Below are positions 1-64,000 of a DNA stretch of 64,000 nt, one piece after another. Location of the stretch: the NCBI GenBank assembly GCA_025937835.1, contig JAICQO010000003.1, positions 62,001 to 126,000 on the forward strand. Direction: 5' to 3'. The stretch is from Polyangiaceae bacterium (GTDB taxonomy: Bacteria > Myxococcota_A > Polyangia > Polyangiales > Polyangiaceae). Positions within the stretch are counted from its first letter, which is position 1; each line of letters opens with the position of its first letter. The translations under genes and the position numbers were made by a program. The notes below the pieces were generated by a model, which was not told the origin of the DNA, did not search any database, and was given only the letters and a program-made list of their open reading frames with translations.

Positions 1-352
1 TCGCTCGAGCGGTCGCGCCAGCGCGCGCGTCGCGCACGGTACGGCGGTCGCGTTCCGTGCCGCAGGCCGCGAGCTCGACGAGCACGGCTTCACCTACAAC
101 GTCAGCGAGCGCGGCCTCTACGTGCGCACGCTCGCCGCGCCGGAAGACGACGAGACCTGGCTCGAGCTGTGTCCGCCACGGCTCGACCGCCGCGTGCGCC
201 TGGTCGGAAGAGTCGCCTGGCGCAGGCCGTTCGGGTACAACGAAACGGCCACGGTGCCGCCGGGCTTCGGCGTCGAAATCGTAGACGGAGCCAAGCGCGA
301 TCTCGCGCTGTGGAGCGAAGGCTACCGTCAGCTGCTGGAATCCGTGGGCTGA
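1..352 (+). CDS. PilZ domain protein, C-terminal fragment
   Basis: The reading frame is open from the window edge to TGA at 350-352, so the start lies outside the window. The visible part has the PilZ-type signature NVSERG followed by a beta-rich stretch (VGRVAWRRP, GFGVEIVD) and a final helix (WSEGYRQLL). PilZ domains bind cyclic di-GMP, but the upstream RxxxR ligand motif is outside the window, so ligand binding cannot be judged. The stop is 53 bp before the adenosyltransferase start on the same strand, so co-transcription is possible. The family call is by pattern only. Confidence 0.6.
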   Translation, partial: RSSGRASARVAHGTAVAFRAAGRELDEHGFTYNVSERGLYVRTLAAPEDDETWLELCPPRLDRRVRLVGRVAWRRPFGYNETATVPPGFGVEIVDGAKRDLALWSEGYRQLLESVG

Positions 353-405
353 GGCCACGCTCCGCGCGCGCTGCGCCGGCCGACAATCCGGGGTATGTAC
401 GGGCC

Positions 406-984
406 ATGCGCCTGTACACGAAGACCGGGGACGACGGAACCACGGGGCTCTTCGGCGGAACGCGCGTCGGCAAAGACCACGATCGGGTCGAAGCCTACGG
501 CACCGTCGACGAGCTGAACGCCGTGCTGGGCCTGGTGCGCGCGACGGAGCCACCCCGCGAGCTCGACGAAATTCTGGAGGCCGTACAGAACGATCTGTTC
601 GCCGTCGGCGCGGAGCTCGCCTGCGCGCCCGGGCGAGAGGCGCGGCTCGCTTGCCGCCCGGTGGACGGCCCCGAAATCGCCGCGCTCGAGGCAGCCATCG
701 ATCGCGCCGAGGACGCGCTGCCCGCGCTGCGCAATTTCGTGTTACCGGGCGGCTCTGCGACGGCCTCCGCGCTGCACCACGCCCGCACGGTCTGCCGTCG
801 CGCCGAGCGGCGCGTGCTGCGCGCCGGCCGGGCAGAGCACCTGCGCAGCGAGCTAGTCGTGTACTTGAACCGGCTGAGCGATCTACTGTTTGCGCTCGCA
901 CGCCGCGCAAACCAGCTCTCAGGGCGCCCCGACGTGCTCTGGGAGCCGCGCAAGGACCAGACCGAAACCGGCACCTCTGGTTGA
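406..984 (+). CDS. Cob(I)alamin adenosyltransferase, PduO/MMAB type
   Basis: A 192-residue protein that matches the ATP:cob(I)alamin adenosyltransferase family, which forms adenosylcobalamin in the cytosol. Residues 4-18 carry the N-terminal ATP-binding signature (YTKTGDDGTTGLFGG). Residues 129-135 (VCRRAER) and 153-159 (YLNRLSD) are the conserved C-terminal helical motifs, and the length is typical. ATG 406 is chosen because family homology begins exactly there; the frame stays open upstream but overlaps the PilZ gene. The deformylase gene follows after 12 bp, which suggests one transcript. The last ten residues are unconserved. Confidence 0.93.
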   Translation: MRLYTKTGDDGTTGLFGGTRVGKDHDRVEAYGTVDELNAVLGLVRATEPPRELDEILEAVQNDLFAVGAELACAPGREARLACRPVDGPEIAALEAAIDRAEDALPALRNFVLPGGSATASALHHARTVCRRAERRVLRAGRAEHLRSELVVYLNRLSDLLFALARRANQLSGRPDVLWEPRKDQTETGTSG

Positions 985-996
985 CCTCGCCGAACC

Positions 997-1589
997 ATGG
1001 CTATCCGCAAAATCGCGCAAATGGGCGAACCGGTGTTGCGCCGGGTCGCCCGCGAGCTCACTCCCGCCGAACTTCGATCGCCGGCCACGCGCGCCCTGAT
1101 CGAAGATCTGATCGAAACCATGCACGACGCCGACGGCGCAGGCCTGGCCGCGCCGCAGGTCTACGAGTCCGTGCAGCTGGTGGTGATCGAGGTGCGAAGC
1201 AACCCTCGCTACCCGAACGTCGAGCCGATCCCGCTCACCGTGCTCGCCAACCCCAAGCTCACGCCGCTGCTTTCCGCGCCGACCGAGGGCAAGCTCCGCG
1301 ACGAAGACTCGATCTGGCTGTACGAGGGTTGCCTGTCGGTGAGCGGCGTGCGCGGGCGCGTGCAGCGGCCTCGCCGCGTGCGCGTCCAGGCGCTCGACGC
1401 CGAGGGAGAGCCGGTGGACCTGGTCTGGGAGGGGTTTCGCGCGGCCGTCGTGCAACACGAGACCGATCACCTGTTCGGCACGCTGTTCGTCGATCGCGCA
1501 GAGCCGCGCACCCTGACGTTCTTGCGTGAATACGAGCGTCACGTGCCGCTCGCTGAGCGCCTCGTCGACGGCGGTCGCGGAGTCTCGGC

Positions 1590-1593
<4 letters not shown>
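997..1593 (+). CDS. def: Peptide deformylase
   Basis: A 198-residue deformylase that removes the formyl group from nascent protein N-termini. All three metal-site motifs are present: GAGLAAPQ at 47-54, EGCLS at 110-114 (Cys112) and QHETDH at 153-158 (His154, His158, catalytic Glu155). An insert of about 15 residues between motifs 1 and 2 is longer than in the short type I enzymes. The gene sits 12 bp after the adenosyltransferase and overlaps the next kinase by ATGA, so the kinase is probably translationally coupled to it. The usual fmt partner is not in the window. Confidence 0.95.
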
Positions 1594-3206
<1,613 letters not shown>

Positions 3207-3350
3207 TCGGATGACTCGAACCTGACCTGCGGCGCTGCGTATTTTCGACAACGTTCTCGTTGAGTTTCGCTCCGTCCCGGATGCCCATCGGCGTTCGAGG
3301 TAATAGACCGACACCCGCGAGACACGCTCCAGACATGACCGGAGATTAGT

Positions 3351-4115
3351 GTGACTTCAGCGATGCCTTCCGAAGAGTCCGTGCGTCTGTTCGCAAGCTC
3401 CCTACCCGGGAGTTACCGGACGAATTTCAGCTTCGGCGCGATCGCCGAGCACGCCAAGCTCTCGCTCGCGCGCGAGGCAGCGCCCGCGAACGTGGGCTCG
3501 TTCTTGTCGGATCGCGTTCCCGGCACGGCTCTCTGCGTGATCGCCGACGACCGCCCGGGATTGCTGGCGACGATCAGCGCCGCGCTCGTGCTGTGCGGCC
3601 TCGACGTGATCGAGGCCGAGGCATACACGCGCAAGACCGACAGGAAGCTGGACGAGGCCGTCGACATTTTCTGGGTTCGTCACGAGGCCGCCCAGCGCCG
3701 CTCGCTCCGCGTCTCGCCGCCAGAGATCGACCAGCTGCGCCAGACGCTGAACGGCCTGCTCGAAGGCAAGCTCGATCGGCGCCGCCTCGGCGACGACAAC
3801 AAGTCCACGCCCACGCCGTCGTCCACGGAGACGATCGTGCGCTTCATCGAGAACGCCGAGGGCAACTTCAACACGCTCGAGGTCGAGACCGGCGATCGCT
3901 CGGGCCTCTTGCTCGCGCTATCCCGCGCGCTCTACAACCAGCGCGTGCAAATCGTCGGCTCCCAGGTAAAGACGCGCGGCGAACGCGTCTACGACCGCTT
4001 CCACATCGTCGAGCTCGACGGCTCCCCCGTCGGCCCCACGCGCCGCCTCGAGATCCAGGTCGCGATCCTCTCCGCCATCGACCCCGTCATCGAGCGCCAA
4101 CGCGCCGTCCTCTAA
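3351..4115 (+). CDS. Double ACT domain protein
   Basis: A 254-residue protein resembling the C-terminal regulatory part of the PII uridylyltransferase GlnD without its nucleotidyltransferase or HD domains. Two ACT domains are visible: one at about 58-110 with DRPGLL at 67-72, the second at about 173-225 with DRSGLL at 182-187. ACT domains usually bind amino acids or similar small molecules, so a stand-alone sensor role is inferred. The GTG start at 3351 is supported by GGAG at 3341-3344; an in-frame ATG at 3363 is the alternative. Only the repeat array follows it downstream. Confidence 0.75.
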   Translation: MTSAMPSEESVRLFASSLPGSYRTNFSFGAIAEHAKLSLAREAAPANVGSFLSDRVPGTALCVIADDRPGLLATISAALVLCGLDVIEAEAYTRKTDRKLDEAVDIFWVRHEAAQRRSLRVSPPEIDQLRQTLNGLLEGKLDRRRLGDDNKSTPTPSSTETIVRFIENAEGNFNTLEVETGDRSGLLLALSRALYNQRVQIVGSQVKTRGERVYDRFHIVELDGSPVGPTRRLEIQVAILSAIDPVIERQRAVL

Positions 4116-4133
4116 CTTCTCGGTCGTCGGAGA

Positions 4134-4568
4134 TTTTTTTACAGGAAGACGAGAAGACAGGAAGTTCGGAGCGAGAGATTTTTTGGGGGCGCACTGCCCG
4201 ACGAATCTCGGCTGAGTGACGGCGCTGCACGGCTTTTGTCGCCAAGGCGCCAGGGGAAACCGCCAAGAGTCGCCATGGATTTTGGGGGCGCACTGCCCGA
4301 CGAATCACGGCGGAGTGACGGCGCTGCACGGCTTTGTCGCCAAGGCGCCAGGGGAAACCGCCAAGAGTCGCCATGGTTTTTTTACAGGAAGACGAGAAGA
4401 CAGGAAGGGCGGACCAAGAGATTTTTTGGGGGCGCGCTGCGTAGCGAATCTCGGCTGAGTGACGGCGCTGCACGGCTTTTGTCGCCAAGGCGCCAGGGGA
4501 AACCGCCAAGAGTCGCCATGGATTTCGGGGGCGCACTGCCCGACGAATCACGGCGGAGTAACGGCGCT
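4134..4568. repeat. 243-bp tandem repeat with internal 99-bp duplication
   Basis: The 624 bases between the ACT gene and the next gene contain no convincing gene. A 243-bp unit repeats: the poly-T plus ACAGGAAGAC block is at 4141 and 4384, and a GGGGGCGC block at 4185, 4284, 4428 and 4527. Each unit therefore holds two copies of a roughly 97-99 bp subunit ending in GTCGCCATGG, and the last copy is truncated near 4568. The minus strand shows short periodicities: CTTCCTGT, CTTCTCGT, CTTCCTGT (8 nt), and CTTGGCG-type words at about 7 nt. Sequence differences between copies are few, which suggests recent amplification. Confidence 0.9.
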
Positions 4569-4666
4569 AGACGACGTCGGCTCTGTCGTACTCAAAATAA
4601 AAAACTTCCGATCTTCTCCGCTTCCATTCTTCTTGTTGCATCCCCGTAGATCGTCCGCTCTAGGCG

Positions 4667-4738
4667 GTTGGTGGTGTGGGGCCGTTGGCGTGGGGCCGTT
4701 GGTGTGGCGGCGTTGGTGTGGCGGCGTTGGTGGGGGGC
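4667..4738. repeat. 14-bp tandem repeat downstream of the ConA-like gene
   Basis: Four to five copies of a G-rich 14-mer of consensus GTTGGYGTGGSGSC are visible, with units starting at 4684, 4698, 4712 and 4726 and a longer variant at 4667. The array ends 2 bp before the stop codon of the minus-strand gene at 4740, so it would form the 3' untranslated region of that transcript. No terminator hairpin with a T tract was found there. Bases 4569-4666 hold nothing recognisable apart from an A-rich patch. Confidence 0.8.
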
Positions 4739-4739
4739 G

Positions 4740-5981
4740 TCAGTCACGGCGGCAGCCGATGCGTTCGGTGGCTACGACGATGTCGTCGTAGAGGATGGTT
4801 TGGTCGTCGGAGGGGGTGAGGCCGCGGGATTCGAGGTCCTCGCGCTTGTCGGCGGAGGAGCCGCGCTCGTAGTAGGCGTCGAGGATGATGCGCTTGAACT
4901 GAACGTCGGGGGCGGAGCGGAAGTCGAAGCCTTCGAAGGGGACAGGGGCGGTGCACGCGCTGAAGTCGCAGCCGCCCTCGTGGAACGAGTCGCGGAGCCA
5001 GGTGCCTTCGGGCTCGCCGGGGGCGTAGCGGCCGACCTCGACGTCGTTCACCCAGAACGCGAGCCAGCCGTCGCTGTCGCCAACGCTGTTCACGCCCGCG
5101 GCGAGCTCCACGCATAGCCACTCGTTGCGCTCGAACGGCGTCTGATCCGCGGGCTTGAAGCCGTTTCCGTAGTGGTAGGTCGAGCCCTGGTCGCCCGCAC
5201 AGCCGGGCGTGGTGCTGCCGTCGTTGCAGCGGCCGGAGCGCATTTTGTACCAGTAGGTGTAGAAGTTGAATTCGTCGTCGTTGCCGATGTCGAAGTCGAA
5301 CCAGAAGCCGCGATCGCCGGGAGGAACCGTGTTGGCGAGGCCGCTCGAGGCGTAGCTTTCGTCGCCCGCCTCGACGCGAACCCAGTGGTGGGGGTTTGGC
5401 GCGACCACCGGGAAGCGCACGTGGAAGCGCCAGTACAAGGCGTCTACCCGGTGAGGGAGCTCGAACGACGGCGCCGCGGAGATGTACTCGTCTTCTTCGA
5501 GATCGTCGCGCGTGACCGTGGAGCGTAGGTAGCGTTCGCCGGCGTGGGCCTCGGCGGCGTCGGATTCGAGGTGGAGGTAGCGTGTGTCGGCGTCAGGCGA
5601 ATCCCAGCGCCCCCAGCCTTGCTCGAAGTCGTCGAAGAACAGCACGGCTTCGTCGCCGGCGATGCCCGCGTCCCCCGGGAAGCGTTCGGAGAGGGTGCCT
5701 TGGTTCGCGCTGCTCCCGCCGCTCGCGGCGCGGCCACCCGTGGTCGCAGCGCTGCCGCCGCTCGCGGCCTCGCCGCCGGTTTGAACGCTGCCGCCCGTTG
5801 GCGCCGCGCCGCCCTTCGACGCCGCGCCGCCCTTCGACGCCGCGCCGCCCGCGGAGACGGCACCACCGGTTTGCGCGCTGCCGCCGCTGAGCTCGGGCTC
5901 GTCAGCGGGGCTGCCCCCGTCCCCGCTGCCGCTGCACGCACACCACGCGAGGCCCACCAAACCCAGAGCGAGCTTCCTCAT
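4740..5981 (-). CDS. Secreted Gly-rich-linker protein with ConA-like domain (polysaccharide-lyase-like)
   Basis: A 413-residue exported protein. The N-terminus is a signal sequence (about 1-16) with Cys14 and Cys16, so lipidation is possible although the lipobox is poor. Residues 20-95 are a low-complexity linker of GGxxxxGG and KGGAA units, a common myxobacterial spacer. From about 105 the protein is beta-rich and aromatic (FFDDFEQGWGRW, LYWRFHVRFP, GFWFDFDIG, WLAFWVNDVEVG), the pattern of a concanavalin-like jelly roll seen in polysaccharide lyases and glucanases. No catalytic residue is assigned. It is read away from the glycosyltransferase region, and a carbohydrate-binding or -cleaving surface role is inferred. 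Confidence 0.65.
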   Translation of the reverse strand: MRKLALGLVGLAWCACSGSGDGGSPADEPELSGGSAQTGGAVSAGGAASKGGAASKGGAAPTGGSVQTGGEAASGGSAATTGGRAASGGSSANQGTLSERFPGDAGIAGDEAVLFFDDFEQGWGRWDSPDADTRYLHLESDAAEAHAGERYLRSTVTRDDLEEDEYISAAPSFELPHRVDALYWRFHVRFPVVAPNPHHWVRVEAGDESYASSGLANTVPPGDRGFWFDFDIGNDDEFNFYTYWYKMRSGRCNDGSTTPGCAGDQGSTYHYGNGFKPADQTPFERNEWLCVELAAGVNSVGDSDGWLAFWVNDVEVGRYAPGEPEGTWLRDSFHEGGCDFSACTAPVPFEGFDFRSAPDVQFKRIILDAYYERGSSADKREDLESRGLTPSDDQTILYDDIVVATERIGCRRD

Positions 5982-6005
5982 CGCACGAGGATAGAGCGGA
6001 GAAGC

Positions 6006-7043
6006 TCAGCCCGAAAGGCTGCGGTAGGCCTCGAGCGTCCGGCGCGCACAGCGCTCGACGTCGAGCTCGGCGAGCTGCCGTCCGTCCGTGTGCTCCGGCA
6101 AGCGCCGAGCGCGCTCGAGCGCGTCCACGAGCGTCCGGGGTGCGAGCTTTGCGTAGTTCATCACCCAATCGCCCTGTATCTGTTCGCCGAGCTCGCGACA
6201 GGCGCCGAGCTCCGGCAACAGCACGGGGCGGTCGAAGGACAAGGAGAGCAGCGCCGCCCCGGAGTTCAGGATCTCTTTGTACGGTAACACCACCAGATCG
6301 GCGGCTCGGAAGTAGTACTGCGCTCGCTCGTGCGGGACGAACCCGAGCTCCAGGCGGATCCGCGGATCGGAAGCGGCAGCTGCACGGAGCTCGCGCTCGT
6401 CGGCCTCGGTCTTGGGCCGGCCCGCGATCAGGAGCTCGACGCCTTCGGGCTCCGTCACGGCGCGCACGGCGGTGACCAGCGACGGCAGGTTCTTGTAGCC
6501 GAGGATCTGGCCGAAAAACAGCAGTAGTTTCGCATCGTGGCGGACGCCGAGCTCACGCCGCGCCTGGTCGCGCGTGGTGCGATCTTCGTAGGCGCCGCGG
6601 TAGTGGTGGTGTGGGATCACGAAGCCGGGCCGCGCGGAGAGCGCCGGAAATCGCTCGCGCGCCGCGGCCTCCCCCGAGCGGCTGAGCGCGATGAAGCCGT
6701 CGACCTTTTGCGTGAAGACCTCGAAGAAGCGCGCTTCCCGCTCCGGAAAGCGCTGGCTGTGCGAGCGCAGATTGTGCACGGTCCAGACGAGCTTCGAGCC
6801 GCGCGCTCGCAGCCGGTCGATGCCGAGCAGGAACGCCCCGGAGTCGAGGCGCGAGGTCCAGCCGTCGCGGTTCAGCGGCACCTCGGGCCAGTGCACATGG
6901 AAAATCTGGTAGCGGCCCGTCCACGGCGACAACGTCCGATACTCGTGCACCTCCGCTCCCAGCGTACATAGCGCGTCGTACAGCGACGACGTGTAGGGGT
7001 TGTTGCTGCGGCTCGCGAACGCTGGAAAAGCCAAGACACGCAT
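6006..7043 (-). CDS. Glycosyltransferase, GT-B fold (GT4-like)
   Basis: A 345-residue cytosolic glycosyltransferase of the GT-B type. The N-terminal domain carries IFHVHWPE and LVWTVHNLRSHSQ, and the C-terminal donor domain begins near LLLFFGQILGYKN with LLIAGRP and LGFVPH. The usual GT4 region is modified to EILNSGAALLSLSFDRPVLLP. The donor and acceptor sugars cannot be predicted. The gene follows the ConA-like gene's start by 24 bp on the same strand and would be transcribed first. It shares the region with two further glycosyltransferases at 8.9-11 kb, suggesting a dispersed surface polysaccharide locus. Confidence 0.85.
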   Translation of the reverse strand: MRVLAFPAFASRSNNPYTSSLYDALCTLGAEVHEYRTLSPWTGRYQIFHVHWPEVPLNRDGWTSRLDSGAFLLGIDRLRARGSKLVWTVHNLRSHSQRFPEREARFFEVFTQKVDGFIALSRSGEAAARERFPALSARPGFVIPHHHYRGAYEDRTTRDQARRELGVRHDAKLLLFFGQILGYKNLPSLVTAVRAVTEPEGVELLIAGRPKTEADERELRAAAASDPRIRLELGFVPHERAQYYFRAADLVVLPYKEILNSGAALLSLSFDRPVLLPELGACRELGEQIQGDWVMNYAKLAPRTLVDALERARRLPEHTDGRQLAELDVERCARRTLEAYRSLSG

Positions 7044-7227
7044 CGAGAAAACGAACGCGCGACCGTAGCGCGTCTCGTCTCAGAGCGGGCCTGTGCTCTC
7101 GAAAGCGACGTCTCGCGACGAGACGCGCCGGCAGCGCCGCAACTCGAATCGACCCCAATAAATAAAAGAATTCCAGCGGTTAGGCAGCTTACCCCGGGAC
7201 GGCACGGCCTGTGCTTTTGGCTGGACC

Positions 7228-7752
7228 GTGACTCATTCATCGAAGGATTCCGTCCAGGACCAGGTCGAGCGCTGGGGTGCCGAAGCGCGCAAGCTCGCCG
7301 AGTCCGGACGCGAAGTGGCCGCGCTCGAGATCTACCGGCGCGCCTCCGACGCGCTCCCGGGAGCGCCCTGGCTTCAACACCGCACCGCGGAGTTGGCGCG
7401 GAAGCTTCGACAGAACGACGTCGCGATCGCCTACTTTCGCCGCGCCGCCACGGCCTTCGTGAATGCCGGCTTCGAACGCCGAGCGATACCGCCGCTGACC
7501 GCCGCCTGGACCCTGGCTCGCGCGGGGCTGCCGAGCACGGGCGCCGTGTTACCGCGTGTCGCCGACGAGCTCGCGGAGCTGCTGCGCGGTCTCGGTCTCG
7601 CAACGGACGCGAGCGTGACCATCGAGTACACGGAAGATGCGCTCAGGCGAGTCGGTCTGCCGTCCCCGGAGCCGCACTCGTCACTGCGCGTGAGCAGCAT
7701 CGTCGCGACCGGCGAAGAAGAGGCGCGTCCGACCGGAACGAAGCCGGCGTAA
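7228..7752 (+). CDS. Small TPR-like protein
   Basis: A 174-residue soluble protein of unknown function. Residues 10-100 form helical repeats of TPR type (AALEIYRRASDALPGAPW, then NDVAIAYFRRAATAFVNAG), followed by a less regular helical tail. There is no signal peptide or membrane span. The GTG start at 7228 is the only plausible one near the first repeat; no strong Shine-Dalgarno sequence precedes it. It is divergent from the glycosyltransferase at 7043 across a 184-bp gap with an A/T-rich patch (about 7158-7175), a likely promoter zone. It precedes a kinase gene on the same strand. Confidence 0.65.
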   Translation: MTHSSKDSVQDQVERWGAEARKLAESGREVAALEIYRRASDALPGAPWLQHRTAELARKLRQNDVAIAYFRRAATAFVNAGFERRAIPPLTAAWTLARAGLPSTGAVLPRVADELAELLRGLGLATDASVTIEYTEDALRRVGLPSPEPHSSLRVSSIVATGEEEARPTGTKPA

Positions 7753-7774
7753 AGCGCGCAATCCCGGCTTTTTT
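7743..7774 (+). terminator. Possible weak intrinsic terminator
   Basis: GCCGG at 7743-7747 can pair with CCGGC at 7764-7768 and is followed directly by six T residues (7769-7774). The stem is short and the loop long, and it overlaps the stop codon of the TPR gene, so function is uncertain. Confidence 0.35.
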
Positions 7775-7896
7775 GGCCAAAATCCCCGCGCTGGCTGGCG
7801 TCGCGTTTGCGATCGCGTAAGCTCTCCTCCGTACGCGGGTTGTTTCGTGTGTGAACGTGAGGTCGGCGCGCTGCCGGTCTCGCGCGGAGCTTGGTC

Positions 7897-9114
7897 ATGG
7901 CTATCGGATCAGCGCTCGAAATCGGACGAGGACGGCGTTCAGGCGCGGTCGTGGCAGGCACGTACAAGCTGCTGACCCCGCTCGGGCGCGGCAGCATGGG
8001 CGAGGTGTTCGACGCCGAGCACCTCCGGCTCGGCAAGCGCTTCGCGCTGAAGCTGCTGCGGCGCGACGTGCCGAATCCAGCGCGCGCGCTCCGGCGTTTG
8101 CGGCGCGAGGCGCGCATGTTGGCAGGGCTATCGAGCGAGCACCTCGTCTCGGTGTTCGATTGCGGCGAGCTCGAGGACGGCAGCTGCTACCTGGTGATGG
8201 AGCGGCTGGTTGGCGCGGATCTGCGCACGCGGCTCCGCGCCGAGAAACCGCTGCCGTTCGAGCGCGCGGTGTCGGTGGGCATCGACGCGTGCCGCGGGCT
8301 CGCCGTGCTCCACGAGGCCGGGCTCGTGCACCGCGATTTGAAGCCGGCGAACGTGTTTTTGGCGCTGCGCCCCGACGGCAGCCAGCGCGCCGTGATCCTA
8401 GACCTGGGCGTGGCCAAGGACCTGTGCGACGAACGCACCGAGGGCAGCACGCTGATCGGCACGATCCGCTACATGGCGCCCGAGCAGCTCGCGGACGCGG
8501 GCTCGGTCGGGCCGCGCGCCGACATCTATGCGCTCGGCGCGATCCTGTACCAGTGTTTCACCGGCGTGCCGCCGCACGCGGCGTCGGAGCGCAAGGCGTT
8601 GATGTTCGACGTAGTGCACCGCGATGTTCCGCGCGCGGGCGAGCTACGCCCGGGCTTGCCGCCTGCCATCGACGACCTGCTCGCGCGCATGCTGTCGCGG
8701 GACCCCAAGCGCCGGCCGTGCGACGCGGCCGAGGTGCTGCGCGTGCTCGCACCGTTCGCGGAGAAGGAGCTCGAGCCCGCACCGCGATCGCGGCGGCAGC
8801 GCCGTCGCGTGAAGCAGCCGAAGCACGCGGTGGCTCTGTCCTTCTTGCTCGGAGCGACGCTCGGCGCGGCGTGTCTGTGGCGGCCGAGCTCAGACGCCTG
8901 CGGCGAGGGAAAGTGCGCGAGCGAGGCCGTCACCGGTGTGGTCCCAGGTGTAGCGGTCGCGAACGCGGCGGAGCGCGGCGGCACCGAGCGCGCGCCGGCG
9001 CTCCGCGTCGCGAGCCAGGCCGACGAGCTCGCGGGCGATCGCGGCGGGTTCGTCGTCGACCAGGATGCCGCTCACACCGTCCTCGATCACCTCGGTGATT
9101 TGCCCGAGCCGTGA
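7897..9114 (+). CDS. Membrane-anchored Ser/Thr protein kinase with DLG motif
   Basis: A 405-residue Hanks-type kinase. It has GRGSMG at 30-35, Lys52 in AxK context, HRDLKPAN at 145-152 and APE at 194-196. The magnesium motif is DLG at 169-171 instead of DFG; the metal-binding Asp is kept, so activity is likely. A basic stretch (298-309) precedes one membrane span at 311-328. ATG 7897 is preferred over TTG 7891 because GGAG lies at 7886-7889. The last 75 residues are encoded opposite the end of the glycosyltransferase gene and contain no recognisable domain; the stop at 9112-9114 is simply the first in frame. Confidence 0.9.
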   Translation: MAIGSALEIGRGRRSGAVVAGTYKLLTPLGRGSMGEVFDAEHLRLGKRFALKLLRRDVPNPARALRRLRREARMLAGLSSEHLVSVFDCGELEDGSCYLVMERLVGADLRTRLRAEKPLPFERAVSVGIDACRGLAVLHEAGLVHRDLKPANVFLALRPDGSQRAVILDLGVAKDLCDERTEGSTLIGTIRYMAPEQLADAGSVGPRADIYALGAILYQCFTGVPPHAASERKALMFDVVHRDVPRAGELRPGLPPAIDDLLARMLSRDPKRRPCDAAEVLRVLAPFAEKELEPAPRSRRQRRRVKQPKHAVALSFLLGATLGAACLWRPSSDACGEGKCASEAVTGVVPGVAVANAAERGGTERAPALRVASQADELAGDRGGFVVDQDAAHTVLDHLGDLPEP

Positions 9115-9960
9115 GCCGACGACCGCGAGCCCCGCGGCCATGTAGTCGAAGAGCTTGAGCGGCGAGTTGTAGAAACCAGCCGGGCTCGCGGGGATCGGCC
9201 GGTACAGGCACAGCGCGACGTCGGCCTGCCCGAGGTGCGACTTGAGCTCGGCGTGGGGCACCGGGGCCTCGACGCGCAAACCGCGAAGCTCGGGCAGCGA
9301 GCGTTCGCGCGCGTCCGTGTAGAGCACGATTTCGGCGTTCGGGACCTCGCGGATCAAGAACTCCGTCGCGGCGAGCACCGTGTCGAGCGCTTGCCAGGGA
9401 AAGCGCGCGCCGCCCGCCCAGACCACGCGGAACACGCCGTCGTTCCTGGGCGCGGGTGGAGAGCTGGCAGGCGTGCCTCCGTTCGGGACCACCAGCACGC
9501 GGTCGTGGCCGAGCCGGTACGTCGCGCGCACGTGCTCGGCGAGCAGCTCCGACACGCACACGACGACGGAGCTCGCCCGCGCCATCATCCGGTATTGCTC
9601 GCGCAAGAGCGCGACGTGGGCGCGCCGCAGCGGGTCGTCTCCGTAGGCGAGCTGCTCCTCGGCCATGGCGTTGATCTCGATCACCACCGGCAAGCGGTAG
9701 CGGGCGCGGTTCAGCGCCAACATCGCCAGATCGAAGGGGCGCCCGTCGGAGCGCAGGTACACCGCGCCCGCTTCCGCCAGGAGCCCCGGCAGCGCGTCGA
9801 GCGTGCGCGGCCGGCGCTCGAGGCGCCCGTCCGTGTTGGGCTCGGCGGTGATCAGGCGGTGGCCCAGGCGCTTGAGCTGTTCCACGACGTGGAAGCCGTG
9901 CACGGCTCCGCCCCCGCGCGGCATCGTGTGATCCTTGTAGCTGAACAGGATCGTGGTCAT
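8890..9960 (-). CDS. Glycosyltransferase family 4-like
   Basis: A 356-residue GT-B glycosyltransferase. The N-terminal half shows the acceptor-side start MTTILFSYKDH and PRGGGAVHGFHVVEQL; the C-terminal half has VVPNGG, VVWAGGARFPW and a GT4-type PLKLFDYMAAGLAVVGS segment followed by ILVDD. The frame is open well upstream, but ATG 9960 is chosen because homology starts there and the codon overlaps the stop of the preceding glycosyltransferase gene (ATGA). Its 3' end overlaps the convergent kinase gene by 225 bp. It probably adds a sugar in the same glycan pathway as its upstream partner; specificity is unknown. Confidence 0.88.
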   Translation of the reverse strand: MTTILFSYKDHTMPRGGGAVHGFHVVEQLKRLGHRLITAEPNTDGRLERRPRTLDALPGLLAEAGAVYLRSDGRPFDLAMLALNRARYRLPVVIEINAMAEEQLAYGDDPLRRAHVALLREQYRMMARASSVVVCVSELLAEHVRATYRLGHDRVLVVPNGGTPASSPPAPRNDGVFRVVWAGGARFPWQALDTVLAATEFLIREVPNAEIVLYTDARERSLPELRGLRVEAPVPHAELKSHLGQADVALCLYRPIPASPAGFYNSPLKLFDYMAAGLAVVGSRLGQITEVIEDGVSGILVDDEPAAIARELVGLARDAERRRALGAAALRRVRDRYTWDHTGDGLARALSLAAGV

Positions 9961-10955
9961 CGCGCGGCTGGCTCGACCGCCGCCTTCGGTTGCCAGGCGC
10001 GGCTCTTGACGACCTTGCCCACGCTCTTGCCGAACAGCAGCGGAAACCGCAGCGTGAGCTCGCCGAGCGCTCGCAGCTTGACGGGCAAGGGCTCGTGGCC
10101 GCGATCGTCCAGGATCCAGCCGATGGCGCGGCCGTAAATCACGAACGGGTAGCTCGGCAGGAGCAGCGCGACGCGCGCCGGCATGTTGCGCAGCAGCACG
10201 CCGAAATAAAACTGCACGTTGCCCTCGATCTCCCGCTCCAGGTTGGCGCCGCGGCGGTCGGCGCCGCCGTCGATATCCATGCGGCGGATGATGCGCGCGG
10301 TCGGGTCGAACGCGATGTAGTCGCCCGGTCCCATCGTGCTGCGCAGCCGGAACGAGAAGTCGTGCTCCTCCTGGCCGTTGCGGCACTCGTCCACCCAGCC
10401 GCCGGCGCGGATCGCGGCCAGGCGGCGGATCGAGGAGTTCGCGCCGCGCAGGTACTTGCTGCTCTGCTTGCGCTCTTTCACGGCCGGAAACGCCATCGGC
10501 GTGCCGAACACGGAGTAGCTCATGGCCCAGCGCTGCGCGAGCTTCGGGAAGCGCCGCTCGAAGCCGCCCCCGCCGCCGCCCTCGCGGTCTTCCCCGCCGT
10601 GCACGGCGATGCAGTGGGGGTCCTCGAAGTTTTGCATGTGCCGGCTGATCCAGTCGTCGGTCGCCGGCAGGTCGTCGTCGTCGATGATCAGCACGACCTC
10701 GCCGAGCGCCGAGCGCATGCCCACGTTGCGGGCTCCGCCGACGCCGAGCGGAGGGTGGAGCTCCATGCGGATCCGCGTGTCCTCGCCGATCACGCGCTCG
10801 AGCTCTTCGAAGGCGGGCAGCTCGCGGCGCGTGCTCTGCTCGATGATCAAGATCTCGAAGCTCGGGTAGTCCTGGCGCCGCAGCCGATCCAGGAGCTCGA
10901 GCACGCTCGGCAGGCGGTTGTACGACGGGACCAGCACCGTACAGCGCGGAGTCAT
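9957..10955 (-). CDS. Glycosyltransferase family 2
   Basis: A 332-residue GT-A enzyme. The N-terminus has TVLVPSYNR, then LGVGGARNVGMRSA and the metal/nucleotide-binding LIIDDDDLP, the DxD-like motif of GT2 enzymes. Later, GGWVDECRNGQEEHDFSFRL fits the acceptor-side ED/E motif. A hydrophobic stretch near 262-275 (VALLLPSYPFVIYG) could be a membrane-associated helix. ATG 10955 is chosen because the conserved strand starts at residue 5; the frame continues open to 11240 without homology. It is upstream of, and translationally coupled to, the GT4-like gene. It is divergent from nagZ with 112 bp between starts. Confidence 0.88.
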   Translation of the reverse strand: MTPRCTVLVPSYNRLPSVLELLDRLRRQDYPSFEILIIEQSTRRELPAFEELERVIGEDTRIRMELHPPLGVGGARNVGMRSALGEVVLIIDDDDLPATDDWISRHMQNFEDPHCIAVHGGEDREGGGGGGFERRFPKLAQRWAMSYSVFGTPMAFPAVKERKQSSKYLRGANSSIRRLAAIRAGGWVDECRNGQEEHDFSFRLRSTMGPGDYIAFDPTARIIRRMDIDGGADRRGANLEREIEGNVQFYFGVLLRNMPARVALLLPSYPFVIYGRAIGWILDDRGHEPLPVKLRALGELTLRFPLLFGKSVGKVVKSRAWQPKAAVEPAAR

Positions 10956-11067
10956 CGCGGCGCTGTCTGCCACGATCTTTGATTCGAAGCCACGGAAAGC
11001 CTCGCCGCCCTGGAAAAGCGGGAAAAACGCAGAGCTCGCGGGTCCTCTGCTGGTGTAGCCTCGTCGC

Positions 11068-12153
11068 ATGCGGTCCCTGGAGCGCGACGCAGCGAGCCTG
11101 TTTTGCATGGGGTTTCCCGGCTCCGCTCCGAGCTCGGAGCTCCGGGAGCTGGTCGCGCGCGGTGTGCGCACGGTGATCTTGTTCTCGCGCAACGTGGGCG
11201 GAGGGCCCGCGGCCGTGGCCGAGCTCACGCGCTCGCTCAAGGCGCTGACGCCCGAGCCGCTCGGTGTGTTCGTGGATCAAGAGGGCGGCAAGGTGCAGCG
11301 CCTGCGCGAGGGCTTCACGCGCATTCCGCCGATGCGACGGCTCGGCGAGCGCGCGGATCCCGAGCTCGCGTTCCGCACCGGGCTGGTGATCGGACGGGAG
11401 CTGCGCGCGGTCGGCATCGACGCCACGTTCGCGCCCGTGCTCGACGTCGACACGAACCCGAACAACCCGGTGATCGGCGAGCGCTCGCTGTCGCCGGATC
11501 CGGGGCGGGTCGCCGAGCTCGGGGTCGCGCTGCTGCGCGGGCTCTCCGCGGCCGGCGCCGGGGCCTGCGCCAAGCATTTCCCTGGCCACGGAGACACCGA
11601 GCTCGATTCGCACCTCGCGCTGCCGAGGCTTCCACACTCGCTCGAGCGCATCGAGGCGGTGGAGCTCGTGCCGTTCCGCGCGGCGATCGCCGCCGGAGTG
11701 CCGGCGATCATGACCGCGCACGTGGTCTTCGCCGCGCTCGATCCGTCGCTGCCCGCCACGCTCAGCGCGAACGCGCTCGCGCTGCTGCGAGATCGCCTCG
11801 GCTTCGACGGCCTGGTGGTCAGCGACGACACGGAGATGCACGCGCTCGTGGACCACTTCGGGCTCGAGGAGGCGGTGGTGCGCGGTTTCGCCGCGGGCCT
11901 CGATCTGTTCCTCGTGTGCCACACCGCGAGCCGCGTCGAACGCGGGATCGAGGCGCTGGTGCGGGCAGTTCGCGACGGCGTGGTGCCGGCGCAGCGCATC
12001 GAAGAAGCGCGGGGGCGGCTAAACCGCTTCCTCAGCCGCTTCGCCGCGCCGGCCGACTACACTCCGGACCTCGCCTGCCTGCAAAGCAGTGAGCACGTGG
12101 CGCTCTCCCGAGCCATCGATCCGGCGATCGAGAACGAAATACCCCAATCATGA
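11068..12153 (+). CDS. nagZ: Beta-N-acetylhexosaminidase, GH3 family
   Basis: A 361-residue GH3 enzyme of the NagZ type, which cleaves GlcNAc from anhydromuropeptides during cell-wall recycling. The hallmark KHFPGHGDT at 169-177 with downstream DSH supplies the His/Asp general acid-base dyad, and SDD at 252-254 contains the nucleophilic Asp. VDQEGGKVQRL (69-79) and DVDTNPNNPVIG are also typical. There is no signal peptide, which fits a cytosolic enzyme. ATG 11068 matches the family N-terminus. It overlaps the next gene, an SGNH lipoprotein, by ATGA. Confidence 0.94.
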   Translation: MRSLERDAASLFCMGFPGSAPSSELRELVARGVRTVILFSRNVGGGPAAVAELTRSLKALTPEPLGVFVDQEGGKVQRLREGFTRIPPMRRLGERADPELAFRTGLVIGRELRAVGIDATFAPVLDVDTNPNNPVIGERSLSPDPGRVAELGVALLRGLSAAGAGACAKHFPGHGDTELDSHLALPRLPHSLERIEAVELVPFRAAIAAGVPAIMTAHVVFAALDPSLPATLSANALALLRDRLGFDGLVVSDDTEMHALVDHFGLEEAVVRGFAAGLDLFLVCHTASRVERGIEALVRAVRDGVVPAQRIEEARGRLNRFLSRFAAPADYTPDLACLQSSEHVALSRAIDPAIENEIPQS

Positions 12154-12968
12154 CCCTTCGCAGCTTCTGCTTGCTCTGTGCCGCGCTGTTCGCCTGTGAA
12201 GCGCCGAGGCCCGCTCGGTCGCCCGAACCGGCGCCGGTGGTGGCGAGCGCCACGGCGGCGACGCCCGCTTCGGCCCCGCCGCCCGCAGCCAGCGAGCTCC
12301 CCCCCGGCGAGGCGCCCGACATCGCTGCCCCGCGCGATCGCGAGTACCCGTGGATGTCCGTCGAGGCCTGGTGGCAGCGGCAGAGGGCGCTCGCGGCCAT
12401 CGATCCGGGAGTGAAGCAGCGCTCCGAGCTGGCGTTCCTCGGCGATTCGATCGTCGAGGGGTGGGACGACGGGGTGTGGAACGAATACTACGCGCGTTAC
12501 AACCCGGTGCGGCTCGGGCTCGGCGGAGACAAGACGCAGCAGGTGCTCTACCGCATCGAGCACGGCGAGCTCGACGGGCTCGGCTCGAAGCTGGTCGTGA
12601 TCCTGATCGGCACCAACAATTTCGGGCTCGGCACGTCGACACCGGAGCTCGTGGCGCGGGGGGTCAGCGCCGTGGTGCGCGCGGTGCAGGCCAAGCTGCC
12701 CGAAGCGCGGATCTTGCTGCTCGGCATCCTGCCGCGCGACGAGCAGCCCGGTACCCCGCTGCGGAACAACGTCGCCGCGACGAACGCGCTGATCGCGCGC
12801 CTGGCCAGCGATCGCGTCGAGTACCTCGACATCGGACAGCAGTTCCTGGATCCGGCGGGCAAGCTGCCGGCCGAGCTGATGGCCGACTTCCTGCACCCAA
12901 CCCGCAAGGGTTATCGGGTGTTCGCCGAGGCGATCGCGCCGGCGATCCGGGCGCGGCTCGGGCACTGA
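12150..12968 (+). CDS. SGNH/GDSL hydrolase lipoprotein
   Basis: A 272-residue esterase-like lipoprotein resembling the PAF-acetylhydrolase IB type of SGNH enzymes. A signal peptide ends in lipobox LFAC with Cys16, followed by an Ala/Pro-rich spacer to about 60. Block I is LGDSI (Ser about 100), block III is GTNN (about 154) and block V is DFLHP (about 247), so the Ser/Asp/His triad looks intact. It is translationally coupled to nagZ, suggesting envelope glycan or peptidoglycan de-esterification, though substrate is inferred from context only. Confidence 0.88.
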   Translation: MTLRSFCLLCAALFACEAPRPARSPEPAPVVASATAATPASAPPPAASELPPGEAPDIAAPRDREYPWMSVEAWWQRQRALAAIDPGVKQRSELAFLGDSIVEGWDDGVWNEYYARYNPVRLGLGGDKTQQVLYRIEHGELDGLGSKLVVILIGTNNFGLGTSTPELVARGVSAVVRAVQAKLPEARILLLGILPRDEQPGTPLRNNVAATNALIARLASDRVEYLDIGQQFLDPAGKLPAELMADFLHPTRKGYRVFAEAIAPAIRARLGH

Positions 12969-12983
12969 GCGCGTCGTGAAGCG

Positions 12984-13412
12984 CTAGCCGCCGCAGGTGA
13001 CGCGCGGCCCGCCGTTGCTCTCGCTGCAGCTGCAATCGGACAGGATGCGATCGATGCAGGCGCAGCTCGACTTGGGCGCGCATTGGGGAAGCCAGCTACA
13101 GCCGGGCCCGCCCGCCGCGCTCTCGTCGCAATAAAAGCCCGCGGGGCAGAGCCCGCTGCCGCACGCGAAGCACGAGCCGTCCGCGCACGGATCGGTCTCG
13201 GCCGAGGACGCGGTGTCCGCCCCTGCCGAGTTCTCGGCCTCGTCATCGCCGCCGGAGGACTCCCTGCGGTCCCGCTGCGAGGATTCGGCAACGTCCGACG
13301 GCGCCTCGGCCTCCGGCGTGGCGCCGCCGCCGCACGACAACAGCGCGAGCCCGGGGCCCAGCGCCACGAAATGACCTCGGATCCAACGAGAGAAAGCGAG
13401 CACCGTCCTCAC
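12984..13412 (-). CDS. Small Cys-rich lipoprotein
   Basis: A 142-residue lipoprotein of unknown function. The signal peptide ends in LLSC (Cys27). An acidic Ser/Glu/Asp-rich spacer runs to about 75, and the C-terminal 65 residues contain 12 Cys in compact CxxxxCxxC-like spacing, indicating a small disulphide-stabilised domain (CADGSCFACGSGLCPAGFYC). It converges on the SGNH gene with a 15-bp gap and is divergent from the FAD oxidase gene, 52 bp away. Similar Cys-rich surface lipoproteins recur in the window at 27.1 and 55.9 kb. Confidence 0.7.
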   Translation of the reverse strand: MRTVLAFSRWIRGHFVALGPGLALLSCGGGATPEAEAPSDVAESSQRDRRESSGGDDEAENSAGADTASSAETDPCADGSCFACGSGLCPAGFYCDESAAGGPGCSWLPQCAPKSSCACIDRILSDCSCSESNGGPRVTCGG

Positions 13413-13464
13413 CTATAGCTCGATTTTCGAGCAGTTCGCCCGCACACGGTGTAGAAAAATCGCC

Positions 13465-15480
13465 GTGCCGATCGAGTCTCTTCTGAGGCGAGCGACACCC
13501 CATGCGCGTGTCAGTACCCTCACGCCGGACCTCGAGGCGTACTCGCGAGATCTTTGGCCACGCGGGCTGATCGAGATCCAGAGCGGCAAGCCGCGCTCGC
13601 CGGTGCCGCGCGCCGTGGTCTGGCCGGAGTCGGTGGAGGACGTGGCACGGCTGGTCGCGCTCGCGAACCGCGAAGGGCTTTCGCTGGTGCCGTTCGGCGC
13701 GGGCAGCGGCGTGTGCGGCGGCGTGCGCGCAGAGCCCAGCAGCGTGATCGTCGATCTGAAGCGGCTGGATCGGCGCGCCGTCGAGCCGGGCCCCGTGCTC
13801 TCGGTCGGCGCCGGCATGCTGGGCATCACCCTCGAAAACGAGCTGCTCGAGCAAGGCTTCACGATCGGCCATTATCCGTCGAGCATCCTGTGCTCCACGG
13901 TCGGCGGCTGGGTCGCGGCGCGCGGCGCGGGCCAGTGCTCCACCCGCTACGGGAAAATCGAGGACATGGTGACGTCGGTCGAAGCCGTGCTCGGCACGGG
14001 TGAAGTGCTGACGGCGAAGGTCCGCGCGCGCGGGCCGAGCCTGGTGCCGCTGCTCGTCGGCAGCGAGGGCACGCTCGGCATCATCACGCGCGCCTCGCTG
14101 CGCCTGCACCCCGCGCCCGCGCACCGCGAGTACGCGGCCTACGCCTTCGACACGCTCGAGGGCGGCGTGAACGCGCTGCGCGATCTGCTGCAGGCTGGCG
14201 TGCGCCCCACGATCGCCCGGCTCTACGATCCCATCGACACCGTGCTGTTCGTCCACGACGACGATCGCGAGCGCCCGCCGCGCGAAGAGCCGAAACCTCC
14301 AGGCGCCCGGGCGGCGTTGCTGCGGGCCGTGCTCAAGAAGCCAGCGCTCCTGGCGCGCGCCGTGGGCCTGCTCGAATCGAGCGTGATGCGCCGGGCGGCG
14401 TTGATCCTCGTTCACGAGGGCTCGCCCGACGAGGCGCGGGAGCAAGCGCGGCGCGCCGACGCGATCTGCCGCGCGCGCGCCACACCGCTCGGTGAGGGGC
14501 CGGCCCGGGCCTGGTTCCGCCACCGCTACTCGGTGAGCTACCGTCAGGCGCCGTTGTTCCGCGGCGGCGCTTTCAGCGACACGATGGAAGTCGCGGCGCC
14601 CTGGTCGAGGGTGCTCGGCGTCTACGAGGCCGTGCGCCGAGCCGTGGGCGAGCACTGCGTCGTGATGGCGCACCTGAGCCACGCCTACCCCGACGGGTCG
14701 AGCCTGTACTTCACCTTCGCCGGCACCGAGCACGGGGACGAGAGCGCCCTCACGGTGTACGAGCGCGCCTGGCGTGCCGCGCTCGGCGCCGCGATCGACG
14801 CCGGCGCCACGTTGAGCCACCACCACGGCGTGGGCCGCAGCAAGGCACCGCGGCTCGCCGAAGAGCTCGGAGCCGGCACCGCGGTCGTCCGCGACTTGAA
14901 GCGCGCCTGGGATCCCTCCGGCCTGTTGAACCCGGGCGCCTTGATCCCCGAGCCCGGCCCGCGCGAGGCGCGACCAGAACCGGCGCCGAGCAGTGAACCG
15001 AGCCTCGACCGCGAGAGCGCGCTCGCCGAGCTGCCGGGAAGCTTCACGCTCGCCGAATGCGAGCGCTTCGTCGAGGCGCAGGGCCACACGCTCGGCCTGG
15101 ATTTCTCGGCGTTCGACGGCTCGCTCGCGCTAAACGAGTGGATCGCGCGCGGGCTCCCCGGCACGCCGGATCGCTTCGAGGATCCGGTGCAAGCGCCGAT
15201 CAGCGGCTTCACGGCGCGGCTGCACGACGGGCGTCGCATCGTGGTCCCGGCGGCGCCGCGCCGGGCGGTGGGCCCCGATTTGTCTGCGCTGTTCAACGGT
15301 ATGCGCCAGCGCATCGGGCACATCGAACGCGCGGCTCTGGTGGCAGTGCCGCTCGGCGCGCCACGCCCGCCACGGCTCCCGTTCGCCGGCGATCGCGAGC
15401 CAGCCCTCGACGAGAGTGAACGGCGGGCCATCGCGTCCCTGTGCAGTGCGCTCGGCGTGGCTGCACCGTTCGAGCGTTGA
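13465..15480 (+). CDS. FAD-linked oxidase with a second, partial FAD-domain-like region
   Basis: A 671-residue flavoprotein of the GlcD / alkyl-DHAP synthase superfamily. Residues 48-225 form the PCMH FAD domain, with PFGAGSGVCGG and GSEGTLGIIT (about 199); the cap region has HHHGVGRSK at about 451-459, typical of alkyl-DHAP synthase-like enzymes. Residues after 510 are an extra domain: GPDLSALFNGMRQRIGHIE resembles the GPSLVPLLVGSEGTLGIIT segment of the first domain, so it may be a decayed second half. It starts with GTG 13465 and lacks a clear Shine-Dalgarno sequence. The substrate is unknown; ether-lipid synthesis or hydroxyacid oxidation are both possible. Confidence 0.85.
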   Translation: MPIESLLRRATPHARVSTLTPDLEAYSRDLWPRGLIEIQSGKPRSPVPRAVVWPESVEDVARLVALANREGLSLVPFGAGSGVCGGVRAEPSSVIVDLKRLDRRAVEPGPVLSVGAGMLGITLENELLEQGFTIGHYPSSILCSTVGGWVAARGAGQCSTRYGKIEDMVTSVEAVLGTGEVLTAKVRARGPSLVPLLVGSEGTLGIITRASLRLHPAPAHREYAAYAFDTLEGGVNALRDLLQAGVRPTIARLYDPIDTVLFVHDDDRERPPREEPKPPGARAALLRAVLKKPALLARAVGLLESSVMRRAALILVHEGSPDEAREQARRADAICRARATPLGEGPARAWFRHRYSVSYRQAPLFRGGAFSDTMEVAAPWSRVLGVYEAVRRAVGEHCVVMAHLSHAYPDGSSLYFTFAGTEHGDESALTVYERAWRAALGAAIDAGATLSHHHGVGRSKAPRLAEELGAGTAVVRDLKRAWDPSGLLNPGALIPEPGPREARPEPAPSSEPSLDRESALAELPGSFTLAECERFVEAQGHTLGLDFSAFDGSLALNEWIARGLPGTPDRFEDPVQAPISGFTARLHDGRRIVVPAAPRRAVGPDLSALFNGMRQRIGHIERAALVAVPLGAPRPPRLPFAGDREPALDESERRAIASLCSALGVAAPFER

Positions 15481-15528
15481 TGCGTCCGCGGTGAGTCGCA
15501 TCACGGCACCATCTACTGCAACGGAGAT

Positions 15529-16824
15529 CTACTCTTTGCCGCCGAAGAGCCGCTTCAAGCGAGCGCCGACGCTGGTTCCGGAGCCGCCGTTGCGGAGGCG
15601 ACCGAGCAAGGCTTGCGCTTCTTCGAGCTCGGGCGCGAACGCGAGGACCCTCTCGAGCTCCGCGCGCGCGTCGCCCGGGCGGCCTTCGCGCTCGTACAGA
15701 CACGCCAGGTGGAAGCCGATGCGCGCGTTCCCGGGGAACAAGCTGGCGGCCTTGCTGGCGAAGGAAGAAAGGCGCGCGACGCTGCTCGGATCCGCTTGCG
15801 CGAGCGACCAGGCCTCTTCGACCTTGGCCTCCATCGCGCGCTCTCGGACGCGGTGTTCGCGCTCTGCACGGCTGGGATCGGCGGGGGCAATGTCGCTCGT
15901 GGCGGTGCGGCGCGGCGGGATACCGGAGCTGCTCGGGGCCGTGAAGGGCGGAACGGAGCGCGCGGCTGGCGCGACCGGAGGCAGCGACGAAACCCGGATT
16001 GGCGGAGAAGACGCGGTCGGCGGGGTCTTGATCGGTGTCGGGGGGCGAGACAGCGCCGGCGCGTCGGAGACACGCAAGTGGTGGGTCAGCCACAGTACGT
16101 ACAGCGACGCCGGCAGCGGATCCGAAGGGTGGGCTCGGCGCTGCTGAAGCTCTTCGACGCGGAGCGGCGAGCGGGCCAGCCCTTCCACGAGCGAGCGGAT
16201 CGGCCCGGATAGCGTGGCGAGCAGGGAGCGCGCACCGATCGGATCCAGCGAGACCTTGCGCGCGCCGAAGGCGGCGACGGCGCTGTCGACGCGCTCTGGA
16301 TGTTTGCCAGCGAGCACACAGACCAGGATCAGGTTCAGCGGCTCGATCGGCGCGGCAAGGTGCGCCGCGACCGGCTGCACGGGATCGGCGGAGAGCTCGT
16401 AGCGCGTCGAGTCCGACAGCGCGGCCAGGCTGCGCACACCTTGAACGACGAGGGCTTCGCGCCCCGCGGCGACGCTGCTCGCGGGCAGCAGCTTGAGGCT
16501 CTCGACCGCTTCGAACAACTCCAGGCCGTAGTCGTGCGCGTGCCGCTGCGCGAGGCTCAGGATATCGGGCGGGAGCAGGCTGGACAGCGACTCTTCCTTC
16601 AGCGCGTCGGTTGCCCACGGGCCGCTCGCGCCGCGCACGGCGCCGTGCTCGATCCAGAGCGTGGACGGCGCCTCGCCCTCCGGCTCGAGCCTGAGGGTGC
16701 CGCTGAACGCGAAGTTGTAGGCCTCGGCCAGGAGCTCGGCGAGCGACGTCGGGCCGAGTTGCCCGCGGGTACGCACCGCCGAGGTCGCGGCGCCGGATCC
16801 AAAGCTGCGATTGCCTTCGTTCAC
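15529..16824 (-). CDS. DUF4388 (PATAN-like) and TPR protein
   Basis: A 431-residue cytosolic protein. Residues about 22-75 fit the DUF4388/PATAN pattern (TSLAELLAEAYNFAFSGTLRL, then STLWIEHGAVRGASG), found in many deltaproteobacterial signalling proteins. A second helical region runs to 260, a Ser/Pro-rich disordered linker spans about 260-325, and the C-terminus has two TPR-like helix pairs (ARIGFHLACLYEREGRPGDARAEL). No enzyme motif is visible, and a protein-interaction role in gliding or signalling is inferred from the family. It converges on the FAD oxidase gene and is divergent from the beta-propeller gene. Confidence 0.75.
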   Translation of the reverse strand: MNEGNRSFGSGAATSAVRTRGQLGPTSLAELLAEAYNFAFSGTLRLEPEGEAPSTLWIEHGAVRGASGPWATDALKEESLSSLLPPDILSLAQRHAHDYGLELFEAVESLKLLPASSVAAGREALVVQGVRSLAALSDSTRYELSADPVQPVAAHLAAPIEPLNLILVCVLAGKHPERVDSAVAAFGARKVSLDPIGARSLLATLSGPIRSLVEGLARSPLRVEELQQRRAHPSDPLPASLYVLWLTHHLRVSDAPALSRPPTPIKTPPTASSPPIRVSSLPPVAPAARSVPPFTAPSSSGIPPRRTATSDIAPADPSRAEREHRVRERAMEAKVEEAWSLAQADPSSVARLSSFASKAASLFPGNARIGFHLACLYEREGRPGDARAELERVLAFAPELEEAQALLGRLRNGGSGTSVGARLKRLFGGKE

Positions 16825-17050
16825 TGTCGTGGGATCTTGCGGGGGATCGTTTCGGAGCCCTACGAGATCCGGGGGTCGAGCTTAGTTTCGCTTCCGCGAC
16901 CTGCAAGCCACGCCTTGCACCGCGCCGAACGTCCGAGGACGGAAACCGAGGGGACATCGGGGTGAGCCGGGCTCGACTACTGACAGCGGAAAGCCCCCCG
17001 ACTACTCTCGTCCGCTTCAACGCGCCCAGCGGCGCAAGAAAGGGGACTCG

Positions 17051-18031
17051 ATGAAACAACTAGGGGCAGGCTTGGCTGTCGCTCTCTCGGCGGCTCTGGC
17101 GCTCGGTGTCGTGACGAGCAGCGCGGGTGCTGCATGCCAGGAGCCGGTGGTGGTGGCGGAGTTCGTGAGCATGCAAGACATCCCCGAGTCGGTCACGACC
17201 GACGACGACGGCAATCTGTACGTCACGAACGGCGGTGCGATCCTGAAGCGCCCGCCCGGTGGCAGCTTCTCGCCGTTCGCGACCCTGCCGATCGACGCCT
17301 TCGCGCTGGGCGTGAAGGTCGGGCCGGACGGCTGCGTTTACACCGTCAGCACCAGCCTGACCGTGGGCGTGGATGCCGCGTTCGTGTGGCGCGCCTGCGA
17401 ACCGGACGAGGTGGAGGTGTTCGCCGAGCTCGATCACGCGGGCGCCCCGAACGATCTCGCCTTCGGACCCGGCGGCGCACTGTACGTGACCGATCCGGTG
17501 CTGGGACGGATCTGGAAGGTCGACACCGGCGGCAACCCGAGTGTGTTCGCCGATCACCCGTTGCTCGATGGTGTGGCTGCCGATCCGGCGCTCACGTTTC
17601 GCCCGCTCGGCGCCAACGGCATCGCCGTCGACAAACGCGGCAAGAATCTTTACGTGTCGAACACCGATCAAGCCAGTGTGGTGCGCATTCCCCTGAACGG
17701 CAGCGCGCACACGCCACGAACGTTCGTCCAGGATTCAGCGCTGCGCGGCGCCGACGGCGTGGCCTTCGACCGCAGCGGCACGTTGTTCGTCGCCGTGAAC
17801 GGTCGCGACGCGCTGGTCGAGATAAAATCGAACGGAGCCGTGACCGAGCTGGAGTCGGGCGCGCCGCTCGACAGCCCCTCGAGCCTGGTGTTCGGCGCGA
17901 CCCACGCCGACCAGCATCAGCTTTACCTGGTGAGCTCCGCTTTCTTGCGCACTCTCGGGATCTCGCCCGGCACTCCGGCGCCGGCGTTGCTGCGCCTTCG
18001 CGCCAACGTGAAGGGGCTACCGCTGCCTTAG
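17051..18031 (+). CDS. Secreted SMP-30/NHL-like beta-propeller protein
   Basis: A 326-residue exported protein. A clear signal peptide ends near residue 27 (SSAGA). The mature part has repeated propeller blades of the form GNLYVTN, GALYVTDP, GKNLYVSNTDQ and GTLFVAVNG, each followed by an Asp/Gly turn, as in SMP-30/gluconolactonase and NHL proteins. Enzymatic metal ligands cannot be assigned. The ATG is preceded by AAAGGGGA at 17037-17044. The 226-bp gap to the divergent DUF4388 gene probably carries both promoters. It converges with the histidine kinase gene, overlapping by 4 bp. Confidence 0.8.
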   Translation: MKQLGAGLAVALSAALALGVVTSSAGAACQEPVVVAEFVSMQDIPESVTTDDDGNLYVTNGGAILKRPPGGSFSPFATLPIDAFALGVKVGPDGCVYTVSTSLTVGVDAAFVWRACEPDEVEVFAELDHAGAPNDLAFGPGGALYVTDPVLGRIWKVDTGGNPSVFADHPLLDGVAADPALTFRPLGANGIAVDKRGKNLYVSNTDQASVVRIPLNGSAHTPRTFVQDSALRGADGVAFDRSGTLFVAVNGRDALVEIKSNGAVTELESGAPLDSPSSLVFGATHADQHQLYLVSSAFLRTLGISPGTPAPALLRLRANVKGLPLP

Positions 18032-19703
18032 TTGCCGACGCCGAGCCGCGCGGCCGTCGCGTCTTCGGGCACGGCCGCGCGCAGCACCTCGATCAGCTCT
18101 TCGTAGGCGAAGGGCTTGGCGAGGAAACCCGACAGCTCGCCCTGCACGAAGTTCATGCGGAATTCGTCCTCGGCGTAGGCCGTGAGCAAGATCACGCGCA
18201 CGCGCGGGTTCAGCTTGCGGAGCTCGCGCAACGTCTGCTCGCCGTTCATGTCGGGCATGGCCAGATCGAGCAACACGATGTCGACCTCGGACGAGTGCTT
18301 GGCGAAGACGTGGCAAGCCATGGCGCCGCCGTCCGCTTCGAGCACGCGGTACCCGATGCTGCGCAGCACCTCGCTCGTGACGATCCGCACCGCGGGCTCG
18401 TCATCGACGACCAGCGCACAGCCGGTCATGCGAAACGCCTGGGCGCGGCTGGCTCGCGAGTGCGAGTCCGGGATGCGCTCGGCCTCGGCAGCCGGCAAGA
18501 GCACGCGGAAACGGCTGCCCCGGCCCGGGCTCGACTCGAGCAAGACCGTCCCGCGGTGCGCCTTGACGATCCCGAGCACGGCGGCGAGACCCAGCCCGCG
18601 GCCCGTGAATTTGGTGGTGAAGAACGGGTCGAACAGGCGGGAGCGCGTGTCTTCGCCGATGCCGCTGCCGTTGTCCTCGACCTCGATGAACGAGTAGCTG
18701 CCCGGCGGCAGGTCGTTCGAAAAGCACGCGCTGCGCAGGATCGCGGCCGTGACGTCGACCACGCCGGTGCGCACGCGGATCGTCCCCACGCCGGAGCCGA
18801 TCGCCTCGGCGGCGTTGGTGACCAGGTTCAACAGCACCTGACGCAGCTGCGTCGCGTCGCCCTGGACCGCGATCACGCCGGTGTTCGGCTCGAACTCGAG
18901 GCGGATCCCCTTGCTGACCGAGGCGCGCAGCAGCTGCCCGAGGCTCTGCACGACCTCGTTCAGGCTCAGCGTCTCGACGGAGAAGCGCCCCTTGCCGGCG
19001 TAGCCGAGCAGCTGCCGCGTCAGCATCCGCGCCTCGAGCGCGGTTTCGCGGATGATCGAAAGGTGCGAGCGTCCCGGCGCGCGCTCCGCGAACAGCGGCG
19101 TGCACAGCTCGGCGCGCGACAAGATCACCGCCAGGAGGTTGTTGAAGTCGTGGGCGATGCCGCCCGCGAGCACCCCGAGGCTCTCGAGCTTCTGTGCGTG
19201 GAGGAGCTGGGCGTGGGCCGCCTCTAGCTCGCGCGTGCGCTGAGCCACGAGCTCTTCCAGGTGTCCGCGGTAGCGCTCGAGCTCGAGCTCGGCGCGCCGC
19301 TGCTCGGTGATGTCCGTCAGGTACACCGCGAGACCGATGATCTGACCGCCGTCGTCGAGCACGGGGCTGTAAGTGTCCTGATAGAAGCGGCGCTCGATGC
19401 GCGCATCGCCGTACTCTTCCACCAGCGTGAAGCTCTCGCCGGACAGGGCGCGATCGAAATTGACGCGCGCCTTCTCGCGGTCGTCTTCGCGCGCGATGAG
19501 CTCCAGCATGTTCGTGCCGACCGCAATCTCCACGCCCCAGATTTGCTTCATGGTGCGGGCGTGGTTCTGATTGAACGCGAGATAGCGGTAGCTCCGATCC
19601 AGCGCGAAGATCACCATCTGCTCCGGGCTCTCGATCAGCGCGCGGAGCACGGCCTCCGGCTGCTGAAAAGTCCCGAGTGGCAACAGCGCTGGCCCGACCC
19701 CCG

Positions 19704-19716
<13 letters not shown>
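18028..19716 (-). CDS. Hybrid histidine kinase: PAS, HisKA, ATPase, receiver
   Basis: A 562-residue soluble sensor kinase. Residues about 20-140 form a PAS domain, a coiled coil follows at 140-178, and the H-box GGIAHDFNNLL gives phospho-acceptor His189. The ATPase domain has VLLNLVTNAAEA (N box), DNGSGI (G1) and GRGLGLAAVLG (G2). The C-terminal receiver (about 437-555) begins VVDDEP and has the phospho-acceptor Asp in VLLDLAMPDMNG. There is no membrane span or output domain, so an unlinked phosphotransfer partner is expected. Its start overlaps the menB stop by 13 bp, so the two genes are probably co-transcribed. Confidence 0.93.
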
Positions 19717-20594
<878 letters not shown>

Positions 20595-20955
20595 CTGCTT
20601 GCCTTACCCCAAAACGCGAGACTGCATGACTCGAGCTCGGCAGTCTTCCGTGCGGTGTCCTCTCCTCCAAGCCGTTCGGGCCCCTCGCCCGCTACGGTCC
20701 GCGACGCCGCTACCCTAGTGGCAAGCGGCTCCGAGGGAAAGCCCGAACTCAAGGGTCGATTCCGCTCCCACGAAACTGCTCGATTCTCGCGCTCGCGCTC
20801 GCGCTCACGCGAGGTCGTGATTGGAAACTCATTTACCGGATTCGACGAATCGGTACGCTTCCCTGACGAGGGCAGGCCACGGCTGTTCGAGATCGACGAT
20901 CGAAATCCGCTCTTTCGAGGTCACGAGTCGATCTCTTCGCGACCCGCTTCATCGG
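20595..20955. other. 361-bp intergenic region upstream of menB
   Basis: No gene with family resemblance was found here on either strand. It lies between the end of the small prfA-linked gene and the start of menB, so it should hold the menB promoter. It contains a CGCGCT-type simple stretch (about 20785-20810) and a palindrome, GATTCG-A-CGAATC, at 20839-20851. No terminator was recognised. Confidence 0.6.
20839..20851. promoter_or_regulatory. Perfect palindrome upstream of menB
   Basis: GATTCG and CGAATC flank a single A. It lies 245 bp upstream of the menB start, further than a typical operator, so a regulatory role is uncertain. Confidence 0.3.
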
Positions 20956-21375
20956 TCACACCTGCTTCGCGTCCAAACCGAGGCCGAGGTCGTCGGACAG
21001 CCGCGAGATCGCTGCCTCCACCAGGTATCGATCGGCCTCGACGATCGGGCCGCGTCCGGCGCGGTGGAGCGCGTAGCGGAGCGCGGCCGCCTCCAGCGGC
21101 GCGAGCGCCGCCGTGCGCAAGAAGCCGAGCTCCTCGACCTGATAACGGAGCAACACGCGCCCGTCCTCGAGCACGCGCTCGCCGAGGATTTCAGCCTTTC
21201 CTCGCTCGGGGTTGAGCAGCTGGCGGATGATGCCGCGCACGCGGCTCGCTCGACGCCGCAGGCGCTTTCGGGCCTGGTCCTCGAACAGCCAGAAGAACCG
21301 GTTGCGCGAGAAGGCGGAGGGCGCGAGCACCAGCGCGCAGAACAACGCGTCGTTGTCCACGCTGGCGCGGATCAC
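20956..21375 (-). CDS. Conserved-looking small protein coupled to prfA
   Basis: A 139-residue basic protein that I do not recognise. The middle is Arg-rich and helical (RKRLRRRASRVRGIIRQLL), followed by beta-like ILGERVLEDGRVLLRYQVEELG and a helical C-terminus. There is no signal peptide or membrane span. The GTG start at 21375 overlaps the prfA stop (GTGA), so it is translated after prfA. The position is often taken by prmC in other bacteria, but no methyltransferase NPPY motif is present, so this is not PrmC. An RNA- or ribosome-related function is only a guess from charge and context. Confidence 0.6.
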   Translation of the reverse strand: MIRASVDNDALFCALVLAPSAFSRNRFFWLFEDQARKRLRRRASRVRGIIRQLLNPERGKAEILGERVLEDGRVLLRYQVEELGFLRTAALAPLEAAALRYALHRAGRGPIVEADRYLVEAAISRLSDDLGLGLDAKQV

Positions 21376-22436
21376 GGCGACTCCTCCAGCTCCTTGGCCT
21401 GGTAGAACGTGCCGAGCGCGTCGATCAGCTGCTCGAGGTCACCATCCATCACCCGATCCAGCTCGTACAGGGTGAGTCCGATGCGGTGATCGCTCAGACG
21501 GTTCTGAGGAAAATTGTAGGTGCGGATCTTTTCCGAGCGATCGCCGGCCTTGACCATGCCGCGGCGCTCGTCGCGCAGCGCCTCCGCCTGCTTTTGTTGC
21601 TCGATGTCGAGCAGGCGGCTCTTCAAGATCTTCATGGCCTTGGCGCGGTTCTTCAGCTGGCTGCGCTCGTCCTGACATTTCACGACGATGCCGCTCGGGA
21701 TGTGCGTGATCTGCACGGCGCTGTTGGTGGTGTTCACGCCCTGCCCGCCCGGACCGCCGCTCGCAGCGATGTCGACCTTCAGATCGCGCTCGTCGATCGT
21801 CACGTCTACGTCCTCGGCTTCGGGGAGCACGGCGACCGTGGCCGTCGAGGTGTGGATGCGACCCTGGGCTTCGGTCGCCGGCACGCGCTGCACGCGGTGC
21901 ACGCCGCTCTCGTGCTTCAGCCGCGAATACACCCGCTCACCCGTGACCAGCGCGATCAGCTCCTTGAGCCCGCCAGCGGCGGCTTCGCTCGAGCTCAGGA
22001 TCTCGACGCGCCAGCCGCGCCGCTCCGCGTAGCGCGAGTACATGCGGAACAGGTCGGCGGCGAACAGCGCCGCCTCCTCTCCGCCCGTCCCGCCGCGGAT
22101 TTCGAGGATGGTGTTCTTGTCGTCGTTCGGGTCGCGCGGCAGGAGCAGCACGCGCAGCCGCGCTTCCACCTCGCCGCGCTCGTGCTCGAGGCTCTGGATC
22201 TCCTCGCGTGCGATCGGGCCGAGCTCCGGGTCGTCGAGCGCCTCTCGATCGTCGGCGATGCGCCGCTCGATGGCCTCGAAGCGGTTCATGGCCTCGACGA
22301 TCGGCGTGAGCTGGCTGCGCTCGCGGTTCAGGGAGTTGAGCTTGCGCGGATCCGCGAACACCGCGGGGTCGCACAGGAGCTCCTCTACCTCCTCGTGACG
22401 CTTCACGAGGGAACGCAGCTTGTCGAGCGGTAACAT
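21372..22436 (-). CDS. prfA: Peptide chain release factor 1
   Basis: A 354-residue class I release factor that terminates translation at UAA/UAG. The GGQ motif lies in SGGPGGQGVNTTNSAVQITH (Gln about 231), and the stop-codon recognition region has PATEAQGRIHTSTATVAVLPE. The N-terminal helical domain and ENTILEIR-like sequence (NTILEIRGGTGGEEAALFA) are typical. It starts 5 bp after the DUF1385 gene and overlaps the next gene by 4 bp, so it is in the middle of a translation-linked operon that begins with rpmE. Confidence 0.97.
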   Translation of the reverse strand: MLPLDKLRSLVKRHEEVEELLCDPAVFADPRKLNSLNRERSQLTPIVEAMNRFEAIERRIADDREALDDPELGPIAREEIQSLEHERGEVEARLRVLLLPRDPNDDKNTILEIRGGTGGEEAALFAADLFRMYSRYAERRGWRVEILSSSEAAAGGLKELIALVTGERVYSRLKHESGVHRVQRVPATEAQGRIHTSTATVAVLPEAEDVDVTIDERDLKVDIAASGGPGGQGVNTTNSAVQITHIPSGIVVKCQDERSQLKNRAKAMKILKSRLLDIEQQKQAEALRDERRGMVKAGDRSEKIRTYNFPQNRLSDHRIGLTLYELDRVMDGDLEQLIDALGTFYQAKELEESP

Positions 22437-22441
22437 CCGCC

Positions 22442-23560
22442 TCAGGCCGCCCGTGTCAAGAGCGCGCCGTAGTTCTCGTAGCTGCGGTCTTCCGTGGGCT
22501 CGGTGTTCTTGGTCTGCTCGCGCCCCAACGCGATCGAGAGCGCGCCGAGCGCCACCTCCAGCTGCCGATCGTCCGGTTCGATGGTGGTGATCTTCTGCAC
22601 CAGGAAGCCGGGCCAGAGCAGCGCGCGCAGCGGGCCGCCCTTGGCGAAGCGCGCCAACAGCCGCTGCAGCTCGAAGGTGATGGCGGCGATGAACGGAAGC
22701 AACGGCAGCTTCATGAAGAAGAACACCACGTTGTCCGCGAGCTTGCCGACGCCGAGCTGTGGCAGCAGCGGGCCTATCGCCGTGAACACCACGACCGAGA
22801 CCAGCGCCACCATCACGATGAACGTCGTACCGCAGCGCGGGTGCAGCGTGGTCTTCTTGCGCGCGTTCTCGACGGTCAGCGCTTCCCCGGACTCATAGGT
22901 GTAAATCGCCTTGTGTTCGGCGCCGTGATACTGGAACACGCGATAGATCTCGGGCAGGCGCCGGATCAGCAGCATGTACGAGACGAGGATCACCATCTTC
23001 GAGGCGCCTGTGATGGCCTGGAAGGCGGGGCTTCGAACGTCGAGGTCGAGCGAGAACAGCGAGCCGATGCCGGCCGCCAGCGCCTGGGGCAGCGCGACGA
23101 ACAGGCCGATCGCGAACAGTACCGAGAGTACCGTCATCAAGCTCTTCCCCTTCTCGGCCGGGGAGGCCGCGGGCAGCTCGGGCTCGTTGGTGGTGAGCGC
23201 CAGGATCGGCAGGGACAGCAGCGAGAGGGTGCTCGGCTGGGAGGCCTTCGCGGCCGCTGCGCCGCCCTCCGCCGCATCCAGATCCTTCTCGTAAATCTCC
23301 GCGGAAAACCGCAGCGCTCGGCTCCCCAGCTTCAGCGCCTCGACCAGAGCCACCACACCGCGGACGAGCGGCCAGGAGCGGCGGCCGCTCCGCAGGTCGG
23401 CCATCGGCTCTTCGCGCACGACGAGCTCACCCCCGGCACGGCGGACGACGGCTGCGAACGCGTGCGGCGAGCGCATCATCACGCCCTCGATCAAGGCCTG
23501 GCCGCCGATGTACGGGCGCGCCACGCCGTCCGGGCCGATCACCAGAGGTTGGTTCGACAT
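22442..23560 (-). CDS. DUF1385 membrane protein (YqhQ-like)
   Basis: A 372-residue protein of the DUF1385 family. The N-terminus has GGQALIEGVMMRSP, and the conserved centre has YHGAEHKAIYTYESGE followed by LHPRCGTTFIV, with His and Cys residues suggestive of a metal site. Four or more hydrophobic segments are visible (about 138-165, 190-207, 248-270 and 280-300). Function is unknown. In several phyla the family lies beside rpmE and prfA, as here. Gaps to both neighbours are 49 bp and 5 bp. The C-terminal 60 residues are less conserved. Confidence 0.85.
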   Translation of the reverse strand: MSNQPLVIGPDGVARPYIGGQALIEGVMMRSPHAFAAVVRRAGGELVVREEPMADLRSGRRSWPLVRGVVALVEALKLGSRALRFSAEIYEKDLDAAEGGAAAAKASQPSTLSLLSLPILALTTNEPELPAASPAEKGKSLMTVLSVLFAIGLFVALPQALAAGIGSLFSLDLDVRSPAFQAITGASKMVILVSYMLLIRRLPEIYRVFQYHGAEHKAIYTYESGEALTVENARKKTTLHPRCGTTFIVMVALVSVVVFTAIGPLLPQLGVGKLADNVVFFFMKLPLLPFIAAITFELQRLLARFAKGGPLRALLWPGFLVQKITTIEPDDRQLEVALGALSIALGREQTKNTEPTEDRSYENYGALLTRAA

Positions 23561-23609
23561 CAGCGGCAGTATAACCTCGCCGCGCCGAGCGGCGAGATGC
23601 GAGCGCCGC

Positions 23610-23819
23610 TTACTTCTTCGCGAGCGTCGCGTACTTGCGACGGAAGCGATCGACGCGACCTTGCGTGTCCATCAAACGCTGCTTGCCCGTGTAGAACGGG
23701 TGGCACGCGCCGCACACATCGGCGACGAGGTCCTTCTGCGTGGACCGGGTCTGGAAGCTGTTGCCGCACGCACAAGTGACGGTCAGAAGTTCGTAGGTGG
23801 GGTGGATGCCGTCTTTCAT
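23610..23819 (-). CDS. rpmE: 50S ribosomal protein L31, zinc-binding type
   Basis: A 69-residue L31. [10 protein letters not shown] is the standard N-terminus, and Cys16, Cys18, Cys36 and Cys39 form the zinc-binding set of the C+ type; HPFYTGKQR is the family signature. It is the first gene of a minus-strand cluster with the DUF1385 gene, prfA and the small gene. The 217-bp upstream region, shared with the divergent DUF362 gene, contains the palindrome at 23877-23890. Confidence 0.97.
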
Positions 23820-23876
23820 GGCGTTTCTCCGGGAAGCGGGGGCGGCAACCTAGCTCCGAGATCGGTGCTGTTCAAG

Positions 23877-23890
23877 TCCGACCAGTCGGA
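23877..23890. promoter_or_regulatory. Palindrome TCCGAC-CA-GTCGGA
   Basis: A perfect 6-bp inverted repeat with a 2-bp spacer, 58 bp upstream of rpmE and 147 bp upstream of the DUF362 gene start. Nearly the same element, preceded by the same AAG, occurs at 30861-30873 in another promoter region. It is a candidate operator. Confidence 0.4.
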
Positions 23891-24036
23891 TAGGTCGTCT
23901 TCCAGCGCCAAAGGCAACGCGCCGGTGCCCGGGCCGGCCAGCGGTGTTTTATTGAATGATTCCGCTTCAATCGGAGCAGCCGAGCGCTTTGCCCCGAACT
24001 TGACGGCAATTGGACGCGAGGCCAAGGTGCAGCCTG

Positions 24037-25053
24037 ATGACGGACCGGCTGCCTGTCCAGGGGAGCGGCCCCCGCGAAGATCGCGAGAGGCCGACTCGCC
24101 GAGAGGCGATTCAACGGATCGGGCTCGCGGGCGCCGTGCTCGGCGGCTCGGCCGCCGCCGCTGCGCTCACGTTCGACCGCGGCGCGTTCGACCTGAGCCG
24201 CCCGACGGGCGAACGGCAGGTCCGCGATTTTCAGATCAAGCAGCGGGCCGCACAAGACCCGGTGATGGCGATCGCCAAGAGCAGCCAGGAACCGGAAGAG
24301 CTCGTGCGCCGCGCCGTGGCGGCGCTGGGCGGAATGAAGCGCTTCATCTCGAACGGCGACATCGTGGCGATCAAACCCAACATCGGCTGGGATCGCATGC
24401 CCGTGCACGCAGCGAACACGAACCCGCGCGTGGTGGCGGAGGTGGTGAAGCTCGCTTTCGACGCCGGCGCCAAGCAAGTGATCGTCACCGACGCCTCTTG
24501 CAACGAGCCGAACCGCTGCTTTCAGCGCTCGGGGATCTGGCGCGCGACCTACGCACTCGGCGCGACCGTGATCTTGCCCTCGGCCCATCGTTTTCGCGAG
24601 ATCCGCATGCGCGGTGACGTGCTCGATCAGTGGCCGGTCTACACGCCGCTCGTCAACGCAGACAAGGTGATCAACGTCCCGGTCGCGAAGCACCACAACC
24701 TGTCCCGCTACACGGCGGCGATGAAGAACTGGTACGGACTCCTCGGCGGCCGGCGCAACCGGCTACACCAGAACATCGACGTGTCGATCGCCGATCTCGC
24801 GACGTTCATGCGACCGACGCTGACGATCGTGGACGCGACGCGCGTGCTGCTCCGCAACGGGCCGCAGGGCGGCAACATCGACGACGCGCGGGACATGCAC
24901 CAGGTGATCGCGAGCCTGGATCAGGTCGCGGTGGACGCCTACGGTTCGACGCTGATCGGCGAAAAGCCGGAGAACGTCCGCTACTTGAAGCTCGGCCACG
25001 AGCGCGGCATCGGCAACATGGATTGGCAGAGCGTGCCGCGCGTGGAGGTCTAG
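24037..25053 (+). CDS. DUF362 protein with Tat-like signal
   Basis: A 338-residue protein of the DUF362 family. The N-terminus has a twin-arginine-like segment (TRREAIQRIGLAGAVLGG) followed by Ala-rich hydrophobic residues, suggesting folded export by Tat. The mature part has NGDIVAIKPNIGWDR, VIVTDASCNE and INVPVAKHHNLSRYTAAMKN, all typical. Cys154 region (ASCNEPNRC) could bind a metal or cluster. ATG 24037 is preferred to an upstream TTG at 24010. The stop is 1 bp before the polyferredoxin start, so the two proteins very likely work together in periplasm/membrane redox chemistry; the reaction is unknown. Confidence 0.82.
   Translation: MTDRLPVQGSGPREDRERPTRREAIQRIGLAGAVLGGSAAAAALTFDRGAFDLSRPTGERQVRDFQIKQRAAQDPVMAIAKSSQEPEELVRRAVAALGGMKRFISNGDIVAIKPNIGWDRMPVHAANTNPRVVAEVVKLAFDAGAKQVIVTDASCNEPNRCFQRSGIWRATYALGATVILPSAHRFREIRMRGDVLDQWPVYTPLVNADKVINVPVAKHHNLSRYTAAMKNWYGLLGGRRNRLHQNIDVSIADLATFMRPTLTIVDATRVLLRNGPQGGNIDDARDMHQVIASLDQVAVDAYGSTLIGEKPENVRYLKLGHERGIGNMDWQSVPRVEV
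25044..25048 (+). promoter_or_regulatory. Shine-Dalgarno deciding a TTG start
   Basis: GGAGG lies 6 nt before TTG 25055 and inside the last codons of the DUF362 gene. It makes TTG the best-supported start of the polyferredoxin gene. Confidence 0.7.
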
Positions 25054-25054
25054 C

Positions 25055-27016
25055 TTGTCGGAGTATCCGTCTCCGCTGCCGTGGCTCGAGCGTAGCGGCA
25101 AGGTTCCGCCGCTCGATCGCCCACCGCCGCTCCCCCCGTCGCCGCCGGTGACGGGCGAAGCGTGCGGCTGCGGCAAGGCGCGCGGCAGCTGCTCGACGCC
25201 CGAAGCCGTAAAGGCATCGGCTCCCGCGCTCGAACGCCGCGCGGAAGCGACCAAGCCGCCGCCCGCCGCTGCCGCGCCGAAGAAGCCGGTGAAGAGCGGC
25301 CCCAAGCGGCCAGGCTCCGGCATCCCCGCGCGGCCGATCATCCGGCGTTTGGTGTGGGCGCGACGCATCGCCCAGGCCGGCTTCCTAGGCGTGTTCTTGT
25401 GGTTCTTGTGCGCGACGGCCTTCCGGGGAACCTTCGCCGCGGGCGCTGAGCAAGCCGTGCGCTTGCCGCTGCCGGTCGAGGCCTTCTTGCTCGCCGATCC
25501 GTTCGTGGCGGCGATGACGCTGCTCAGCACGCACACGGTGTATCGGGGCCTGGCCTGGGCGCTCGTGATCGTGCTGGTCACGCTGGTGTTCGGGCGGGTG
25601 TTCTGCGGTTGGATCTGCCCCTTCGGAACGCTGCACCATTTCTTCGGCTGGATCTTCCCGAGCCGCTATTTGCGCGGCGGCCGGCGCGTGGAGTCGAACA
25701 AGACCAAGCTCTGGCAGCGCGGCAAGTACTACCTGATGTGGGGCTTCCTGGCGGCTGCGGTCGCGGGCAGCGCCATCGGAGGCCTACTCGATCCGATCTG
25801 CGTCGCAGTGCGAGCGATCGGCCTCGGCGTGTTGCCCGCGCTGCAATATCTGGGCATTCGCTCGGGCGAGGTGATCGCGGAGTCGAACGTGCGTTCGCTG
25901 CAGACCGCCGCCGACGGCACGCAAGACGTCCTGTCGCAGAGTGTGTGGACCGCGAACCAGGCCTACTTCCACCAGACCTGGTTCATCCTGTTCTTCCTGG
26001 TCGCGATCCTGTTCATGAACCGGATCGTGCCGCGCTTCTGGTGCCGCGCGCTCTGCCCGCTCGGCGCCTTTCTCGGCGTGATGTCGCGCTTCGCGCTGTT
26101 CGGCATGGAGAAGGACCACGCCAAGTGCACGGACTGCAACCTGTGCCTGGTCCACTGCCAGGGCGCCGATAGCCCGCAGGGGGGTGTGAAGCACCGCAAG
26201 GACGAGTGCCACATGTGCCTGAACTGCGAGAACGCCTGCCCCGAGGACGTGATCAAGTTCCGGTTCTTGCCGGGCCTGAAGGGCACCGTGACCAAGCCCG
26301 ATCTCGAGCGGCGCACGGTGGTGACGGCCGCGGCCGCCGGCGTCGTCGCCGTGCCCGCCATGCGGATCGCGAACTGGCCCGACAAGGCCTACAGCGAGAA
26401 GGTGATCCGCCCGCCGGGCGCGGTCGAGGAGCGCGAGTTCCTCGAGCGCTGTATCCGCTGCGCGGAGTGCATGAAAGTCTGCCCGAACAACGCCCTGCAC
26501 CCGGCGTTCTTCGAGGCGGGCGTCGAGGGGCTGTGGACGCCGATCCTGATCCCGCGCATCGGGTACTGTGAATTCTCGTGCGTGCTGTGCGGCCAGGTCT
26601 GCCCCACGGGTGCGATCCAGAAGATCGACGAGAAGCAGAAGATGGGCGTCGGCCAGAAGCCGATCAGCATGGGAACGGCCATGTACGACCAGGGCCGCTG
26701 CCTGCCCTGGTCGATGGCCACCCCTTGCATCGTCTGCGAAGAGTTCTGTCCGACCTCGCCGAAGGCGATCTGGGCCGAGGAAGTGGACGTCCCCAAGCGC
26801 GACGACAAGTACACCGAAAAAGGACAGCACGCCGCGATGCTGACCGTGAAGGTCCAGCGGCCGCACGTCGATCCCTCGCTGTGCGTCGGCTGCGGCGCGT
26901 GCGAAAAGGTCTGCCCGATCGTGGACAAACCGGCGGTTTACGTGACGAACGCCGGCGAGACGCGCTCCAAGACCAACGTGATCTTGCTCGAAAATACCAG
27001 CTACGGCCAAGGCTGA
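25055..27016 (+). CDS. Membrane polyferredoxin (NapH/MauN-like) with many 4Fe-4S motifs
   Basis: A 653-residue membrane iron-sulfur protein. A Pro-rich N-terminus (1-95) precedes several membrane helices between about 105 and 340. NapH-type motifs CGWICPFG (about 184) and CRALCPLG (about 330) lie beside helices. Soluble ferredoxin motifs follow: CTDCNLCLVHC (358), CHMCLNCENACP (386), CIRCAECMKVCP (467), CEFSCVLCGQVCP (506), CIVCEEFCP (560) and CVGCGACEKVCP (610). A hydrophobic, Tat-like stretch (about 425-445) interrupts them. It should pass electrons between the quinone pool and a soluble partner; the adjacent DUF362 protein is the obvious candidate. Confidence 0.9.
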   Translation: MSEYPSPLPWLERSGKVPPLDRPPPLPPSPPVTGEACGCGKARGSCSTPEAVKASAPALERRAEATKPPPAAAAPKKPVKSGPKRPGSGIPARPIIRRLVWARRIAQAGFLGVFLWFLCATAFRGTFAAGAEQAVRLPLPVEAFLLADPFVAAMTLLSTHTVYRGLAWALVIVLVTLVFGRVFCGWICPFGTLHHFFGWIFPSRYLRGGRRVESNKTKLWQRGKYYLMWGFLAAAVAGSAIGGLLDPICVAVRAIGLGVLPALQYLGIRSGEVIAESNVRSLQTAADGTQDVLSQSVWTANQAYFHQTWFILFFLVAILFMNRIVPRFWCRALCPLGAFLGVMSRFALFGMEKDHAKCTDCNLCLVHCQGADSPQGGVKHRKDECHMCLNCENACPEDVIKFRFLPGLKGTVTKPDLERRTVVTAAAAGVVAVPAMRIANWPDKAYSEKVIRPPGAVEEREFLERCIRCAECMKVCPNNALHPAFFEAGVEGLWTPILIPRIGYCEFSCVLCGQVCPTGAIQKIDEKQKMGVGQKPISMGTAMYDQGRCLPWSMATPCIVCEEFCPTSPKAIWAEEVDVPKRDDKYTEKGQHAAMLTVKVQRPHVDPSLCVGCGACEKVCPIVDKPAVYVTNAGETRSKTNVILLENTSYGQG

Positions 27017-27098
27017 GCCGCCCTCTGCTCGGCGGTTTGCAGGGGCTGGCGAGCAGCCTTGTTTTGGGCGACACTACCTGGCGAACGGGGTTGTGCAG

Positions 27099-28823
27099 AT
27101 GACGTCCAAGGTTGGTTTCCGGCTGTCCCGGCTCGGGGGTCTGTTCATGTTCCTGAGCGCGCTGCCCGCGAGCTGCGGACGCGCCGAGCTGCCCACGAAC
27201 GGCCCCGACGAATACGAGTTCGGTGCCGGCCGCGGCGGCCGCGTCAACCACGCGGGTGAAGGCGGCGAAGACTCCGGCGGAGACATCGGCGCCGGCGGCA
27301 CGGGCGGCGTCGTGACCGGTGGCGTCCCGAGCAACGGCGGCGTGCCGACGGGTGGCACGCCCCCGACCGGCGGCGTCAACCCGGGCGGCGGCACCACGGG
27401 CGGCGTCGCGCCCGCGGGCGGTCGCGGTGGCACGGGCGGCAGCACGGGCGGCCGTGCCTCGGGGGGCCGCGGCGGCACGACCGGCGGCTTCGGCCCGGGC
27501 GGAGAGGGCGGCGCGGGCGGCGGCAGCAACTGCGGCGACGGGATCTGCACGCTCGACGAGAACCCGAGCACGTGCGCCGTCGATTGCGGTGCCTGCGGCG
27601 ACGGCGTCTGCAGCCCCGCAGAGAAGGCCACCTGCGTCATCGACTGCATCATGAGCTGCGGCAACATGAAGTGCGAGTCGGGCCTGGGAGAGAACCCCGA
27701 CAACTGCGCGCTCGACTGCCCGCTCGTGTGCGGTGACGGCCTCTGTTACAACGCCGAGCTCGCCACCTGCCCCACGGATTGCGGCCCGTACTGCGGCAAC
27801 CAGGTCTGCGAGGCGACCGAAGAGGGCTGGTGCCCGGACTGCCCGCCGAGCTGCAACGACGACGGCGTCTGCTCGTCGAACGAGTCGCAGTTCGATTGCA
27901 GCGACTGCACGTGCGGCAACTATCGCTGCAGCGCGGACGAGACCCCGGATTCGTGCCCGCGCGATTGCGGAGAGTGCGGCGACGGCGTGTGCAGCCTGAT
28001 GGAAACGAACTTGAGCTGCCGCAAGGACTGCGGAGCTTGCGGGGACGCGCTGTGCTGGCCCGACGAGATGTGCCCCACGGATTGCCGAGAAGGCTGCGGC
28101 GACGGCGTCTGCTCCGGCACCGAGCGTTTCTACTGCTTCCGCGATTGTCCGGTGCCGGGCTCCGTGTGCGGCGACGGGTACTGCGGCGACGACGAAACCG
28201 CGCAGAGCTGCGCGTTCGATTGCGGTAGCTGCGGTGACGGGTTGTGCGGCGCGCGAGAAGACAACTACGCCTGCCCGGCGGACTGCGGCGAAGTCTGCGG
28301 CGACGGCCAGTGCTCGGACAGCGAGAGCCCGGGCTCCTGCCCGTTCGACTGCGGGGCCACGTTCCCGTGCGGCGACTTCATTTGCCAACCTGGCGAGTCG
28401 GCCGCAACCTGCCCGTACGACTGCGGCGGGTGCGGCGACGGCGTCTGCGGAGGCAACGAGTATCCGGAAATCTGCCCCGCTGATTGCGCGTACTGCGGCG
28501 ACCTCTTGTGCGGCCCGACGGAGAACGAGCTCCAATGCCCCGACGACTGCACGAGTTGCGGTGACGGCATCTGCATCGGCGCCGAGACCTCGTACATTTG
28601 CCCGAACGACTGCGGGATGATCTACCGCTGCGGCGACGGCGTCTGCTCGAACACCGCGGAGGATCTGTTCGAGCCGTTCTGGTGCCAGGTCGATTGCGGC
28701 CTACCCGAGAGCTGCGGCAACGGCCTGTGCGAGCCGACCGACGCCGTCTTGTGCCCGGAGGAATGCCCCGGCGGCGGCCCGATCCCGCTGCCGATTCCGG
28801 GCGCTGGCGGCTCGTCCTTCTGA
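27099..28823 (+). CDS. Lipoprotein with 19 CGDGxC-type Cys repeats
   Basis: A 574-residue surface lipoprotein. The signal peptide ends in PASC (Cys26). A Gly/Thr-rich linker with GGV and TGG units runs to about 145. The rest is 19 tandem units of 18-27 residues on the pattern CGDGxCxxxExxxxCxxDC, four Cys each, for about 76 Cys. Each unit probably forms a small disulphide knot, possibly with bound calcium given the Asp/Glu spacing. The ATG at 27099 is preferred over GTG 27093. It is monocistronic by spacing (76 bp before, 90 bp after). Function is unknown; adhesion or matrix contact is a guess. Confidence 0.85.
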   Translation: MTSKVGFRLSRLGGLFMFLSALPASCGRAELPTNGPDEYEFGAGRGGRVNHAGEGGEDSGGDIGAGGTGGVVTGGVPSNGGVPTGGTPPTGGVNPGGGTTGGVAPAGGRGGTGGSTGGRASGGRGGTTGGFGPGGEGGAGGGSNCGDGICTLDENPSTCAVDCGACGDGVCSPAEKATCVIDCIMSCGNMKCESGLGENPDNCALDCPLVCGDGLCYNAELATCPTDCGPYCGNQVCEATEEGWCPDCPPSCNDDGVCSSNESQFDCSDCTCGNYRCSADETPDSCPRDCGECGDGVCSLMETNLSCRKDCGACGDALCWPDEMCPTDCREGCGDGVCSGTERFYCFRDCPVPGSVCGDGYCGDDETAQSCAFDCGSCGDGLCGAREDNYACPADCGEVCGDGQCSDSESPGSCPFDCGATFPCGDFICQPGESAATCPYDCGGCGDGVCGGNEYPEICPADCAYCGDLLCGPTENELQCPDDCTSCGDGICIGAETSYICPNDCGMIYRCGDGVCSNTAEDLFEPFWCQVDCGLPESCGNGLCEPTDAVLCPEECPGGGPIPLPIPGAGGSSF

Positions 28824-28913
28824 GCCGCGCTTGGCCCTGCGGCCGATGCTCGCTGAGCCGCGGAACGATTGGGCTCTTCCAGCGCCCGGCGAGCGTTGTA
28901 AAGTCCTGCGGCA

Positions 28914-30302
28914 ATGAGCGAAGCGGCGACGCCCCGGGACCTTGCGGCCCAGCGAGCCATCGCCGCTCGTGTGGCCAAGTGGCTGGTCGACAAAGGGCGA
29001 CCGGACGAAGCCGTCGCGCTGCTCGCGGTCTGGGCCTCCAGTGGGCCGAACGACAGCGAGGGCCAGGGCCTCTTGGCCGAAGCGCTGCGCATCGATCCGG
29101 CCGCGCGCGTCGCGCAGCAAGCGTTCGAGCGGATGGAGGGCGTAGACGGCGATCACTCCGAGCTCGAGCAGGCGCGCGCACGCCTCGGCGTCGAAGAGCT
29201 CGGCCGCCTGGAAGCCGAGATGCGCCGGCCCTCGTTCCGGCGCGCCCAGATGGGGTTCAACAACAACATCCGCACGGGTGATGCGGTGTTTCACGTGCAG
29301 ACCGAGGACTCGGGCCTCGACCAACCCCACGTGATCACGCATTTGTTCGCCGACGGCGGGCGCGTGATCAAGAGCCACAAGCGCTCCTACGCAGACCAGG
29401 TCGCGCGAGCCGACGTGGGCGAGTTCGTGCGCAAGCTGATGAAGGCCCAGCACCTGGAAATGGTGCTCGCGCTGCGTGAAGGCCGCTTCGCCGACGTGAT
29501 AGCGGGTCGCGCCACGGGCGGCCTCGAGGTTCTGACGCAGCCACCGAACGTCGAGAACATTCGCAAGCTCGCCGGCAACAAGGCTGCCCGCGCAGAGGCC
29601 AGCAGCGCCTCGATCTCCGTCAAGCCCGAGGCCCCGAGCCCGGCGCCGAAGCCCGCTCCTCGACCGGGCGCGCGGTTCTCGCTCCAGGTGTTGCGCAGCC
29701 TGACGGGTGGACCGGAACGTTACGCGCCCGAGGGGGAGAGCGCGTTGATCGGGTCGGAGGGGGAAGTCAATCTACCGGGAGAGCGCTTCTGCCATCCGCG
29801 CGAAGCGTCGATCTCGTTGCGCGACGGCCGGCTGTGGCTCGACGACCTCGAGGGCGGCAACGGGGTGTTCCTGCGCATCCGCACGCCGGTCGAGCTCGAC
29901 TTCGGCGACGAGTTCGTGATCGGCGATCAGCTGCTGCGCGTCGAGCGCAACCCGGTCGCGGACGACGGTCCCGATCCGGATCCCACCTATTTCTACTCAT
30001 CGCCGAAGTGGCCGTCGTCGTTTCGGATCGTCCAGATCTTCGAGGGTGGCGCGCTCGGCTGCGCCGTGGTGGCACGCGGTAACACCCTGCAGGTTGGCTC
30101 GGCGATCGGCGATCTGATCTTCCCGGACGACCCGCTGATGGCCGATCAGCACTGCGTGATCGAGGAGCAGGCCGGCACGGTGATGCTGACCGATCTGGCC
30201 ACGCGCACCGGCGTGTTCGTCCGCATTCGCGGCGAACAGGAGATCGCGGGAGGCGACGAGCTCCTCGTCGGCCGCACCCGCTTGCTGGTCGAGTTCGGCT
30301 GA
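28914..30302 (+). CDS. Double FHA domain protein
   Basis: A 462-residue cytosolic protein. The N-terminal 80 residues are helical and TPR-like. The central region (about 108-200) has FHVQTEDSG, ITHLFADGGRVIKSHKRSY and a following helix, a segment seen with FHA domains in myxobacteria. A Pro/Ala linker (235-255) leads to two FHA-like domains, about 262-345 and 365-460 (ALIGSEGEVNLPG, then LQVGSAIGDLIFPDDP). FHA domains bind phosphothreonine, so it may read Ser/Thr kinase output such as that of the two kinases in this window. Canonical phosphopeptide residues cannot be fully verified. Confidence 0.82.
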   Translation: MSEAATPRDLAAQRAIAARVAKWLVDKGRPDEAVALLAVWASSGPNDSEGQGLLAEALRIDPAARVAQQAFERMEGVDGDHSELEQARARLGVEELGRLEAEMRRPSFRRAQMGFNNNIRTGDAVFHVQTEDSGLDQPHVITHLFADGGRVIKSHKRSYADQVARADVGEFVRKLMKAQHLEMVLALREGRFADVIAGRATGGLEVLTQPPNVENIRKLAGNKAARAEASSASISVKPEAPSPAPKPAPRPGARFSLQVLRSLTGGPERYAPEGESALIGSEGEVNLPGERFCHPREASISLRDGRLWLDDLEGGNGVFLRIRTPVELDFGDEFVIGDQLLRVERNPVADDGPDPDPTYFYSSPKWPSSFRIVQIFEGGALGCAVVARGNTLQVGSAIGDLIFPDDPLMADQHCVIEEQAGTVMLTDLATRTGVFVRIRGEQEIAGGDELLVGRTRLLVEFG

Positions 30303-30333
30303 GCCCAGGTCCGGCCCGGGCGAAACTCGGGCC

Positions 30334-30371
30334 ACAAAAACACAGCGGCCGGAGCGCTGAGCGCCCCGGCC
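30334..30371 (-). terminator. Intrinsic terminator of the small lipoprotein gene
   Basis: An 11-bp GC-rich stem (30347-30371, three-base loop, one G-T pair) is followed on the minus strand by GCTGTGTTTTTGT. It lies about 40 bp beyond the stop codon at 30412 and is the clearest intrinsic terminator in the window. Confidence 0.8.
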
Positions 30372-30411
30372 TCCATGTCTAGACCCGGTCCGAAGACCGA
30401 GGCCTATGCCC

Positions 30412-30645
30412 TCACGGGGCCGGCGTCGCGGGGGCCGCGTCGGCCGGAGCCGCGTCAGCCGGGGCCGCGTCGGCCGGGGCCGCGTCGGCCGGAGCCGCGT
30501 CAGCCGGAGCCGCCTCGGCGTCGGCCGGCTTGGCTTCCTCGACCGCCGCCGCGTCGGGGGACTCCGCTTCCGGAACCGCCTCGCCGCCGCAAGCAAACGC
30601 CAGAGCACACACCGGGATGAGGGCAACGAACTTCGTAATCGACAT
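30412..30645 (-). CDS. Small lipoprotein with PADAA repeats
   Basis: A 77-residue lipoprotein. Signal peptide MSITKFVALIPVCALAFAC places the lipidated Cys at 19. The mature part is acidic and ends in about six copies of a PADAA pentamer encoded by near-identical 15-bp units (about 30430-30510). No folded domain is evident, and it may be a flexible spacer at the membrane. ATG 30645 is chosen over an upstream in-frame start because of a perfect AGGAGG and because the lipobox is then correctly placed. The transcript ends at a strong terminator. Copy number of the repeat is likely to vary between strains. Confidence 0.82.
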   Translation of the reverse strand: MSITKFVALIPVCALAFACGGEAVPEAESPDAAAVEEAKPADAEAAPADAAPADAAPADAAPADAAPADAAPATPAP

Positions 30646-30654
30646 TTTGGATAT

Positions 30655-30660
30655 CCTCCT
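30655..30660 (-). promoter_or_regulatory. Strong Shine-Dalgarno (AGGAGG)
   Basis: It lies 9 nt upstream of ATG 30645 on the minus strand and decides the start of the small lipoprotein gene. Confidence 0.8.
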
Positions 30661-30860
30661 GCCGAACCGCCCCAGGGTGGCTCGGACCGACTTCACAGAC
30701 GCGCAAGTAACTGAAACCGGCTCACGCGGGAAGCGAAGATTTTCGCCGAATTGCTACCAATCGCGGACTTTGAGTACGAGCGGCGCTGGGACTCGGCCCG
30801 ATGGTCGCGCGCTTCCAGCCTATTTCTGGTGATTTCCGCGACCACAACCGGCGCGTAAAG

Positions 30861-30873
30861 TCCGACTGGTCGG
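30861..30873. promoter_or_regulatory. Palindrome TCCGAC-TG-GTCGG
   Basis: Inverted repeat with a 2-bp spacer, 110 bp upstream of the sigma gene start. It matches the element at 23877-23890, including the preceding AAG. Confidence 0.4.
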
Positions 30874-30982
30874 CCCAAATTCGGCCATCTGGTAGAGCCA
30901 CTTCCAGGCCACGAATTTAAGCTTACCCAGACTGGCCCGGAGGCCGGCCAGGCGCCGGATTCGAGACGCGCGACCCGTTCGG

Positions 30983-31699
30983 GTGCAAAGTGGCGGAACG
31001 GTGAGCCGAAGCTCCGGCTTGCCGCGTCCATCCCTCATTCCCCGGTCTGATTTGGCATCCCGCTCGCTCGACGCGCCGAAGCTCCGCCTGGTGGGCGGGG
31101 GCAGAGCCCTGGCCAGGGGCGACAGGGCGACGCCGTTCGACGAGCTCTCCGATGCCGAGCTCGTAGCCCTCGCCGCCGAAGGCGAGCCGCTCGGCTTCGC
31201 GCTGCTCTACCGGCGTCATTCGGGCTTCGCGCTGACGCTCGCGATCCGCATCCAGGGCAACTCGGGAGACGTCGAGGACATCGTCCACGACGCATTCTTG
31301 CGCGCGCACGGCCGGCTCGGTGAGCTGCGCGACGGCGCTGCGTTTCGTCCCTGGCTCGGCAGCATCGTGGTGCGCCTGGTTCGGACGCGCTTGCGGCGGC
31401 GGCGCCTGCTCGGTGCGCTCGGGCTCACGACGCCAGAGCCCGTCGACCTCGACGCCATCGCGTCGCCCTCGGCGGACAGCGAGTCGCGGGTGCTGCTGGC
31501 GCAGGTCTACGCGCTCTTGCAGACGCTCCCCGCCGACGATCGCATCGCCTGGACGCTTCGTTACATCGAGCGGCACCGGCTGGAAGCGGTGGCCGGGCTC
31601 ACCGATTGCTCGCTTGCCACGGCCAAGCGCCGCATCTCGCGAGTGCAGCGCTTCCTCGCGGGTCACTTCGTGGCCCCGTTCTCGAAGGAGAGCGCATGA
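30983..31699 (+). CDS. ECF-like sigma factor, module A
   Basis: A 238-residue sigma-70 family factor with regions 2 and 4 only. Region 2 includes GFALLYRRHSGFAL and DVEDIVHDAFLRAHGRL; region 4 is LPADDRIAWTLRYIERHRLE followed by the helix-turn-helix around AGLTDCSLATAKRRISRVQRF. The first 50 residues are a variable extension, so GTG 30983 is uncertain; GTG 31001 is possible. The stop overlaps the start of the next gene (ATGA), the usual arrangement of a sigma and its membrane regulator. It probably directs transcription in response to an envelope signal. Confidence 0.88.
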   Translation: MQSGGTVSRSSGLPRPSLIPRSDLASRSLDAPKLRLVGGGRALARGDRATPFDELSDAELVALAAEGEPLGFALLYRRHSGFALTLAIRIQGNSGDVEDIVHDAFLRAHGRLGELRDGAAFRPWLGSIVVRLVRTRLRRRRLLGALGLTTPEPVDLDAIASPSADSESRVLLAQVYALLQTLPADDRIAWTLRYIERHRLEAVAGLTDCSLATAKRRISRVQRFLAGHFVAPFSKESA

Positions 31700-32691
31700 T
31701 CGAGGACGAGCTGTCGAAGCTGCCGGAGGGCGCGCTCGCCGACTACCGCCACGACGAACGGCTGCAACGCGTCTGGGGACGGCTCGAAGACGACCTCGGA
31801 CGCCAGCGCGTACGACCGCGGCCGGCGTTTCTGTACTTGCCGGCGTTCGGCGCGGCGTTGTTCGCGCTCGGCGTGCTGGTCGGGCGAACGACGCACGTCG
31901 CGGAGCCCTCGCCGAGCGTGCTGGCCGAGCCGCCGCGGGTCGCGGAAGCGGCGCCCAGCCCCCGCCCGGCGAGCGCCGAACAGCGGGCGGACCCGCAACG
32001 GCCGGCAACCACCGCCGCGGCCCGGCCCGCCGTGTCCCCGCGCGGCAGCCTGACGGCGCGGCCGCCGGTGGAAGGGCCGCACCAGCCCCTGGTCAGCGAT
32101 CCGGTGCCCTTCGCTTCGGCATCTCCTGCGGCCCCGCCGCAATGGCAAGCACTGGCCGAGTCGGGCGACTTCACGGGCGCTCACGCCGCGCTCGAACGCA
32201 GCGGCGGCTTCTCGATGGCTCTCATCGGGGCTTCCCCCGAGGTGCTGATGTCGCTCGCCGACCTGGCGCGCGCGACGGGTAGCCGCGACCAGGCCGTGAC
32301 CGCATTGCGGCGGCTCTTGACCGTCCACCCAGACGCTCCGGAGACGCCGCTCGCAGCCTGGACGCTCGGCAATTTGCTGGAGCAGACCGGCGACCGCAGC
32401 GGCGCAGCCGAAGCCTTTGCGCTGTATCGCCGCTTGTCTCCCACGGGTGATTTCGCGGAAGATGCGGCCGCTCGCCAGTTCGAGAGCGCCCTGTCCGAGG
32501 GCAATCTCGAGCTCGCGCGACAGCTCGTGGACCAGTATGCAAAGGACTTCCCCCACGGTCGCCGTGTCGCCGAGCTCCGCGAAGAGCTGGCGAAGGTCGA
32601 GGCCGAGGTGGCCGGCGCCGGCGCGCCGAGCGTCGTTTCGGATTCCGGCGTGCCCGAGCCGGAGCAACCGGCAGCTCCGCCAGCTCAGTAG
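31696..32691 (+). CDS. Single-TM TPR protein, probable anti-sigma factor, module A
   Basis: A 331-residue membrane protein. A cytosolic head (1-43) contains DERLQRVWGRLEDDL, a helix resembling those in the equivalent proteins of modules B and C. One membrane span lies at about 44-62. A Pro/Ala linker to 150 and helical TPR repeats (about 155-300: MSLADLARATGSRDQAVTAL, LAAWTLGNLLEQTGDRSGAA) are predicted periplasmic. Gene order, coupling and topology suggest anti-sigma function, but no Zn-binding HxxxCxxC motif of classical anti-sigma factors is present. Confidence 0.75.
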   Translation: MIEDELSKLPEGALADYRHDERLQRVWGRLEDDLGRQRVRPRPAFLYLPAFGAALFALGVLVGRTTHVAEPSPSVLAEPPRVAEAAPSPRPASAEQRADPQRPATTAAARPAVSPRGSLTARPPVEGPHQPLVSDPVPFASASPAAPPQWQALAESGDFTGAHAALERSGGFSMALIGASPEVLMSLADLARATGSRDQAVTALRRLLTVHPDAPETPLAAWTLGNLLEQTGDRSGAAEAFALYRRLSPTGDFAEDAAARQFESALSEGNLELARQLVDQYAKDFPHGRRVAELREELAKVEAEVAGAGAPSVVSDSGVPEPEQPAAPPAQ

Positions 32692-32698
32692 TCGCGCG

Positions 32699-33655
32699 CT
32701 GAGGCTCGCTCTGTGGGCGCTGCTCGCGCTGTGCAGCGCCGTGTCACCGGCCTACGCGGCGGGCCGAGCCGAGGTCGTGATCGAGGTGGACCCTGCCGGT
32801 GAGCGACTGCTCGACGCGCGGGCGGTGCGGCGCCTGGTGGCGCTCGAGCTCGCCGACGTGGAGGTGCCGGTGGCGCCGGGCGGCGCGCTCTCGGCGTTGT
32901 TCTACCGCGTGCTCGGCGACAACCGAGGCTTCGTCGAGCTGGAGCTCTGGGAGCGCGGGACCCTGTACGGGAGCCGCCGTGTCTCCCGCGTCGACCGCGC
33001 AGGGCATCTCTTCGCGCGGCGAGTGGCGCTGGCGGCCGCCGAGCTGGCGCGCGCTCTCCGGCAGCAACGCATCGCCAAGCGGCGGGTCGAGTCGCGACGG
33101 CTCGCCCGCGAGCGCGCCGAACGCCGCCGCAAGCTGACGCGGACGCTCGAAGGCCCGCTCGCGCTGCGCAGCGGCGTGTTCGCGGCCCGCGGCGACGCGC
33201 TCACGGTGTTCGGCTCGAACCTCACCGTCGGCTTCACGTTGGCCGGAGCGACACGGCTCGACCTCGGCGCGCGCGTCAGTGGAGCCGAGCTCTCGGACGC
33301 CGATGCGCGCTGGACGGCGCTCGAGCTCGAGCTCGGTCCGGCACACCGCTTCCGTCTCTCGAGCGGGCTCGATCTGGACCTGTCGACCCTGGTCGGCGTC
33401 TCTGCGCTCCACGTCACGGGCGTGCGCGGAGTGGACGACATCCGCGAGCAAGACGAGACCTGGACGGCGCGCGCCGCGCTCGCGCTGCGGCTCGAGCCGC
33501 GTCTCAGCCGCTGGCTGCGGGCGAGCTTCGGGCTCGAAGGCGGCCAATATTTGCGGGCAATTCCGCTCGAAACCGCGACGGGTGCCACCGCGCGGCTCCG
33601 GAGCGCCTACGCCGGCTTCGGGCTCGGCCTCGTGCTCACGCCGCCGCGAGAATGA
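32699..33655 (+). CDS. Secreted beta-rich protein, module A (start uncertain)
   Basis: About 318 residues if translation starts at CTG 32699, directly after the stop of the previous gene. That start gives a perfect signal peptide (LRLALWALLALCSAV, cleavage after AYA). No ATG, GTG or TTG lies between the previous stop and the signal peptide; ATG 32537 inside the previous gene would add about 54 Arg-rich residues. The mature N-terminal 110 residues include ELELWERGTLYGSRRVS and an Ala-rich helix; the rest alternates polar and hydrophobic residues like an outer-membrane barrel. It resembles the module B and C proteins in layout more than in sequence. Confidence 0.65.
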   Translation: MRLALWALLALCSAVSPAYAAGRAEVVIEVDPAGERLLDARAVRRLVALELADVEVPVAPGGALSALFYRVLGDNRGFVELELWERGTLYGSRRVSRVDRAGHLFARRVALAAAELARALRQQRIAKRRVESRRLARERAERRRKLTRTLEGPLALRSGVFAARGDALTVFGSNLTVGFTLAGATRLDLGARVSGAELSDADARWTALELELGPAHRFRLSSGLDLDLSTLVGVSALHVTGVRGVDDIREQDETWTARAALALRLEPRLSRWLRASFGLEGGQYLRAIPLETATGATARLRSAYAGFGLGLVLTPPRE

Positions 33656-33664
33656 GCGCCGGCG

Positions 33665-34351
33665 CTAGGAGAAGAAGCTCTGGTCCGGCTCGGACAGGAT
33701 CAGCAGCGCCTCGCGGGCACCGGCCACGGGTTTGCCGCCGAGCGGGCGCACCACGTACAGCGAGCCGTCGATCGCCGAGCGCTTGACCGCGACGCGCACG
33801 GCGCGGCCCTGTGCGATCAGATCGTTCGGAGAAGGGAGCCCGCTGGCGGGCGGCGGAAACGCGGAGCTCGAAGCTCGGCTCGGAACCGGCGGCGGCACGC
33901 TGGAGTTCGGGCGAGGCGGAACGCCGGACGCCGAGCTCGTAGCGACGGGAACGCCGGGCGCGGGAGGGGAGCTCGCCGTTACCTGGGCGGCGGCTGGCGC
34001 GGGTGCGCTCGCCGAAGGCCGCGGCGGCGGCGCCGAGGTCGAGCGACGGAGGCTCGGCGGGGCACCGGACTCGCCCGGGGGGCGGCGCGGCACCTCGTCG
34101 GGGCTGCGCGTGGAGAGGGGCGCGACCTGGGCTGCCAGATCGGCCGCGTGGCGCGCGAGCGAAAGCGACCGCGCGTCGTCGCCCGCCTCCTCGGCTGCGG
34201 TCGCTGCGCGCTGTAGCCAGCGCACGGCCTCTTTCTGATCGCCCTGATCCCACAGAGCCTTGGCGGTCTCGAGGTTGTCGCGGACGCCGTCGCCGTCGCT
34301 CGGCGACGCGCTCGGGAAGGGCTCGGACGACGCTGAATCGTTTTGTGTCAT
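33665..34351 (-). CDS. Linker-rich protein downstream of giant TPR gene
   Basis: A 228-residue protein of unknown function. Residues 20-75 form a TPR-like helix pair (LETAKALWDQGDQKEAVRWLQRA in part). A Pro/Ser/Ala-rich disordered linker spans 80-170, and the C-terminal 55 residues form a small beta-rich domain (AVRVAVKRSAIDGSLYVVRP). No signal peptide is present. It starts 16 bp after the 2065-residue TPR gene, with GGAG at a good distance, so the two are co-transcribed and may interact. It converges on module A with a 9-bp gap. Confidence 0.65.
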   Translation of the reverse strand: MTQNDSASSEPFPSASPSDGDGVRDNLETAKALWDQGDQKEAVRWLQRAATAAEEAGDDARSLSLARHAADLAAQVAPLSTRSPDEVPRRPPGESGAPPSLRRSTSAPPPRPSASAPAPAAAQVTASSPPAPGVPVATSSASGVPPRPNSSVPPPVPSRASSSAFPPPASGLPSPNDLIAQGRAVRVAVKRSAIDGSLYVVRPLGGKPVAGAREALLILSEPDQSFFS

Positions 34352-34367
34352 GGACTCTCCGAAAACC

Positions 34368-37300
34368 TCAGGGGCTGCCGAGCGCCGCGAGCAGGCGTCG
34401 AATCTCGACGTCGTTCGGCTCGCTCTGCGCCGCGAGCGACAGCAACCGGCGCGCAGACGCGAGCTGCCCTCGGTCCTGCTCGATGCACGCGAGCCGCACG
34501 TAGGCGGTCGCGACGCGCGGGTCGGCCTTGCGCTCCGGACCGTGCTCGCGCAGCGTCAAGAAGGCGCGCAATGCGGCGGCCGCGGACTCGCTCTGATCGA
34601 GCTCGAACGCCAGCATGCCGAACACCCAGGCCGTGTCCGTGTCCGAGCGATCGAGCTGATACGCGCTCGCCAGCGCCTGATACGCCTCGCACAGCTCGTC
34701 GGCCGCGAGGTGAATTTCGGCGAGCTCGCGGAACGGCCGCGCCATCGGCCGCCCGCGCGGCCGCGCCTCTCCCTGCACGATGCGCTGCATCAGCGCGAGC
34801 GCCTCGGAGGCCCGGCCGAGCCGGCGCAGCACGCGCGCCTTGAGCACCGCGCCGTCCAGATGCTCCGGTTCATGCCCCTCGAGCCTCGACAGAGCTTCGA
34901 GCGCCTCCTCGTGTGCGCCCTCGCCGCTCAGGAAATCAGCCGCCTCGTAGAGCAGCCGCACTCGCTCGCGTGGCTCCGCGAGCAGCGCCCGATCGAGCAG
35001 CAGGCGAGCTTGTTTCGAGCGCTCGCCGCGGCGCCCGCACAGCTCGTAGAGCGCCGTGTGCAGCTCCGCGACGTCGGGCGTGCGCGAGAGCGCGTTCTCG
35101 AGCACGCGCACGGCGGCGTCCGAGTCGCCGGCCGCCTCCAGCGAGCGCGACAACGACACCAGCGCGAGGTAGCGCTGATCGCCCTGCTCGATGTCGGCGA
35201 GGCGCCGGTACACGGTCGCGGCGCGCGTGTGAGCTCCGGCACGGCGCGATTGCTCGCCGAGCTGCCAGAGCAGCGCGGCGCTGTGCGCGCCGCGTTCCAC
35301 CCAGTGAGCGACGATCTCGTCGAGCTCCTGCTGATTGCCGCTCGCGCTCGAGGCCTCGATCGCCGCCAGGGCCCAGCGCTCCGAGTCGGTCCAGATCCGG
35401 GTTCGGCGGATCGCCGAGCCGATCTCTTCGCTGGCGTCGCCGTAGGTCTGGTTCAGCTCCACCAGCTCCTCGAGGGCCTCCTCGGTGCGCCCGGCCGCTT
35501 CCAGGGTGGCCGCGCGGCGGCGTCGCACGGCGCGCGCCGGCGCGACGCGCAGCCCGACGGTGTCGAGCAGGTCGAGCGCGCGATCGGGTGCGCCTGTCTG
35601 CAAATGGGCATCCGCGAGGCGCAATACCAGCTCCGGTTCGGGCGCGCGCTCGATGGCGCGCTCGAGCACGTCGCGAAGCCGCAGCCACTCCCCGCGCTGA
35701 TCCAGCACCTCGAGCAGGCGCTCGCGCAGATCGGCGCGCGCGGGATCGGCCGAGAAACCGTGCTCGAGACCGCGCTCGAGGTACTCGGAGTCGCCGAGCT
35801 CGTCGGCCAGCGCCACGAGACGCGCCGCGAGCTCCGAAACCTCGGGGCCGTCGCTCACGGCGAGCAGCGCATCGACGGCGTCCGCGAGATCTTCCGGCGG
35901 CGCGCCGAGCTCTTCCAGGAGCTCGAGGGCTCTGCGGCGCGCGTCCTGCTTGTACGCCTCGTCGTCGGTCAACGGCAGATAGGCGTGGAGCGCGTCTTCC
36001 TTGCGCCCCGCCGTGGAAAGCACGCGGGCGATGCGCCAGCGCAGCGCCTTGGCGTCGGCGGCGCGCCCTTCGGCGGCGGCCAGCGTCGCGTGATCGTCGA
36101 GCAGCGACACGAGCTCGTCGAGCCGGCCTCGCCCCGCGGGCGACCCGGCCAAGAGCTCCGCAGCTTCCGCACACCGCGCGTCCGCCCGCACCAACGCCCA
36201 GAGCCGTTCGCCGCCCTCGTCCGCTCGCGCCGGCAGCGCGAGCAAGCGCCGCCCGAGCTCGAGCTCGAGCTCCAGCCGCTCGGCCTCGGCGCTGTTCGAG
36301 AGCAGCCGCTCCACCAGCGACAGCGCGAGCTCGGGCTCCGGCAGCGCGTCGTAGACCGCGATCAGCCGCTGGCACGCCGCGCGTACGCCTTCGGAGAGCG
36401 ACAGCAGCTCGGGCTCTAGCTCGCGACCGAGGCTCCTGGCCTGCTGCTTCAGCGCCTCGTCGAGGCCACCCGCGCGCCGCCGCGCTTCGACCAGGTCCAC
36501 GAGCGCGTCGAGCCGCTGCTCGGCTCGGGTGCTGCGCTCGAGCCGCGCGACAATCGCGCGTTCGAGCAGCGGATGCCATTCACGCCGCAGCAGACCGCGC
36601 TCGAGCGCGCGAGCTTCGGTGTCGCTGCCGAGCGCCGCCTCGAAGGCCCACTCGAGCTGGTCGTCGGCTTTCTCGAACTCACCGCGGCGCCGGCTCAGCT
36701 CGCTCAGGGCGAGGTACAGCTCGGCGCGCGCGCTCACCTTGGCCGCGTCGGGGTAGTGCGGGATCAGCACCAACAACGCCTGATAGCTCTGCTCGGCGCG
36801 CGCGAGCTCGCCGCGCTCGAACGAGAGCCGGCCCAGCGCCGAGAGCACGGCCGCGTTGCTCGGATGCCGCTCGGCGGCGCCCACGAGCTCGGCGAGGGCT
36901 TCTGATTGCCGCTCGGCGCGGCACAGCACGTCGCTGAGCGCGACGTGGACGGAGGCCGCTTCCTTCGGCCGTCGCTGCCCGTAGTGCGCGAGCTGCTTCC
37001 GCAAAACCCGCTCGGCGCGCAGCAGGCGCTCCTTCTTCACGAGCTCGGCGACCAGCTCGAGCACGGGCAAGGGGTCATCCGTGAGCAGGCTGGGCGTTTC
37101 GCACAGCAGATCTGCCGCGCGATCGAGCTCGCCGGCCCGCCGGTACGCCGAGAGCGCCGCCGCCAGATCGCCCGTGTGCGCGGCGTGCACCTCCGCGAGC
37201 CGCGTGAACAAGAGCCCGTGCCCGCGCCCGCTCTCGGCCTCGTCCGCGATCAGCTCGGCCAGCTCTTGAAAGCGTCCGCGCGACTCGAGCAAGGCCGACA

Positions 37301-40300
37301 ACGCCTCGAAGCTCTCCGAATCCCGACCGAACCGGCTGCGGATCGCGCGCCAGGACTCGATCGCGCCCTCGGGGTTCTCGAGCTGGTCGGCCTGCAGCCG
37401 GGCCGCGTAGCCCAGATCCTCTCGCGCCAGCGCGGCGTCGTCGGTGGCCTCGGCACGGGCAGAGAGCGCCTGCACCAGCTCGGCGTGGTGCTCCGTCTGG
37501 GTCAGCGCCCGCACCCAGCCGTCGAGCACCTGCGCGTCCCCCGGGGACTCATCGAGCAACGAGCGGAACGCCACCGCGGCCCGGATCGGGTCGCCGATGT
37601 CGTCGAGCGCGACGCGCGCGCTCTCGACGAGGACGCGTCGCTTGCGCTCTGGGTCGGGCTCGAGCTCTGCCAGGCGCTGGAGCGTGGCGTAGCGCGCCTC
37701 GTGGCGAGCCGCCTCGGCGAACAGCCGCTCCAGGGCGCGCGCGGCGACCAGCTGGTGCTCCGGAGCCTTGGCGTCGTCGAGCACGCGTTGCTCGAGCGCG
37801 ATCGCGCGCTCCGCGTTGCCGAGCCCGAGCTCGATCCGCGCGGCGTCACGCAGCAAGTCGACGAACAACGCCTCGTCCGAGACGCGCGCTGCCGCCTGCA
37901 CCTCGAGCTCGGAGAGCTCGGCGAGCGCGCCGAGCTCGATGGCCAGATCCGCCAGCCGGTGACGGTGCTTCTGCACCTCGGGCTCGGCCAAAAACAGCTG
38001 GCCGAGGGCGTCGAAGCTGGCCCGGCCGTCGCGGCGCTGCTCCGAAAGATCGTACGACTCACGCAGCAAGCGCACGCGCTCCGCCTCGTCAGTGACGCGC
38101 GACAGCTCCTCCGCGAGCGCGCGGGCGGCGGCAGCGAGCTCGGCGCGCCCGAGGTATTCCTTGTGCAGCAGCCGCGCGGCTCGCCGCGCCGCCTTTTGCT
38201 GAGCCTCCACCGCCTCGCTCGGCGCGTCCGCGGGCAGCTCGAGCGAGAGCACGCGTTCGAGCAAGCCCAGCGCGGACTCACTCGGGTTTCCGAGCTTCAG
38301 CAGATCTTCCAGCACCGCGAGCGCGCCCGGGCCGTCGCCCATTTCGAGCTCGAGCCCGGCGATCCGCTCGCGCAGGCGCACGAGCTCGGCCCCGGACAAC
38401 GACGACTCGCGGCGCGACAGGTGCTCCGACAGCTTGTCGAGGCGGCGCTGGCGTTCGTAGAGCCGTTCCAGCGCGACGTCCACGCGGCCGTCGCGCGGTC
38501 GCAGCGTCGAATACTCTTCCCAGAAACGCATGGCGCGCTCCGGCTCGCCCGCCACGTCGCGAGCGGCGACCGCTGCCTCGTCGAGCAGCGCGGCGCGCTC
38601 GCCCGGGTCCTTTTCGGCCGCGATCATCCGCTCGTAGAGCGGGAACAGCACGTCCCAACGACGCTCGAGGCTCAGCGACAGCTTCACGCGGTCGAAGGCC
38701 CAGCGCGCGTCCGGCTGCACCGTGAGCATGCGCAAGAGCCCCGTGGTGAGGGCGCGGGGATCGCTCAGGTGCTGCTCGACCACGCGGATCAGGCGCTTCA
38801 CCAGCCACTCCACGGTCGAGACGTCTTCGGCAGATGCCAGCGCCCGCTCGTAGGCGCGCACGAGCGACAGCGGCTCGCCGCGATCGAGCGCGCGCTCTTC
38901 GATCGCCTGCCAGGCGTCGGCGTCGCGGCCGAGCGCGGAGGCGGCGCGCTCCAACACTCTCGAGGTCTCCGCGCCGGCGTCGGCCGCGAGCGCCTGGTCG
39001 AGCCAGCCCTGGCGTAGCGCCACGAGCTCCCCGGGAGCAGCGTCGAGCTTCGACAACGGCTCGGTCGTCTCGAGCAGCGCGCCCAGCGCAAGCGCGCGCT
39101 CGGTCGGTCCGATCGCCGAGGCGCTCTCGAGCACGAGCTCGGCCGCGCGCACCGAGGTCTCCGGGCGCGCCACGAGCTCGAGCGCGAGCTCGCGGGCGCT
39201 CGTGTTTTGCGAGCCTTGACCGAGCACCGAGGCCACGACGTCGAGCGCGACCGGAGCATGCCCGCGAGCCAGGAGCTCGCGCGCGAGCTCGAGCTCCGCC
39301 GAAGGCTCGCGGTTCGCGCCCTCGGCCGTGCGCAGCCGCTCGAGCGCCGAAAGCCCGCCCGCTGTGTCGCCCGACAAGAACTTCAGCCGGGACAGCGACA
39401 GCAGCGTATCGCTGCGCAACGGAGCCTGCTCCAGGGCGCGCTCCAGCGTGCGCAGCGCGGCCGCGCTGTCTTCGAACTCGCGCTCTTCCACGCGGGCCCA
39501 GTGCATCATCACGCTGACCGGATCGGCGGTGGTCGCGGCGCGCCACTCGAACAGCCAGCGCCGCTTCTCGCGCCGCCACTCTGGCGTGGCCGGCAGCTCG
39601 AGCAGCCCGACGTAGGCCCGCACGTCTTCGTCGTTCGCGTGCGTCTCGATCAGCTCCTCGTAGATCGAGGCCGCCGCCTCGAGCCGCTTGCTCGCCAGAA
39701 GCACTCGGGCCTTGGCCGCGCCCAAAAGCCGCGCCCGCGTCGCGTCCCGGCTCACGAGCTCCGGCAACAGCTCGTCGATGATCGAGGCGTAGCCTTCGGG
39801 GGCCGCCGCCGCGATCGCCGCCGGCTCGAGCGAGAGCAGCAGCGACGACAGCTCGCCCGGATCCGGACGCAGCTCGGCGAGCCGACGCACCGCGAGCCGC
39901 AGGGATTTGAAATCGAGCGCGCGGGCGTGCAGATCCACGAGCCGCAGCTCGAGCTCCGGATCTCGCGGGTTTGCCGCGCGCGCCCGCTCGAGCAACCGGA
40001 TCGTCTCGCCGAGCTCGTCCGGCGCGCAGTGTTCGGCGGCCTCGCGGAACTTCACGGCGGCTCGCTCGGGCTCGGACAACCGCCGCTCGAGCACGTCGCC
40101 GTAGACCTCGAGCACCTCGATCATCGACTTGCGGTCGGGGGCGGCCTCGGATAGCGCCTGCGCGATTTGCTCGGCGATCGGCCCCTCGATGCCGTCCTGG
40201 TTCAGGGCCGCGATCAGCGCCGAAAGGCAGTCTCGCGGGTTCTCGATGCCGCGCACCGCGCGCTCGATCCACTTCGGCGCCCCGCCCGGCCACTCGAGCA

Positions 40301-40565
40301 CGGTGCGCTTGAGGAGCCGCGCCAGTAGCGCGGCCTCGACCGCGCCGCCTGCGTTGAGCTCACGGTCGATTTCGGCGCCGAGCTGTACCCAGGACGCAAT
40401 TTTCTCGTCGGGATCGGCGGAAGCTTCAGCGCGCTCTTCGAGCTCTCGCAAGCGCAGCCGCTTCACCTCGGACGACTGGTCCGGGCCCGTGCCTTGCTTA
40501 CCTTCCATCGCTGATTCGAACGACTGGATCCGCGGCTCTTCCGCCGGCACCACGACGTCGTTCAT
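34368..40565 (-). CDS. Giant TPR-repeat protein, 2065 residues
   Basis: A 2065-residue, soluble, almost wholly helical protein. It is made of degenerate TPR-type helix pairs rich in Leu, Ala, Glu and Arg along its length (for example LLARLLKRTVLEWPGGAP, AVLEDLLKLGNPSESALGLL, RVLRRLGRASEALALMQRI). Short acidic spacers separate blocks. No signal peptide, membrane span or catalytic motif was seen. ATG 40565 follows GGAG. Such size suggests a scaffold; similar proteins occur in Polyangia, but a partner is not known apart from the adjacent linker-rich protein. Frame integrity over 6.2 kb argues that it is functional. Confidence 0.85.
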   Translation of the reverse strand: MNDVVVPAEEPRIQSFESAMEGKQGTGPDQSSEVKRLRLRELEERAEASADPDEKIASWVQLGAEIDRELNAGGAVEAALLARLLKRTVLEWPGGAPKWIERAVRGIENPRDCLSALIAALNQDGIEGPIAEQIAQALSEAAPDRKSMIEVLEVYGDVLERRLSEPERAAVKFREAAEHCAPDELGETIRLLERARAANPRDPELELRLVDLHARALDFKSLRLAVRRLAELRPDPGELSSLLLSLEPAAIAAAAPEGYASIIDELLPELVSRDATRARLLGAAKARVLLASKRLEAAASIYEELIETHANDEDVRAYVGLLELPATPEWRREKRRWLFEWRAATTADPVSVMMHWARVEEREFEDSAAALRTLERALEQAPLRSDTLLSLSRLKFLSGDTAGGLSALERLRTAEGANREPSAELELARELLARGHAPVALDVVASVLGQGSQNTSARELALELVARPETSVRAAELVLESASAIGPTERALALGALLETTEPLSKLDAAPGELVALRQGWLDQALAADAGAETSRVLERAASALGRDADAWQAIEERALDRGEPLSLVRAYERALASAEDVSTVEWLVKRLIRVVEQHLSDPRALTTGLLRMLTVQPDARWAFDRVKLSLSLERRWDVLFPLYERMIAAEKDPGERAALLDEAAVAARDVAGEPERAMRFWEEYSTLRPRDGRVDVALERLYERQRRLDKLSEHLSRRESSLSGAELVRLRERIAGLELEMGDGPGALAVLEDLLKLGNPSESALGLLERVLSLELPADAPSEAVEAQQKAARRAARLLHKEYLGRAELAAAARALAEELSRVTDEAERVRLLRESYDLSEQRRDGRASFDALGQLFLAEPEVQKHRHRLADLAIELGALAELSELEVQAAARVSDEALFVDLLRDAARIELGLGNAERAIALEQRVLDDAKAPEHQLVAARALERLFAEAARHEARYATLQRLAELEPDPERKRRVLVESARVALDDIGDPIRAAVAFRSLLDESPGDAQVLDGWVRALTQTEHHAELVQALSARAEATDDAALAREDLGYAARLQADQLENPEGAIESWRAIRSRFGRDSESFEALSALLESRGRFQELAELIADEAESGRGHGLLFTRLAEVHAAHTGDLAAALSAYRRAGELDRAADLLCETPSLLTDDPLPVLELVAELVKKERLLRAERVLRKQLAHYGQRRPKEAASVHVALSDVLCRAERQSEALAELVGAAERHPSNAAVLSALGRLSFERGELARAEQSYQALLVLIPHYPDAAKVSARAELYLALSELSRRRGEFEKADDQLEWAFEAALGSDTEARALERGLLRREWHPLLERAIVARLERSTRAEQRLDALVDLVEARRRAGGLDEALKQQARSLGRELEPELLSLSEGVRAACQRLIAVYDALPEPELALSLVERLLSNSAEAERLELELELGRRLLALPARADEGGERLWALVRADARCAEAAELLAGSPAGRGRLDELVSLLDDHATLAAAEGRAADAKALRWRIARVLSTAGRKEDALHAYLPLTDDEAYKQDARRRALELLEELGAPPEDLADAVDALLAVSDGPEVSELAARLVALADELGDSEYLERGLEHGFSADPARADLRERLLEVLDQRGEWLRLRDVLERAIERAPEPELVLRLADAHLQTGAPDRALDLLDTVGLRVAPARAVRRRRAATLEAAGRTEEALEELVELNQTYGDASEEIGSAIRRTRIWTDSERWALAAIEASSASGNQQELDEIVAHWVERGAHSAALLWQLGEQSRRAGAHTRAATVYRRLADIEQGDQRYLALVSLSRSLEAAGDSDAAVRVLENALSRTPDVAELHTALYELCGRRGERSKQARLLLDRALLAEPRERVRLLYEAADFLSGEGAHEEALEALSRLEGHEPEHLDGAVLKARVLRRLGRASEALALMQRIVQGEARPRGRPMARPFRELAEIHLAADELCEAYQALASAYQLDRSDTDTAWVFGMLAFELDQSESAAAALRAFLTLREHGPERKADPRVATAYVRLACIEQDRGQLASARRLLSLAAQSEPNDVEIRRLLAALGSP

Positions 40566-40710
40566 CCGCGATCTCCGCTGGCCGACGACGAACCTGTTCG
40601 CGCCTGCGATTTTCCGAACCAGCTCATCGGCATCTCGTAGCGTTCCTCGCGCGGGAGTCTAGCGATTGCCGTGCGCTGCCGCACCCCAATCCATGAGCCG
40701 TGCGGGTCGT

Positions 40711-40728
40711 TTCCAATCCGCTTCCAAT
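40711..40728. promoter_or_regulatory. 11-bp phased direct repeat TTCCAAT
   Basis: TTCCAAT occurs at 40711-40717 and 40722-40728, one helical turn apart, about 150 bp upstream of the giant TPR gene. The 273-bp gap 40566-40838 has no gene. A regulator-binding site is possible but unproven. Confidence 0.3.
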
Positions 40729-40838
40729 GAGATCTTTTCTCGGGCGCGGACGTTCGGTGATGATTCGACTCTGCGCTCCCCGATCCGGCCTCGGATTCAG
40801 GCGACGCTCACTCGAAAGACTGAACGCCCTTGCCGGGT

Positions 40839-41111
40839 TCAGCGACCGCTCAGGTCTTCGCGCTGGGCGCGCGACAGGTTCACCCAGCGGCCCTCCACGC
40901 GAAATCGCGCCTTGCCTTCGGGCTCTGCTTCGGCTTCGGCTTCGACGCGCCGGCATTGCCGCACCTTGAGCCGCAGCGGCGCACCGGCCACGACGAGCTC
41001 GACCGTGGAGCCCGGAGGCGACGCGCGCTCCGCCTCGATCACGCCGTTTTCGCCCTCGATCGACAGCAGCCAGGCGCTACCTCCGCCCGCGACCTCGAGC
41101 ACCCGCTTCAT
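40839..41111 (-). CDS. Small protein coupled to smpB
   Basis: A 90-residue beta-rich protein: MKRVLEVAGGGSAWLLSIEG, then an ELVVAGAPLRLKVRQCRRVE stretch and an acidic EAEAEAEPEG insert. The pattern is loosely PilZ- or OB-like, but no defining motif is present, so no function is assigned. The ATG overlaps the smpB stop (ATGA), which supports it as a real, translationally coupled gene. It would be the last gene before the long gap upstream of the giant TPR gene. Confidence 0.55.
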   Translation of the reverse strand: MKRVLEVAGGGSAWLLSIEGENGVIEAERASPPGSTVELVVAGAPLRLKVRQCRRVEAEAEAEPEGKARFRVEGRWVNLSRAQREDLSGR

Positions 41112-41593
41112 GGGCCGCGCCGCCCGCTGCGCATCGCCTGACGAGCCTCGCGGTCGGCCTCCTTGGCCTTGATGCTGTGACGCTTGTCGTGCGTCTTCTT
41201 GCCGCGGGCCACCGCCACCTCGAGCTTGGCGCGATTGTTCTTGATGTAACACTTGGTCGCGATCAGCGTCATGCCGTCGCGCTCGCGCAAGCCGCGCAGG
41301 CGTTCGATCTGCTCGCGGTGCATCAGCAGCTTGCGGGGCCGCGTGTCCTCGTGCCCGAACGCGGCGTGCTTCAGGTGCGGGATGCGCATGTTCTTCACCC
41401 ACGCCTCGCCCCGACGGTCCACGTCGACCCAGGCTTCGGTCAGGTCTGCCGTGTGCTCGCGGAGCGACCGCGCCTCGCTGCCGATCAGCACCATGCCGGC
41501 CTCGAGCTTCTCCTCGATGTGGTAGTCGTAGCTGGCGCGACGATTCTGAGAAACCAGGCGGTCGCCCTGCGTCGTTGCTTTGCCGCGGGCCAT
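41108..41593 (-). CDS. smpB: SsrA-binding protein SmpB
   Basis: A 161-residue SmpB that brings tmRNA to stalled ribosomes. VSQNRRASYDYHIEEKLEAG, LIGSEARSLRE and AWVKNMRIP are typical, and the C-terminus has the basic ARGKKTHDKRHSIKAKEADR tail needed for decoding-centre binding. ATG 41593 is preferred because the open frame upstream (to 41710) lacks homology and SmpB proteins begin shortly before the VSQNRRA segment. No ssrA gene was recognised nearby. It is divergent from the DUF2238 gene. Confidence 0.96.
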   Translation of the reverse strand: MARGKATTQGDRLVSQNRRASYDYHIEEKLEAGMVLIGSEARSLREHTADLTEAWVDVDRRGEAWVKNMRIPHLKHAAFGHEDTRPRKLLMHREQIERLRGLRERDGMTLIATKCYIKNNRAKLEVAVARGKKTHDKRHSIKAKEADREARQAMRSGRRGP

Positions 41594-41648
41594 GCTGCGC
41601 GACCAACTATCGCGCGGGTCTGCCTTTCGCAACTTTTTCGGGGGTTTG

Positions 41649-42353
41649 GTGCGGTTTGGGCGCGCATTCGCCCCCCATCCGCGGCGGCTTCCGGCTAGCC
41701 TGCTCGGCATCGACGCTTCAGCACGCCAAAACTACGATCGGCTCCCGCTCGTGCTCCTCGTGGCGGCGGTAGTGATTTGCCTCGCCACGGTCTACGCGCC
41801 GCCCGCGGGCCGCACCTCATGGTTCCTCGAGGTCGGCCCGGGCCTGGCCGGCATCGCCGTGATGCTCGCCGTGCACCGCCGCTTTCCGTTCTCTCACTGG
41901 GTGCACGTTTGCGTGTTCGTGCACCTTTTGATCCTGATCTACGGAGGCATTTACACTTACGCCCTGACACCGCTCGGCAACTGGGCGATGCACGCCTTCG
42001 ACCTGTCGCGTAACCACTACGATCGCGTTGGTCACCTCGCGCTCGGCGTGTTCCCCGCCTTCACCATCCGCGAGGTCTTGCTGCGGAAGACCCCGCTCGT
42101 CCGCGACGGCTGGCTGTATTTTCTGGTGCTGTGCGTGGTGCTGGCGATCGCAGCTTTCTGGGAGCTGCTCGAGTGGTGGGTGACGCTGATCGCTGCCAGC
42201 GACGTCGGGCAGGCCTTCCTCGGGTCTCAGGGCGACATCTGGGACGCGCAGTGGGACATGTTGCTGGCGCTGGTCGGCGCCGCGCTGGTGCTGCCGATCT
42301 TCGCCCGTGCCCACGATCGCTCGATGGCCCGCGTACCCGGGCTCGGCCCGTGA
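41649..42353 (+). CDS. DUF2238 (YjdF-like) membrane protein
   Basis: About 234 residues with five to six membrane helices. The family signature is clear: NHYDRVGHLALGVFPAFTIREVLLR in pieces, FWELLEWW, and FLGSQGDIWDAQWDM near the C-terminus; its clustered His, Asp, Glu and Trp residues suggest a ligand or metal site. Function is unknown. The start is uncertain: GTG 41649 or TTG 41646 lies just outside smpB, whereas ATGs at 41580 and 41592 overlap smpB on the other strand. The next gene overlaps its stop by 4 bp. Confidence 0.82.
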   Translation: MRFGRAFAPHPRRLPASLLGIDASARQNYDRLPLVLLVAAVVICLATVYAPPAGRTSWFLEVGPGLAGIAVMLAVHRRFPFSHWVHVCVFVHLLILIYGGIYTYALTPLGNWAMHAFDLSRNHYDRVGHLALGVFPAFTIREVLLRKTPLVRDGWLYFLVLCVVLAIAAFWELLEWWVTLIAASDVGQAFLGSQGDIWDAQWDMLLALVGAALVLPIFARAHDRSMARVPGLGP

Positions 42354-43120
42354 GCGACGAGGCGGAGCTCCGAGCCCTCGAAGACGCCGCCTTTCGCGCC
42401 TGGCCCGCAGCGGAGGTCGAGGAGCTCGACGGCTTTCGTCTTCGCGCCACGAGCGGTGTCACCCGCCGCGCCAACTCGGTCTGGACCTCGGGCGAGCGCG
42501 CTTTCCGGCTCCCGCTCGAGCAGCGCATCGAACGCGCGGAGCAGTTTTACGAGGCGCGCGGCCTCGCGTGTTGTTTCCAGCTCACGCCACTCAGTGAGCC
42601 CGGGCTCGACGCCGTCCTGGCCGCGCGTGGCTACGAGCTCGACGCGCCGGTCGCGATCGAGCTCGCCTCGGCGACCGAGCTCGCTGCGCGGCCTGCCGAT
42701 GCCCGCGTCCGCGTCGAACGCCAGCTGGGCGCCGCCTGGTTCGAGGTCTCGGCGGCGAAAGGCCGCTTCGCTGACGCGCAGGCCACTTACCGCGGCTTGC
42801 TCGAGCGGCTCGGCGCGCGCGCGGACTTCGCGCTGGCCGAGCTCGACGCCGAGCCCGTCGCTGTCGCGCTCGGCGTCGCGGACGGCGACTGGTACGGCGT
42901 GTTTTCGATGCTCACGCTGCCCTCCGCGCGACGGCGCGGCCTCGGCAGCGCGCTTTTGCGCGCGCTCGCCCGCGCTGCCCTCGAGCGCGGTGCGAGCCGC
43001 CTCTATCTCCAGGTCGAACGCGACAATGCTTCTGCGCGCTCGCTCTACGCCGCGCATGGCTTTCGCGAGCGCTACGGCTATCACTACCGCGTGCGGCGCC
43101 GAGCTCAGAGCGGGATGTGA
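42350..43120 (+). CDS. GNAT-family N-acetyltransferase
   Basis: A 256-residue acetyltransferase. The C-terminal half is a GNAT domain: VFSMLTLPSARRRGLGSALL contains the acetyl-CoA pyrophosphate loop (RRRGLG), followed by LYLQVERDNASARSLYAAHGF. The N-terminal 120 residues (ELRALEDAAFRAWPA, LDGFRLRATSGVTRRANSV) match a two-domain GNAT subgroup. GTG 42350 overlaps the DUF2238 stop (GTGA). The substrate is unknown. Its 3' end overlaps the convergent hypothetical gene by 16 bp. Confidence 0.88.
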   Translation: MSDEAELRALEDAAFRAWPAAEVEELDGFRLRATSGVTRRANSVWTSGERAFRLPLEQRIERAEQFYEARGLACCFQLTPLSEPGLDAVLAARGYELDAPVAIELASATELAARPADARVRVERQLGAAWFEVSAAKGRFADAQATYRGLLERLGARADFALAELDAEPVAVALGVADGDWYGVFSMLTLPSARRRGLGSALLRALARAALERGASRLYLQVERDNASARSLYAAHGFRERYGYHYRVRRRAQSGM

Positions 43121-43494
43121 GTCTCGATGCGGCGCGCCAGGCGCTGCACCAGCTCCGTCACCTCGTTACCGGTCTCGCGCGCGACCTGCTCGAGCTTGGG
43201 CGAGAGCCGCGACGCGTGCTTTTCGAATTCGCGCGTCATCCCGGCATCCAGCGCCTGCAGCCGGGTGAGCGCGCGCTCCGCCGCCTGCTCCACCGCCGGA
43301 TCGACTTCACCGACGGCTTTGCGAGCCGCGCGCAGCAACAGGTCGATGCCATCCGCCAAATCTTCCGCCGCGCTGCGCTCGCGAGCGGTGGGACCGCCGG
43401 CCGCGTCCTCCGGCGGTACTCCCTGTGTCGGCGGTATCGCTCCGGCCGGGCCGGCAGCTCCGGCCGCCGATGCATTCACTTCTCGTTGAGACAT
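43105..43494 (-). CDS. Hypothetical helical protein
   Basis: A 129-residue protein with an Ala/Pro/Gly-rich N-terminus (1-35) and a continuous helical region (about 38-125) with heptad-like spacing (AEDLADGIDLLLRAARKAV, RLSPKLEQVARETGNEVTEL). A coiled coil or small bundle is likely. No signal, membrane span or family is recognised. ATG 43494 is used; GTG 43500 is an alternative. Its 3' end overlaps the GNAT gene tail to tail. Confidence 0.55.
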   Translation of the reverse strand: MSQREVNASAAGAAGPAGAIPPTQGVPPEDAAGGPTARERSAAEDLADGIDLLLRAARKAVGEVDPAVEQAAERALTRLQALDAGMTREFEKHASRLSPKLEQVARETGNEVTELVQRLARRIETHIPL

Positions 43495-43566
43495 ACCCAC
43501 AAGGTGTTCTCCGCGAGTTCCGCCGGCAACCGGCGATACTCCGCAGAACCGGGGGAAATACCGACG

Positions 43567-44688
43567 CTACTGGCGGAGCGCGTCGCGCACGAACGGCGCG
43601 TGCCCGCGCAAGAACTCGGAGGTCCAGCCGCCCTTCACCGGCGCACCCGGCACGAGCAGACAGGTCGAGTCCGGCGTGCAGTTGTCGAGCTTCCAGGCAG
43701 CCCAGCTGATGCGCTTCGTGGCCGCCCAGTTAATCCAGGTGTTGGCCTCGTCGAGGCAGAGCTTGCCGTCCAGGCCGCCGTCCGCGTGCGAAGCGCCCCA
43801 CTCGGTGATGAACAGCGCCACCCCACGGGTGAGCGCCGTCTCGGCGCGCGCGCGGAACTGGCCGGTGTGCGAGCACGAGTAAAAGTGCAGCGTGTACATC
43901 AGGTTCTCGCCGGCCACGGGTGAGCCCGCCGCCACGTCTACGTACTGCGACCAGTTCGGCGTCCCGAGCACGATCACGTTGTCCGGGTCGTTTCCGCGAA
44001 TCGCGGCCACCACGCTCTCGTGATAGGCCTTGATCGTCGGCCAATCGAGCATCTCCGGCTCGTTGAAGGGCTCGTAAATCACGTTCGGCAGGTCCTTGTA
44101 CTTCGCCGACATCTCGCTGAAGAACGCCACCGCCTGCTCCTTGTGCATGTGCGCGTTGTGATCGTGAAAATCGATGATCACGTACACGCCGGCTGCCACC
44201 GCACCCTGCACCACCCGATCGACCTGAGCCTTGGCCTTGTCGGGGTTCGTCAGGTAAGCGCCCGACGGCTCCACGCCCATCGCCGCGCGGATCACGCTGA
44301 TGTTCCAGTGATCGCGCATCCACAAGATGGCCTCGGGGCTTTCGGCGAAGCCTTCGTTCTCCCAGTTCAGCCACATGCTGCTCACCCCCTTGAGTTGTAC
44401 GACCTCCCCGTTCGCATCGAGCAACTCGCTGCCCACCACCGTGAGCTGGCCGTGCGTTTCGACAGGGGGCGTGCCGCTCCGCAGCCAGCTGTCGTCCGTC
44501 TGCTGCTGCCAGGTGGAGGTTCCGGAGCCACCCGCGCCCGGGGTGGTCGGGACGCCCGGCGTGGTGGGCGTGGTCGGCTTCGGCGTGGTCGCCGGAGGCG
44601 GGTTGTCGGAGCCGGGGTCGCAGCCGAGCGCGCCGAGACCAGCGCAGCAAGCAAGGAGCGTGAGGAAAGAGCGGACGGATCGCAGCAT
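43567..44688 (-). CDS. Secreted GH5 cellulase-like lipoprotein
   Basis: A 373-residue glycoside hydrolase family 5 protein. Signal peptide ends in GALGC (Cys23); a Thr/Pro linker runs to about 60. The catalytic domain has GVSSMWLNWENEGF, VIIDFHDHNAH, YEPFNEP with acid/base Glu210, and LFITEWGAS with nucleophile Glu296, so an active endo-beta-1,4-glucanase or related enzyme is expected. ATG 44688 is the start because the open frame upstream lacks homology and the signal peptide begins there. It suits a predatory or polymer-degrading lifestyle. Exact substrate (cellulose, mannan, xyloglucan) cannot be told. Confidence 0.93.
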   Translation of the reverse strand: MLRSVRSFLTLLACCAGLGALGCDPGSDNPPPATTPKPTTPTTPGVPTTPGAGGSGTSTWQQQTDDSWLRSGTPPVETHGQLTVVGSELLDANGEVVQLKGVSSMWLNWENEGFAESPEAILWMRDHWNISVIRAAMGVEPSGAYLTNPDKAKAQVDRVVQGAVAAGVYVIIDFHDHNAHMHKEQAVAFFSEMSAKYKDLPNVIYEPFNEPEMLDWPTIKAYHESVVAAIRGNDPDNVIVLGTPNWSQYVDVAAGSPVAGENLMYTLHFYSCSHTGQFRARAETALTRGVALFITEWGASHADGGLDGKLCLDEANTWINWAATKRISWAAWKLDNCTPDSTCLLVPGAPVKGGWTSEFLRGHAPFVRDALRQ

Positions 44689-44860
44689 GGTAGCGGTATT
44701 GGGATTGGAAAGAGGGTTACCGAGTGAGGGCGCGCGGCAGTCGCGCTCGCAACCCGCTCGGATGTAGGTTCCCGCGGGCGTCGATCGAAAAATCATAGCG
44801 CGGCCCGGAATCGGTTCCAGGCCTACCCCGTCTCCGGTGCGTTCGCCGCGCCCTGGGGCG

Positions 44861-45958
44861 TCAGCGCGGCGTCTCGATCGTATCGCCGTGAGCCGGCCGC
44901 GGCGCCTCGACGCGGCTTCCATTCACCAGCAGCGGCGCGAAGCGGATCGGCAAGCCGTGGCCGCGGCCGATCTCCGATTCCGAGCCCACGTGCCAGTGCA
45001 GGTGCGGCCCGCTGGTGTTGCCGGAGTTACCGACCTCCCCCAGCTCCTGCCCGCGCTTCACGCGCTGCCCCGGTCGCACCAGAATCGAGTCCTTCTTCAG
45101 GTGCGCGAGGAACGAAAACTCGCTCGAGCCGTGATCGATGACCACGAAGTTACCTGGCAAGACGTAACGGTCGCGGTAATCGAGGCCGTGATCGGGCACG
45201 CCGTTCACGACGCTCACGACCTGGCCGTCGGCGGGCGCAACCACGGGCTGCTCCCAGGCCAGGTGCTGTTCCGGCTTCGCTCCGTCGCCCGTCGCGTCTT
45301 TGCCGTCCGCGCCGCGCCGATCCAGATCGAACGCGTACCACTGCTGGCGGTTGCCGACGTGGATGTTGCCGCTGCGCTCCGGGCCGCCGTTGCTCACGTA
45401 CCAGGCGCCGCGCGCAGGCACGACGTAGTCGTTCTTGGACACGTAGTCGTCCGCCGGACCCTTGCCTGTGTCCGGCGCGTCGGCGAACCGCTTGATCCAC
45501 AACCCCTGGATCACGCCCTGCTCGTCGAGCGCCACGCTGAAGTTACGCGCGCCGCGCTCGAAGAAGCCCCCCACCCAGACCGTGGTCAGCGGTGGCGCAG
45601 ACGACTCGTCCAGCACCCGCGTGTCCGAGAGCTTTCCGACGGCGGCTTCCACGTCGCGGATCACGCCGAGGAACGCCTCGAGGGAGATCGCCTTCTGGAA
45701 CTCGCCGCTGCTTCCTCGATAGACCGCCTCGGCCTCGCCGCCGTGTAGGCGTCGCACGATCGACGTGGCCAACTCGCCGGCCTTCGAACGCGGCGGCGTG
45801 GCTGTGGACGCGGCCGGTTTCGGGAGCTCCGGCGCGGGGGTGGGTCCGGGCGGCGCGGAGAGCAGCACCGGGGGCTTCGCGTCGGGGCAGCTCGCCGGCG
45901 CGCAGCCCGAGCCGAGCCCAAGCAGCGGCAGCGCGAGCGAGACCCAGGGCCGCGTCAT
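44861..45958 (-). CDS. M23 family metallopeptidase lipoprotein
   Basis: A 365-residue envelope protein. The signal peptide is followed by Cys19 and Cys24 (SGCAPASC); a Pro/Ala linker runs to 60. Residues about 62-150 form a DUF3887-like small domain (ELATSIVRRLHGGEAEAVY, FQKAISLEAFLGVI). The C-terminal LytM domain has GNFVVIDHGSSEFSFLAHL, VGNSGNTSGPHLHWHV, with His in HLHWH. The usual first zinc ligand motif HxxxD appears as NRQQWYAFDLD, Asn replacing His or shifted, so hydrolase activity is not certain. It is a likely cell-wall peptidase or regulator. Confidence 0.86.
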   Translation of the reverse strand: MTRPWVSLALPLLGLGSGCAPASCPDAKPPVLLSAPPGPTPAPELPKPAASTATPPRSKAGELATSIVRRLHGGEAEAVYRGSSGEFQKAISLEAFLGVIRDVEAAVGKLSDTRVLDESSAPPLTTVWVGGFFERGARNFSVALDEQGVIQGLWIKRFADAPDTGKGPADDYVSKNDYVVPARGAWYVSNGGPERSGNIHVGNRQQWYAFDLDRRGADGKDATGDGAKPEQHLAWEQPVVAPADGQVVSVVNGVPDHGLDYRDRYVLPGNFVVIDHGSSEFSFLAHLKKDSILVRPGQRVKRGQELGEVGNSGNTSGPHLHWHVGSESEIGRGHGLPIRFAPLLVNGSRVEAPRPAHGDTIETPR

Positions 45959-45963
45959 GAACG

Positions 45964-46665
45964 TCAGGGCGTGGAGGTGAAGCTGCCCCGTCGCCTCTGG
46001 ATGGCGACGATGCGGCCGCCTTCGGTGAAGGCCTCGTCGATGCTGCCGCGTTGCGAGCGCTCGAGCTGCACCGTGACCGTGCAGCTGTCGTCCTCGTCCA
46101 ACTCGGAGGTCTCGATCGAGCCGGCGGTGATGGTGTGCGTTCCGTCGTCAGGGAGCTCGTCGAACTGGCGTCGGATGCACTCGCCCGACATGTCCCAATC
46201 CAGGTCGCCGCTTCCCGGCGGGTCCCAGCTGAGCTCCACGTCGTCGGTGGCGCGCGACGCCTCTCGCGGCGCGACCTCGAGCTCGAACGGCGCGGGCAGC
46301 TCGACGATTGAGGCCGGCGCGCTCTCGTCCTCCTCGGTGCGCAGGAAGGCGACCAGGAACTCCGTCCCCTCGGCATCCACCGGGAACGAGGCGGAATACA
46401 CCTCGTCCGAGGTTTCGCGCAGCGTCTTGGTCTCACCCTCGACGGTGGCCTCGAGCGTGTCGCCGCCCGTCAGCTCCAGAAACGTGTTCGAGTTACTGCC
46501 GCCCACCTTGAGCTTGACGGTGACCGTGGAGCTGCCGTTGCCCTCCGCCTCCACCGTGATTTCCGGGTAGATGCCGGTCGTCCGGATGTCCGTGGACTCC
46601 ACGGATTCTTTGCAGCCCAGAGCCAGGAACACCAAGCCGAACACGCCAAGCACTCTGCTACGCAT
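45964..46665 (-). CDS. Lipoprotein of unknown function
   Basis: A 233-residue lipoprotein. The signal peptide ends in FLALGC, then a beta-rich acidic mature domain follows (PEITVEAEGNGSSTVTVKL, SFPVDAEGTEFLVAFL), with Ig-like strand spacing and two Cys late in the chain (GECIRR, DDSCTV) that may pair. No family is recognised. ATG 46665 is fixed by GGAGG 5 nt upstream. It ends 5 bp before the M23 gene start, so the two genes form an operon and may share an envelope role. Confidence 0.68.
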   Translation of the reverse strand: MRSRVLGVFGLVFLALGCKESVESTDIRTTGIYPEITVEAEGNGSSTVTVKLKVGGSNSNTFLELTGGDTLEATVEGETKTLRETSDEVYSASFPVDAEGTEFLVAFLRTEEDESAPASIVELPAPFELEVAPREASRATDDVELSWDPPGSGDLDWDMSGECIRRQFDELPDDGTHTITAGSIETSELDEDDSCTVTVQLERSQRGSIDEAFTEGGRIVAIQRRRGSFTSTP

Positions 46666-46670
46666 CACAT

Positions 46671-46675
46671 CCTCC
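46671..46675 (-). promoter_or_regulatory. Shine-Dalgarno deciding the lipoprotein start
   Basis: GGAGG (minus strand), 5 nt before ATG 46665; it rules out the longer frame beginning at TTG 46677. Confidence 0.75.
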
Positions 46676-46793
46676 AAGTGGCCCGATTAAGGCAATCACC
46701 ATGCCACGCTCGGCTCAAGCCATTTCTGTTGCCGCGGCGCCAGTACGGCCGTGACATTCCGATCACTCGTGTATCCCACCATCGACACGCCGC

Positions 46794-47135
46794 ATGACCT
46801 TAGCCACCGTCCTTCTTCTCGCGATTTCCAACGTGTTCATGACCTTCGCCTGGTACGGCCACCTGAAACAGCATCAGGCGTCCCCGTTGCCCTGGGTGGT
46901 GCTCGCGAGCTGGGGCATCGCGTTCTTCGAGTACTGCTTCCAGGTGCCAGCGAACCGGCTCGGTGCGCGCGCCGGCCTGGTCACCGCGGAGCTCAAGACC
47001 ATCCAGGAGGTGATCACGCTGGTCGTGTTCACCGTCTTTGCGGCGCTGTACCTCGGCGAGCCGGTGCGCTGGAATCACCTGGTCGGCTTCGGCTTCGTCG
47101 CAGTCGGCGCGCTGTTCGTGTTCAAGCCCTGGTGA
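46794..47135 (+). CDS. DUF486 small membrane protein
   Basis: A 113-residue protein with four membrane helices, matching DUF486 in length and sequence (NVFMTFAWYGHLK, WGIAFFEYCFQVPANRLG, LKTIQEVITLVVF, FKPW at the end). The family resembles half of a drug/metabolite transporter, but its substrate is unknown. It is divergent from the lipoprotein gene, with a 128-bp promoter gap, and converges on the SDR gene. Confidence 0.92.
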   Translation: MTLATVLLLAISNVFMTFAWYGHLKQHQASPLPWVVLASWGIAFFEYCFQVPANRLGARAGLVTAELKTIQEVITLVVFTVFAALYLGEPVRWNHLVGFGFVAVGALFVFKPW

Positions 47136-47166
47136 CCGCGAGCGCGAGCGCGCGCTCTTGCCGGTG

Positions 47167-47931
47167 CTACCAGTCGATGGCGCGCCCGTCGCGGAAGAAG
47201 CCGCCGCTCGGACCGCCCTCGCCGAGCGTGGCTGCCCAGACGATGCCGCTCGCACCTTGCTCGAGCGAACGGGCAGCGCCGTTGCCGCCCATGCGCGTGC
47301 GCACCCAACCCGGGCAAATCGCGTTCACGCGGACACCGCGGGGCTCGAGCTCCCGCGCCGCGATGCGCGTGAACGCGTTCAACGCGGCCTTCGAGACGCT
47401 GTAAGCATTCCTGGGAAAACCGCCGAGCTCGCCCCTCCCCACGCGCTCGACGAACTCGCTCACGAGCCCCGCGAGCTCGGAGCGTCCGAGCGATTCATCC
47501 AAGAAACGGCGCCGGAGCTCGGGCGAAAAGCGCGACAGCTCGCCCATCGCGCTCGAAACCATCACCACGTTGGCGCCGGGCGCGAGCTTGTCGGCCAGGG
47601 TATCGGTCACGCGCAGCGGGCCCCGGTAGTTCACCTCCAGCGTGCGCCGGGCCACGCTGACGTCGAAGCCGTCGAACGAGCTGCCCGCGTTGTTCACGAG
47701 CGCCGACAGCGGCGCGTCCAGCTGCTTCGACAGCGCCGTCACGGACTCGCGCTCCGTGACGTCGAGCGCGACGAAGCGCGCGCCCTTGCCGAGCGCCCGC
47801 GCAGCCGCCTCCCCGGAGTCGCGATCACGCGCCGCGACCAGCACCGACCAGCCGCGAGCGAGCAGCTGCTTGGCGGTCTCGTAGCCGAGCCCCCGGTTGG
47901 CGCCCGTGACGAGAGCAACCGCTCTGCTCAT
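47167..47931 (-). CDS. Short-chain dehydrogenase/reductase
   Basis: A 254-residue SDR. The cofactor loop TGANRGLG, NNAG, the catalytic Ser in VVMVSSAMG and YSVSK (Tyr/Lys) are all present; the insertion around ELRRRFLDESLGRSELAG resembles carbonyl-reductase-type SDRs. The Arg/Asp pattern after the second strand (AARDRDSG) suggests NADPH. ATG 47931 overlaps the stop of the iron-permease-like gene (TGATG), so the two are co-translated. The substrate is unknown. Confidence 0.92.
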   Translation of the reverse strand: MSRAVALVTGANRGLGYETAKQLLARGWSVLVAARDRDSGEAAARALGKGARFVALDVTERESVTALSKQLDAPLSALVNNAGSSFDGFDVSVARRTLEVNYRGPLRVTDTLADKLAPGANVVMVSSAMGELSRFSPELRRRFLDESLGRSELAGLVSEFVERVGRGELGGFPRNAYSVSKAALNAFTRIAARELEPRGVRVNAICPGWVRTRMGGNGAARSLEQGASGIVWAATLGEGGPSGGFFRDGRAIDW

Positions 47932-48440
47932 CACTTCCCTCTCGCGTCGCCGGACGACGGCGGAATCGTGCCCTCTCGAAGGTCCTCGGCGCGCGCCTCG
48001 GCCTTGGCCTTGCGCTTGCGCACGTGGCGCACCGCGGCCTCCTCCACCGAGTGCGAGTGGGTGAGCTTGTCGTCACGGCGCGCCATCTTCGCGAGCTCCG
48101 CGTAGTGGCGCCGCAGCACGTCGAGCTCGTGCTCCGTCAGCGATTCGACGTCGATCAGCCGGTTGCTCGCCCCCTCGAGCGCCGCCACCAGCTCGTTCAG
48201 CTTCAGCGACATCGCCTTGGCGTCCTTGTTCTGCGCTTTCTGGATCAGGAACACCATCAGGAAGGTGACGATGGTGGTGCTGGTGTTGATCACGAGCTGC
48301 CAGGTGTCCGAGTACCGAAACACGGGCCCGGTCCCTGCCCAGACCAAGACCACGGTGAGCGCGAGGATGAAAGCGGCGGTGCTGCCCGTCCAGGCCAGGA
48401 CCTTCTGCGCGAACCGTTCGAAGACGTTGTCGTGTTTCAT
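47931..48440 (-). CDS. Low-affinity iron permease family membrane protein
   Basis: A 169-residue protein of the Iron_permease (PF04120-type) family. Two membrane helices lie at about 20-38 and 48-65; VINTSTTIVTFLMVFLIQ and QNKDAKAMSLKLNELV are signature segments. The C-terminal 60 residues are charged, helical and cytosolic. Iron transport is named from the yeast Fet4-like family and is not established for bacterial short members. It is the first gene of a two-gene unit with the SDR. Confidence 0.85.
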   Translation of the reverse strand: MKHDNVFERFAQKVLAWTGSTAAFILALTVVLVWAGTGPVFRYSDTWQLVINTSTTIVTFLMVFLIQKAQNKDAKAMSLKLNELVAALEGASNRLIDVESLTEHELDVLRRHYAELAKMARRDDKLTHSHSVEEAAVRHVRKRKAKAEARAEDLREGTIPPSSGDARGK

Positions 48441-48537
48441 CGAGCCTCGGCGGAGCCGCTTTGGAAAATCTCGCGGCGCCCCCGCAAGTTACCACCGTAA
48501 GAACGGCGTGATGTAACAGCAAGACCATGAAGTAACG

Positions 48538-48750
48538 TCAGCGTTCGTGGGGAGGCGGGCCGTGGCGGGGCGGGGCGGCACGCACGGGCCGCTGACAGAA
48601 CCCGCCTCCGCAGTTCGGGCACACGCCGAGCAGCACCTCCCGCACGCAGTCCGCACAGAACGTGCATTCGAAGCTGCAGATCCGCGCGTCGAGCGAGTCC
48701 GGGGGTAGCGGCCGCTCGCAGTGCTCGCAAATAGGTCGTAGCTCCAGCAT
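48538..48750 (-). CDS. DUF1272 zinc-binding protein
   Basis: A 70-residue protein. MLELRPICEHCERPLPP, then CSFECTFCADC and CPNCGGGF are the full DUF1272 signature, with eight or more Cys that should bind two zinc ions. ATG 48750 is the family start. It is divergent from the DUF2330 gene and ends 97 bp before the iron-permease-like gene on the same strand. Function is unknown. Confidence 0.9.
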   Translation of the reverse strand: MLELRPICEHCERPLPPDSLDARICSFECTFCADCVREVLLGVCPNCGGGFCQRPVRAAPPRHGPPPHER

Positions 48751-48860
48751 GCCTGGTTGTGGCGCGGGAGCGGGCACGCCAAAAGGACGCAGATCGGACG
48801 TTTTGGGCCGCCTTGCTCGCTGGGCTTCTCGGACGCGGCAGCACGGCCTAGGCTTTGCGG

Positions 48861-50615
48861 GTGCGCGCTCGCCGTTCGCTCCTCGCGCTCGTCCTGCTGA
48901 GCTTCTCGACCGAGGCGCGGGCGTTCCCCGGCCTGTGCGTGGGCAAGGACGACGCCCGGCGCACGATCGACGCGGCCGAGGTCGTGGTGATGCGCCATCG
49001 CGAAATCACGGTCGTGACGGTGGCCGCGAGCTACCAGGGCCCGCTCACGCCGTTTGCGCTGCTATTGCCAATCCCCGCCGACGTCACGCTCGACCGCGTG
49101 CGCACGGTGAAGCGCAAGCTGCTGGCGCGCCTCGCCGAGGTCTCGGCCCCGCGCTTTCACCCGTTCTTCGAGCAAGATCCGTGCGACGCGAGCCGCACCG
49201 AGCAACGTTGGGAAGAGCACGTGCGCGCCCGCGGCCGCGGCTTCCTGTCCCAGCTCGGCGTTCCCGATCTCGATCCGAACTACTCGGTGTCGAACGAGAT
49301 CGCCGAGTCGATCGCGCCGGTCTTCAAGGGGGTCGAGACGGAGTTCGGCTTTCGGCGGCTCTTCTCCCGGAAGCCCGGCGAGGTCGAGCAGCAACTTCGA
49401 GAAGCGGGCTATGCGCTGTCCGATGCCCAACGCGCCGCGCTGCTTCGTTATCTCGACGCGGGCCAGGCGCTGTTGCTCGCCGAGGTCGCGACCGACCGCG
49501 TCGAGATCGCCGGCGACGGCCGGGTCGAGCTCGGCGGCATCCGCTACTTCACTCGTTCGCCGCTGCCGCCGATCGCGTCGACGCTGGGCCTCGAAAACAG
49601 CGCCGGCGTTCAGGATCTGTTGCTGTACGTCCTCGACCGTAGCCAGCGCTTCCGGACCGCCAACTACGACAACCGCTTCGTCCCTTCGAATCTGCTCGTG
49701 AAAGAGCGCTCGGCGGCGCGCTTTCCGCTGCTCTACGCGAGGTTGTTCGACGCGGTCGCCGAGCGAGCCCCGCAAGCGTTCGTCACCGAGTACGCCTGGT
49801 CGACCCACGGCTGCGGTCAGCCCTGCGCCGATGCGCCGCTCGGCATCGACGAGCTGCTCACGCTCGGCGGCGACGTGCTCGAAGCAGAGACGACGACCGC
49901 CAAAGAGCGAGCCGGGACTCCTGCCGGTGACACCGAGCGAGTGCAGGCGGTTCTGGAAGAACAGCTCGCAGCACGCCCGCCCGCTGAACGCGCCGCGGCG
50001 CGCCGCGAGCACAAGAAGCTCCTCGCAGAAATCGGGCGCCGGCGCGCGCTCGGCGCTCGCCAGAGCTACGTGCTCACGCGGCTGCACCACCGCTACACGG
50101 CCGCGACGCTGCCGCGCGACATCGAGCTCGCACCCGAGCCGACCCCGCTCTCGGGCGGCGTTGGCGTCCCGACCGGTCCGATGGGCGAGCTCGCCACGGG
50201 CACGGCGCCTGCGCCGGAAAACCAGTATCAGGTCCGGCTGGTCTCGCTGCGCCCCTGGCACGGCTCGGCGAGCTGCGGTTTCCCGACGCGCCACCGCTGG
50301 GGCAAGCCCTGGCCCACCGAGTCGCGTGCCGCCCGCGACGTGAGGCTCGCGCTCGATCGCGGCGGCGCCGAGGGCCACGACAAGAAGACGCTGCTCGAGG
50401 CGCTCGAGCAGAGCGTGCCCGAGCTCGGCCTGAACCTCGCCGATTTGCCGCCTCCGCCGCCTGCTAGGCCGGCGCCGCCGGCAAAGCCCGCGCGCTCGTC
50501 GAAGAGGGGCTGCAGCGCGTCGATCGCGCCTCGCGGCGGCGGGCCCGAAGCCCTCGTGCTGGCCTGTGTTTTCGCGCTGGGGCTCGGCTGGCTGCGCCGC
50601 CGCCCCGGGCGCTGA
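48861..50615 (+). CDS. DUF2330 protein with MYXO-CTERM-like tail
   Basis: A 584-residue exported protein. A signal peptide (about 1-20, cleavage after EARA) precedes FPGLCVGKDDARRTIDAAEVVVMRH in pieces, which matches DUF2330, as does TPFALLLPIPADVTLD. The last 36 residues have a Gly-Cys, a hydrophobic span and an Arg-rich end (GWLRRRPGR), the layout of the MYXO-CTERM surface-sorting tail. GTG 48861 is preferred over TTG 48855. Cleavage and lipid attachment at the Cys, and thus exposure on the outer surface, are inferred from that family. Confidence 0.83.
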   Translation: MRARRSLLALVLLSFSTEARAFPGLCVGKDDARRTIDAAEVVVMRHREITVVTVAASYQGPLTPFALLLPIPADVTLDRVRTVKRKLLARLAEVSAPRFHPFFEQDPCDASRTEQRWEEHVRARGRGFLSQLGVPDLDPNYSVSNEIAESIAPVFKGVETEFGFRRLFSRKPGEVEQQLREAGYALSDAQRAALLRYLDAGQALLLAEVATDRVEIAGDGRVELGGIRYFTRSPLPPIASTLGLENSAGVQDLLLYVLDRSQRFRTANYDNRFVPSNLLVKERSAARFPLLYARLFDAVAERAPQAFVTEYAWSTHGCGQPCADAPLGIDELLTLGGDVLEAETTTAKERAGTPAGDTERVQAVLEEQLAARPPAERAAARREHKKLLAEIGRRRALGARQSYVLTRLHHRYTAATLPRDIELAPEPTPLSGGVGVPTGPMGELATGTAPAPENQYQVRLVSLRPWHGSASCGFPTRHRWGKPWPTESRAARDVRLALDRGGAEGHDKKTLLEALEQSVPELGLNLADLPPPPPARPAPPAKPARSSKRGCSASIAPRGGGPEALVLACVFALGLGWLRRRPGR

Positions 50616-50621
50616 GCGAGC

Positions 50622-51542
50622 CTACTTTTCTGGCTGTTTGGCCGCCTCTTGCTCGACGGCATCCTGGAGCGCGTCGAGCGCCTTCTCGTATTCGTCGAGC
50701 GAGGCCTTGGTGCGCTGCTCGAGCGCCTCGGACAGCTGCCGCGCGCCGCTCACGGCTCCGTCGAAGCCGAGCAGCGCGCTCGAGGCCGCCTCGGCGCGTT
50801 GCTTCGCGACCTTCTTCGCGGCGGGCGAGCCCGACGAGCCGTTGACGATCGCCTCGGCATCGGCCTGCTGGCGCACCAGGGACTCCTTCACGTCCGAGGA
50901 TTCGGAGAGCAGCGCGTCGAGATCTGCCTTCACACCCGGGAGTTGCACGTGCACCAAGAAGCTCGCGAGCGCGATCTCGTCGGCGCGCTTGGTCAGCTTC
51001 GGGACGTTGGCCTCGCCGATCGCGTCCACGTGGTCCTCGATGTAGCGCGTGGCGGCGTTGTGCGCGCGCAAGCGCTCGGTCAGGGTCTTCTCCCAGGCGC
51101 GGTCGAGCGAGCCCGCCGTCGTGCCGTAGAAGTCTGCGTCGCAGTTCTTCTCCTTGGCCGTGTACTGGATCGAGCCGGCGACCTTCTGCTGCAGGCCCTG
51201 CTTTTCCTCGGCGTAAAACCGCGAGAGCGCGCGCGACTCCAGCATACCTTGCGAGAAATCGGCGTTCTTTCCGGACTCGTCGGCGAGCTCGATCACCTTG
51301 CCGACCTCCTTCCAGTCCGGGTTCTTGAGCTCACCCGGCAGGGTGCCGAGCTCGGAGCTGGTCTTGTGCGCGGTCTGTTCGTCTTCCTGATAGGTCGCCT
51401 TCATCGCGCTCAGCGTGCCGGGGTAGCGCTCCGCATAGGCGGGCTCCGCGGCGGACGAGCCGTAGCGCGCGGGAGGAGTCTCTTGGCAAGCAACGCTCGC
51501 GGCACACAGGCCGAGCAGCGCGAGTACGGTCGAAGCTTTCAT
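50622..51542 (-). CDS. Coiled-coil lipoprotein
   Basis: A 306-residue lipoprotein of unknown function. The signal peptide ends in ASVAC (Cys19). The mature protein is almost wholly helical, with long amphipathic segments (EDEQTAHKTSSELG, RADEIALASFLVHVQLPGV, LSEALEQRTKASLDEYEKAL). Besides the lipobox, one Cys occurs (KNCDADFYG). It could be a periplasmic adaptor or stress-type lipoprotein. It converges on the DUF2330 gene with a 6-bp gap and is divergent from the next gene pair. Confidence 0.65.
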   Translation of the reverse strand: MKASTVLALLGLCAASVACQETPPARYGSSAAEPAYAERYPGTLSAMKATYQEDEQTAHKTSSELGTLPGELKNPDWKEVGKVIELADESGKNADFSQGMLESRALSRFYAEEKQGLQQKVAGSIQYTAKEKNCDADFYGTTAGSLDRAWEKTLTERLRAHNAATRYIEDHVDAIGEANVPKLTKRADEIALASFLVHVQLPGVKADLDALLSESSDVKESLVRQQADAEAIVNGSSGSPAAKKVAKQRAEAASSALLGFDGAVSGARQLSEALEQRTKASLDEYEKALDALQDAVEQEAAKQPEK

Positions 51543-51735
51543 GCGCGAGCATCATGCCGACAGCTCCGCCCTCGCGGTCAAGCCCCGAGCAGCCGACGTC
51601 GGAATCCGCGCGGGGTGTGGGCGGTACTCCGGCGAAATGCTTGCGTGAATGCGCTCTGCGACTGAACACCTACTTCGACACCAAGCCGACTCGATAAAAT
51701 CAGCAACCAGCACGGCGGGCGGCCGATGGGCGGCC

Positions 51736-52398
51736 ATGACCGAACGCATCGGCTTCGCCGCGCTCTCTCCCGAGCAGTGCCCGCCCCGTGACCTACGTTG
51801 GTACAAGTCCTGGGCTCAGTCGCAAGCCGCTTGCTTGCTCCCCAACTGCCAACAGTCGCTCGCGCTCGCCAAGCTGAAGATGCCCGACGGCGGGCTCGCC
51901 GAGAAGATGCTGGATCACTTCATCTCGGGGCAGGGCAACGCCGTCGAGGTCGATCTGGACCGCGAGTTCGCGCGCAACCCCCGGCTCAAGGAGCTGGTTG
52001 CCAGCCGCATCGAGCAAGACGTCGCCGAGCGCATCACCAACGGCGATCCGCCGGACGGCATCAGCGGCGCCGTGTGGATCGAGCAATCCGACTACGGCAC
52101 GTCCGAGGCCGGACGGGATCAGCGGCTCGCGCTCGGCGGCACCTTCCTCGAGTACCAGGTGGTGGGCACGTCCGACGACGGCGGCTTGATGACGCGCCTC
52201 CAGGTCTCCGACTACTACTTCTGGAGCCCCGGCGAGTGCCGTCCGACCAACTGCCTGCACGAGTGCGGTGCGGAGCTGGTCGCAAACGGTGAAGCCACCG
52301 AGTTCCTGCAAAGCGGCGAGGGCTCCCTCATCGTCGCAGATCCGCGAGCCGAGGAGCCCTTGGTCGAGCCCGAGCGGGAAATCGAGGAGCTCCGCTGA
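51736..52398 (+). CDS. Unrecognised cytosolic protein, possible toxin-like partner
   Basis: A 220-residue protein with no signal peptide and no certain family. It is helical at first (RWYKSWAQSQAACLLPNCQ), then has LDHFISGQGNAVEVDLDREF and a beta-rich half ending in LQVSDYYFWSPGECRPTNC; several Cys occur. The HF-SG-G block followed by a late aromatic DYYFW segment faintly recalls some polymorphic effector domains, but this is weak. ATG 51736 is used; the frame is open to 51649. Its stop overlaps the start of a small membrane protein (TGATG), the layout of an effector-immunity pair. Confidence 0.55.
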   Translation: MTERIGFAALSPEQCPPRDLRWYKSWAQSQAACLLPNCQQSLALAKLKMPDGGLAEKMLDHFISGQGNAVEVDLDREFARNPRLKELVASRIEQDVAERITNGDPPDGISGAVWIEQSDYGTSEAGRDQRLALGGTFLEYQVVGTSDDGGLMTRLQVSDYYFWSPGECRPTNCLHECGAELVANGEATEFLQSGEGSLIVADPRAEEPLVEPEREIEELR

Positions 52399-52724
52399 TG
52401 TGGCTCCGTCTCTGGCGTCGCTTCGAGTCGTGGCGCTTCGCGCTGCCGCTGCTGTTCGTCGCCCACTTCCCGAACTGGCTGTTCGCGCCGCCTTGGTATT
52501 TACACAAGTACCTGTCCTGGCCGGTGGTGGTGTTCTGGATGACACCGCTCGCCCTGCTCGCCTACTCGATCCAGTTCTCCTGCCTCGGCGCCTGGATCTT
52601 GCGACGCTTCCTGTCCGAGCGGCTCGTAGAACGGCTGATCCGGATCGCCGCGATTTCAGTCGCCCCACTACACGCAGCGCTCATTCATTTCTACATCGCG
52701 AACCCGATGTGCAGCCGCGAATGA
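52398..52724 (+). CDS. Small membrane protein coupled to the preceding gene
   Basis: A 108-residue protein with three hydrophobic segments (about 12-32, 38-62 and 82-98) and several Trp and aromatic residues near the interfaces. No family is recognised. The start codon shares a base with the previous stop, so it is translated with it. It could be an immunity protein or simply a membrane partner. It converges on the module B anti-sigma-like gene with a 16-bp gap. Confidence 0.6.
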   Translation: MWLRLWRRFESWRFALPLLFVAHFPNWLFAPPWYLHKYLSWPVVVFWMTPLALLAYSIQFSCLGAWILRRFLSERLVERLIRIAAISVAPLHAALIHFYIANPMCSRE

Positions 52725-52740
52725 GCGTGTAGCGGGAGCG

Positions 52741-53409
52741 CTAGTTTCGCGAGCGCTTGTCGCAGAACGCCGTGGCTCGCACGGCTTGCGGCGAGCTCTT
52801 CGGCAAACGCGCGAGCTCGGACCGCGCCTCGGAGAAGCGGCCGAGCGTGCACAGCGCCTCGGCCCGCGCGGCGCGCCGCTCCAGCGTGAGCGCACCCTTC
52901 GGAAACTTGCTCTGGTGCTCGTTCAGCGCCGACAGCGCGTCCGCCGCGCGCCCGGCGCGCAGATCGGCCGCCGCGCGCGCGAGGATCGCGACTTCCTCCG
53001 ACAATCGGTCCGGAGCGCGCCGGGACGGGGGCGGCGCCTGGGCTGCGTTGGGTTCGGCCGGCGCAGGCGGCGCCGCTGAGGGAGCCTCTGCCGGTGGCTC
53101 GACGGCGGGCGGGGGTGAGAGCGGCGCGACCCGCAGCGAGACGGACGGCGCTGGAGGCGGCTCCGGCGGCCCGCTGTTCACGAGCAGCGTTCCCACGATG
53201 CCCACGCCCACGAGACCGGTCGCCACCAAGGCCCAGCCTTTGGCTGGTGCGGCCTTGAGCGGCGCGCTCGCATCTCCCGCGCCGAGCGGCGCTCCACCGA
53301 GACGGCCCTGCAAGGCGTGGAAGACGCGCTCGCGATCGGCGTCGTTCGGCCGCAACGCACCCTTGCCGGAGCTCACGAGCTCGCGTGCTCTGGGGCTCAG
53401 CTCTGACAT
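52741..53409 (-). CDS. Single-TM TPR protein, probable anti-sigma factor, module B
   Basis: A 222-residue membrane protein. The cytosolic head has MSELSPRAREL and RERVFHALQGRLGG (27-39). One span lies at 59-77, a Pro-rich linker to about 132, and a TPR-like C-terminus (ADLRAGRAADALSAL, RAARAEALCTLGRFSEARSEL). The head and C-terminus align well with the module C protein at 59535-60425. The start overlaps the sigma gene by 13 bp. Anti-sigma function is inferred; no Zn motif is seen. Confidence 0.78.
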   Translation of the reverse strand: MSELSPRARELVSSGKGALRPNDADRERVFHALQGRLGGAPLGAGDASAPLKAAPAKGWALVATGLVGVGIVGTLLVNSGPPEPPPAPSVSLRVAPLSPPPAVEPPAEAPSAAPPAPAEPNAAQAPPPSRRAPDRLSEEVAILARAAADLRAGRAADALSALNEHQSKFPKGALTLERRAARAEALCTLGRFSEARSELARLPKSSPQAVRATAFCDKRSRN

Positions 53410-53933
53410 CGGCGGCGCGCTCCTTCGTTTTTCAGCTCGTGTCGTGCCAGGGCTTCTTCGAACTCTTGGCGTGCAGCCCGGAGCCGCGAGTAGGCGGTGT
53501 TGAGCGGTATCTCTAGCGCTGCAGCAACTTCGGGCACGCTCATCTCTTCCACCTCGACGAGCTCGAACACTTCACGCTTGGCGTCGTCGAGCTTCGACAA
53601 CAACTCTTGGAGCAGCTGGAACTCGCCGGCTCTTTCGGTGAGCTCTTGAGGGGTAGCTGGGGGTACGCCCGTCGTTCCGCTGTGAGTCGCCGCTATCACC
53701 CCCGAGGTTCGTGTGCGGTTACTGCGGTGGTGGCCGCTCACGGTCCGCCGCACGATGCCGTAGATCCAGCTCCTCAAAGACTCCGGCTGCTCGAGGGTGT
53801 GCAGCCGAGAATGAATCACGATAAAAATCTCCTGAACCACGTCATCCATCGCATCGTTGCCGACACCGAGTCGACGAACCGACGACCAGACGAACTCGAA
53901 GTACTGTCGGTAGAGGGCTTCGAAAGAAGGCAC
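53397..53933 (-). CDS. ECF sigma factor, module B
   Basis: A 178-residue sigma factor with regions 2 and 4. FVWSSVRRLGVGNDAMDDVV and IFIVIHSRLHTLEQ represent region 2, SWIYGIVRRTVSGHHR the DNA-melting part, and VEEMSVPEVAAALEIPLNTA with YSRLRAARQEF the region 4 helix-turn-helix. It is a clear paralogue of the module C sigma (VRRLG / LRRLG, QEIFIVIH / QDVFLIVH, SWIYGI / TWIYGI). GTG 53933 is the start. It lies 58 bp after the secreted-protein gene of the same module. Confidence 0.92.
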   Translation of the reverse strand: MPSFEALYRQYFEFVWSSVRRLGVGNDAMDDVVQEIFIVIHSRLHTLEQPESLRSWIYGIVRRTVSGHHRSNRTRTSGVIAATHSGTTGVPPATPQELTERAGEFQLLQELLSKLDDAKREVFELVEVEEMSVPEVAAALEIPLNTAYSRLRAARQEFEEALARHELKNEGARRRCQS

Positions 53934-53991
53934 GTACGAACGAATATGCCCCGACGATCGATGATGCAGTGACCGGACGCGCCGCTCTCCG

Positions 53992-55053
53992 TCAAAAAAT
54001 CCATTCGGGCCCGGCTTTCACCCAGAATGCAGCCGGTTCGAGCTGTTCGACCTCGCCCACCCCCTCGACCACGACGTGGGGGCGGGCCCCCTCGACCTTG
54101 CCACCCAGGCCGAGCATGAGCGCCAAGAAGTCGCTGACGAAGAGGTGACCGAACACGCCGGCCCCCGCGGACACGAAGCTCGCATGGGTTGAACGCGCTT
54201 CGACGCCGGCGCCGGTACCCTCGGCGGTGATTCTTTCCCATCCCACGGTGAGGCACGGCGAGAGCTCGAACGGGTCGGCCCGAAACCCGCGACAGATCCA
54301 GGCCTCGAGCGCCATACGCGACACGTCGGCAGAGAGCCGCGGCTCGCCGCTCACCGAAACCGATTGTGAAGGGCCGAGCTGGAAGTCGAGCGCGAAGCGC
54401 CAATCGCGGAGCAACACGCCGCCTCCGAGCGCACCGCCAAAGCTCGCGTTCGGCAGCGGACCGAGGTCGAACGCGAGCAACGGCGCGTGCAGCAACACGG
54501 CCCAACCGCGGTCGCGAGCCGACACGCGGTCACCCTCGCCAGCCCGCGACCCTTCCTCGGCTGTGTCCGCGGCAGAAGACGGCTCGGCACGCGCTGCGGT
54601 CGGAGCTGCTGCGGCATCGGCTGGCGCAGCGGTGGACGCGGTGGACGCGGTGGTCGCGCTCGACGAGTCAGTCGATTCCGTTTCCGATTCGAGCGCGGGC
54701 TCGGCCGACTGCAGCATCAAGCCGAGCGCAACCGCGGCAGCTCCGGCGAGATCCCGACACGAGTCCGACTCGATCTGACGTTCGCCGCTGAGCTCGCCGA
54801 CGCGCATCACGAGCTTCAGCCGAAAGCGCCGGCCGACCCGCTCGATCCTGCCGTCGGCCTCGAGCCGCTCCTTGCTCGTCGCCTCAGCGGGCACGAGCGC
54901 GTCGATCCGAGCGCGCACCGCCGCTCGTTGCGGACACTCCGGCGGCGCTTGCCAGGTGAGCGACAGCGGCTCGGCGGCGTGGGCGCCGTCGGTAAAGCCC
55001 AGGGCCGCAGCGACCGCCAGCGCGCTAAGGAGCTTCGCGGATCTCGACGTCAT
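53992..55053 (-). CDS. Secreted protein with WQAPxxCP domain, module B
   Basis: A 353-residue exported protein. Signal peptide ends after GAHA (26). The N-terminal domain has LSLTWQAPPECPQRAAVRAR, RFRLKLVMRVGELSGERQ and CRDLAGAAAVALGLML, with two Cys that may pair. An acidic/Ala-rich linker spans about 120-180, and the rest has alternating aromatic/Gly strands (GGALGGGVLLRDWRFALDFQ) consistent with an outer-membrane barrel. It is paralogous to 57983-58909. Its first 29 bp overlap the upstream ConA-like gene, so the transcript may begin further up. Confidence 0.75.
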   Translation of the reverse strand: MTSRSAKLLSALAVAAALGFTDGAHAAEPLSLTWQAPPECPQRAAVRARIDALVPAEATSKERLEADGRIERVGRRFRLKLVMRVGELSGERQIESDSCRDLAGAAAVALGLMLQSAEPALESETESTDSSSATTASTASTAAPADAAAAPTAARAEPSSAADTAEEGSRAGEGDRVSARDRGWAVLLHAPLLAFDLGPLPNASFGGALGGGVLLRDWRFALDFQLGPSQSVSVSGEPRLSADVSRMALEAWICRGFRADPFELSPCLTVGWERITAEGTGAGVEARSTHASFVSAGAGVFGHLFVSDFLALMLGLGGKVEGARPHVVVEGVGEVEQLEPAAFWVKAGPEWIF

Positions 55054-55828
55054 CCACGTACACCGTAGAGGCCCGGGGCATCAGTCTGCTGGCGAGGTTG
55101 CCGACGTACCACTGCGCCCAGGTGGTGTCGTCGGTTCGGAGCTCGCTGAACTCGAGCACGAGCTCACCGTCCTGGTACAGCGCCACTTCGCCCGTCAGAT
55201 CGTCGGCGCGTTTCCAATAGAATTCGATGCGGAACCAGTCGCCGATCGGGATCAGAGGGGGGTCTTCCGCGCGCTTGATTCCGAGGCCGCCCTCCAGTTG
55301 GTCGTACAGATAGAGCCGCGGCTCGAGCTCGTCGGTGCTCTCGACCGAAATGTCCCAGAGGTTGTGCAGCTCCTGCAGGGTGCCGCCCCGAAAATGCACG
55401 AGGTTCCAGTTGCCGGCGTTGATCGGGGCTTCCGGTATCAAGTACCAGGCGCTGTAGTAGCCAGAGCTCGGGAACTGGCCTTCGATGATGCAGCGCGCGT
55501 GGGCGCTGCTGTCGGTCGTGTCGACCGTGAAGGCAGCAGCCCAGTCGCCGCTGTGGACCGGCGAGCTCACGAGCGTGTACGAGGCCTCACCGCCGGAGTA
55601 ACAGAACCCGTTCACGCGCGCGTAATCACAGAAGCCCGTCTCGAAGCTGGTCGACCACGGCACGGTGACCGGCCCTTCGTAAAGGGTGGTCGCGACGTCG
55701 AGGCAACCCCAGTTGCCGACGACCATGTCCGGTTCACAGCCGGAAAGGCAGCTCGTGGCGCCGCACACCAACAGCGAGGCGAGGACACACCTCGCCGAAC
55801 GGTGGTCCAGGGCCGGCCGCGCGGTCAC
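55025..55828 (-). CDS. ConA-like lipoprotein (polysaccharide-lyase-like)
   Basis: A 267-residue lipoprotein. The signal peptide ends in LSGC (Cys31). The mature domain begins with WSTSFETGFCDY and has SSPVHSGDWAAAFTV, YYSAWYLIPEAP, GDWFRIEFYWKR, EVALYQDGELVLEF and VYVDDVEI, the strand order of a concanavalin-like fold found in polysaccharide lyases and carbohydrate-binding proteins. It resembles the C-terminal half of the 4740-5981 protein in type. Catalytic residues cannot be named. It starts 36 bp after the SGNH-like gene and overlaps the module B secreted gene. Confidence 0.68.
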   Translation of the reverse strand: MTARPALDHRSARCVLASLLVCGATSCLSGCEPDMVVGNWGCLDVATTLYEGPVTVPWSTSFETGFCDYARVNGFCYSGGEASYTLVSSPVHSGDWAAAFTVDTTDSSAHARCIIEGQFPSSGYYSAWYLIPEAPINAGNWNLVHFRGGTLQELHNLWDISVESTDELEPRLYLYDQLEGGLGIKRAEDPPLIPIGDWFRIEFYWKRADDLTGEVALYQDGELVLEFSELRTDDTTWAQWYVGNLASRLMPRASTVYVDDVEIREAP

Positions 55829-55864
55829 GCCTGCTGAGATACCACGCCGCGGGCGTGGGGCGCC

Positions 55865-56854
55865 TCACTGCGCGACGCAGAGCTCTTGCATCGTCGCCCA
55901 GATCGCGGCCGCCGTGGCCTGGGAACCCGCGGCAGTGGGGTTCAGGCCGTCGGCCTGGACGATGTACTCGGCATAGTGGCCGTCGAAGACCGGCCTCAGG
56001 TCGAGGAACTGGCAGGGCACGGGGCTGGCCTCGCACGCCCCCTGGAGCATCGGCCTGAGCGCGTCGATCCGCTCCGCCACGTCCTCCCGCTGAGGGTTCG
56101 GATAAAAGACGTAGACCACCTGGGCCACGCCGTCCGCGGCCATCCGAGACAGCAGGCTGGCTGCGGCCTCGGCGGCATCGGCGAGTAACGGACACTCGGC
56201 GTCGGCCACGTCGCACGAGCCGAGCAGCGCGTCCGCTCCGCCGCCGTTCATGATCACGACCCGGATGTCGCCGTCGTCGTCGTGCGCGGACGTGTACTGG
56301 TCCGCGATGCCGTTGCCGGTGTACGCGAGAGCGTTGCCCACGAGCCGCGAGTTGTCGCGGTAGCGCTCGCCAGCGCCGATCGCGCCCGCGTTGCGCGCCT
56401 GGTCTTCGAGGTACGCCGTGATCTGGTGGCTCGCCGCGAAGAAGCTGTCGCCGATCACGAGCACCTCGTTCGCGCCCACGCCGTCGTCCGCGCAGCGCGG
56501 CTCCCCGGCGCGGCACATACCCTGCTGGCAGCGGTGGTCGGCGGAGAGCGCGGCGCAATCGGCGTCCTGCTCGCAGGTCACGTCGCAGCGGCCGCCGCAC
56601 TCGGCGACGCACTCCGCCGTGGCCAGGTCACCGCACGAGTTCTGGACGCTGCAAGCCCGCGAGCAAACGCCGCACAGACACGCGAGCTCGGTCCCGCACG
56701 CGGCGGCGCTCGGGTCGCAGCGCTTCAAGAAATGGGTCTCGCCGCCGCCGGACGCCTCTTCGAGCTCGCCGCCGCTCTCGCACGACAGCGGAGCGAGCAG
56801 GGCGGACGCTACGAGTAAGAATCGGATTGCGCCTACCAGCGCCCTACTCACCAC
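55865..56854 (-). CDS. SGNH-hydrolase-like Cys-rich lipoprotein, probably inactive
   Basis: A 329-residue lipoprotein. Signal peptide ends in APLSC (Cys25). Residues 45-125 hold about 14 Cys in a disulphide-rich region (CLCGVCSRACS, CGGRCDVTC). The SGNH part starts with VLVIGDSFFAASH (Ser about 137). The block III GxND is replaced by NGGGAD, and the block V DxxH is DGLN at 302-305, with Asn305 where His is expected. It may therefore be a binding protein or use another mechanism. GTG start; it overlaps the regulator gene by 11 bp. Confidence 0.75.
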   Translation of the reverse strand: MVSRALVGAIRFLLVASALLAPLSCESGGELEEASGGGETHFLKRCDPSAAACGTELACLCGVCSRACSVQNSCGDLATAECVAECGGRCDVTCEQDADCAALSADHRCQQGMCRAGEPRCADDGVGANEVLVIGDSFFAASHQITAYLEDQARNAGAIGAGERYRDNSRLVGNALAYTGNGIADQYTSAHDDDGDIRVVIMNGGGADALLGSCDVADAECPLLADAAEAAASLLSRMAADGVAQVVYVFYPNPQREDVAERIDALRPMLQGACEASPVPCQFLDLRPVFDGHYAEYIVQADGLNPTAAGSQATAAAIWATMQELCVAQ

Positions 56855-57836
56855 GATCGTTGCCTTCTTGGATCAATGACTGGCCGACGTAAATCACGGC
56901 GCGCGTGTGGGCTTCCGGGGTCTCGTGCCCATCGTTGTACTCGGTGACGCGCGAGCGCAAGTCGGTCAGCGTCGATCGAAGCCGGCTCAGGCTGGCCCGG
57001 ACTTCCTCGTCGAGCGGATGGCCGGGCCAGACGTCGATGGTGTAGGTGCTACCACCCACCTGATCGTCGAGCGCGGCCGGCCGGCTCTGGTCGAGGCGGC
57101 CGAGGACCGTCGTGACCAGCGCCTTGAAGTGGTCGAAAACCGCGGCTTCCCAGCCGACGGGGGCGCCGAGCGGGATCAGCAGCGCGCTCGCCCGGTAGCG
57201 GACGGCGTCCTCGTCCTCGATCCGCTCCACTCGGCCGGCGGCCGAGAGCCGCTCGATGGCGGCTTCGGTCTGCGCCACGTCGGCCTGCGCGCGGTCGGCG
57301 ATTTCTTTCGCCGAGAGCGGACCCTCCCGGTACATGAGCGCGATCAGCAGCTCTTCCATGCCCTGGCCGCCCGAGATCCGGCGCAGGGTCAGGAGCTCGC
57401 TGTCGGAGGCCGCGCGGTACGACGTGGTCGAGCCCGTCCCGGACGAAAACAGCAGCTGGCTGTCGCACAGGTCGCGCAGCACCGCCCGGATCTGCGCCTC
57501 GTCGTCGTTGGGGAACCGCGCCAGGATCTCGAGCCGCGTCACGAGACCGCGCGTGCGCACGAACTCCAGCACCACCTCCCACAGTGAGTGCCCGCGCTCC
57601 GTCGAGCTCTCCGTCAGGCGCTGAATTTTCCGGCGGTAGGTGCGCAGCCCCATCCCGAACATGTCCGCGCTGACCTTGCGGCTCACGCCCTGACGCTCGA
57701 GCTCGCGCACGAGATCGATGAAGACCTGATTCGCGATCTGGGCCAACGGCGCCCGGACGCCGCCGGAAGTCGCAAGCTGCGCGATCAGGATCGTCGTTTG
57801 CCGGACGATGGCGTGAATCAGGAGCTCGATCGTCAT
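56844..57836 (-). CDS. Putative HTH/winged-helix regulator
   Basis: A 330-residue cytosolic protein. The N-terminal 75 residues are helical with a likely helix-turn-helix at ADMFGMGLRTYRRKIQRL. Two winged-helix-like segments follow: about 82-140 (LWEVVLEFVRTRGLVTRLEI) and 165-225 (LIALMYREGPLSAKEIADRA). The C-terminal 100 residues are helical and could be a regulatory domain. No DNA-binding family is firmly matched. It is the first gene of a minus-strand run (SGNH-like, ConA-like, module B) and is divergent from module C, 146 bp away, so it could control both. Confidence 0.68.
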   Translation of the reverse strand: MTIELLIHAIVRQTTILIAQLATSGGVRAPLAQIANQVFIDLVRELERQGVSRKVSADMFGMGLRTYRRKIQRLTESSTERGHSLWEVVLEFVRTRGLVTRLEILARFPNDDEAQIRAVLRDLCDSQLLFSSGTGSTTSYRAASDSELLTLRRISGGQGMEELLIALMYREGPLSAKEIADRAQADVAQTEAAIERLSAAGRVERIEDEDAVRYRASALLIPLGAPVGWEAAVFDHFKALVTTVLGRLDQSRPAALDDQVGGSTYTIDVWPGHPLDEEVRASLSRLRSTLTDLRSRVTEYNDGHETPEAHTRAVIYVGQSLIQEGNDRGE

Positions 57837-57982
57837 CGTCTCACTCGCGAATTCTCAACATACCGACCCCCACGCGCCACGGGGAGGGACATTTTCGACC
57901 CTTCGGCCGCCGCCTCGTGTAGGGGCTGCGCTCACTGGAAAGCGCGCGGAGCGATCGTGCTAGGCTGCCGCGGGAGGCCGCG

Positions 57983-58909
57983 GTGTCAGTCAGGTTGTTG
58001 GGGAGCGCGCTCGCTTCGTCGCTGTTTGCGCTGATTGTGAACGCTCCCACGGCGAGCGCCGCAGAGCCGCGAGGCAGCGAAAGCAGCGACGTTCTGGAGC
58101 TCGACTGGCAAGCGCCCGCCGGCTGTCCCGGAATGAGCTCGGTGCGCGCCGAGGTGCTGCGGCTCGCTCGGGTCGAGACGAAGCCCCGCTCGCCGCTGCG
58201 CGCGAGAGCCGCGATCCGCAGGTACGAGGGCACCTGGCAGCTCGCGCTCTCCACCGAGCTCGACGGGCTCTCGGGCGAACGAGCGCTTACGGCGAGCTCT
58301 TGTCGCGCACTTGCGGACGCCGCAGCCCTGACTTTGGCGCTGATCTTGAACCCCGACGCCGAGGAGCCAGCGCCGGAGCCTTTGACCGAAACCCTGCCGC
58401 TCGAGCTGCGGGTAGCGCTCGGCGCGCGCGCCGGCCTGGAGCACGGTCAGCGCGGCGAGCTCGGCGCGAGCTTCGCGGCGGGCGCCGGGCTTGCGCTCGG
58501 GGCCATGTCCCTCTGGGGTTATGCCGGCTTCACCCCTCCGGATGAGATGCGATTGGACGGCGCTTCCGGTCCAGGGGGGCGGGTCTGGTCCGCCTCCGTG
58601 ACCATGCTGGGGTGCTGGGAGCTCACACGCCGAACGCCGCTCGGGCCGTGCGCCGGCGCCGAGCTCACTCGCCTGCAGGGCACGGGCATCTCGGTGAAGA
58701 ACCCGGAGACGGCGGTTGCCTATTGGGCTTCGGGTGTCCTTGGGCTCCGGGCAGGGGTCCGGCTCGGAGATACGTTCACCCTCCGTCTGGAAGGCTTCGC
58801 GCTCGTCCCGGCCCAAAGACCAAGCCTCTTTTTGGAGGGGCTCGGGGCCATCGTGCGTCCGGATCCCGTCGGAGCAAAGCTCCAGGCGGGGGCCGACCTC
58901 GAGTTTTGA
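57983..58909 (+). CDS. Secreted protein with WQAPxxCP domain, module C
   Basis: A 308-residue exported protein. Signal peptide ends near residue 26 (ASA). The N-terminal domain has LELDWQAPAGCPGMSSVRAE, WQLALSTELDGLSGERALTA and SSCRALADAAALTLALIL, matching module B in order and spacing, with two Cys. After a short Pro/Glu linker (about 132-142) the rest is Gly/aromatic-rich and barrel-like (ALGARAGLEHGQRGELGASF). GTG 57983 follows GGGAGG at 57972-57977. The sigma gene starts 39 bp later. Confidence 0.76.
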   Translation: MSVRLLGSALASSLFALIVNAPTASAAEPRGSESSDVLELDWQAPAGCPGMSSVRAEVLRLARVETKPRSPLRARAAIRRYEGTWQLALSTELDGLSGERALTASSCRALADAAALTLALILNPDAEEPAPEPLTETLPLELRVALGARAGLEHGQRGELGASFAAGAGLALGAMSLWGYAGFTPPDEMRLDGASGPGGRVWSASVTMLGCWELTRRTPLGPCAGAELTRLQGTGISVKNPETAVAYWASGVLGLRAGVRLGDTFTLRLEGFALVPAQRPSLFLEGLGAIVRPDPVGAKLQAGADLEF

Positions 58910-58948
58910 TGACGCCATTCGGCGTGGCTGGCCACCCACAGTCGATCC

Positions 58949-59542
58949 GTGTCTGCCGCTCTTGGGATCCCCGTTTCCGACCGCTCCGACGACGAGAGCG
59001 CGGAGCCGCGGCTCGAAGCGGGCCTTTCGGCGCTCTACCGCGAGCACTTTGCGATGGTGTGGCGTGGCCTGCGCCGACTCGGAGTGCCAGAGGCGTCGCT
59101 CGAGGATGCGACCCAGGACGTGTTCTTGATCGTGCACCGGCGCGCCGGCGATTTCGCCGGGCGCTCCTCGATCAAGACCTGGATCTACGGGATCGCCGTG
59201 CGGGTCGCGAAGGACTATCGCCGCGCAGAGAGGCGCCACTCGCGAAGAGTCGAACAGCTCGCGGCGCGCCTCGCGTACGAACCTGAGAGCGCGCACAGCC
59301 CTGCCGACGAGGCCGAGCACCGCGAAGCGAATCGCTTGCTCCATGCCGCGCTCGCTACGATGGCAGAAGAGCTGCGCGACGTGCTGGTGTTGGTCGAGCT
59401 CGAACAGCTGCCGGTTCGTGAAGCCGCGACTGCTCTCGGGCTACGCGTCCGGACCTGCCAGCGACGCCTGCGCGCCGCGCACGAGGCTTTCGAAGTTGCG
59501 CTCTTGGTCCACCACACACCTCGACGGAGCAACCATGGCTGA
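58949..59542 (+). CDS. ECF sigma factor, module C
   Basis: A 197-residue sigma factor. Region 2: MVWRGLRRLGVPEASLEDAT and QDVFLIVHRRAGDF, with TWIYGIAVRVAKDYRRAERR; region 4: LVELEQLPVREAATALGLRV followed by RTCQRRLRAAHEAF. The first 22 residues are an acidic extension. It shares distinctive words with the module B factor. GTG 58949 is used. The stop overlaps the anti-sigma-like gene by 8 bp. Confidence 0.92.
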   Translation: MSAALGIPVSDRSDDESAEPRLEAGLSALYREHFAMVWRGLRRLGVPEASLEDATQDVFLIVHRRAGDFAGRSSIKTWIYGIAVRVAKDYRRAERRHSRRVEQLAARLAYEPESAHSPADEAEHREANRLLHAALATMAEELRDVLVLVELEQLPVREAATALGLRVRTCQRRLRAAHEAFEVALLVHHTPRRSNHG

Positions 59543-60425
59543 TCTCAGCGCGCACGCACGACGCGTGCTGGCTCTGGCGAGAGACACCGATGAGCCCTCG
59601 CCAGGCGTACGGGAACGCGTCGAACGCGCGCTGTCGGCGCGGATCGCGGGGGGCGCAGGGCCGCTCTCCCCGACGCTCGGCAGTGCGAGCGTCCCACTCG
59701 CGGCGAAGGTCCTGCTACCGGTCGGCATCGCCGTGGCCGTCGTCGGCGCGGGCTGGCTCGGTCTCCGACCGGCGAGTGAGAGGCCCGGTCCGGCGTCAGG
59801 GCAGCCGCCGGCCTCGACGACTCCCCCGGCCATCGCGATCTTGCAGGCCCCCGCGCCGCCGCCCGCCTTCCAGTCGCCGAGCCCCGACGACACGCAGGCA
59901 ACCGCGCCGGGGACGAACGCGCCCCGGACGACCGCGCCGAAGGCGACCGCTCCGAAGGCGACCGCTCCGGAGGCGACCGCTCCGAAGGCAGCCCTGGACG
60001 AGCCCGCGCCCGCCGCGGGCTCGCCGCCCCCTCGCGCACGAGCGGTTGACGAGAGCTCGCCGTTGCCTGCGCCGGAAAGCGCGTCTCCCCGCGCAGCCTT
60101 CGACGGCGAAGACGAGCCAGCGCTGGTCGCCGCACCCGCTCGGAAACCCGCGCGAGACCCGCTACTGGCCGAGACCGACGCCCTCAAAGAGGCGCAGCGC
60201 GCCCTGCGCAGCGGCGATACACAGCGGGCGCTGGAGCTCCTGTCCAGCCAAGATCGAACGTTCGCAACGGGCTCGCTGCAGCAAGAGCGCGCCGCGGCTC
60301 GGATCCTCGCCTTGTGCCAGGCCGGCCGGGGCGAGCAAGCGCGCGCGCTCGCCGCCCGCTTCATCGAACGTTGGCCGCGCTCGGCGCTGCGCGCGCGAGT
60401 CACCGCGGCCTGCCGGGCTCCGTGA
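59535..60425 (+). CDS. Single-TM TPR protein, probable anti-sigma factor, module C
   Basis: A 296-residue membrane protein. The cytosolic head has MADLSAHARRVL and RERVERALSARIAGG (26-40); the span is at about 56-77. A long disordered linker contains repeated KATAP pentamers (about 155-185) encoded by 15-bp units. The C-terminal TPR-like region (AQRALRSGDTQRALELL, AARILALCQAGRGEQARALA) matches module B closely, ending with Cys. Anti-sigma function is inferred from coupling and topology. Confidence 0.78.
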   Translation: MADLSAHARRVLALARDTDEPSPGVRERVERALSARIAGGAGPLSPTLGSASVPLAAKVLLPVGIAVAVVGAGWLGLRPASERPGPASGQPPASTTPPAIAILQAPAPPPAFQSPSPDDTQATAPGTNAPRTTAPKATAPKATAPEATAPKAALDEPAPAAGSPPPRARAVDESSPLPAPESASPRAAFDGEDEPALVAAPARKPARDPLLAETDALKEAQRALRSGDTQRALELLSSQDRTFATGSLQQERAAARILALCQAGRGEQARALAARFIERWPRSALRARVTAACRAP

Positions 60426-60474
60426 GTGACGCAAGTCGGAGAGCGTGGCCACGCATCGAGCGAAGGATGGACAC

Positions 60475-61458
60475 ATGAACCGAACTCTCACGCGCAACCT
60501 CGTCACGGGTTTCATGGCATTCGGCGCGCTCGGCGTCGCCTGCGGCAAGGACGACAGCCTCGGCAACGACAGAGACGACGCCTTGCCCGCCGCCGGCAGC
60601 GCGGGCGAAGAGTCCTCCACGGGCGGGACCACGGGAGGCTCGAACAGCGGCGGTGCGCCCGGCCAGGGCGGTAGGGACGCCGCCCCCGGTGGCGACGGCG
60701 GCACAGACGCCGGCCCCGGTGGCGACGGCGGCACGGGCGCCGCCCCCGAAACCGGCGGGCGCGGCGGCACGAGCGGTGGCAGCGCTCCCACTACCGGCGG
60801 CCGGGCTCCTGCGACCGGAGGCGCACCGGAGCCCACCGCTGGTAGCGGTGGCGCGACGGAGCCGGACGACTTCGTCAACGATCCGAGCGATGTCGGGAGC
60901 GGGCCCTGCACCGACACGTCGCTCGCCGACGTCCTCGAGCAGATTGCGACGCTCGAGCCGAACGTGACGCTCCCCGAGCTCACCTCACCCGAGTCGTTCA
61001 TCGTCCGGGGCGGCGTGCTCGCGATGCATTTCGGCGATGGCTTCCGCGTCGTCGTCTCGGTGGGTGCGGGCGATTGCCCGGCGGGCTGCGCCGACCGCGA
61101 GTACTGGTACTTCGAAACCGACGCCGAGTGCCGCCCGGTCCGGGTCGGTCATTATGCGCGGCTCCAGAGCGCCGGCTGCGTCGAGGTCGGCGAGCCACTG
61201 TGGGACCTCCCCGCGCCTTCGGCGGCCGGCGCCTGTGCGCCGCTGGACCTGAGCGACCTCAACACGAGCTGCGTCGACGACGCCTGCCCCTCAGCGCTCG
61301 AAGCCGTTCACTTCTACGGTGCGGCAGGCACGAGCGGCCCCGAGTTCTGCTGGTGCGTCATCACCTGCGACGCAGAGGGCAGCCGCGGCCTGTGCCCCGA
61401 AGGCACGAGGTGCCAGTACATCGGGGACGGCCCGGGCGAGGTCTGCTGGGGCTCCTAG
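60475..61458 (+). CDS. Gly-rich-linker Cys-containing lipoprotein
   Basis: A 327-residue lipoprotein. Signal peptide ends in LGVAC; a linker of GGxGG, TGG and GGDGG units runs to about 135. The C-terminal domain has about 14 Cys (GDCPAGCADREYWYF, CWCVITC, CPEGTRCQYIG), so it is disulphide-rich. No family is recognised. ATG 60475 follows AAGGA and places the lipobox properly. It starts 49 bp after module C on the same strand and could be a target or member of its transcript. Confidence 0.7.
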   Translation: MNRTLTRNLVTGFMAFGALGVACGKDDSLGNDRDDALPAAGSAGEESSTGGTTGGSNSGGAPGQGGRDAAPGGDGGTDAGPGGDGGTGAAPETGGRGGTSGGSAPTTGGRAPATGGAPEPTAGSGGATEPDDFVNDPSDVGSGPCTDTSLADVLEQIATLEPNVTLPELTSPESFIVRGGVLAMHFGDGFRVVVSVGAGDCPAGCADREYWYFETDAECRPVRVGHYARLQSAGCVEVGEPLWDLPAPSAAGACAPLDLSDLNTSCVDDACPSALEAVHFYGAAGTSGPEFCWCVITCDAEGSRGLCPEGTRCQYIGDGPGEVCWGS

Positions 61459-61515
61459 GCACCGGAAGGAGTCGGCAGGCCGCCGGGCATGACCGGCTGC
61501 GCATTTCACGGCAAG

Positions 61516-62178
61516 ATGGCGCGCATGTTGCGTCTCGTCATCGCCAATCTGAACTACTCGTCTTGGTCCATGCGCCCCTGGCTGGCGCTGAAGCACGCGC
61601 GGGCAGAGTTTCGCTGCCACGACGTGGGGCTGAAGACAGAGGCAGGCTGGAAGGAACGCATCCTCCAATTTTCCGGCGCGGGCAACGTGCCGATCTTGAT
61701 CGACGGCGCGCTCTGCGTGCACGAGTCGCTCGCGATCTGCGAATACGTCGCGGAGCTCTTCCCCGAGGCCAAGCTCTGGCCGGAGGCGCGCGAGCTCCGC
61801 GCCCGAGGTCGAGCCATCTCGTGCGAGATGCACGCCGCCTTCGCTTCCTTGCGGAGCGAGCTCACCTCGAACCTGCGCGGTCGCACGGTGCTGCGCTCGC
61901 TGAGGCCCGAAACGCGCGCCGACATCGCGCGCGTTTTCGAGATCTGGAAAGCCTCGCTCGATGCTTCGGGCGGGCCGTTCTTGCTCGGAGACTTCAGCAT
62001 CGCGGACTGCATGTTCTTTCCCGTCGCCGGCCGCTTCCGCACGTACGGCGTGGAGCTCGACGACACGGCCCGCCGCTATTCGGAAGCGCTGTTCCGGCTC
62101 GAGATCGTGAAGCAGCTCGAGGCCGAGGGCGCCAACACGCCGAGCATCCCCGAGTACGACGCGTTCTTGTCGCACTGA
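61516..62178 (+). CDS. Glutathione S-transferase family protein
   Basis: A 220-residue GST. LRLVIANLNYSSWSMRPWLA is the start of the thioredoxin-like domain with Ser in the usual catalytic area, and GNVPILIDGALCVHESLAICEY holds the cis-Pro and the glutathione-binding Glu-Ser. The C-terminal domain is helical, with GDFSIADCMFFPV. Start is ATG 61516 or 61525. It stands alone and converges on the large lipoprotein gene. Its substrate is unknown. Confidence 0.9.
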   Translation: MARMLRLVIANLNYSSWSMRPWLALKHARAEFRCHDVGLKTEAGWKERILQFSGAGNVPILIDGALCVHESLAICEYVAELFPEAKLWPEARELRARGRAISCEMHAAFASLRSELTSNLRGRTVLRSLRPETRADIARVFEIWKASLDASGGPFLLGDFSIADCMFFPVAGRFRTYGVELDDTARRYSEALFRLEIVKQLEAEGANTPSIPEYDAFLSH

Positions 62179-62274
62179 GAGCCTGCGCCAGTTTGTGTCG
62201 GCGCCCCGGCCGGCAAGAGCCTTGCAGCGGTCTCCGGCTCGCTCCTGCTTGCGCCGGACGCGTTCCGCGCGCCG

Positions 62275-63855
62275 CTAACGCCCGAACGTGCGCACGTACA
62301 TTCCGTCCTCGTCGCCTCGCCCGCTGATCGTGTACAGCACGAAATCGTCACCCCAGGTGGCGTAGGTATCGACGTGCTCGGCGATCAGCGTGGCCGGGTC
62401 CGGATGGAGCGTGCCGTCGCGACCCGCCTTGCGGTAGCGCAACGACCCCGACGCGGTGTCCGGATCGTAGGCATCGATGAAGACCGCGTGTCCGCTGCCG
62501 ACCCAGCCCATCACGACGATGTCGGGCGCGAGCCGCTCGGTGCTGCAGTCGCCGAGCCGCGAGCGGAACGCATCGAAAGTTCCGGTGTCTGCTCGGGCGG
62601 CCCACAGCACGCCGTCGGCTCCGGGCGCGAAGTGGATCGCGTTGAGCGAGACACGGCCGGTCGTATCGAGCACGCACGAGCGCGCTCCGTCGAGACTCGA
62701 GACGATGAAGTCGGTGTACTCACCGCCGATAGGCTGCTTCGCGAAGGCGATCTGCCCTGCGTCGCTCAGCGCCGAGATCTTGCCGATTTGGTCGCCGAGC
62801 AGGACGTGCCCGCCCGGTGCGCCGCTCGGGTCGACGATCGAGACCGCCGTGTGCAGCTCCGTTTCGGCGACTACCGAGCCCTTGCGCGTGAGCTTGTAGT
62901 CGATCACGCCGGCGAGCAGGTCGACGGGATCTGCGCCGCTGGGAAACGGCGCGATCTGCAGGGTGCCGACCCGCCCTTCGTTCGTCTCGGCCATCCACAG
63001 CCAGGAGCTGTTGTCTTCGGTCACCGCCCAGTGGTGGATGTCCGTGGCCACCGTGATCTGGCTGTCGGGATCGTCCACGTGCTGGAGCTTGAGGACTTCG
63101 GGGCCATCCTGGGTCTCGCGGCTGCTCCAGCCGACGTACCCACCGGCGAGCGCGGCGAAGCCGAAGCGGTGCACGGTGCGGTTGTCGTCGCCGGTCGCCG
63201 GGATCACGGTGGCGATCGGTCGCAGCAGTGGCTCCTCGTCCGCTTCGACGTTGCCTGCCATCAACTCCGCCACCACCACCGCACCCGCGGGTTGCTCCGA
63301 TGGGACGGACAAGCAGGCGACCGCCGTGCCTCGTGGAGCCGGCGTGCAGAACGCGATGTCTCGCTCCGTGTTGCGGCGCGCGAGCAGTCGACCTCGGTCC
63401 ATGCCGGGCCGCCAGGCGTACGCAGCCAGCTCACGGTCGTAGTACACGAGCGTGTCACCCTCGAAAAAGGAGGGATGAAAGTCGGCGCTGCTGCCTTCGA
63501 CGTGCTCGGTCAAGAGCAGGCAGTTCGAGTCCTCGGCGCCGCACTGCACGGGCACTCCGTCCCGCACCTGCGACACGTTCAGCACGAACAGGTTGTGATC
63601 GCCGCTCGCGGCTCTGCCGACGAACGCGCACCAGCGCTCGCCGTTCCCTCCGCGCTCATGCGTGCAGGCTCGCGCCGCGGAGAGTGTGCCCGCCGCGCCG
63701 CTGAATACGCGCACACCGCCGCCGATCCCCGCGGGGCCCTCGGCGTCACTGGGCCAGTTGCTGCGGACAGGCTCGCCTTCTTTACCGTCGTCGCCGCACG
63801 CAATCATGAGCAACGCGGCAAGTAGCGAGACGATTGCCGTGCGTTGCGTCCTCAT
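62275..63855 (-). CDS. Large secreted lipoprotein, propeller-like
   Basis: A 526-residue lipoprotein. Signal peptide ends in LLMIAC (Cys20). The mature part is beta-rich with recurring strand-turn units (HNLFVLNVSQVRDG, DTLVYYDRELAAYAW, GGYVGWSSRETQDG, DFVLYTISGRGDEDG) that suggest a beta-propeller; four to six blades can be guessed. Eight or so Cys are scattered. No enzyme motif is evident. The 145 bases upstream to the window end hold no gene. Confidence 0.68.
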   Translation of the reverse strand: MRTQRTAIVSLLAALLMIACGDDGKEGEPVRSNWPSDAEGPAGIGGGVRVFSGAAGTLSAARACTHERGGNGERWCAFVGRAASGDHNLFVLNVSQVRDGVPVQCGAEDSNCLLLTEHVEGSSADFHPSFFEGDTLVYYDRELAAYAWRPGMDRGRLLARRNTERDIAFCTPAPRGTAVACLSVPSEQPAGAVVVAELMAGNVEADEEPLLRPIATVIPATGDDNRTVHRFGFAALAGGYVGWSSRETQDGPEVLKLQHVDDPDSQITVATDIHHWAVTEDNSSWLWMAETNEGRVGTLQIAPFPSGADPVDLLAGVIDYKLTRKGSVVAETELHTAVSIVDPSGAPGGHVLLGDQIGKISALSDAGQIAFAKQPIGGEYTDFIVSSLDGARSCVLDTTGRVSLNAIHFAPGADGVLWAARADTGTFDAFRSRLGDCSTERLAPDIVVMGWVGSGHAVFIDAYDPDTASGSLRYRKAGRDGTLHPDPATLIAEHVDTYATWGDDFVLYTISGRGDEDGMYVRTFGR

Positions 63856-64000
63856 GTGCGCGAAGGGCCGATTGGACCTCGGACCCTGCGTCGGCGCAAG
63901 TCGCAGCCATTGGCCGCGAAAAATCCAAACTTGTCCGAATCTCCGGCGCGCGCCGAAACACAGCGAGCGCCGGAGCCTTCGGGTATCAGACGATCACCAG

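Follow-up and report, generated by a model that had tools for sequence, protein, structure and literature searches.

Modules B and C, two ECF sigma factor loci of a Polyangiaceae bacterium, belong to a widespread myxobacterial module family with a predicted small outer-membrane barrel

In a 64,000-nucleotide stretch of a Polyangiaceae genome (contig JAICQO010000003.1, positions 62,001 to 126,000; hereafter the window), two gene sets called modules B and C lie close together on opposite strands. Both have the order secreted protein (SEC), ECF sigma factor (SIG) and single-pass membrane protein with a TPR tail (TM). The locus thus raises the question of whether the two sets form a meaningful inverted pair, and whether they could represent a signalling system in which an outer-membrane protein feeds a sigma factor.

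Layout of modules B and C and their place in a larger family

The genes, coordinates and gene order that a first-pass annotation had assigned to both modules were confirmed by the gene calls, and the motifs it had listed as shared (WQAPxxCP in SEC, LRRLG or VRRLG plus xWIYGI in SIG, RERVxxAL in TM) are all found in the translations. It had not recognized a tagged lipoprotein as a fourth component. The features are as follows:

SEC-B, 53992..55053, minus strand: secreted protein with predicted signal peptide, periplasmic domain and barrel
SIG-B, 53397..53933, minus strand: ECF sigma factor (PF04542, PF08281, TIGR02937)
TM-B, 52741..53409, minus strand: putative anti-sigma factor with head, one TM helix, linker and TPR tail
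LP-B, 55025..55828, minus strand: lipoprotein ...SGCEPDMVVGNWGC... with tag C-x6-G; the outer domain is polysaccharide-lyase/concanavalin-like, though only weakly so in this copy
Divergent intergenic region of 146 bp, 57837..57982, no strand: separates the B-side gene run (57836 leftward) from module C
SEC-C, 57983..58909, plus strand: architecture of SEC-B with a shorter linker; SEC profile match E=1.8e-67
SIG-C, 58949..59542, plus strand: ECF sigma factor (PF04542, PF08281, TIGR02937)
TM-C, 59535..60425, plus strand: putative anti-sigma factor with head, TM helix, linker and TPR tail
LP-C, 60475..61458, plus strand: lipoprotein ...VACGKDDSLGND..., tag C-x6-G, Gly/Ser-rich linker and Cys-rich end

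The start of TM-B overlaps the stop of SIG-B by 13 nt, and that of TM-C overlaps the stop of SIG-C by 8 nt. On the minus strand, six genes that overlap or almost touch run from 57836 to 52741, divergent from module C across the 146 bp, and may form a single transcript. Module C has a tagged lipoprotein gene of its own downstream. A search for a common promoter upstream of each module had been suggested as well, and it demonstrated none shared by the modules. Words enriched upstream of SEC derive mostly from the coding sequence of lipoproteins; a GTGACA motif precedes three relatives, but nothing in the window matches it.

Of the three intervening genes, described as including a putative HTH regulator, the one at 55025-55828 encodes a conserved lipoprotein, and the HTH matches are weak. 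The latter belong to the first gene of the B-side run (56844-57836, minus strand), which shows several winged-helix (TrmB/MarR-like) matches below curated cut-offs and possibly encodes a regulator. The remaining gene (55865-56854, minus strand) encodes an SGNH/GDSL-like lipoprotein with DUF459 just below cut-off. Neither of these two genes was found beside B-type relatives, and both were rejected as module parts.

All three protein pairs are homologous according to BLASTP, which confirms the claim that the B and C proteins are paralogous: SEC-B and SEC-C share 36% identity over 78 aa of the N-domain (4e-11), SIG-B and SIG-C 35% (2e-26), and TM-B and TM-C 38% over the TPR tail with a weaker match of the heads (6e-10 and 1e-6). 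Nevertheless, the inverted pair failed as a meaningful unit. The nearest paralogue of SIG-B within the same genome lies on another contig (C57; 53% sigma identity), in agreement with the sigma tree, which also places SIG-C nearest to a paralogue other than SIG-B; this rules out a local inverted duplication. The 13 SEC-linked sigmas of the source genome that were included in this tree sit together with three others in one cluster of 16. With 14 SEC profile matches, the source genome has about 14 modules. B and C are two of them, and since they are not mutual closest relatives, their side-by-side inverted placement is a coincidence of neighbourhood.

The first-pass reading would have been refuted if homologues of the TM and secreted proteins were usually not linked to a sigma gene. 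Using separate SEC, SIG and TM profiles in six genomes, we found the opposite: SEC lies directly upstream of a same-strand ECF sigma gene in 55 of 65 cases, with an ECF sigma gene within 2.5 kb of four more, TM directly follows an ECF sigma gene in 61 of 76 cases, and 50 sigma genes are flanked by both. By a hand estimate (51 sigma genes in 6.9 Mb, 900-bp same-strand window), adjacency by chance is expected for about 0.3% of genes. A few SEC and TM genes in these genomes have no sigma gene nearby, some of them at contig ends. Homologues of SEC-B occur in 35 of 59 related genomes (protein search), and SEC is present in 22 of 142 genomes of the phylum (profile search), mostly genomes of the same class, plus some from other classes. 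Among the 80 named loci nearest to SIG-B, nearly all are labelled Myxococcota (Polyangiaceae, Labilithrix, Sandaracinus, Kofleriaceae, Nannocystis, Enhygromyxa, Plesiocystis and an Archangium MAG), the others being labelled only loosely, for instance as Deltaproteobacteria or Proteobacteria. SEC lies directly upstream of 56 of the 79 nearest named-locus sigmas placed on a tree, and SEC-linked sigmas cluster together. Modules B and C are therefore real members of a large, widespread family of myxobacterial modules.

As a unit, this family has probably not been described. In line with the earlier remark that no such system was known, no description of a SEC-SIG-TM module was found in the literature searched, which left out the main ECF classification paper.

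The window also contains a further locus, module A (31052-33655, plus strand), which encodes an ECF sigma factor, a TM protein that spans the membrane once and has clear TPR repeats, and a secreted protein without Pfam match. Its sigma falls into a separate clade together with own-genome loci L048, L060, L056 and L051 and the SEC profile does not recognize its third protein, so it was not counted as a family member. It may represent a second, parallel sigma/TPR module family with the order SIG-TM-secreted.

Architecture of the SEC, SIG and TM proteins

The secreted protein had been read as an N-terminal domain joined to a barrel-like half, and structure prediction upheld this. An AlphaFold2 model of SEC-B based on 55 homologues (mean pLDDT 84) predicts a signal peptide and an N-domain (residues 30-116), which a linker modelled with low confidence joins to eight long strands (184-352) ending in F; the barrel and the periplasmic domain reach pLDDT around 95. 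In fold comparisons, the barrel resembles NspA, OmpA and OmpW (Z ~16-17, rmsd ~2.5-2.9 over ~150-166 residues), and many SEC barrels have a C-terminal aromatic residue. The N-domain, predicted to be periplasmic with a beta-alpha-beta-beta-beta-alpha arrangement, also folds alone in prediction (pLDDT 92.8, pTM 0.84), and C40 and C99 (SEC-B numbering) are invariant in the homologue alignment. When we asked whether it has the STN fold of Fec-type signalling domains, its best fold matches were HPF/protein Y, the periplasmic N-domain of TolB, PqiC and LptE; with Z values of 7-8.5 these perhaps reflect merely a common arrangement, and for this reason we draw no function from them. Taken as a model prediction, it is very likely that SEC combines an N-terminal periplasmic alpha/beta domain with an eight-stranded outer-membrane barrel. 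Compared with OmpA, NspA and OmpW, which share the predicted fold of its C-terminal half, SEC differs in its own N-terminal periplasmic domain and its linkage to a sigma gene. The peptidoglycan-binding C-terminal domain of OmpA is absent from SEC-B, as the barrel ends at residue 352 of 353 and no Pfam match was found. Neither SEC-B nor SEC-C matches a Pfam or NCBIfam family, and the 55 homologues gave only stray single matches in Pfam, including one outer-membrane barrel model (E=0.003); the family is thus at present unannotated.

SIG-B and SIG-C contain sigma regions 2 and 4 without region 3, with PF04542, PF08281 and, in NCBIfam, TIGR02937 above cut-off. The TM family begins with a head of the approximate consensus SELSPxARxLLxxARxxxxPSxxDRxRVRxALxxRLG. 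A single hydrophobic helix comes next, and a linker rich in Pro and Ala connects it to the TPR tail, in which two cysteines are strongly conserved. TM-B fits this layout with its 'SELSPxAR..DRERV..AL' head, a single TM helix near residue 59, a P/A-rich linker and the conserved cysteines C187 and C216 in the TPR tail. In Pfam, the tails of TM-B and TM-C match TPR models weakly. The claim that these proteins lack classical zinc anti-sigma motifs held: searches of Pfam and NCBIfam gave no zinc-finger match, and the heads contain no cysteine or zinc motif. The same searches returned no FecR domain, only TPR-type or weak matches, and no match of the head to a known anti-sigma domain.

Ten or more loci (among them L165, L167, L170, L176, L181, L186, L191, L196, L197 and L192), most of them from Nannocystis isolates, encode sigma factor, head, TM helix and TPR tail in one open frame. 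No such fusion occurs in the window, where modules B and C are unfused. Among the sequence evidence, these frames argue most strongly for joint action of sigma and TM; the fusion itself is shown, the mechanism is inferred. The fused state needs about three changes on the sigma tree, so that more than one fusion event is conceivable, albeit not shown. Judged from sequence alone, the fused proteins are likely to be membrane-tethered sigma factors, which would therefore be either released by cleavage or active at the membrane.

A tagged lipoprotein as fourth component

Many modules adjoin a lipoprotein gene, downstream of TM in most and upstream of SEC in B-type modules; in relatives, B-type modules are directly preceded by a conserved gene of the LP-B type. 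These lipoproteins share a tag after the lipidated cysteine, mostly C-x(5-7)-[LIV]-G, which reads CEPDMVVG in LP-B and CGKDDSLG in LP-C. In a strict search, the tag was found at 30 of 117 module 3' ends compared with 2 of 463 control positions. It thus marks a minority of module ends, and some modules seemingly lack a tagged lipoprotein. Within 464 kb of the source genome, LP-C is the only tagged one among 22 lipoproteins (0 of 21 unlinked ones). Within this sample, the tag is restricted to module-linked lipoproteins. An alignment of 61 module lipoproteins has invariant C and G columns at a mean column identity of 8%; as these proteins were chosen by the motif, the invariance is largely built in and it is the control counts that carry weight.

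Behind the tag, the outer domains vary and include i) polysaccharide-lyase-like (lyase/lectin-like) domains, ii) GH54 arabinofuranosidase and GH8, iii) beta-helix and RCC1, iv) Kazal- and pacifastin-like inhibitors and v) thrombospondin type 3. PF14099 is matched by 9 of the 61 and by LP-B with E=0.003. In one further locus (L119:418-1941, minus strand), the tagged module lipoprotein consists of a full alpha-L-arabinofuranosidase B catalytic domain and DUF4215, which suggests the possibility that some modules are wired to polysaccharide breakdown.

A short conserved motif right after the lipidated cysteine is also known from the Bacteroidetes lipoprotein export signal, some carriers of which have carbohydrate-active domains as well (PMC5080379). 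The module motif C-x(5-7)-[LIV]-G differs from K-(D/E)2, is only module-linked in our sample, and a surface location has not been shown.

Possible mechanism and rival explanations

Chains from an outer-membrane protein via an anti-sigma factor to an ECF sigma factor are established elsewhere (PMC8999054; PMC11637429), and the well-studied ones depend on TonB-dependent receptors. Like FecI-FecR-FecA or FoxI-FoxR-FoxA, the modules combine in one cluster an outer-membrane protein with N-terminal periplasmic domain, a single-pass inner-membrane protein and an ECF sigma factor. In contrast to these systems, they have an OmpA/NspA/OmpW-like eight-stranded barrel instead of a TonB-dependent receptor and a TPR tail instead of a FecR domain, and their fourth gene usually encodes a tagged lipoprotein. 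A TonB-dependent receptor (plug and 22-stranded barrel) is not met by SEC, given the eight-stranded prediction and the lack of a Pfam TonB-receptor match. The modules would hence work like ECF cell-surface signalling, yet they fail two component criteria, the FecR domain and the TonB-dependent receptor. The Nannocystis fusions recall IutY (ECF243), a fused sigma/anti-sigma protein activated by proteolysis through Prc and RseP (PMC8999054); in contrast to IutY, the window modules are unfused, and the fused relatives have a TPR tail and a partner barrel that is not a TonB receptor.

On balance we favour, by a small margin and without an experiment or a predicted complex, that each module forms a self-contained unit for a kind of ECF cell-surface signalling that does not depend on TonB. 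In this view, TM would be a single-pass anti-sigma factor whose short cytoplasmic head holds the sigma factor at the inner membrane, with the TPR tail, probably containing a disulfide, in the periplasm. SEC would act as the outer-membrane transducer, its periplasmic domain meeting the TPR tail on a flexible arm, and the tagged lipoprotein as a surface binding partner with an outer domain differing per module, whose tag would dock on SEC or the TPR tail. Ligand binding or an altered state of the lipoprotein would change the SEC-TM contact, TM would then be cleaved by regulated intramembrane proteolysis, and the freed sigma factor would transcribe its own operon and targets. What our data show of this is gene linkage, domain architecture, the predicted barrel and periplasmic domain, the sigma-TM fusions and the lipoprotein tag with its restriction to modules in the sample. 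Every protein contact is inferred, and so are the orientation of TM in the membrane, the exposure of the lipoprotein at the surface, the ligand, proteolysis, signalling direction and autoregulation. M50 site-2 proteases are encoded in the source genome, which is weak support for proteolysis because nearly all genomes have them. Before the signal arrives, the outer-membrane signalling domain of a known system is already in contact with the anti-sigma factor and shields it from proteolysis (PMC11637429), and we therefore leave the direction of the effect open. A point against our reading is that SEC could be the output instead of the sensor. The earlier idea of an outer-membrane receiver feeding a sigma factor through the TM/TPR protein is accordingly supported by barrel prediction, linkage and fusions, with the signalling function remaining an inference.

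The main rival is export control, in which SEC moves the tagged lipoprotein to the surface, the tag is the export signal, and the TPR tail of TM binds the tag of unexported lipoprotein and thereby releases sigma to make more SEC; the sigma factor would monitor export and not an outside ligand. The pairing of SEC with a lipoprotein whose conserved tag directly follows the lipidated cysteine, the similar position of the Bacteroidetes export signal (PMC5080379) and the great variety of outer domains speak for it, and TPR domains often bind peptides. The restriction of the tag to module-linked lipoproteins fits export control and surface signalling alike. An eight-stranded barrel, however, is too narrow for a folded protein, SEC matches no known family, and a detectable tagged lipoprotein is not present in every module; we regard export control as unlikely.

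Even less probable is an envelope-stress system, in which SEC reports the state of the outer membrane, TM senses misfolded or mislocalised SEC, as in OMP-triggered sigma-E, and the lipoprotein is a mere regulon member. An outer-membrane protein gene in an operon with a sigma factor and a membrane protein would be in line with this, as would the C-terminal aromatic residue of many SEC barrels. A general stress system would not be expected to comprise about 14 diverged modules in a genome, many of them with a lipoprotein of their own, and it also leaves the conserved periplasmic domain with its two invariant cysteines without a role. We likewise give little credit to TM as a positive co-factor or tether with SEC only a co-expressed target. 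The lack of a known anti-sigma domain in TM is compatible with this, and the fusions, which bind sigma to TM permanently, would fit a tether too, whereas a position right after sigma in the operon and a single-pass layout are traits of anti-sigma factors.

Returning to surface signalling, a bolder version, to which we lean slightly less than to its negation, sees the modules as plug-in, TonB-independent surface sensing with a private OmpA-sized barrel, a TPR anti-sigma factor and a lipoprotein of constant tag and swapped outer domain. Myxobacteria would then signal from lipoprotein to sigma through a dozen or more channels in parallel, some of them condensed into membrane-tethered sigma fusions. 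If a widespread family of small barrels and tagged lipoproteins holds true, it would provide many orphan myxobacterial ECF sigmas with partners and a testable logic, and about 14 of the roughly 50 ECF sigma genes detected in the source genome would belong to it. It would also predict which surface proteins, among them glycosidases as well as lectin-like and protease-inhibitor-like proteins, are wired to transcription, and would thus bear on the sensing of prey and polymers.
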